Positions 1 to 64,000 of a stretch of DNA of 64,000 bases are shown here, one piece after another. Numbering within the stretch: position 1 is the first letter of the stretch; each line of letters begins with the position of its first letter. Both the position numbers and the translations under genes were made by a program. The DNA is taken from contig NC_090784.1 of the NCBI RefSeq assembly GCF_040054535.1, positions 17,985,001 to 18,049,000 of the forward strand. The letters run 5' to 3'. Below the pieces are notes generated by a model. The model ran no database searches, was not told the origin of the DNA, and worked only from the letters and a program-made list of their open reading frames with translations. This stretch comes from Antennarius striatus (Eukaryota; Chordata; Actinopteri; Lophiiformes; Antennariidae).

Positions 1-3000
1 CACCAATATGCATATGCCTTCACACAGTCAAGAAGATGAATGCATGCAGCAAACAGCTAAATCTCCTATTGGGATGAATATTCCCTCTCTTTCCCTTCTT
101 TGCATACACACAGAGTGAGTCAGGGCGTGTGTGTATTTTTGCTTTTATGTGTTTCACAGTGGTGCCAGCATGCAGAGTGACTTACAGCAGGGTGCAGAAT
201 GAAAGCGATCTAGGGGGGCTGGAAGCAGTTTTTTTTGTGCCCAGCTTAGACAAGACTAGCTCTGCTCGGCCTCCTCGGTGCTTCAGCTCCCTGCAGACTA
301 ACACCCGGTTGCTACAAGGACTCAGCCGTGTACTACTACAAGAGTCGAGCGCACACAGCAGCCAGACACACAGTTCTCACAGATTAAACACGGAAATAAC
401 TTGACACTGTTTGCTCTCCATTTCAGCCTGACCGTGTCTATTTCCCTGACTGCTTCTGTCTTTTACTACCAGGTCATATCGGATTCCTTTCTTTCTGTCT
501 TTCTCTCCCCTGCATACGTAGAAGATGTAAAAATCATCACTCGGCTACAAAGGTCTTGCATCAAATTATTATACATTTTATGCATGTAATATCACAAGTA
601 AAAGTATTAATTACTCAAAGGAAGACCCTTCAAGAGAATTAAATTTCATATCAAGAGCATAACCTCTTGATATGTACAAAAAAGGGTACAAAAAAAACCA
701 TGCCTTATCAATTATTAAAATAATCAGTAAAAAACGAAAGTCATTAAAATGTTGAATAATAGGCTTTAAACTCGCAAAGAGCAACAAGAAAGTGAATCTT
801 TAGGGAAGTTTGAAGTTCAGTTCATTGAAATGGTGAATATTTCATATATTGTGCTCATGTTGGATATTGGCTTAAGTACTTGAATCATCAGTGGCAGAGA
901 AAGAATAGATGTGAGGCACTTGAAATAAAAGCCTTAGAGATAAGTACAAATGTTGTCATTGGTGATAGGGTGTAACATTCTGTAATAAAGAGAGATTAAC
1001 TGCTAAAATAATCATGGGCAGCCAGACAGCACAGAATGTACCCAATATATTTTATAACCTACGCCAAGGAGATAATGTTTTCGCTGGCATTGGTTTGTAC
1101 GTCTCTCTGGATTACTCAAAAAGTTAGGGAAGGATTTTGATTACGTTTTTGGGAGAGGACATTAGATTTCTTTGGTGACCCACAACATCAGGAAGGATTT
1201 ATAGGAGGATTTGTGACACTTAGAAGAGTTTTACTTCTAACTTTGTGGATAACGCCTACAACACAAAAATTAAACAAGGTGCTCAAAAGATCTGGTGCTG
1301 TTCTGGATTTAGTGATGTTTGATGAATGTTTAATCCTATAGAAATTAGCGGCTATAAGGCACTGTGGTGCAGTGGGTGTTGCCTCACAGCAAGAAGGTTC
1401 TGGGTTTGTTTCCTCTCTGTGTGGAGTTTGTATGTTCTCCCCGTGTCTGCGTTGGGTCTCTCAGGGTTCTCCAGCTTCCCACCTCCAAAAGCATGCAATT
1501 TAGTTGAATTGGTCTCACCAAATTGTCCCTAGGTGTGAGCATGAACATGCATAGCTGTTTGTCTTTTTTTGTGGCCCTGTGGTGAGCTGGCATCTCATCT
1601 GGGGTGTACCCCACCTTTCATCTGTATCTAGCTGAGATAGGCTGCAGCAGACCTGTGGCCGACAATGCAGTGAAGCGGTTGTAGTCAAGACAACTGAGAT
1701 TATCTTGTCTTCAAGAAGACGGATGGATATTTTTTAAATACTCCTCAACCTATGAATAAAATTGATTCCAAGAGGCTTCGTAAGCTGAATTGTTTATAAG
1801 TCATTATTTATTAAATTTCAATCTATATTTGCCATTTGGGGTCATTTAATTTCCATTACGACTCTAAATATGAAAGTACTATTCCCTAAGACTTACCAGA
1901 AATAATTACAGGACATAAAAACAACACATAAACAAAGTAAAACTGCAGTACTGTAATGTAATGAATTTTATCTTCAGGGGTGTAGGGGTTAATCCAAGCT
2001 TTAAGCCACTGAGGTATTCCACCACACCTATTTAAATGATGTACTGATGCACTTGTAATCAAAAGTTCAAAATGCCACTTTATGTTTGATTTCCAGTTAA
2101 CTCAATCATTAGTGAACATCAAATAGCAAAACATTCTGAGTTCTGCGTTCAGCGGTTAATGCTTCCGGGCAGAAACCTAACCTAGCCAATATTGGTTCGT
2201 TCATCATTTGGGGCCTACAGGAGAACAACCCCATCAATTAATAAAAAAAATATAAAATGACAGGCAGGTTGTGACAGAGTTTTCTTACAGGTAGTCTGTA
2301 ATCTACATTGCTGGCTCTAACTTTCAACCTGACCTGAATCGTTGGCACTCTCGATGTTCACGAGCGTCCCCACGCTCATAAATGCATTGTGGGTTGGTTC
2401 TCTTCTCAAACGTTTGCAGAGATGTGGATTATAGAAGGACAAATTTTTGCAGATGGCGTGTTGACAGGAAAGCCGAAAAAGACCACATGAAATCCAACAT
2501 CAGCGCAAATTGTTCACTTAGTCTGAGATTTGCAGAGTTATTTTGACATGATGTGAAATCTTAATCAATGGGGCGTTAATGTTACGCTGCTACACTTGCG
2601 GCAGAAAGGGGAAGTACAGCAGTCGGACATGGTGGCGAGTGGTTGTTTGTATCTATGAATGTTCGTAAATCGGATGTTTGTATCTTGAGTACTAGCTGTA
2701 TCTTCAAGTGTTACTGAGCTAGATCCAGAGGAATAACAACACTGAAATGTCATTTTAACCAGATCCATAACAATGTGAGTACAAATTCTGGTTAAGGACG
2801 TCATAATAAGGAGTCATATTATGAAACTATGTTCTTTAGGTGTGTAATGGGGAAAATTGAGTTTTAGTTATTTGTTTATTCACCTATCAATTTATTTATT
2901 GATTTTAGACTTGATGAACAATTCAACAGCATTGCATTCTGCTTGATGCGTTTTTCAGAGTTTATTCCATAGTGGTGCTTCCAGAACGTGTGCTAATCAT

Positions 3001-3459
3001 TCTGTACAGTATGAAGTTCACTTTTTTTTTGTTGACTGCAACGTAACTAGTTGTCAAAAAAAAGGTAGTGGATAAAAACTGCAATATCATACAGGAGGAC
3101 AGTGTTTGTCTTCTAAATGCACTGCCTTGCTGTCCTTTTCACTCTATCCTGCCCTGCATCTCCACTTCTACAGAAACACTTTCCAATCTCTTCTCTCTGT
3201 ATTCAATTTTGTACTTTTACTATCCCATCATGCCCAGCCTATTCCCTCTGCCTATTTTTTTCTTTCAATTTCATTCAACTTCTACTCCCCCCTTCTTATC
3301 CCTCCGCCCCCTCTTTGGACTATAGATACTACAATCTTCCCTTTCTAATGCTGTCAATAGCTTTCAATAACAATGAAATAGCACTGGGTCCATCCCATCA
3401 TTGATTAAGGCACGGCCTCAGTTAGGATCTTTTTCATCATTACAACAATCTGCTTCTTG
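1..3459. other. upstream of grik5, no gene seen
   Basis: AT-rich, with the SINE copy at about 1.35-1.73 kb and a pyrimidine-rich stretch at 3110-3330. Short open frames here lack splice context or family resemblance. Confidence 0.6.
1347..1728 (+). mobile_element. tRNA-derived-type SINE copy (common teleost dispersed repeat)
   Basis: Contains the stock phrases of a very widespread fish repeat: a box-A/B-like head (TGGTGCAGTGGGTGTTGCC), CACAGCAAGAAGGTTCTGGG, GTATGTTCTCCCCGTGTCTG and the tail GGGGTGTACCCCACC followed by GCTGAGATAGGCTGCAGCAG. Moderately diverged, plus orientation. Assigned from memory of the repeat, not by search. Confidence 0.6.
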
Positions 3460-3591
3460 GTAATAGCCAATCAGACGGCTCCTGTGAAATGCAGCGCTGC
3501 CATGATAGGTTCCCTATTGTTTTGATTGACCGCACCTGAGGGCTCGCCACTTTGGCTGAGCTCGATCAATACGCCATTACTCTTCCGCAAG
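3460..3591 (+). other. grik5: probable grik5 5' non-coding exon (5' boundary unknown)
   Basis: A GC-richer patch in AT-rich surroundings ends in a strong donor, CGCAAG|GTAAGC at 3591/3592. It lies about 1.6 kb upstream of a good acceptor (tctcctacag at 5158) that opens the exon carrying the grik5 ATG. I infer a spliced 5' UTR; transcript data would be needed to confirm it and to place the start. Confidence 0.35.
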
Positions 3592-5158
3592 GTAAGCGCA
3601 CACACCCGTTTATGTCCTGGAATAAACACACAGGTTTGGGATGCCTCACATACGCTTAGGTGAAGATTTAATTAACAAAGCTAATGCTGGTGTGGTGGAA
3701 CAACAGCAGCAGACAAAAAAATGGAGTAGTCTGCAGCACGAAACACAGCAGTTTGACAGCAGTGGGCCTTTGTGATATCACTCTGATGTTAAGAATAATC
3801 AGCTGCTGCATCGCGGGTTTCTGTTGTACATGTAGGCCATTATACACACACGCACACACACATACACACACGGCAACAACATAGAAGACATTATTCTATC
3901 TTGTGTGAACACATACAGCCCTGCCTCTGCTCCACGCAGAGGTCCAGTAACAATAATGAGATGAAAACAGCCAACTTCACAGTATAGCACATGCTGTTAA
4001 TGTTGGAAAATGTCACATGCCTGTGCACACATTTCCCCCCTGATGACACACCAATCAATGGATTGTGAGCTAGGTTGAACATGACAGAAAGAAAATGGGC
4101 ATCAGCAAAGAGATAGAAGGAATAGAAACTGAAAAAAAAAAAAAACCTCCATATACGAGATGAGAGATTTAAATGTTTTAGATTTTATGAGCTTCAGACA
4201 TCAAAGTTCTCAAAGGGAAATGACTGTAAAACAAAAGGAATCCGGATGTAAGTCAAAGGAATGTTTATTCAACCCAAGCCGCCCATGCACTTGTCAAGGT
4301 CAAAGGTCAGCTTCCCCCAGCTCCTCCAGCTTTCACTTGTTTCAGCCACAAGGGTCAATTGAGGGCTGTGAACCGATCCTCTCATCTGTCTTTCATGCCT
4401 GTGTCAGACTCACAGCAGCTCACATGATGATGTCAACAGCCCCCACCACCATCATCAACAACAACCCTCCCCCAGCAACAGCGCCTGTTCATCAAGCAAC
4501 ACATCTTCTCCTCACCTCTGTTTCCACCCATCCCTTCATCTCTCCATCTTTTCACATCCTCCCTTGGCAGGTTGTCAGTTAGGAGTCGGCTTTGTCATCC
4601 TTGAGAATGCTGCAAAGCCCAGCTGAGTTTAGCTTTGTATGCTTTTTTTTGTTCGCGTGTGCCTTTTAGAGGTGGGGGTGAGGGTTATGTTATGGAAAAC
4701 TTCAAAAAGTGTGTGCAGGCGTGGGAGCTTGTTTTGCTGAATGGTTGCCGTTGCAGACAACGTGGTTGTCTTTATACTTGTGTGTCTCTCTGTTTGTGTG
4801 TATTTAACCTTTGTAGAATGTAGGGTGTCTTTTGTTTATACATATGCGCGTGTGTTTGTATATCGTAGATGTGTACATAAAGCGATGTGTGAGCCTACTG
4901 CTGTGATGCTGCCTTTGAACTGCTAGAGACATGAGCTATGTTCAAGGCTGAATCCCATAGATGTTCTGTAGGAGGCTTTAACAGGGATGTGTATTTGTAT
5001 TTTATCAGACAGGCTGTATCCATGGAGCCGCGCTTACGTCTGCATTACCACAGTGAACATCTGCTTAGAAATATAATGTCAAATCACAGATGCTTTTGCT
5101 CCATAGAAATGCAGCAAAGCAAGTGGAAGATAAGCTGTGTGTCCCCCGTCTCCTACAG
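3592..5158. other. probable grik5 5' UTR intron, no gene seen
   Basis: Holds a CA-rich patch (3842-3870), an A-run at 4131-4145 and TG-rich sequence around 4780-4870. The open frame at 4160-4582 is low-complexity Pro/Ser/Thr and has no family features. Confidence 0.45.
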
Positions 5159-5208
5159 GTGGTGGTACAGGCAGCCAGCAGACCGTTCTCCATGAGGAGC
5201 AGTAGAAG
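5159..5208 (+). other. grik5: probable grik5 5' UTR segment before the start codon
   Basis: The sequence gtcccccgtctcctacag just upstream is a good polypyrimidine tract and acceptor. If used, the first coding exon runs 5159-5320 with 50 bases of 5' UTR. The ATG at 5195 inside this segment is followed by an in-frame TAG at 5204, so it would make only a three-codon upstream ORF. Confidence 0.4.
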
Positions 5209-30139
<24,931 letters not shown>

Positions 30140-33100
30140 GTCCAGGAGCAGGTGAGAGGACGGCCAGAGTGGTGGTGGTGGTGGTTTTAGGGGTGGTGGT
30201 GGTGGTGGGGGCGTTCGTGGTGTCACTGACGAACTTTTGTGCTGCTGAGAGAGAGAACACTTCGTTTCCAAAGGTGAAATTTATCGACGTACAAATGAGG
30301 GGAGAGGAGGAGAAACAAAAAGTCCACACAGTCGGCTGATGGAGAACGAGACGACTTTTACAAGGTGAATAAACGGGGGAAAACGTTCCTCCAGTTGAGC
30401 GTGAGGCCTACAGATAAAGAACTGGCAACAAAGCAAACTGAGATGATTGGATAAACCTGAATTCCACATGACGTGATGATGTCCACTGGATGATTCTTCT
30501 GTCTTTACTTCCCATCTCGCCTCACCCATACATCCGTGTGCCGCTGGTTTTCTTCCACAGACACTTTCCTGGAAGCCCATCCATGTCCCACTCTAGTACA
30601 GTAACGCCTTGTTGGAGGACAAACTCTATCCGTATGTGATTTAAAACTAAAAGCGACTAAAAGACTTCAGCAAATGATTTCCTGTTGTTTTTAATTTTGT
30701 CTTGTTTTGTTACAATTGTTAAAAATGGGAATTAAACAGAAACTATATGTGACAGTATGGTGGATTGTAAAATTCAAAGAAAACTGATTAAAGCTAATCG
30801 TGTTTTGTGTCCCTCCCGGCACCCCCAGCAGCTGAAAGCATTTAATAACATGGATATTATTGGGAAGGAGGATGAAACAACTTCCAGACAATGTAAACAG
30901 TAGCATTTGGCCTGCCTTTCCTTACACTGCGTGCCTGTGTGTGTGTGTGTATCTGAAACAAATTGTACTTCCTGTAAGTGTGTGTCTTAACTACTCAAAA
31001 GCGAGGAGAAACACGTAACCAGCAACAGCAGCTTTCTCCGAATGTGTAATAATCAGACAGCCATGAAAGAAAGAGAGAGAGAAGAAAACTCTTTGAAATG
31101 TGAAATTGATGTCAGTCGTTATCCTGGATAAACGCTCTCCAAGCTTTACTTTTTTTTTTTTCTATTTCTTTTTTTTTTTTTAATCTCTTTTCACACGGCA
31201 TGAAATAGATAGAAAGACCAAGAGAGAGTCCAGATAGACGAGAACCAAAGCTGCTCTCATCTGTTAATTCTGGGCATCTTTTAATGGGTTTGTGAATGTG
31301 CCAACTTTAGCTGCAACTTCTTTTCCTTCTTTCTGTCTAACAGACAGACTTGGCCGTTAGCGACAGAGGCTCCTGCCAGAGTAAAAGCCTCAACACATCC
31401 CTGTCAATACCGTCTCGAGCTCTAATTACTCCCTTTGCAGTTGGGGACTCGATCACAGGGGAGGGGGTTGAAAACAGACAGACGTGCTAATAAATATATT
31501 TAGAAGAAACACACGCTTGTCACTCTGCTAGGAAAATAATCTGGTGTCTCTTAATTGTGATGTTAATGTGTGGAGCAACTATTGATACCACTGCAAGGTT
31601 TTTTTTAGTTTTTAAAAAAAAAAATCCACAGCCTTTAATCATAATTGTTTGTATTTGCAAACTTTTATCATATTAATACTAGTGGTTATTCAAAGCATGC
31701 CATAGAGATTTCCATCAACGTGGGATTAAAACTGAGATGCACAAACTGGTTTTATTGATCAGATCACAAGGCAGTGGCCATGGAAGTAGAGCGGACCGTC
31801 TGAGAAGGTCAATCTCTCGACCTTCCACTCTGGCTGCGTGTCTCGCCTGAAAGTAATCACTAATCGCTCCTGATCAATGGCTTCTTGTTTTGCCAGCATT
31901 TGTGATCGCCGAACCAATTAGTGAATGAAGGTGATGTAAATGAAATGTTTAAGCGGGTCACATTCTGTATCTTACCGTCAATAAATTCACTGAAACAACT
32001 AAAACTACAAGCAGGAGCCAAAGCGTAATGTAGATGTACCATAAATCTAATTCCCCCCCGCTACAAAACAACAGCAATTTGCTACAAAAAAGTTTCAAAA
32101 TAAAAGCATGAGCCCAATTAGCTACAGGCAGGAAAGGAAAGTAAGAAAATAACAACAGTAGCTTGGATCTGTTGACAAAGAAAAAAAAAAAAGGAAGCAA
32201 TATCACCGTCTTCGTTAAGTCTCCTTCATTTTATGCACCATTACCCCAATCATTGCTTGTTTGTGGGGAGATGAATCATCTTATCAGTCCAAACTGAATT
32301 AAGTGGTTGCTTCTAGTGATGTCCACACTCACAAGAGAGACAGATCAGATTTCTGTGCAGATTTCAGCTACAATCCACTTATTAATATGTGTGTGTAAGG
32401 TTACGTTACGTGATACCTTTATAGTTTAATCAAACCTACTCAGAATTCTGTGTTCTCTTCTTTATTAAATGGCCCCTTTCAGAAGTCAACACAACAATTT
32501 CATTATTTGGTCATTCTCAGTTTGTATGGTTTTTTTTTTTTTTTTTTGTTATATGACATTTTCACAAGATGAATTTGCATATTTTGCACTCCAGGTCATC
32601 AACTCATCAGTGCTCATTGAAGCGGTTGCTGTGGCTCCTCCAGAGTGACTCACTACTGACTGAACTGCGGGGCATTTTGACACAATCTTAGTTGTAGTTA
32701 GAATTCTTGTATGCAGAAGTCTTTTCAAAAATCTAGTCTGTGCATGGAAATCCCACCTTCTTGCTCAGTGTTTGCTTGTTTGTCTTTTTTAATATATTTA
32801 TTACATGAATGTAATGCTTTTCAGCAGCTGATTAATATTTCGTGATCGTGTTTCCTGCCTCTTCAACGCTTTAGTGTTATTTTTGCCTTTTTACTCTGGG
32901 TTTATTCTTTAATTCCCCAATTTGACCCACAGTTTTTGTCTCTTGACGACACCTTCTCCTCCAACACACAAAATCACCACATCCACATCCACAGTATAAA
33001 ATTCAAAATGTGCAATATGGAAAATCATCAGTTCAGGTCTTTATATTTCTGCTGGGGACAAAATACGACTATTGTTGTTGAGGTAAACACTGCAGTATTG

Positions 33101-33271
33101 TGAAAAATGATGCATCTCTCAGATAGGTGTGTCGACAACGTTGTGCTCCAGATAATGAATGATAACATCGTGTGTTCTCTCATTCTGAATAACTATCGTT
33201 AACAGAAGCAGACCTGGATCTGGATGTGTCTTGTTGTGTTTGTTTCCATCTGTTTGGGACGCTTATAAGGC

Positions 33272-33272
<1 letters not shown>

Positions 33273-33338
<66 letters not shown>
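33273..33338. repeat. (AC)33 microsatellite
   Basis: In the inferred grik5 3' UTR. Confidence 0.97.
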
Positions 33339-33340
<2 letters not shown>

Positions 33341-33890
33341 TAAAGTAGAGACTGCCACAGTATTTTCATTTCTGATGTCCTTGTTGTCTAAAAGCTGTCT
33401 ATTTTTTGATGTCCTCTTTGGCTGTGTGTGTGTGTGAAACATTGTTTTTGACGGCACCATGGCCGCAGACAGCTTTAAACCACCGCCGAAAGCATGCATT
33501 AGCTGTAAAGTGTCACTGCTGGGATGGAAGAGGAAGGTACATCCCATAAAAAGCCAAAAATAGTGTCAGTATAACAACAAAAGGAACGGGAGGGTCACAA
33601 AACAAATCAAGTGGGGTGTCAGAATGGTCACTCCACAAAACAATCCTTTTGTTTACTTTTATGTTGTTTCTTTGGTATTTTTTCATATTTCTATACTAGT
33701 GCTCTATGGATTATGAAAATGGACGATGAATATTATGATTAAATTGTTATTCCTATTGAAGAGCAAGAGATTCTGCAATTGTGATTGTCGGTGAAGGGGT
33801 GTGGGATGGGAGGTGTGGAGGTGACGGTGCAATGTTGTTTAGAAAGATTGCCCTGTTGTTCAAACCTATAGACACACAAATGTCTTTTGG

Positions 33891-33896
33891 AATAAA
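33891..33896 (+). promoter_or_regulatory. candidate grik5 polyadenylation signal AATAAA
   Basis: AATAAA followed within 30-60 bases by a T/GT-rich downstream element (TGTGTTCAGTTTTTTG). It is the best-placed signal before the opposite-strand gene at 37.5 kb. Confidence 0.4.
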
Positions 33897-33920
33897 CATG
33901 TTCAACCTGTCCCACAGTGA

Positions 33921-36900
33921 CATGTGTTCAGTTTTTTGTTTTGTTTTTCTTTGTTAGCTTGTTTTAGTGTACAATGTTTGAACAGGCCTTTTTCAATCTA
34001 CCCACCCCTATTAAAAAAAACACACACACGACAGGTGGAGAAGAAAAAAATTCAGCTGCTAGGAAACCACGGCCGGTGAGTCCAGGTTTCTGGAGCAACC
34101 TGTGAATCAGGAAATACAACTCTAAACAAGATGTTATGCCAATCCATCAGGAGGAGGATTACTGCTATAATCAAAGATAAAGGTGGCCAAACAAATTACT
34201 GATGGTTTAAAGTTTTCATCCTCCAGTTGTGTCTGAGAAATTGTGGTGGTTCTGTTTTTTTTTTGTTGTGAAGGAGGTCAGTAATTAGGTTGTGGGTTCA
34301 AATCCATGTAAAGACCTAGAACTTTGCTTTCTTTTCCCTCTTGCTTTCCCGGCTTCCGCCGACCGCTGAAAATACGCAATACTGGTGATTTAAAGAAGAC
34401 AAGAGGCAGGAATGTGAGGATTAATGGTTGTTTTTGGAACGAACGAAAGCATCAGATCTGATTTATCTCACAAGCATTATACAGATTGCACACAAACCAT
34501 CATGTAACGTCTTGAGTGATGTATGCATGCATCTTTTCATAAATCAAACCTCACTGCATGCATAGACTGCTAATTCCACATAAAGGATTCTAAAACTGAG
34601 CACTTTTCTGCCCAAAAGTCTCAAATGAAACAAAGTGAGAGAAAGACCACACTGTGTCCTCATCATGACATGCAGATTTAGGGGAAGTTCTTCCAGAACT
34701 GCTCCTCTCCGCCCCAACTTTAAATTGCATTTGTTTCCTCCTCTAGTGAAACTTTCTGAAAATTTGTATTTGTATCTGTATTATGCACATTTCTGACAAT
34801 GCTTTATTGCATTATTTTCATACTTTGCATATAATATGTGACTATTAGCATCACCATCTCTGGCTACTGAACAACTCTAATTTTGTGTTTTTTCTTTCCG
34901 GTTTGGCTAATGAGCTGAGAGACAATTTTACCTCAGTAGCTTGATTTGTCCTCTGTTCTGTTGATTACATCCAAAGTGATTGTTAATTAAAACATGTTGA
35001 CCTGAAGGAAGAAATTCTGAAAGACAATCATGATTGCCCCGTTAAAACTGAAGTGTAACGACATTTTACATTCACTTATTGTTAATGAATCCCATATAAA
35101 TAAGAGCCAGCATCACTCCACACACTATTAGAACAAATCAGTGAGCTGCTTTGCTTTCATTATAAAAATTTTAGTTTTAAATCAACTCAGAGCTCATCGC
35201 TGTATATAGTATCTAAAAGACAGACCAGTATTTTTAATTGAACTGAAAGAAACACAGAGATATGAAAATAGTGCGTGGCTCTTTAGAAATAGTGAAGAGG
35301 TTTTACAAGAGGAACTTGCAAACAGGATATCTGACAGGAGAAATTTCTTCTTGTAAAAGAAATTTCTACTTGGACAGATTTAGAAAAATTACTGTGTGTA
35401 GGGCTCTCATACTTCGCTGTGAGAGAGAACCCCACTTTATAGTCCTATATTACAATTCTTACAAATGGTCTGGTGAGAATTCATCAAGGAATTCTCTCCA
35501 GATTATTTTTTAGAATTTAACTGTGTGGATTAATTTTAGCAATTGTTTAATGGCTTTTGTAAATTTGCTCAAATGTTTTGGATTTAGCCCTAGAATTGCC
35601 TGCAGGGATGTCGTTAACTGGCAAGCTGTAGCCAGCACGCACCTTTCTTTTGCCCCACATTGCAATCAACACAGCAGACGACTTCAGCAACAGTTCTATC
35701 TACTGTGTTTTGTTCTCTTAAGCTCTGTTAGGTAAACTTTATACAGCACCAAAGGGAAAATCACCCTCCTCCAGACTCTCCTCTCTTACAGTCACTGCTT
35801 CTCAGTAGTTAATAACATTGCCCCAGCCATCCCTGCTCTTAATTAATTATGCTTTAAATCAAACCACAAACAGTGGCCTAAATCATTCCTTATTTTGCTT
35901 GGTAGACATGACATTAATAGAACAGCTAATGTTGATTTAGACTTGCAGTCAATAATCTTAATTAGATGGTGGCTGATGCATTTATGTATTAAAAAGTTTT
36001 GTAATGTTGTGATCAATACCGTTGTGTGATGCAGACAAGATATATCGTTTGAATATACTTTATTTTGACGAGCATGCTAACAGTTGGAATACTTAATCAT
36101 TCATAGCAGGCAGTGCGCAGCACAGAGTGACTGACAATGTAGTTGGCAGACCTTTGTATGTCGTCAGGAACACAAGCTACAAAGTTTGACATGTTGGCCA
36201 TCACTGACTTTTTTTTTTTTCCGAGGCAAAAGTGACCCCTGAATTTGGGTTTTGCCTCCAACATAATAGGATCAGACTGAGATCCTGAAGAGACGTTGTT
36301 GTGACTTATCAATCACAAGGTTAACCGCAGCCATTGGCATATCCCGTTTTAGTGTGTCTTCACTTATATAACATGAGCACACTTCACAAAATATGGAGAA
36401 AACAGCTTGAAACTTGAGCTTGAAGCCAAAAATTTGTTAGGTAACTGTTCACTGTGGTAATTAATCAATGAAAAGTCAAATATATTTAATTAGTTACATA
36501 TCATTCCTCAAGGAACCAAACTCCTCATATACAAAACTCAATAAAAATAAAGTACAACTTTATTTTACTGTGGACAAAGTGCGCAACCTGAGTAAATGTT
36601 TTTCACCTGTCTTTGACTGACGAATATTGAGGTTCTAAGAGAGTTAAAAGAAAGCAGAACCCCGAACTCACTGTTGGTTAATAATGTTGGCATTTGTCAA
36701 CCCATATATTGTTCTGTTTTAGTGTTATATGTTTATATTCATTGAAAAGAGAGGAAAAAAAACCCTTGTGTTATTCTATTACAGCAAAAGGTCAAGAAAT
36801 AAAGAAGTGAAAGTTCAGACAGGAAGACTGTATCTCTACATATTCTTCATATCAAAAGCACTTTCCTGCTGCTAGGCTGAAGTAGCTTCTCCTGATAGCC

Positions 36901-37500
36901 AAACCCTTGGAGAATGTCAAAGTTTAAATACACACTCAGTCTGTCATCATCCAGCTGTCATCGCCGTATGGAAGGAGCTGCAGCCCACCTCCACTTCAAC
37001 TCGGGCAGGCCTGGAGATCACAATTCCTCACATGAAGTCATCCTAACATCTCCATCACCTCTTCTGGATACTAATGGAGCCTGGATACCATTAGTATCCA
37101 GGCTCCACGGAGGTGAAGTCTACCTCATACCAAAACCATAATTCATTGGCTGGCTTCCCTTTGTGGTGTACTTCCTACCAGAGTGTATGTGACAAAGACT
37201 TTACTCTGGTTCACAATGAATCTTTTGTATGGTAACGTATTTCTTTTTTCTTATAACAAATTGTCAAAGCAATTACACTAAAAATTTTAATTTGGGAATG
37301 TAATAACTTGTTTTACTCCTGCAGTTATAATTCTGACTGGAGCGCATACCCATCTGCAGAAGAGACCAATGGCAGCCTGGTTCACAGCTTCTAATCTAAC
37401 TTTTATTGGGATGCAGGAGCTGCACAAACTGTAAAAATAGACATTGTTTTACATTGTGAAATAGGATTTCAATAAATGATGACACATGCAGCTTCTAATT
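33921..37500. other. intergenic between grik5 and the TIGIT-like gene (tail to tail)
   Basis: AT-rich, no gene recognised. Contains the overlapping hairpins at 37064-37106. Confidence 0.6.
37064..37106. repeat. two overlapping perfect hairpins
   Basis: Hairpin 1: CTGGATACTAATGG (37064-37077) pairs with 37088-37101. Hairpin 2: GGAGCCTGGATAC (37076-37088) pairs with 37094-37106 around a CATTA loop. They share bases, so only one can form at a time. Lies 450 bases past the end of the TIGIT-like gene. Confidence 0.9.
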
Positions 37501-37501
37501 T

Positions 37502-37507
37502 TTTATT
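37502..37507 (-). promoter_or_regulatory. polyadenylation signal of the TIGIT-like gene
   Basis: AATAAA on the minus strand about 52 bases after the stop codon, the right place for a short 3' UTR. Confidence 0.5.
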
Positions 37508-37558
37508 TTCCTTTGAAAGCACACAAAAAAGAACCAAAACATTACTTTATTATACATT

Positions 37559-37693
37559 TCATGTCTTTTGTGGCCTTAAAATTGCCACCGCGCTGTATGT
37601 GATGTCATCAGGGCGTGCAGTGTCTGTGTGTTTGCCTGTGGATGGTACAGCATCTCTGGATGGTTTGGGCTTGACGTCAGAGTAGACCACATC
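37559..37693 (-). CDS. TIGIT-like gene exon 6 (two ITIMs, stop)
   Basis: Acceptor cactaacacag; stop TGA at 37559-37561. Encodes 44 residues from DVVYSDVKPKP to the end LRPQKT. Y188 (codon 37684-37682) sits in V-V-Y-S-D-V and Y217 (codon 37597-37595) in I-T-Y-S-A-V, 29 residues apart. Confidence 0.82.
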   Translation of the reverse strand, partial: DVVYSDVKPKPSRDAVPSTGKHTDTARPDDITYSAVAILRPQKT

Positions 37694-39981
37694 CTGTGTT
37701 AGTGTCAGAATGTGTTAAAGCAGAGGCTAAGTTGCTTGATTGTACCATTGTGTTACGCTGATGATCTCTTATCAGATTAAAATCTTATATAATATGAGTG
37801 ACATTTCAGTTCAATTCAGTGACATGGTTTCAAACCAGCTCTGTGCTCACCTCTCTTGTATCAACAGGTGGCCTGTTCACATCCATATCTGGACTTCTTG
37901 TATCTAAAATACAGGTGTAAACTTAATCAAAGGAACTGAAAGAACCACAAGGTATAAATAAATCCTTTGCATTTCAAAAACAGAATGATAGGGGCACTTT
38001 GGTCTCATGCTTACCTATGCAGACATGGTGCCTGACCGAAAATCTAAATAAAGGAATGAAAAGTATGATGTTATTACTTGAGTGTCCTGAAGTCAGTTGT
38101 TTTTTTTTTTATTTTAAACCAAGGAAAGTGTGTAATGTCACAATACCGTTTAAGAGAAAGTACACATAATATTTAAGCACATATTGTGCTCTTCCTCTTA
38201 CCTGTCATCCTATTTATCAGTCTAGACAGCTTAGGGTTAGTTCATGAATTTTGGAGATAACAGCTGTAGAGCAGTTTATCTTCTCTGAGGATAATCTGCA
38301 GACCTTGTTTCATATAGGAATGTATTTTCTTTCTACTGAACAATGGTGTATAGCAGCAGAGAAGGAAATTAGTATCTAGTCACAGACAAAAGACTGGAGC
38401 ATTTGTGACAGAGCAGAATGTGAATATTAATGGCTCCTTGGCTGAGCTTTAACATTATCTAGTTAGCTTACCTCTTGGCTTCCTAATGCACAGTAACACA
38501 GAACCAAAAAAGTTCTCATATAAAACTGCTCAAAACGGGAACAGATTATCATGAGTCACTGGGTCATGATTTCTGTAAAGAGACGTTGCACCTGAACTTT
38601 TCAAATCCAGTTGTTAATGTTTTTATCTTTTGCCATCTGGTTCCATTTTGTTCAAAAGGAGGCAAATATCTCTCTAGTGAATCGCTCAAATAAAAGTCAC
38701 ACCAACACAATCTAAATGGAAGGATGGTACTAAAAAGCAAATATATATATATACAGTATATGTATACTCTATATATTTTAGTGTTAACAGTGACTTTAAC
38801 TGAATTTATTACTAATAAATGTATTTAGAAAACTGTACAGCACAGATGCTATGTTAAAGATTTGTTTCAATATCAAAATTTGGGACAAAAAAAATCTTTA
38901 AAGTGACAAAAACAACAACAAAAACAAATCTTGTGTAGACTGATGTCAATTTTTGAGAATTTTAGCCCCCAAAAAAGCTTCCTTTATCATCAGTCTGGTT
39001 GTGTTAGAGTGTTGGCCATGGAAGCAGCGTCTGTACACACATAAACATCAGAGACACACTCACCTTCTGATAAAGATGAGGTAATAAGTAATGGCCGCCA
39101 TCACTAACAGCAATAAGACAGAAATCACTACAGCAGAAACAATTCCTGGTGACAAAGGCTTCTCTTCTGGGAGAAGAAACAGAACTGTGATGACTGGGTG
39201 TCTAAGATGAAGTTATGTAAACTTGAGATATGTGGAAGGATGCATTTACTTACCATAAACAACGAGGTTGGTGGTTCCTACAAGTGAACCACTAGGAAAG
39301 GCCGCAATGTTGCAGGTGTACAACCCTGCATCTTTCTTTTCAACTTCTGTAATTGTCAAAGATTGGTTGTCTAACTTCAATCTCTGTTTCAGATATGTTT
39401 CCAGAATATTTACTCCATTTTCAGAGCTGAAAACAATAATTCGTATTTCTTCTCCCTTTAGTGACTTGAACATCCACTGAAGCTGAACAATCTTGTCTCC
39501 TAGTGGTCCTGGGATGAACTGGCATGGCAGGGTAACATCATGCCTGAGGTATCCATCCACTTCAGGCAACATTCGGATTTCTTGAGGCTCGAGAACTGCC
39601 CAAAAATTTCAGTGATGATGTCAAAGTAAGGAATGACATATTACCGAGAAGTTGCGCTACAGGTTGCAAATGTTGAAGTGCTAAAGGGGATGTTTCACAC
39701 CTGAGTCATAAATTGTTACTGCCTATAATGCCTATATTTTGAGGTGCAAATAGGTACATGTGAATCTGGATTACTTTGCTACATTTTTCAAATGTGAGAT
39801 TCAAATATTGTTGTTGTTTTAAAAAAAATACAAAAAAACGTTGTAAATATCAGTATTACTGATATGGTGAACTACATCTGGATAAGGGAAATTAAGATTA
39901 TATATATATATTTTAAGACAGGCAATAAAATCATTTATTCTTACCTGGGAGTAATGCCATGAATATCACCTGCAGCAGCAT
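37559..39981 (-). CDS. TIGIT/PVR-like inhibitory receptor: one IgV domain, membrane span, two ITIMs (6 exons)
   Basis: Probable type I immune receptor binding nectin-family ligands. Exons in transcript order: 39981-39945, 39595-39254, 39166-39064, 38031-38015, 37903-37851, 37693-37559; 687 bases, 228 residues, all GT-AG and in phase. Signal peptide MLLQVIFMALLPG. IgV domain about 13-126 with C37 and C107; it holds GYLRHDVTLPC, W53 and LYTCNIAAFPSGSLVG. The AAFPSG-type motif after the second Cys is the nectin/PVR/TIGIT family mark. Membrane span about 135-158. Tail motifs VVYSDV (Y188) and ITYSAV (Y217) both fit the ITIM consensus [IVLS]-x-Y-x-x-[ILV]. Human TIGIT has the same order and similar size (244 residues). 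Alternatives are a CD96/CD226-like or single-domain nectin-like receptor. Exon structure is well supported; orthology is inference. Confidence 0.82.
37851..37903 (-). CDS. TIGIT-like gene exon 5 (juxtamembrane tail)
   Basis: Acceptor ctgtattttag; donor GAGAG|GTGAGC, phase 1 in and phase 0 out. Encodes DTRSPDMDVNRPPVDTRE. Confidence 0.72.
38015..38031 (-). CDS. TIGIT-like gene exon 4 (17-base microexon)
   Basis: Lies between acceptor ttttcggtcag and donor CATAG|GTAAGC. It takes phase 2 in and gives phase 1 out, encoding only HHVCI. It is the sole exon I found that keeps the frame open between the span and the next exon. Confidence 0.6.
39064..39166 (-). CDS. TIGIT-like gene exon 3 (transmembrane)
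   Basis: Acceptor cttctcccag (minus strand); donor AGAAG|GTGAGT, phase 2. Encodes EEKPLSPG, then a 24-residue hydrophobic span starting IVSAVVISVLLLLVMAAI, then RR as stop-transfer. Confidence 0.88.
39254..39595 (-). CDS. TIGIT-like gene exon 2 (IgV domain)
   Basis: Acceptor tttttgggcag; donor TATG|GTAAGT. Encodes one complete V-set domain with canonical Cys37 and Cys107 (LPC and YTC) and Trp53. The D-A-G-L-Y-T-C motif precedes the nectin-type AAFPSGSLVGTTNLVV strand. Confidence 0.92.
39945..39981 (-). CDS. TIGIT-like gene exon 1 (signal peptide)
   Basis: ATG at 39981; donor CCCAG|GTAAGA at 39945, phase 1. Encodes MLLQVIFMALLP, a short hydrophobic leader. Confidence 0.8.
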
Positions 39982-41847
39982 GACGTATGATTTGGAGAAA
40001 ACATTCACTGTTTATGACTGCAGACATGAGCAAAATAGAAATCAATTGAAAGGTAGTGGAGAGAACATACAAACTCATGAGCCATGGGGAGTTTTTGTTA
40101 AGTTAATGTTATTTTATGCTTCAACTTTGGAAACTCCAAAACGTTATAAGGAACGTAATCAGCTTTGAATAAATCGTTATAGAAAACGTTTCCCAGAGGA
40201 TGATCGATGCCCGTCGATTATCGGTACATTCATCTAAAAATGCGACGATATGTGCAAAAGCATTATTTGCAAAGAGGAACCTAATCTGAAATAGGTGACT
40301 GCAAAAGAACGTTGAGATAAATATAGAAATAAAAATGGTTTGCTCATTTAAGGTGTATGCAACATATTGTCCTTGCACATTTTTTAAAGCTTTAAATGAA
40401 ATGGGATCTAAATTCTTTCATGTTTTATGGTTGTGTCATTTTGCTAATGAGAACACTTACCCAATATATTACGAGAATCGCTGGTGTGCAAAACATGTCC
40501 TCACCTCTCATCAGCGGGTTTAAAACTGTTGCCTTTATTTCTGCAACACAGAAGTGAGGAAGATTTCCAACTTCTGCAAATGAGACCACAGGTCCCCCCC
40601 CTCCCCCAATATCTCTATTTAGATGTTTCTATGTGTGATAGCAGCATGATTATACTTACATGACTTATTTCTGTGGTGTATAGATTTCCTGGACATGGAC
40701 GTAGAAGTGCAGGATGTGAGTCAAACTGACATCATTTTGAAATATATTCAATAACTGTGGCACGTCAAATTAAAATTTGATTTTGTTTGTCTTTGTGAAA
40801 TGGCAATGTCTTTGTTAGAGAGAACAAAAACAGGTGAAAGAGAAAAGAAATAACACAAAAATGTGACGACAATACATCAGTCCTTCAAAAGGTCACTGAA
40901 GTTAGAAAAAGATTTTAATTTTGCAGATGAATCATAAAAAAGGTACGATGCTGGAAGATAATAGTGTGACAAAACAAGGCAGAACAGTTGTCTCAAGGCT
41001 GCGCACCAATGGCTTTCTGTCAAGCTACCTGGAGGAAGACACATATAACAAAAAAGGACGACTGTTTCCATCAATCAATTTCACCGTTGAATTTATCCCC
41101 AGGTGTTCATCAATACAATGAGGTCAGTGATGCAAAACTCTGCCTGTTTTAGTTGGTCGAACTCATCTTGGTGCCTGCATGTAATTCCTCACCCACAGGG
41201 ACGGACATGAACAGCAACAGACACAGCTCTGCATCCGGAGTTCAATTCCTCCAAGACAAAGGATGCAATGTCTATCATAATATTGAAAAGGATGGTTTAC
41301 ATTCACATAAAAGGATGGAATCTGTTATAATGTTGAAGTTCTTCTTACAGTGTGTATCGAATAGGAAGATCTGATTGCATGCTGTCTTTACGCTGGACGT
41401 CTTACACCCACAGTATATTGGCCCCTTTGCTGATCAAGATTTTACATTCTAAGTGGAGAATCACCATGCATGTTTCATACTTATTCATTGGTAGTAATAA
41501 TAAGTGGAAATACTGGCTTTTTAAAAAAAATGTTTTTACTGTATATGTCAAAAGTACATATTAGAGGCACTACCGTAATGCTCTTAACCAATGATACAGT
41601 ATTCTGGGATCATAGTGAACTGCTGTTAGATTATGGTATAAAAAAACCCATCTTTTTCCCTCACTTTTAGTCAATTTAATATTTGTAGTATACAGTATAT
41701 TTCTTCAGAGAGATCATTATGTTTTCAAGCAATTACTGTATAATTAATTTGTTTGAGCAATAAATATGCTTTATCATACTTTGCTATACAGAAAACCAAT
41801 AAATTACATGAAGCAGCTTTACATGTTATTACATATTACTGTATTAA
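39982..41847. other. intergenic between CEACAM-like A and the TIGIT-like gene
   Basis: No exon with good splice context found. The TIGIT-like promoter should lie just above 39981, but no clear TATA box is seen. Confidence 0.55.
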
Positions 41848-41853
41848 TTTATT
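41848..41853 (-). promoter_or_regulatory. candidate polyadenylation signal of CEACAM-like gene A
   Basis: AATAAA on the minus strand about 160 bases after the stop codon at 42011-42013. Confidence 0.35.
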
Positions 41854-42010
41854 TGTCTTCATCACTTGTATTCTAATCATAGCAATTCATTTATACATGT
41901 CTGCAAAGTCAAAAACAGATTTATAATTGAGTAAAAAATAAAAATTCAGTCCGTTTCAGCCAAAAGTGCTTTTAATTTGTCACATATTATTGTTGAATCA
42001 AGGTCCTCAG

Positions 42011-42036
42011 TCAGAAGCAAAACCCATCTGGGGAGT
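42011..42036 (-). CDS. CEACAM-like A exon 5 (short C-terminus, stop)
   Basis: Acceptor tttattctcag; encodes DSPDGFCF then TGA. Its start (phase 1, D-S) parallels the GPI-tail exon of gene C, but the hydrophobic run is absent. Weakest exon of the model. Confidence 0.5.
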
Positions 42037-43762
42037 CTGAGAATAAATCATAAAACATATTAGTGTGATTAGTATGATGATAAACAATAGAGATAGTTAA
42101 AGTTAGGTTAATTAATCACAACAATGAAGATAAAAAATATTTTCACTTTCTCACCTGTCAATACTTTTTACACGAATCCACTCCGCGTCAGTTCACTTAT
42201 CAGCAATACTAAAAGTGACCAGCAGGGGGCAGTGCAGGACGCTTCACGTAATTACAAAGAAGTTTATCACTCTTCAAACCTTACATTAAATTACCACAAA
42301 TACATAAAGGAATCAAGTGAAGTAAATCTTACCTCTTAGATTCAGAAATGTAGAGTTTTCCATCCTGGTCACCATATTTCTGGCTGTGCATGTGTAATTC
42401 CCAATGTTTACTTCCTCTAATCTCTCAATGACATACATGGAGTTATTAACATGTGTTTCATTTCCGTTGAATGTCCAGCTGAAGTTTGCTGGTGGGACAG
42501 AGTCTGCTATGCATTCCAGTGTCACTCTTTTGCCTGGAGTTGCTGCTGATGGTCCTCTAATCGATATGTTATGTGGTCCAACTGCATATAGAAAATACCC
42601 AATATTAAGGATGTAGAGTTTAAAATGAATGTAATCTAAAGATTTCAACAAATACTTTTATTTTGAAATGATAGTCCACAGTCTTGAGGCCGGAAGTGAA
42701 GATACTCACAGTTCACAGTGAGACTGTAGTCCACTGTCATGGTGCTGACTGGATTGCTGACCCTACACTGATAGGTGCCATGGTCTGAGTTGTGAACGGG
42801 TTGTATGGACACCGTCCTGTTGTCGATAGAGAGACTGACTCTGTCGCTCGGACGGAGAAGCCGGCCATCCTTGATCCACAGCCTGTTGCTGACGGTGCCA
42901 GAGGCCTCACAGCTCAGGCTGGTGGAGCTCTCGTCCTCTATCAGGGTGGCTTCTGGGCTGCGGATGGTGGCTCCAGTTACCTGCTCTGTTAGAATGATAA
43001 GATAATTAATTTAATCAAATGAGTGACAAAAGAAATTGTTATATTGATATAATAAAAAAATTATGTAAATGTAATTTTTGTGCAAATCAGAGTTGACTTT
43101 GGGTAAAATAATACAAAGTCATCTCAGGCATTTATTTGACAGGTTTTATTTTTTCATTTACTTTATCTTATTCTTGTTTTTATTCACAGTCTTGTTCTCG
43201 TTATTCTTATTCTTGTTCTTGTTCTTATCCTTATTCTTACAACCTACCATAGACATTTACTGAAATCTTCCCCTGTTTCAGCACTTCCTCACTGGTTATA
43301 ATAGCGATGGTGTACTCTCCGGTGTCCTCCACCACCAGGCTGCTGAGCTCCAGGGAGCCAGTGGCTCGATGTAAGAAGATCCTGTTTTCATATCCGAGCT
43401 CAGTGACGTTGACGTTGATGGAGGTTAAGATGTTCACCCCCTTGAAGCTCCATATAACTGACAGGAATGGCTTTTCTGGAGGTCTCAGGGTGGTGGTGAA
43501 ATTCACTGCACCTCCCACAGCTCCACTCAGGGGCCCCAAGGGTAAGATGCCCTCACCGACGCACATACCTGGTTAAACAAACAAAAAAAAAACCTTCATA
43601 ACTCTAGGAACTAATTCAGTTTGGCTTTAATCTTGTCAATCGATAGAACAAAACACATTGATGTTAAGTATTTCTGTGATTTACTGTACCTGATAAAACA
43701 AGAACTAAACAAGCAGCAGTCCTCAGCATGTTGTCCACGGGCTCAAATGACGTCTGTGACAT
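42011..43762 (-). CDS. CEACAM-like gene A: signal, IgV-like N domain, two Ig domains, short tail (5 exons)
   Basis: Adhesion or immune-recognition glycoprotein of the CEACAM type. Exons: 43762-43690, 43568-43248, 42985-42710, 42581-42333, 42036-42011; 314 residues from the first ATG (303 from the in-frame ATG at 43729, which gives a cleaner leader [14 protein letters not shown]). All introns are phase 1. The N domain lacks both canonical Ig cysteines (GAVNFTTTL and GEYTIAII), the hallmark of CEACAM N domains, but keeps W in SVIWSF. Domain 2 holds LSCEASG and YQCRVSN; domain 3 holds LECIADS and YTCTARN. The last exon adds only DSPDGFCF before TGA, with no membrane span or GPI signal, so the product is probably secreted. 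A missed alternative last exon would change this. Lies 2 kb from the TIGIT-like gene on the same strand. Confidence 0.85.
42219..42233 (+). promoter_or_regulatory. CTCF-like motif
   Basis: CCAGCAGGGGGCAGT matches the core consensus CCASYAGRKGGCRS throughout. It lies in the last intron of CEACAM-like gene A, near the 3' edge of the cluster. Confidence 0.45.
42333..42581 (-). CDS. CEACAM-like A exon 4 (Ig domain, B-type)
   Basis: Acceptor tatatgcag; donor AGAG|GTAAGA. Starts [18 protein letters not shown], the x-G-P opening shared by all B-type domains here and by CEACAM A/B domains in mammals. Confidence 0.9.
42710..42985 (-). CDS. CEACAM-like A exon 3 (Ig domain, A-type)
   Basis: Acceptor attctaacag; donor AACT|GTGAGT. 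Encodes [18 protein letters not shown] through TVDYSLTVN with Cys in LSCEAS and YQCRVS and Trp in RLWIKDG. Confidence 0.9.
43248..43568 (-). CDS. CEACAM-like A exon 2 (cysteine-less IgV N domain)
   Basis: Acceptor gtttaaccag; donor TATG|GTAGGT. Starts [19 protein letters not shown] and carries [11 protein letters not shown] and [13 protein letters not shown]. No Cys at the two Ig-fold positions. Confidence 0.9.
43690..43762 (-). CDS. CEACAM-like A exon 1 (signal peptide)
   Basis: ATG at 43762 (A at -3) or 43729; donor TCAG|GTACAG, phase 1. Mammalian CEACAM leaders also have long polar n-regions, so the first ATG is kept. Confidence 0.78.
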
Positions 43763-43816
43763 TGTCTGAAAGTCCTCTCCAAAATGTAAAATAAGAAGGG
43801 TCGTGGGTGCTCCTGG

Positions 43817-43824
43817 CCTTTTAT
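43817..43824 (-). promoter_or_regulatory. TATA-like box of CEACAM-like gene A
   Basis: Minus strand reads GATAAAAGG about 55-60 bases upstream of the first ATG, leaving room for a start site about 30 bases downstream and a short 5' UTR. Confidence 0.35.
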
Positions 43825-45494
43825 CATCTCACACCCGCTGCACAACTCCAGCCCCCCCACTCAGTAATAAAAAGGTCAAACACTCTTTACGATGCCACTG
43901 TGTCCATACACCAGAATGCCTGTGGGTGAGTCAGGACTCACCTAAACTCAGGTTCATATCTTCTATCAGACTCCTTTTGGTATTGTCAAAATGTGCTTGA
44001 ATCAGACTGTTTAAAGGAAAACAACATCATTTACTAATTTTTCCTAAAGGGAGGAATTTTCCAACAGGTCAACACATCTCAAATGTATAAGATAAGTCTT
44101 CTTAATTTCATCTTAATGTCATTTCCAGGAAGATTTAAGTACAAAATACAGAATGAAAGAATTTAACAGAAAAAGAAAATACAGATACAGTTCATGACAA
44201 CGTCATGTCCCATGTACCCTTAAATTACATTCATATGGATATAATTCAAAGAACCATGCATCGTTTAAACTTTTGGATCTGTGACACAAAACTGCTTTTG
44301 TGACGCAATTTTTTTTTTTTAAATAGCTGCATCAGAATGGTTACAATTATCAGCAAAACTTATTTGTCACTATCTTGTTGACCGGCTTCAAGTGTGAGTA
44401 AAAGTACTCATCTAGTCCGATGAGATGTGAATTTATTATTTGTTGTTTTAAACCAAGCAGAACTCAGTAAAGGAGTGGTTTCCAGACAATGTTTAAACTA
44501 GAAACTTTGGCAGCAACCAAGAATATTTTTGGACCCACTAACTTTTTTTCCCAAAGTTGCAGTGTTTACATTTGCCATTTATGATCCATTATTAAAATTA
44601 CCTGCAGGCTATGTCTAATTTTAGCTAACTGCAGCCAAATAGAAGACCTAATAGATGCATCTCATGTGACCATTGACATATGATGCGGCCAGACAGTCTT
44701 ATTGAGTTAACCGTTGCATAATATCCGGAAATTGGTGTTTAAAATTAGAACTATTCATTTTTCATGCATTTATTGATTAGGAAAACAGATATTCTTCCTG
44801 GATAAGAGCCGAAGCGCAAACGTTAAAGATCCTTAAACTGGCTGATTGTCAACATTGAGCCACTAGTAAAGAAACTTAATTGAATAAGTCATGGATATAA
44901 ATGAACTGGACTATATGGATGGGGAGGCTGAGTCATGGTGGGGGAGGCATGAGGTGCTTCAGTTTTACGAGTGTTTCAGTGAGTGGTTTTGGGTTTGTTA
45001 TAAGATTGTGTTTAGGAAGTAGCAGTGAGCCATAGCATTCCTTCAAGAGGAGGATCAAAGACTTCCAGGGGACACAGAACCCCCATCAGATGTCTTCAGT
45101 GTCTCCACATAAAATCAGTTTTAAATCGTTTTTTTTAAATTGTCTCTCATTATGGTTTTTGTTTAATTCTTCCTATTTTCATAAACATCTGTCCAGTCTG
45201 TCCGAACACCGAATACAACACCCAAGTCATCTGAAACAGTGAGGCATTCACACTTTGACTCCTGATATTTACAAAACTGGAGGTTAATTGTCGGTGCTGT
45301 GGTAAGTGGCTCTAACTGTGTAAATATGTGGTAAGTTCCTTCTGGAATAACACTGTAACACAAGTTGATAAGAGATCCCATCCTTTGGCTGAGTTTCAGT
45401 GAACTAGGGATGTAACAGATGATTTATTATTATAAAAGTGAAGTGATTTTTAATTTACTACAACAGTGTAATAAGTCATTCAATGCTGTTTGAA

Positions 45495-45570
45495 ATCAAT
45501 CCACTGGACTTCAAGAAAGTTTTTTGAAGATGTTTCACCTCCCATCCAAGAGGCTTCTCGTATTTTTGTC
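45495..45570 (+). mobile_element. short fragment of a common teleost repeat
   Basis: Contains GAAGATGTTTCACCTCCCAT followed by CCAAGAGGCTTCTCG, a block repeated in many fish genomes. Too short to classify. Confidence 0.35.
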
Positions 45571-45994
45571 ATCATTTGAACAATTTCAACACCCAAGAAG
45601 TTAATTTTTATTCTATTAACCTCTTTAAAAATCCAACTAATACTGTTTCTTCATTAAAACCTTCATACATTTACACAGTAACACTAAGTCCAGTGTATTT
45701 GTCCCGTATACAGAGCGGTATTTCACAACCATAGTTCAATACAGAAACCAAAAACGTCATGCGATAGGAAATGCATTCGTAACATATGGTATCATGCTAC
45801 ATCTCCGTAAGGTTTATGAGCTCTGAATGGATTCTTTGGCTACTTTCCAAGTTGGTAAATATGACACAGTATGTAGTCAGAGTTCTGTTCAACAGACAGA
45901 CACAGTTTACATTTAGACCAAACCCCCTTTTTCAATACAGTAACTTAGTCAATAGTGTCGGTGTTGCTCAATTGAAAACAGAGTAGTACTGTTT

Positions 45995-46032
45995 AAGTAA
46001 GACGTTTGTCAAGTATGACAAACGTCTTACTT
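45995..46032. repeat. 17-base-pair perfect hairpin
   Basis: AAGTAAGACGTTTGTCA (45995-46011) and its exact complement (46016-46032) with a four-base loop. Pairing extends a few bases outward with one mismatch. Confidence 0.92.
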
Positions 46033-46120
46033 GAACTGTTTCTCAATATGTATAGCACTATACTGTATTGTTTTTATTTTATTTTAAAAGTACATCACAT
46101 TATTTCTGTTGTCTTCTTAA

Positions 46121-46238
46121 TGTCATCTCACAGCAAGAAGGTTCCTGGTTTGATTCTTTTCTTTTTTTCGGGTGTTTATGTTCTCCCCAGGTTCTCCGGC
46201 TTAAACCCACCTCCAGCAATAAAATGGATGGATGGATG
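46121..46238 (+). mobile_element. fragment of the same SINE family
   Basis: Shares TCTCACAGCAAGAAGGTTCC, TATGTTCTCCCCAGGTTCTC and the CTCCGGCTTAAACCCACCTC portion with the copy near 1.4 kb, with internal deletions and an ATGGATGG end. Confidence 0.5.
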
Positions 46239-46634
46239 ATGTGGTGTATTGTATTCATGGACCAGCGGACTGAGAAGCTAATGTTGCTAGAAGATAAAAG
46301 TATAAAATTGACATTTTCCACCACATTAGCTGTTATTTTCATTAACTTTCTACAATTTTTTAGGCTCAAAGAAAGTTTGTTTTCCACTAGTCTTTACTCC
46401 TACTCTGCCTGTGAAATTCTTTATGTGATCTATGCTGACTTGTGACCTCAACAGTGTAGCTACCACCTAGTCTTATCTGTCAGTGTTCAGATGGGTTAAT
46501 ATTTTACCGCTATATAAAGCCACTGTTTTGCATCTCATAAAAACTTCAAGGTTTATTCAATTTACTCGACTGAATTTCCTAATATGAAAACATTTTGATG
46601 GCAAAGCCTGATATTCTACAGATCACACACACAG

Positions 46635-46742
<108 letters not shown>

Positions 46743-47384
46743 TCCATTTGGTTGGTGAGATCATCAAGGTTGTTTTCATCCTTGATGATAATCCCTTTCA
46801 TATCTTATCATCTGGTGTGAAGGCAGAATATGGGAGGCAGATGTTTCACTGTTATGTATGTCATTCTCCTGTTGTTACCATACATACGAGGGCTGATTGT
46901 GATCAGTATACAGTTTCCACAATAATATAATACAATAATGTGGTAAATCCCATGTTTGACAGCCTCCCTTCATCTTCTAATTTGAGTACGTCTAAATATT
47001 GAGAGCTCTAATGGAATAAAATCAAACAAATAATAAAATCAACTCATGGCTGAAAATGACCGGTGCAGTGATTTACTTTGTTTTTTTCTTCTTTTAAAAA
47101 AGAAAAGTCTTGCAGCATCAGCAACACTCTGTGCTTTTGCTTGGACGGTTAAATTGCAGTATGTATGTATGTACTTGTGTATGTGATGCACGTGCTGTTT
47201 GTTTCAGTGATATATTATCATTAAATATTTAAACCCAATCTTTCGGCAGTATCATAGTCACCAAATCAAACACATTTTGTAGACCTCTCATAAATTTATA
47301 GAGCTTTTCTTCAGCTTTAAACCGAGCCTCTTTTATCTAGAGTTTTATGTATACAGCACATGTATACCATATGTGTTATTGTCA

Positions 47385-47705
47385 TGGTCCCACGTCCAGT
47401 TTCCGCTCCTGTCCTGTTTCCTGGGTTTGCCCCCACTCAATCCGTTCATTCCAGTCACCTGTGTCGCTAATCAGGCTCCATTTACTTAAGCTCGGCTCTG
47501 ACCTCAGTTTTCCGTCAGATTGTTTGTCACCAACCGGTTCCTACTTTTTGGGTTTCTTGGATTTTTTGAGATTCTGTTAAGTTTCACTTGAATTGTATTT
47601 TGACTATTCTAAGTGTTTTCTTTGTCCAGGTGTTTCTCAGTAAATAATGACTTTAAGGACATTCTGTTCGATCAGCAGTAAACCCGTCCTTGGCCTGACC
47701 TGATG
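47385..47705 (+). mobile_element. probable dispersed teleost repeat, family not identified
   Basis: Begins GTCATGGTCCCACGTCCAGT and ends near TTGGCCTGACCTGATGAC. The C/T-rich interior (CTGTCCTGTTTCCTGGGTTT, TCACCTGTGTCGCTAATCAG) resembles a repeat I recall from many fish genomes. No coding content. Confidence 0.35.
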
Positions 47706-48450
47706 ACCATTATGGATGAATGATTACTTGCGCAGTCTTGTTAATAAGAGTCCAGATAAGATCTCACCTCAAAATGGGTTAGACTACCCTCTAAAGATGC
47801 TTCAATCACTTCTCAGGTAACAAAGTCCTTTTATTTTCTACACATGAGGGTCATTAAATATTTATCACAGGCATAAATTAAGAGTGTTGGAACACGGCTT
47901 TATAGAGTCAGGCAACAATTATTAACAAGACTGACGGTGTGATGACTTGTCTTCTGAATCGGCTCAAAGAACTGAAATATTTTTCAACTTTCAACAGTAT
48001 TTAGGGTGAATTTATGAAATGAAATAATAATAAAAATAATAATAAAACATAGTAATAAAAATACAAACAATTACTTATGTGAAACTCAAAGAGAAAGAAA
48101 TGGAAGAAAGGGGAAGTAGCTTGAGTCATTAATGAATTCTATGATGAAGATATCTACAGTTAGTCTTCAACAACTATTTACATATAGAAGAAACATCTGT
48201 GGATATTAGTCATGTTCTTTAGATCAACTAAGAGCTGCATCGAAGGGCAATTGGCTTAAAAGCATCGGCGGTTTGAGACATCATCCAGAAACTATAATAA
48301 CTGTAGAAATGCTGAAAGCTAGTCAACACTTCATTTTATTTCTCCTTTTTGACCCAGTTTATGTGAGAAAGATGGCCACATACAAAGCTTTCTACATAAA
48401 ATATTTATTGAATAAACAAACATTATACTTAACTTCTGTCATAAAAGACA

Positions 48451-48456
48451 TTTATT
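48451..48456 (-). promoter_or_regulatory. candidate polyadenylation signal of CEACAM-like gene B
   Basis: AATAAA on the minus strand about 280 bases past the stop. Several other TTTATT words nearby (48404, 48730) could serve instead. Confidence 0.3.
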
Positions 48457-48734
48457 TGATTTGTGACGAAGAATTTAAATAAGCAATCTCTGATTTAATA
48501 TTTACAGATTTTATTGTATATTACAGATATCAGATCCAATCTTACATAACAATCACAATCTTACACAACATAATGGTTCCAGTACAGCTGTGCATCTGAT
48601 ATTAAACTCCTCTGGAACAGTAATCCAAAGGAGCCAGAATGTGGTTGACTTGAATAAATAAAAGACAAAAACAAACCTTGTTTTCTTTCAGACTGCTGAA
48701 ATTGCTTAATGCTTCTAATGCTCCTTCCTTTTAT

Positions 48735-48739
48735 TTATG
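48735..48739 (-). CDS. CEACAM-like B exon 16 (stop)
   Basis: Acceptor ttcctcctgcag, then CA TAA: the split codon gives A and translation stops. An alternative acceptor near 48855 (ttatatttag) would also stop at once (AT TAG), so the protein end is nearly the same either way. Confidence 0.5.
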
Positions 48740-51700
48740 CTGCAGGAGGAAAAAATGACAAGTGATTAAGGGAGGATTTGGTGTTTTGATCAACACCATT
48801 CCTGCAAAATGAAAGAAACTTCTCACCTGTAAACTAATCTAAATATAAAAGAGAAGTAAAAAATGCTAATAAAAATACAGTATGGTGAAAAGTGTAGTTT
48901 TCTTTCTTACAGATGAATTATTGTGTTTTGATCAATACAATTACTGTAGAGAATTTGATCCTACAAAACACTCAAAAAAAGTTTATATTCTGAGTTTAAC
49001 TTTTTCTAGGTGGAGCTGTGAGCTAGATTTGTGACATCACATTGTCAAATGGTGTAATGCTATATCTGCTTGATGTCCAGCACAGACAGGCCAAAATGTA
49101 GGAGACTTCTTCTTTTCAGCAGGTTAACTTGTGAATTAAAAAAAAAATCTTTTTGCCTGTTTATGAATTCTGGAATTTTTACAGGACATGAATGAACAGG
49201 AACAATTGAAGATATTTTAATCTTTAAGTTAGCCATGTACTGTACATTTTACAATATACAGTACATGGCTAATTTGATTAACGTGTCAGACACGTTAATC
49301 ACATGAATGTAATTGTACTGCATATAATCCATAATTAAAACTCACCATCAAAGGAAGACGAGTCGCTGTGTGCTGTTTGTGACATCTTATAAGTATCTGA
49401 GCGTCTCTCCTTTACACTTAGTTTTTCTAAGGTATTAACAGAGCGTTTGTTAATTTATATGATCCAAAACGTTACTGCTATGTTCAGGAAAAATGTGAAC
49501 ATATATTGATTATAAGAGCTGGGATCAGAGTCATACTGACCTTTTTGATGTGCTGGATAAATGCTGTTTAACCTGAAAAATAAAAACAAGGCATTGATAA
49601 TATTATATGAGCTTTCTAAAAAATGTCCACCGTTTAAATTTAAAAAAAGGAAGAAAAAAATGAATCTTTTGTGTAAGTGGGCATGCAGCTCACAGTACAT
49701 ACACAAAAAAGAAAAATTAAAAAAAAATTCATTGCATTTATGTGGGTTTTGCATTTGTGCAAACAGATAAACAGATTTTGCAGTCAGATTTTGTAAGTGA
49801 GTCATTATGGAAATTTGCAGACAAACCATCAAACTTTTATTTACTAATGTCAGTTAATATAATTTGGACTCTCATGCATGTGCTGACTTGTCAGTAAAGT
49901 ATACACCCTTGTGCGATGTGTAGTCTAATCTAAAAAGTGATAATGTGATGTTTCAATGTGTCCATCACGGTGTCAAAATGCTCAATTTGAATTTGTCACA
50001 TCTTTCCGAGGCTGTATTTATTGGCGTTGTTAGATTAGATTGTGTTGTGCTGAGAGATGCTGCAGAAAATTCTGCTGTATTTGTACATTTTTCAAAAAAA
50101 ATATTCTTTCTCTAAAATAGAACAGCAAGACCATCAGATAATACAGCCAAATCTTCTAGTTTGCACACAACTTCCTAAGGTTTTAATAAAAGAGAGTCAT
50201 GTTTCATTTTTAATCTAATATATTGACTGATGTGATATTGGGGTAAATCATTGATATCACCACTTAAAAATAGAAGTAAAATACTGTATTTCCATTATTC
50301 TACAGCCATTTAGATAGATAGATACTTTATTAATCCCGGAGGAAATTGCATATATGCAATTTATGTCATTTTTGCACACCTACAATATATGCACAAGACA
50401 ACACGATTACTGCAGCTTGAACAGAAGTCACACATTTCATTCTCACCTTTTCCTCCGTATCACACCATAAACAAGCATTGCACAGACCACTGCAATAATC
50501 AGGCAACATCCAGCTGTTAAAATTGTAGCTCTTGCAGCAGCCCTTGAACAGTCTGAGAATTCTGAAAAGACACCCGAATGCAGTTTGTCTTTGAAATCAA
50601 ATGTGTCACCAACATTTATACTTCTGTGTTGGTTTTTCTTTTGTTGTCACATACCTGTAATGGTAAAATCGTGACTCGCTGTTTGATTCCGGCCTGTTAC
50701 AGCATTCACAGCTGTGCAACTGTACGTTCCACCGTGAGAGAGTTCGATGGATGGTATGATGTATGCAGCATCATAACAACTTCTTTGGATGCCATTAAAA
50801 AACCATGTGAGTGTTGCCGGTGGCACAGAGGGAGCGGAGCAGTAAAGCATAGTGAACTCTCCGACGTGTAGGAGTGTAGGTCCTGAGATGGTGACGGTGT
50901 CTGGTCCATCTGCAACACAACAAAGGTATTATTTATATTATTAATAGAAAGTTCCTGTGTTTCCCTTTTGTATTCATGGTGACTGGATTTATTCTTATCT
51001 TCACAAATGGAACTAGAAGGATGAGAAAATAGAGTCCATAACAGAGTCCCGTTTTAAAAAAAAAAAATTACAATCATTACTTGAGTTAATTTTATTTAGA
51101 TTGCAAGAACAATTGTACGTGCTTTTCATATGGGATGAACGTTTCATTTTGCCTATAAAATATGAGCCTCACTCTCTGATAGTGTGACATGCTGTTCCTC
51201 ATAAAACGTTTGAGCTCTTGTGTTATTCTGATTAAAGGCTGTCTAGAGTCTGTGAGCAGGATTTGAGACTGAGCATGAGCTCTGCATGCAGAGCTGTAGC
51301 CTGGATGTGCCAATCCTGTGAGTAATTGCCTTTTCAAATTTCGTAACATCCATAAACTCACATTGGATGAAGAGATTCACAGGTTGGCTGATTACACTGC
51401 TGACACCATTTGACACGTTGCACCTGAACGGTCCCTGGTCATAGCGGGTCACATTAGTGATGATGACCTTGGAGCCTCCATCAGTGAGGTGAACTCTATC
51501 ACCTGGCGTAACCTCGGAGCTGCCATTCAGCCAGAGGAAAGAGAGGGAAGGTCCTGAAGAGGAGCAGGACAGACTGACGGAGCTGAACTCAAACATCTGT
51601 GTGTTGTTAATCGTCACATCCGCAGTGGAAACTTGTGCTGTGGGCGAGCAAGCAAAAGGCGATTAGCACCAAGTATTCATGTTGATCTTTCAGCCATTTA

Positions 51701-54700
51701 TCTAAAAAATACTCAACCGTGCCTCGTATGGAGATTGCGACAGGTGGAAATGTTGCATTCCTGCCAGTTTTGTTGTTGTAGGCCTGACAGCTGTAGTTTC
51801 CACTATGACTGATCTGAACGTTCATCAGCCTGAGCTCTGGTCCAGTGTGAGCCAGCTCATCTCCATTCAGGAACCAGTAATACTGGGCAGAAGGTCTAGA
51901 GTCAGCTGAGCAGACCAGTCTGATGTTTGATCCTTCTTCATAATGTTCTTGTGATGGAAACAGCTTCAAATGAATATTTTCTGGCCCAACTGGGTGAGAC
52001 AACATAAAACAGTAAGGTCACTAATTAATAAATTGTGTTAGCTCGAGACGCAGCATGTAGCATTCAGCTCGGCTTGGAGTGCAATGGGCCATTAATGTTT
52101 ACTATGTTAGTCTCATAATGAATAGCGTCGTTAAATGTAACTATGACTCACTAAATACCGGCTGAACACAATAAAACAGGAAGGAACTCAACACAAATCA
52201 AATGAAATACAACCATTCCTGACATGACAGCAGTAATAATCATTATATCAAGCTGTGAATTCATGGGTCTATCCAGTATTTAGTTCATTTATATGGCGCC
52301 TCATGTAGCATTTGCATGCAGAGCATGTAAGCACAATAACTCACAGCTTATGTGGAGTTTCACCGGATCGCTGGTGTCATTACTGAAATTATTGAACACG
52401 TGACACCTGAATGGTCCCTGATCGTAGCGTGTCACATTAATGACTGAAAGGATGGAGCCTCCGTTAGTGATGTGGACCCTTTCACTTGCTGTAACATTGG
52501 AGCTGCCGTTCAGCCAGAGGAAAGAAGGGAAGGACCCAGAAGCAGAGCACAACAGCTTGACGGAGCTTTTGAGCTCTGACAGATCGGTGGTATTGGTGGT
52601 TATTACAACATTGGAGATTTGAGCTGTGGGTGGATTAGAAATAAAAGAAAATGTTAGGCGTCATGCAAAAATTAAAACATCAAAAGTGATATAGAGCTTG
52701 AATCAACAAAACGCTCATCTCTAGCCAATAATATATATATAGTTACTGTACAGGGGATTGAAACAGATTGAAAGACAACTACAGTATTCAGATCATTTAT
52801 CCATGTAAAGAAATTAATAAGTGAATTTGTGTCTAACTTTACCTTTGACTCCATGTACGCCTAATGTTGTTTATGCGCCAGTGAGCAACCTATATTTATC
52901 AAAACACTACCTCAAAGTGGTCCAAATGTCACTCCTTTAAGTATTGTTAACTCTGCTGAGATGTTAACATGACCTATTTGGGGTTTTCCCCCCTATTTAT
53001 TAGCAAGATAATGCAAATGCACAGATTTGCAGGAATGTTTCACCAAAGTAGAACCCAAGCACATCCTGAAATTTTTAATGATCAGAATCAGGATCTACTT
53101 CTGAGTATTTTTTTTTTTAGAATGCCTTGTTGAGGTTTTGTTTTTCCTAAACAACTTACATTTTTGAACAGAGACAGCCACAGAATGAGATGTTTGATTT
53201 CTTAAAGTTCTGTTGTTAAAGGCCTGACAGCTGTAGTTTCCACTTTGACTCATCTGAATGTTTATCAGTCTGAGTTCTGAACCAGAATCAAGCAGCTTGT
53301 CTCCGTTCAGAAACCACTTTGTTAAAGCAGGAGGTCTGGAGTCAGCTGAGCAGATCAGGCTGATGTCTGCACCTTCATCATAGTATTCTTGTAATGGAGA
53401 TAGAATCACATGAATATTTTCTGGACCATCTATGATTAAAAAAAACCCAAAAAAAATATAGTCACTAATAAAACATTGATAGGAGAGGACAAGAACATCA
53501 CAGATTATGTTATTAACCTTGGGTGAAAGCTTAACTCTGTCTATCACAAACTGTAGTTTTACATTCAGCATTCGCTTTTGTAATTTTTAAATGACCATAA
53601 TGGATGAAGACAACAGTCACTCACAGCTGATGTTGAGTTCTACTGGACCACTGGAGCCATTACTGACAGGATTGAACACCCAACACCAGAATGGTCCCTG
53701 GTCGTAGCGGCTCACATTGACTATAGTGAGAGTAGAGCCTCCATCAGTGAGCTGAACTCTGTCACTGGCTGTGACCTCAGAGCTGCTGTTCATCCAGAAG
53801 AAGGATAGGAAGGATCCAGAGCAGGAGCAGGACAGACGGACGGACCCACTGGACTCCAACATGTCCGTGGAGTTTGCATTCACCGTCACATTTGATACTT
53901 TCTCTGTGGGATGAACAGATATCGATTATGACAATGCACATTTAAGTAATGACACTTCTGTGAAAGTAGGTGGTACAATATCTCAAGTTTCTCAATGGAG
54001 TCCTGGAGTCACCGAAATATTTGGTTTGGATTTTTGTTCCTAAAACAAAAAGTGCCTGTAATTGTTTGGTGTAAAATACAAATACATTGACATTAGCCAC
54101 ACCCCTTCCTGGAAGTGGGTGTGGCTTAGGCTTGCTGATACTTTGCTCCAGTGTGAATGAAGGACGGGCAAACTATGAGCACCTGTTTTCACCCGGGAGG
54201 AGGTGCAAAACCTGCTATGACATCATAGTAGACCTCAAATCTGAACGGTCCTTCACAGGACATATTTCCTGATAAGTGGAGCAAGCAAAAAAAGAGTTGT
54301 TGTTTTTTATGTGCATCTCTAGAGGACACAAAAGGGTATTTTTGTAGGAAAATCCTGAAAAATTGCACTTTGCACAATATAAGACCTTGAATTTTCAAAT
54401 TAGGTTATCAATGTTCATTGAAAGAAAAATGTAATTTATGACACTGAATTCAAATTCTTTTGAACACACACAAAATCCAATGCTACAAATGAATAATCAA
54501 ATATAATCTTATTTAAAATGTCACTACTTTGAAATTATATTCTTTCGACTTACCCAGTACATTTATAACCAAAGGCTTCGAAGATTCATGTCTCATAGTT
54601 TTGTTGTTAAACGCCCGACAGCTGTAGTTTCCACTTTGACTCATCTGAATGTTTATCAGTCTGAGTTCTGAACCAGAATCAAGCAGCTTGTCTCCATTCA

Positions 54701-57700
54701 GAAACCAGTTTATTAAAGCAGGAGGTCTGGAGTCAGCTGAGCAGATCAGGCTGACGTCTGTACCTTCACCATAGTATTCTTGTGATGGAGATAGAATCAA
54801 ATGAATATTTTCTGGGCCATCTGTGGCAAGAAACATAAAAATATGCAGTCACTAATAAAATATTGATAGGAGAGGACAACTTATAGAACATCACAAATTA
54901 CTTTATTAACCTGAAGTGAAAACCTAACTGTTTGTGTCACATACTCTGTAGTTTTACATTAATCTTTAGTTTTTCTAATTTTGTAAATGAACATAATGGA
55001 TGAAGACAACAGTCACTCACAGCTGATGTTGAGTTCTACTGGACCACTGGAGCCATTACTGACAGGATTGAACACCCAACACCAGAATGGTCCCTGGTCG
55101 TAGCGGCTCACATTGACTATAGTGAGAGTAGAGCCTCCATCAGTGAGCTGAACTCTGTCACTGGCTGTGACCTCAGAGCTGCTGTTCATCCAGAAGAAGG
55201 AGAGGAAGGATCCAGAGCAGGAGCAGGACAGACGGACGGACCCGCTGGACTCCAACATGTCGGTGGAGTTTGCATTCACCGTCACATTCGATACTTTCTC
55301 TGTGGGATGAAAAGATATTGATTATGGTAAGGCACATTTAAGTAATGAAAGTAGGTGAGTGAAACTTCCAAGTATAATTAATTATACCATCATTACAACA
55401 AATATCTACAGCCTGTACAAAAAACAATTATAGCACTGGGTTTTCTGCAACTGCCAATATTATTTTTATTACATGAATGTCAGCTTAGAAACTTCTTAAT
55501 TATAATATCCCTCATGGGATCTAATTTAACAAAACAAATTTAAATTTAAAGAAATATCTACAGAAAGAGTACAAATTTTATTTTAATGTAATTTCATCTA
55601 TAACAATTTACGTTATAGACTGAAAAAAGACAAAACAGGTCTGAAACCTATAAAACAATAGGACTGGTGGTACAAACTTTCTATAATTAGCTTTTACAAA
55701 GTTGAATTAAAAAAACAACACCTGTTGTCACAGTCTGACGCGTCAACAGTTTAATGAAAACCCGTAACTTTTTTAATGGTCCAAATAATTTTGGACTTGC
55801 TCCCATGAACAATTTTAGATAAAGTTCTGATTTGGTTTACAGTTCCGTGTCTAAAATGCCCGCTCAGTGTCTACGTATGTTTTGCATAAAATATAAAAGA
55901 GTTGACACTAGCCACACCCCTTTCTGGAAGTGGGTGTGGCTTAGACTATGTAATTCACAGCACTGAATTCAGACTCTTTTGAACACATACCAAACCCAAC
56001 AAAACAAATGGATTAATATAAATATGATAAATAATATGATAAATAATATATTTAAAATGTCGCTACCTCAAAAGCATATTTTTTTACTTACCCAATACAT
56101 TCATAACCAAAGGCTGTGATGATACGTATCTCATAGTTTTGTTGTTAAAGGCCTGACAGCTGTAGTTTCCACTTTGACTCATCTGAATGTTTATCAGTTT
56201 GAGTTCTGGTCCAGTATCAGGAAGCTTGTCTCTATTCAGGAACCAATTATACTGGGCAGAAGGTCTGGAGTCCGCCGAACAGGACAAGGTAACATTTGAG
56301 CCTTTCATATTGTATTCTTGTGATGAAGATGTCAGATTTACGATTTCTGGGCCAACTGAAGAGAAAATTTCACTAAAATATTAGAAGTTTGACAGTTTTT
56401 AGGACAGATTTTTTCTAAAATATTTATTTCTGGTATGTGGAGGAACTTGCAATAAGTAAATATATAAAGTGGTAACTCACAGCTGATGTTGAGTTCTGTT
56501 GGATCACTGGTGCCATTACTGACAGGATTGGACACCTGACACCTGAATGGTCCCTGGTCGTAGCGGCTCACATTGACTATAGTGAGAGTAGAGCCTCCAT
56601 CAGTGAGCTGAACTCTGTCACTGGCTGTGACCTCAGAACTGCTGTTCATCCAGAGGAAAGAAGGGGAGGATCCAGAACAGGAGCAGGACAGACGGACAGT
56701 ACTATTGAACTCCACCAAGTCTGTATTGCTGGCTCTAACCACCACATTAGAGACCGGTTCTGAAAGTTGAAATAAGCAGCAGAATGGTCAGACTCAAACA
56801 CGGACAAATCAATTTCTATTTGATTGTCTTCTACCTTTCTGTAGCAGAACATCATTCAAAACTGCTTTCATGCACAATCCAACACCTTTATGCACTAATT
56901 CTCTCCTAAAATGCGATTAGTCTTCTGTGTTAACAAACCACATATGAATAACTGTGACTCAACAGTGAAAAGCGTTTAATGTAATTATTAGAAATGTATT
57001 AATTCCATTTTTCTTTTACTTTATTGGAGATCGTTAGATAATAATTGTATTAATTTTATCTCTACATGAGGGATGAAAAACAATTTGATTGGCTAGAGGT
57101 TGTACCACTGATTGTTTTGGTCTCTCTTGATACACGAGTCTTTGCATCATGTGGTGTTTAATTTACCTGAACGTAGAATTGAATTTCACCTGAATAGGAG
57201 ATGTGACCATGTGACCAACTGTGACCACGCCCTTTAGGTGGAAGGTGATGACAGTGTAGTGTAGTCATATATACCAAGGACATTTTTCTACTATAATAGT
57301 CTATAATAATAGTGAATATGCAATGATTTCCACTGTGAGTTTTCATCTATTTCACGTTGGCATTATATTTAATTCAGTGATTTTAGTTTGGTTAAAAGGA
57401 AAAACATCTTGAACAGCTTTTCTGTCAAAAATCATCATGGATCATCTTACCATTTATGAGCAGGTAGCATACTCCTCTTTCTATTCCCACAGGTGGTTTT
57501 ATAATAGTGACTGAGTATTCTCCAATATCTTTAAGAGTCAGATTCCTGAGCTCCAGAGAGCCAGTTGAACTGAAAAGGGTGATCCTGTCGCTGTATGCTG
57601 GGTCTGTTATGTTTACACCAGTTGAGGTTATTATATTTAAATCAAAAAAATTCCAAGTTATTGCCACAAATGGGTTTTCTGTTGGAAGCAGCGTCGTCTT

Positions 57701-58095
57701 GAACACCACTGTGTCTCCAACCATTCCAGTAAGAGTGCCTGGTAGCACACTGTTCCCATGGCCCAAACCTTGAAAAGAACATTTAATTTATTGGTTGGAT
57801 ATGACAGCAACTGAGAAACAGAATTGGTTGTCATGATGATTTAAGGTTACGTGTTATCTAAAGTAACTCAAACTATTAGATTAACATGAAAATATTATAT
57901 AATGGTACTACCTAATTAGCACAATCAAGAGCCATTTAAAAAACAGATTATATATGCCATTGTCATCATTATCATGAAAAAAACTATGGTAGCTATGACA
58001 AACCATTTCTGTTTATTCCAGTAATGTTCCGTTTAAAGACTTTGCTCACCTGAGATGGCTCCTAGGACGATCAGAAGCATCACCGACGTTTCCAT
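48735..58095 (-). CDS. CEACAM-like gene B: eleven Ig domains, membrane span, short tail (16 exons)
   Basis: Large CEACAM-type membrane glycoprotein. Exons: 58095-58050, 57768-57451, 56759-56481, 56355-56092, 55299-55021, 54820-54554, 53903-53625, 53429-53160, 52623-52345, 51989-51723, 51637-51362, 50909-50655, 50561-50447, 49572-49541, 49426-49346, 48739-48735; 1103 residues in one frame. Signal [16 protein letters not shown]; cysteine-less IgV N domain (16-121); then five alternating pairs of A-type (xPVSNV... RYDQGPFxC) and B-type (xGPExI... SGNYSCxAxNN) domains to about 1026; membrane span about 1039-1061; tail about 1062-1103 with two tyrosines (SIYPAH, DTYKMS), neither an ITIM. Many N-glycosylation sequons. 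The ectodomain outranks human CEACAM5 (seven Ig domains). Exons 5 and 7 are nearly identical. Exon 10 needs a GC donor. The last intron has two candidate acceptors; both give an immediate stop. Confidence 0.87.
49229..49300. repeat. two adjacent perfect hairpins
   Basis: First: TTAGCCATGTACTGTA (49229-49244) with 49257-49272. Second, three bases later: GATTAACGTGTC (49276-49287) with 49289-49300 around a single A. Within the last-but-one intron of CEACAM-like gene B. Confidence 0.92.
49346..49426 (-). CDS. CEACAM-like B exon 15 (tail)
   Basis: Acceptor aataccttag; donor GATG|GTGAGT. Encodes [17 protein letters not shown] and AHSDSSSFD. Confidence 0.72.
49541..49572 (-). CDS. CEACAM-like B exon 14 (tail, 32 bases)
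   Basis: Acceptor tttttcag; donor AAAG|GTCAGT. Encodes [10 protein letters not shown]. Phase 2 in, phase 1 out. Confidence 0.7.
50311..50352 (+). mobile_element. 3' end of a teleost LINE/SINE-type element
   Basis: GATAGATAGATACTTTATTA followed by ATCCCGGAGGAAATT, a common 3'-terminal signature of fish retroposons with a GATA microsatellite tail. Only the extreme end is visible. Confidence 0.45.
50447..50561 (-). CDS. CEACAM-like B exon 13 (transmembrane)
   Basis: Acceptor gtcttttcag; donor AAAAG|GTGAGA, phase 2. [12 protein letters not shown] leads into a 23-residue span ([18 protein letters not shown]...) and RRKR stop-transfer. Confidence 0.88.
50655..50909 (-). CDS. CEACAM-like B exon 12 (Ig B5, membrane-proximal)
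   Basis: Acceptor tgtgttgcag; donor ACAG|GTATGT. Opens [18 protein letters not shown]; Cys in LYCSAPS and YSCTAVN. The YGPDT start closely resembles mammalian CEACAM B domains. Confidence 0.9.
51362..51637 (-). CDS. CEACAM-like B exon 11 (Ig A5)
   Basis: Acceptor cgcccacag; donor CAAT|GTGAGT. Opens [18 protein letters not shown]; Cys in LSCSSSG and FRCNVSN. Confidence 0.88.
51723..51989 (-). CDS. CEACAM-like B exon 10 (Ig B4, GC donor)
   Basis: Acceptor tctcacccag. Opens [20 protein letters not shown]. At the position where every sister exon has G|GT, the donor reads CGAG|GCACGG. A GC-AG intron keeps phase 1 and the domain length (267 bases). Confidence 0.75.
52345..52623 (-). CDS. CEACAM-like B exon 9 (Ig A4)
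   Basis: Acceptor cacccacag; donor AGCT|GTGAGT. Opens [18 protein letters not shown]; Cys in LLCSASG and FRCHVFN. Confidence 0.88.
53160..53429 (-). CDS. CEACAM-like B exon 8 (Ig B3)
   Basis: Acceptor ttaatcatag; donor AAAT|GTAAGT. Opens [20 protein letters not shown]; closely related to exon 6. Confidence 0.88.
53625..53903 (-). CDS. CEACAM-like B exon 7 (Ig A3)
   Basis: Acceptor tcccacag; donor AGCT|GTGAGT. Differs from exon 5 at about four bases in 279, all silent. Confidence 0.9.
54090..54127. repeat. GC-rich near-perfect hairpin, copy 1
   Basis: AGCCACACCCCTTCC pairs with the following GGAAGTGGGTGTGGCT. The same hairpin recurs near 55908 in the paralogous intron. Confidence 0.8.
54115..54440. 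mobile_element. probable repeat insertion within the gene B intron between exons 6 and 7
   Basis: The paralogous intron (55300-56091) runs straight from the GTGTGGCTTAG hairpin to CACTGAATTCAGACTCTTT. Here about 300 extra bases lie between the same landmarks. No coding content seen. Confidence 0.4.
54554..54820 (-). CDS. CEACAM-like B exon 6 (Ig B2)
   Basis: Acceptor cttgccacag; donor CTGG|GTAAGT. Opens [20 protein letters not shown]; Cys in LICSADS and YSCRAFNN. Confidence 0.9.
55021..55299 (-). CDS. CEACAM-like B exon 5 (Ig A2)
   Basis: Acceptor tcccacag; donor AGCT|GTGAGT. Opens [18 protein letters not shown]; second Cys in the unusual FWCWVFN context. Protein identical to exon 7. Confidence 0.9.
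55908..55942. repeat. GC-rich near-perfect hairpin, copy 2
   Basis: AGCCACACCCCTTTC with GGAAGTGGGTGTGGCT; one base differs from copy 1 in the stem. Confidence 0.8.
56092..56355 (-). CDS. CEACAM-like B exon 4 (Ig B1)
   Basis: Acceptor ttctcttcag; donor TTGG|GTAAGT. Opens [19 protein letters not shown]; Cys in LSCSADS and YSCQAFNN. Confidence 0.9.
56481..56759 (-). CDS. CEACAM-like B exon 3 (Ig A1)
   Basis: Acceptor caactttcag; donor AGCT|GTGAGT. Opens [14 protein letters not shown]; Cys in RLSCSCSG and FRCQVSN; Trp in FLWMN. Confidence 0.9.
57451..57768 (-). CDS. CEACAM-like B exon 2 (cysteine-less IgV N domain)
   Basis: Acceptor tcttttcaag; donor AATG|GTAAGA. Encodes [18 protein letters not shown] onward, with VAITWNF and [12 protein letters not shown]. 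No canonical Cys pair. Confidence 0.9.
58050..58095 (-). CDS. CEACAM-like B exon 1 (signal peptide)
   Basis: ATG at 58095; donor TCAG|GTGAGC, phase 1. Encodes [15 protein letters not shown]. Confidence 0.85.
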
Positions 58096-59700
58096 ACCTC
58101 CTGCTGTCTGTGGGTATGTAGAAAGTGTTTTCAGACCGGAGGTGCTGATACTAGTGTGTGGCCTGGAGGGGAGGGACGATGGACCTCATCTGCAACCCTC
58201 AATAAACACCTTGGTGCTCATTAAAGACGATAGAGTAAGAACTGTGTTAGTCAAGATAAAATAAACAGCGGTTGTAAACCCCCTGAAAAGATATTGAGAA
58301 TTTACCATGAACTGTATATGACACAATAATTATTAGATAAGCTAATGTTTGTGACAACCTATGCAGACCAGAGGCGATGCAACATGACCACATTGCAAAT
58401 GTACACAACAAATTAAATGTGTATCATTGAATGCAACTGAAAGCATAATTTAGTTGTATTAGATCCTGTACCTGTATATCTACGAGCGATGAGAGTGAGA
58501 ACTCTTTAAGTATTAATTGTGTCATTTATTTATGAAAAGTTTATGTTCCTTTAAATCTATCAAGGTTAATATGACTGAAGATTTTATGTTGGCAGCATGA
58601 ATCCTGTTCCTGCAAATTTTCTCATGCACTTGTTGATGTGTGTTCAGACCTAGACAGTATATTACGCTGATGTGGTGACTTTACAACAGTGTGCTGATAA
58701 TAGCAATAAATCTGATATGCATTTTATAGTTATGTTTGTATGTTTTAGATGTTTAAGTGGTTCATGTATTGGCCATTGTGATAAATGCACCACGTCAGAG
58801 CTCACTGAAAAATAAAAGCTCCTGTTCTTTAAAGTGTTGAGGATCTGGGTTGATTTTAAGCCATTATATGCATTAAACTCATAATCTGCAACTGAGTGTA
58901 CGTTACACAATGGGAATCATCCATGTGAGGACAGATTTCACTTTACCCTGTTGGTTCACTGTATAGCAACCTTGACTGTGAAATAAAATGTTCCACGACA
59001 AATCAGCTGATCCAGTTTTAATAACACTTTGTTCTGCTTATGTTTGATAAGAACCCAAATAGTCACATCGAATTATATCATAAATGTGAACGAAATAAAC
59101 GAAAAGAACGATGGATGGATTGATGGATGGATGACTGGATGGATGGATGGATGGATGGATGAATGGGTGGAGTGATAGATGGATGGATGGATGGATGGAT
59201 GGATGGATGGATGGATGGATGGATGGATGGATGGATGGATCAGGACTGCTTATGGTAAGAGATGAACAGACAGTGAATCCTAAATAATCAAATTGATTGA
59301 TGGCAGTGCATGACTTTGCTCTGGTGGAACAAAAAAAAAAAGGAACAAATGGAAAGTTCATTAATACACAACAGAACCCGATAAAGAATTTCAATAGAAG
59401 TTTATTATAGTGACAATTTGATAAGCTGTTATCAGGCTTCAGTCACTTTACCAGGTCAGTTATGTAACAAATGAAAAGTCAAAATGTCCTAAATATTACA
59501 AAGGTGAATTTGTCAAGAAAGCAAAGCTTCCATCTCTTAATACAAAGTCACATTCCCACAGTCCATGATAATTATACAATGATATATTAAATAAAATAAA
59601 AATAAAAAACATTTTAGTTTGTGGTTAATCATATTTAAATACCAATGAAAAATATTATAAATCAATTGTATCGACAAAAACCAAATATGATAATGCTGAT
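58096..59700. other. intergenic between CEACAM-like B and C
   Basis: Contains the promoter side of gene B, the GGAT repeat and the 3' end of gene C. No further gene seen. Confidence 0.6.
59111..59240. repeat. (GGAT)n tetranucleotide repeat
   Basis: About 30 GGAT units with a few interruptions, between CEACAM-like genes B and C. Confidence 0.95.
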
Positions 59701-59708
59701 TGTAATTT

Positions 59709-59732
59709 TTTATTGTCATTCACAGATTTATT
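59709..59732 (-). promoter_or_regulatory. candidate polyadenylation signals of CEACAM-like gene C
   Basis: Two AATAAA words on the minus strand (59732-59727 and 59714-59709), 70-95 bases after the stop. Confidence 0.4.
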
Positions 59733-59803
59733 TCTAAGCAATGTAGAATCTACAGAGACGCCCAGAAAACATATACTGTATATCCACAGAGAAAATGCAT
59801 TGT

Positions 59804-59883
59804 TTAGACCAGAAAGAATACCACCGAGGTCAGGACAGTGCAAACCAATATGGACATAGAACCACTGATGCGAGTGGAGGAGT
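59804..59883 (-). CDS. CEACAM-like C exon 5 (GPI-signal-like C-terminus, stop)
   Basis: Acceptor cttctggtctag; stop TAA at 59804-59806. Small residues (S-G-S) near position 304-306 could be the attachment site, followed by a hydrophobic run to the last residue. Confidence 0.8.
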
Positions 59884-61258
59884 CTAGACCAGAAGAAAAA
59901 ACAACATTACTCTGTCTTTTCAGTCGTTCACAATCACACATCAGTATGACCAAACAGAGTGATACACAGTATACAGGTATAAGAGCTCAAATACCAGTCA
60001 GCATGTGAAACGCAGAGGCTTCCTGCCCAGTGACTGCATTTTTAGCAGTACAGGTGTATCTCCCCAAGTCAAACATTCTCATCTCATGGATGTAGTGCAC
60101 GAACCCGGACATCTGCATGTGTTTGAACTTCCAGAAGAAAGTTGCTTTTGGTAGGGAGTTTGCAGAACAGCTGAGAAGAACGCTGTCTTCAAGCTCTGCT
60201 CCGATTGGTGTTTGAGTGATTATTGGTTTGTCGGGTCCATCTTAACAGATGAGGAAGGAAGAGATGGATTGAATGTCAATCATTCCGATCAGAGTGATGT
60301 CAAAGTCATACTTAAAATATATTGATGTTTAAAAACATGACATTATAACATAAAATACAGTACAATACTTACAAAAAACTTTGAGCTGGCATCTGGCCAC
60401 TTCAAAACTCAAAGAATTGCTGACATTACAGGATATCTCTCCGGTGTCGTTCCTGTGCACGGGGCTGATAGATAACACTCTGTTGCCTTCGTAGAAAGTG
60501 AATCTCCCTCCAGGAACCAGAGGCTGGCCGTTTTTCATCCAGACTCTGGTGGATATGGCGCCATCAGCATTGCAGATTAGCTTCACAGAGGTTTTGCCTT
60601 CTATTAGGTTTTCTGTGGGGCAGGTTAGGGTGGGTTTTGGTACCGTTGCTGTGAAGAAATGATAAATAAAGTCAAATTAAGAACCACTCCTGTGATGGGT
60701 GTAAAACGCAGTAGTAGGGTAGTAGTAGTAATACTAATTACTTACATATTTGTTCTTCCCAAACTTCAAATACAGTATCAAACCAATCAATCTCACTTAC
60801 CTAAAACCTCCAGTTTAGTAGTTCCTTGAATCTGCGAGGCTCCGTTTGGGATGATTATTAATTCATACTCGCCACTATCGTTTTCGGTCAAGTTGCTCAG
60901 CACCAGAGATCCAGTCGTTTTATCTAGAGTGACCCTGTTTTCGTAGCCGTTTCCAACCAGATCTGAACTGGTTGAGGTGATTACATTGATGGTACCATTG
61001 AAGCTCCAAGTCAGCACCAGAAATGGTTCGGTGGTCGGTGTTACAGATGTTTTGAAGATGACACTGCCTCCCACTGTTCCACGGAGTGAGTCAGGGAGTA
61101 TACCGGTCCCATAGCAAAGACCTGCTGACGAAAATCAGAGTTCACCAACATTTCACATTGCATTTAATGCTGATGATATATTTAAATCTAACCTTAACAG
61201 ATTTCTTACCTGAGGTGAGGAACACAAGTATGGTAGACCTGAGAAATGAATAGTTCAT
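59804..61258 (-). CDS. CEACAM-like gene C: signal, IgV-like N domain, two Ig domains, GPI-anchor-like tail (5 exons)
   Basis: Exons: 61258-61210, 61121-60801, 60648-60373, 60240-59995, 59883-59804; 972 bases, 323 residues, every intron phase 1. Signal MNYSFLRSTILVFLTSG. The N domain (about 17-123) lacks the canonical cysteines (GSVIFKTSV and GEYELIII) and keeps VLTWSF. Domain 2 (about 124-215) holds LICNADG, RVWMKNG and ISCNVSN; domain 3 (about 216-297) opens YGPDKPIITQTP and holds LLSCSAN and YTCTAKN. The last exon encodes DSSTRISGSMSILVCTVL and six more hydrophobic residues up to the stop, with no charged residue after the hydrophobic run. That is the pattern of a GPI-attachment signal, as in human CEACAM5 and CEACAM6. 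Same exon plan as gene A, different ending. Nearest neighbour is gene B, head-to-tail. Confidence 0.88.
59995..60240 (-). CDS. CEACAM-like C exon 4 (Ig B-type)
   Basis: Acceptor atctgttaag; donor ACTG|GTATTT. Opens YGPDKPIITQTPIGAELE; Cys in LLSCSAN and YTCTAKN. No long reading frame marks it because it begins inside a split codon and lacks a helpful ATG. Confidence 0.85.
60373..60648 (-). CDS. CEACAM-like C exon 3 (Ig A-type)
   Basis: Acceptor ttcttcacag; donor TTTT|GTAAGT. Opens ATVPKPTLTCPTENLIEG; Cys in LICNADG and ISCNVSN. Confidence 0.9.
60801..61121 (-). CDS. CEACAM-like C exon 2 (cysteine-less IgV N domain)
   Basis: Acceptor tcgtcagcag; donor TTAG|GTAAGT. Opens GLCYGTGILPDSLRGTVGG; contains LVLTWSFNG and LTENDSGEYELII. 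Confidence 0.9.
61210..61258 (-). CDS. CEACAM-like C exon 1 (signal peptide)
   Basis: ATG at 61258; donor TCAG|GTAAGA, phase 1. Encodes MNYSFLRSTILVFLTS. Confidence 0.85.
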
Positions 61259-61547
61259 GGTGTATCAGTCAGTCTGGTCCTGCTCTAACGATGCCTGACC
61301 TTCTACAGTCTGTGCTTGGGCAGAAACTGATTAAGTGTCCCTATAATTATATGCAGTAAATGAAACGTATCAACAAGACATCTACATGTTTTGTTTAATC
61401 ATTACCTCAATTAACCTCTGATTGTGGCTTGCCAAACTTAAATGACGCATTAATAAAGCACAGAACTGGATGTTCTGAGCACCAGATAAAATCAATGATT
61501 CATCGGAATCGGGGACCATGATGCATTGTGATTTTCCACTTTAAATA

Positions 61548-61583
61548 AAATTGATTGATTGATTGGTTGATTGGTTGATTATT
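61548..61583. repeat. (GATT)n-like repeat
   Basis: Imperfect GATT/GGTT units upstream of CEACAM-like gene C. Confidence 0.7.
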
Positions 61584-61669
61584 TATGTGAACATTTATTG
61601 TGCTGTGTACACTTTTGTATAATAAAATAAGTTATGTTTTCCTCATTATTAAAGAGCTTTATTGATAAT

Positions 61670-62080
61670 GATTATAACGATAATTATCATTCATTCATTT
61701 TCTTGAAGATCATAACCATCTTGTCTTTAGCCACTTATTCAAGGTGCCAGTTGTGGGCATTGTTGGAGCATATCTCAGCTGGCTATGGGCAAGAAATGGG
61801 GTACATCCCAAATGAGACGCCAGCCTTTTCACTTTTTGACAAACACTGATTTAATAGTTTGTATGTTCTCCCCGGGTTCTCACTGGGTTCTCTGCCCACC
61901 ACCAAAAACATGTAACTGTAGATGAACTGACTGTTCAAATTGTCAGTCTACGTGTGGTCCTGCGATGTCCTGGCGTCATGTCCAGGGTGTACCCCGCTTC
62001 TTGATTGTAGTCAGCTAGGATAGGCTCCGGCATAACCAATGACCCGTAACTTTGGAATCAAGAAATGAATGATTATTATC
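61670..62080. mobile_element. two SINE halves in inverted orientation
   Basis: 61725-61830 reads as the reverse complement of the repeat tail (TATCTCAGCTGG, GGGGTACATCCCA, GAGACGCCAG). 61860-62035 reads as the forward repeat (GTATGTTCTCCCCGGGTTCT to GGGTGTACCCCGC and TAGGATAGGCTCC). The outer ends also mirror each other: TTCATTCATTTTCTTGA against TCAAGAAATGAATGA. Confidence 0.5.
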
Positions 62081-62215
62081 ATAATCATTATTAATAAACC
62101 TCTTGAATAATGACGTAAATAGAACTCCTGTTATTTTGCTTAAAATACAACGAGCTGAAAACATAACCAAACAAAATGGGCGCTGACTGGAGTGCATCCT
62201 CTGCTTTCATCGCTG

Positions 62216-62231
62216 TACTGCCCCCTGCAGT
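62216..62231 (-). promoter_or_regulatory. CTCF-like motif (minus strand)
   Basis: Minus strand reads ACTGCAGGGGGCAGT, matching the core from the Y position onward with two mismatches before it. It lies about 1 kb upstream of CEACAM-like gene C and faces the motif at 42219. Confidence 0.35.
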
Positions 62232-63715
62232 TAAAGCTAACACATTAAAAAAAATCTATTTTTGTGACAAACCAACAAAAATGGAAATGAACATGGGTGG
62301 AAACTTATAATGACAAAACAGATTCATCACCATTGCTTAATAGCAACACAAGGAACAGCTTTATTTAATTAAAAAAAAGAGTCACTGAACTCATTGGAAT
62401 GTTATCTTATCTAAGCTCTTTGTTATAGGTTTTACATACATTCATCCTGTTTTATGTAAATAAAACATCAATTTGAAAAAAACCAAAACAAAAAACCTAA
62501 AGCAGAAAACAGAAAAAAAGATAATAGAAAACATTTTAACATGTGGCCTGAAATGATATTATTGTTCTGTACTGGATGGATAAATAGGAGTCTGTCTACT
62601 CATGATCAAGACTTCGACGATAATGTTGAGTATTCTGCCTCCAAGTGGCCAAAAGGTCTTATCTCAAGGTTCTCCTGTATGTTGTGTTACATTCCAGCAG
62701 CAATCTAATGGTTTTCTGTCTCACACCCTCCATGCTTCTTCAGGAGGTGAATGAGGGAATACGGTTCACCTGTGTGGCTCAGCTGAAAGCTGTTTACAAC
62801 AAGCACCATCCAGGGGCGGCCTTTTAAGCTGCACGCAGCAGAATCTGGGTCTCTCTTCACTGTACCCTGTGAGCCACAGCCGGTGGTGTGATTTTCGAGC
62901 ATTCATATCTGTGTACTTGGTAAGAGGTGGGGGAGTAGGTAAGTTTGGGGGCACCCTATGCATTTTCTATCACGTAGATTTGCTTTTGTTACACGCGCTA
63001 AGAAGAAAGTAGTCAGTGCCAGCCTATGTATGTCTGTCTGCTCCCCTCCTCATCCACAGTTTTGTTAATTTGACACTATAATGCATCTAAAATATTCCAT
63101 TCTTTCAGAATATTAAAGGGAATAAATGATTTTTCTGCCACATTAAATGACAAGAGCTCACCTGAGCCCCCAGGATGACAATTTAAGTGTAACAATGTCA
63201 TTCCCCATTTCATCTGTAAATTAAAGTGATTGTCATTCACTCCACTTTTGCAAGTTTCAATGCTGTAATTAAAATGCTGATTGGAGTGCATGAAGATATA
63301 AAATATAAACCAAACTGATCCTCATTTTGTCTAATAAGGAAACAATGTTCAAGTTGGTGTCAAGCATTACTCTGTTGATCATCAATGATGTTGTCAAGCC
63401 GACCAAAAAAAGACCAAGATTCTTGTTTAACTCTTTAAAAATATTTAGCAAGGGTCACCAGAGTTGCAGAAATCGTAATACATTTCATGACTTGATTAAC
63501 AATTTACAGGTGATCTTAATGTGACCTCCTCTCAATGTTTGACAGCCCATGTCCAACTGTTCAGTGTTTCAGTACGTTTTGCACCAGTTCCTGGCTCTTA
63601 ATAGTAAGGTTCACAACAGGCATTCGACCCATGAAACAACCAATACATTTTCTGAATCAATCAAAGGTCTGTAATATATTACATGAGAACTAACAGTGGT
63701 GATCTAACGGTTTGA

Positions 63716-63730
63716 CCACAAGAGGGCGAC
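63716..63730 (+). promoter_or_regulatory. CTCF-like motif near the promoter of the last gene
   Basis: CCACAAGAGGGCGAC fits the CCACNAGRGGGC form of the motif, 165 bases upstream of the ATG at 63896. Confidence 0.45.
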
Positions 63731-63895
63731 ATCTTGAAGATTCCGGGTTTGAGTGCGCGTTAGTTTTCTGTTAACTCCATTAACTTATTATAGAGACGCT
63801 TCGTCCGTGCGGTGGCTGACGCGTAATTTACGCGGCCCCGGGTTCTCCACGACAACAGAGGTTCCACACGGAATATTATCAACTGTGTGGAAGAC

Positions 63896-63941
63896 ATGGC
63901 GCTCATGACTTTACTTTGTGTCCTCCTTGTGTCTTTTACAG
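63896..63941 (+). CDS. first exon (signal peptide) of an unidentified secreted or membrane protein gene, cut by the window end
   Basis: ATG at 63896 opens MALMTLLCVLLVSFT, a strong hydrophobic leader, ending in phase 1 at TACAG|GTAAGA. Phase-1 signal exons are typical of Ig-domain receptors such as the CEACAM-like genes next door, but the next exon lies beyond the window, so the family is unknown. The upstream 130 bases are CpG-rich (GACGCG, TTACGCGG, CCCCGGG), which fits a promoter. Transcribed away from the cluster. Confidence 0.6.
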
Positions 63942-64000
63942 GTAAGACAAATTTCTACCGGGATCATGGTGTCCGAAAGTGAAGCCCGAACAATCGATAG

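Follow-up and report, generated by a model that had tools for sequence, protein, structure and literature searches.

The gene for human TIGIT is located at 3q13 and its tail is encoded by a single exon. PVRIG (CD112R) has one V domain, as does the product of the gene examined here. In TIGIT, the tail tyrosines Y225 and Y231 have been described as an ITT-like motif and an ITIM, and single mutations in the ligand-binding motifs as reducing or abolishing clustering at the synapse (PMC10439114). PVRIG is described as having an ITIM-like tail and as sequestering CD112 (PMC9263721). Cytoplasmic exon 1 of CEACAM1 is 53 bp long, and CEACAM genes are described as exchanging their membrane and cytoplasmic exons as a unit (PMC2110893); the CEACAM1 motifs are located in cytoplasmic exon 3 (PMC13278318). 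PVR and IGSF23 have been reported as genes flanking the CEACAM locus (PMC4079198), so a nectin/PVR-type gene found there is in character. A search of the open-licence PMC literature turned up no account of an inhibitory receptor of nectin type from fish.

Gene structure and surroundings

In the window, the whole 64-kb stretch that was analysed, the candidate gene was found at 37559..39981 on the reverse strand, between grik5 and a CEACAM-like array that lies on the same strand. Its six exons have AG/GT boundaries throughout and join in phase (junction phases 1,1,2,1,0) to encode a short leader, a single V domain, a membrane span and a tail with two ITIMs. The first-pass annotation had described this exon set, with a leader, one V domain carrying AAFPSG, a membrane span, two consensus ITIMs 29 residues apart and a position beside a CEACAM-like cluster, and all of these were recovered; its length of 228 residues is corrected here to 232 amino acids plus the stop (699 nt), with no internal stop codon.

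Exon 1 (39945..39981) contains the start codon and a short hydrophobic leader (MLLQVIFMALLP) and ends at the phase-1 donor CCAG/gtaaga. An intron of 349 nt separates it from exon 2 (39254..39595, phases 1 to 1), which contains the complete nectin-2/PVR-like V domain and passes the Pfam V-set model (3.5e-12, 46.9 bits against a cut-off of 26). The AAFPSG motif and both canonical Ig cysteines are present in this domain, while the three CEACAM-like V domains in the window are without these cysteines. The stalk and the membrane span, which has a mean hydropathy of 2.89 across 19 residues, are encoded by exon 3 (39064..39166, phases 1 to 2). The tail begins with exon 4 (38015..38043, 29 nt, phases 2 to 1), which is membrane-proximal, and continues through exon 5 (37851..37903, 53 nt, phases 1 to 0) into exon 6 (37559..37693), where VVYSDV and ITYSAV are both found, followed by the stop codon TGA and, 7 nt past it, AATAAA. 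When both strands of the window were scanned for an ATG, a hydrophobic run and a phase-1 donor, using thresholds chosen after the candidate was known and missing a likely leader of a neighbouring gene near 43.73 kb, this pattern was found at six distinct places (eight rows). These included 39981 and also 58095, immediately 5' to the V exon of a neighbour.

On one side, exons of grik5 (kainate receptor 5) were found at 13500..30140 on the forward strand, with approximate bounds set by eye; the best match of one of them among solved structures was GluK5 (2.6e-45), then GluK4 (3.9e-43). On the other side, neighbour A (42330..43735, reverse strand) is a CEACAM-like gene with a leader, a V exon and two C2 exons, the leader and a possible last exon, which would extend the gene to 42010, having been placed by eye. 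No convincing membrane exon was seen in A. As only a weak hydrophobic stretch (1.61, near 41.60 kb) precedes the candidate, A may be secreted, or it may share the tail of another gene.

Relationships of the V domain

Among solved structures in the PDB, the candidate V domain matched nectin-1 (4.6e-10), nectin-2 (4.9e-7), PVR (4.3e-5) and CD226 (1.7e-4), and TIGIT was absent from the best 60 of 237 matches. When 17 V domains, 14 of them human and three from the window, were compared locally with the candidate by phmmer, the highest scores were those of nectin-1 (41.7 bits), nectin-2 (33.4), PVR (27.0) and nectin-4 (22.7), followed by PD-L1 (19.8), CXADR (18.3), CD226 (17.9) and nectin-3 (17.1). 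Nectin-1 is thus above the generic V domains of PD-L1 and CXADR, but because these two score above CD226 and nectin-3 the meaningful lead is limited to nectin-1, nectin-2 and PVR. The remaining scores were 9.3 for the V domain of window gene B, 8.8 for TIGIT, 8.3 for that of window gene C, 6.3 for CD96, 5.6 for the CEACAM1 N domain, 5.0 for CADM1, 4.3 for that of gene A and 3.7 for PVRIG (a provisional human sequence); CADM4 was the one domain that phmmer did not list beside these 16. For the three ligand-binding motifs, (V/I)(S/T)Q, AX6G and T(F/Y)P, with columns set by TIGIT, the candidate (IVQ, IVFSSENG and AFPSG) scored five of eight positions, against 4–8 for nine nectin/PVR family members and 0–2 for four controls, in a comparison that left out CEACAM1 N and the window's own three V domains. 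The retained positions are the I, Q, G, aromatic and P; in place of S/T, A and T the candidate has V, I and A.

Two V-domain trees were built, each with one starred branch. In the first, with 15 domains, the candidate lay at the margin of the nectin set, and pairings with TIGIT (p-AU 0.257), CXADR (0.339) and PD-L1 (0.112) were not rejected. The second, with 18 domains, omitted CEACAM1 N, CADM1, CADM4, PVRIG and a half-length nectin-2 from C14; in its best tree the candidate joined fish nectin-2 inside NECTIN2/PVR with support of 52/61, and PD-L1 was placed next to fish CD226. Pairing the candidate with TIGIT in this tree costs 8.6 log units and is not rejected (p-AU 0.228). No placement of the candidate V domain, TIGIT included, is rejected by either tree. 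The nectin kinship proposed in the first-pass annotation agrees with the best tree, but a grouping with CXADR or PD-L1 was not rejected. The structure-based search suggested there gave no discrimination. AlphaFold2 reached a pLDDT of 46 with the candidate V domain alone and 61 with the three CEACAM-like V domains of the window, and a Foldseek search of the PDB with the latter model returned 760 matches at E<=10 and none at E<=0.001; among the 50 matches listed, TM scores were 0.20–0.41 (by query length) with CXADR at the top. This route was given no weight for or against any reading.

Within the host genome, the closest relative is a nectin-2-like gene that lies on the candidate's own contig at a distance of about 404 kb. 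An intron near the (S/T)Q motif divides its V domain (L021 4103-5541; G000 C9:17.62 Mb), whereas that of the candidate is in one exon. Neither phmmer, the genome search nor the second tree placed the candidate closest to TIGIT: human TIGIT V had 23 matches in the host genome at E<=10, which included two of the CEACAM-like V domains of the window but not the candidate. The best reading of these comparisons is that the V domain would belong to the nectin-2/PVR lineage rather than to TIGIT.

The two-ITIM tail

VVYSDV and ITYSAV both match [ILVS]xYxx[ILV], with their tyrosines 29 residues apart. Single ITIM-like strings occur 149 times on the forward and 131 times on the reverse strand in open frames of the 64-kb window, and pairs 20–40 residues apart were found in four forward and three reverse rows, representing six distinct places, so the motif by itself says little. 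Only one of the six, that of the candidate, could be assigned to an exon that splices in frame with a V domain and a membrane span, and what carries weight is that the terminal exon of such an in-phase V-TM gene contains the pair. The sole match of exon 6 in the host genome was exon 6 itself. Pattern scans of viral contigs and of genome contigs gave 5 and 99 matches, none confirmed as a relative of the candidate.

The arrangement of a 1–2 membrane exon, a 29-nt 2–1 exon, a 53-nt 1–0 exon and a last exon with both ITIMs resembles in part that of CEACAM1, the family of this locus. The number of tail exons (three) and the position of the ITIMs agree, and the phases are those of the short and long CEACAM1 forms. 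The exon lengths differ, with the 53-nt exon first in CEACAM1, and there is no sequence match; as exon 6 matched only itself, we infer descent from a CEACAM tail from the layout. The V domain is not of the CEACAM N type, with 5.6 bits to CEACAM1 N and 4.3–9.3 to the three CEACAM-like V domains in the window. CEACAM19 has the same V-TM-tail architecture within the CEA family but is set apart by its description, with a presumed ITAM in the tail (PMC2110893).

Interpretation and alternatives

The candidate fits better among single-V receptors of nectin-2/PVR type, with an ITIM tail in the style of CEACAM1, than under TIGIT. On balance, and with modest confidence, we favour a single-copy inhibitory receptor of this type, with two ITIMs, that is likely to be found on leukocytes and could oppose CD226, as TIGIT does. 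Nectin-2 (CD112) and PVR (CD155) differ from it in having three Ig domains rather than one, and the pair of ITIMs 29 residues apart is a further difference; PVRIG shares the single V domain and an ITIM-like tail but is distant in V sequence. The gene model, the family similarity of the V domain, the two ITIMs, the locus and the host CD226 and nectin-like genes are read from sequence, and the proposed mechanism draws on the families concerned. The product would be a type I membrane protein, with a predicted leukocyte expression, whose V domain would bind a nectin-family protein in trans on an adjacent cell. Phosphorylation of both tail tyrosines by Src-family kinases would create docking sites for SHP-1/SHP-2, which would bind through their tandem SH2 domains and damp activation, opposing the CD226 signal. 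It is plausible that the candidate works like TIGIT, with putative binding and putative T/NK inhibition, and it may fill this role by a separate evolutionary route, with a tail perhaps derived from a CEACAM-type neighbour. Much more tentatively, teleosts may have combined, within the CEACAM locus, a V domain of nectin-2 type with an ITIM tail of CEACAM1 type, such that a TIGIT-like checkpoint arose twice by exon exchange. Should the candidate, with a tail of separate origin, do the job of TIGIT, then the balancing of CD226 by an inhibitory nectin receptor is either an old arrangement or a rebuilt one, and fish would be a system for testing it.

A fish TIGIT orthologue, diverged in sequence and relocated, is improbable. 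The size class, single V domain, membrane span and inhibitory tail are held in common, and to this extent the "same plan and size" of the first-pass annotation stands, but the type of tail motif does not. The TIGIT score is near noise, below PD-L1, CXADR and one CEACAM-like V domain of the window; the genome search with human TIGIT missed the gene; an ITT-like motif and ITIM six residues apart are replaced by two ITIMs 29 apart; a membrane exon and three tail exons stand against one tail exon; and the gene adjoins grik5 and CEACAM-like genes rather than the neighbours of TIGIT at 3q13. V domain, tail motifs and gene neighbours thus speak against the identification as TIGIT, though the trees leave the pairing unrejected. 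Against solved structures human TIGIT itself scores higher with nectin-4 (36.3 bits) than with CD226 (31.7), so fast evolution could mask orthology, and TIGIT is named in a figure legend of a salmon paper (PMC8202022).

It is unlikely that neighbour A (V-C2-C2) continues at its 3' end into the membrane and tail exons of the candidate, and perhaps its V exon, either as a CEACAM1-like receptor that has a further V domain next to the membrane or through alternative promoters sharing one tail. A finishes in phase 1, which candidate exons 2 and 3 both accept, its only hydrophobic stretch is weak, and CEACAM16 is described as carrying V domains at both ends (PMC8274849); however, a start codon, hydrophobic leader and strong phase-1 donor lie one 349-nt intron upstream of the V exon, and a short open exon near 42.01 kb, followed by polyadenylation-like signals, can serve as the end of A (by eye). 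A diverged counterpart of PVR or IGSF23, from the ancestral PVR-side flank of the CEA locus, is similarly doubtful, as PVR has a V-C2-C2 ectodomain where the candidate has a single Ig exon flanked by leader and membrane span, and is described only from placental mammals in the source consulted (PMC7286890). A pseudogene or unexpressed exon set would fit the short leader and the lack of an observed transcript but is very improbable given six intact exons, canonical splice sites and 232 codons without a stop.

Several other loci were noted. A gene clearly recognisable as CD226, encoding two V domains, is present at L015 1486-1806 and 904-1338 (G000 C20:8.33 Mb, reverse strand), its first domain matching human CD226 at 6.7e-22. 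Three other host nectins have the V domain in a single exon, unlike the C9 nectin-2-like gene, and in the C14 nectin-2 copy (L002) only the second half of the V domain is visible in its frame. The best genome match of human TIGIT V (1.4e-6; L009 1008-1842, G000 C24:8.188 Mb, reverse strand) has two tandem V exons, one with a TIGIT-like HTYPDGT stretch, and was judged by eye to be CD200-like, with a V-V-C2 layout; the C18 matches looked like T-cell receptor V genes (by eye, one locus inspected). Within the window, CEACAM-like gene B (50447-57787, reverse strand) has one V exon and ten C2-type exons, with frames read by eye, and ends in a membrane-like exon with no evident GPI signal. A filtered exon scan for its tail and 12 loose tyrosine-motif rows gave none in a recognisable exon. 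Zebrafish CEACAMz1 is also described as having 11 Ig domains (PMC8274849). The C2 exons of gene B at 53620-53925 and 55016-55321 (reverse strand) are nearly identical, indicating a recent tandem duplication.
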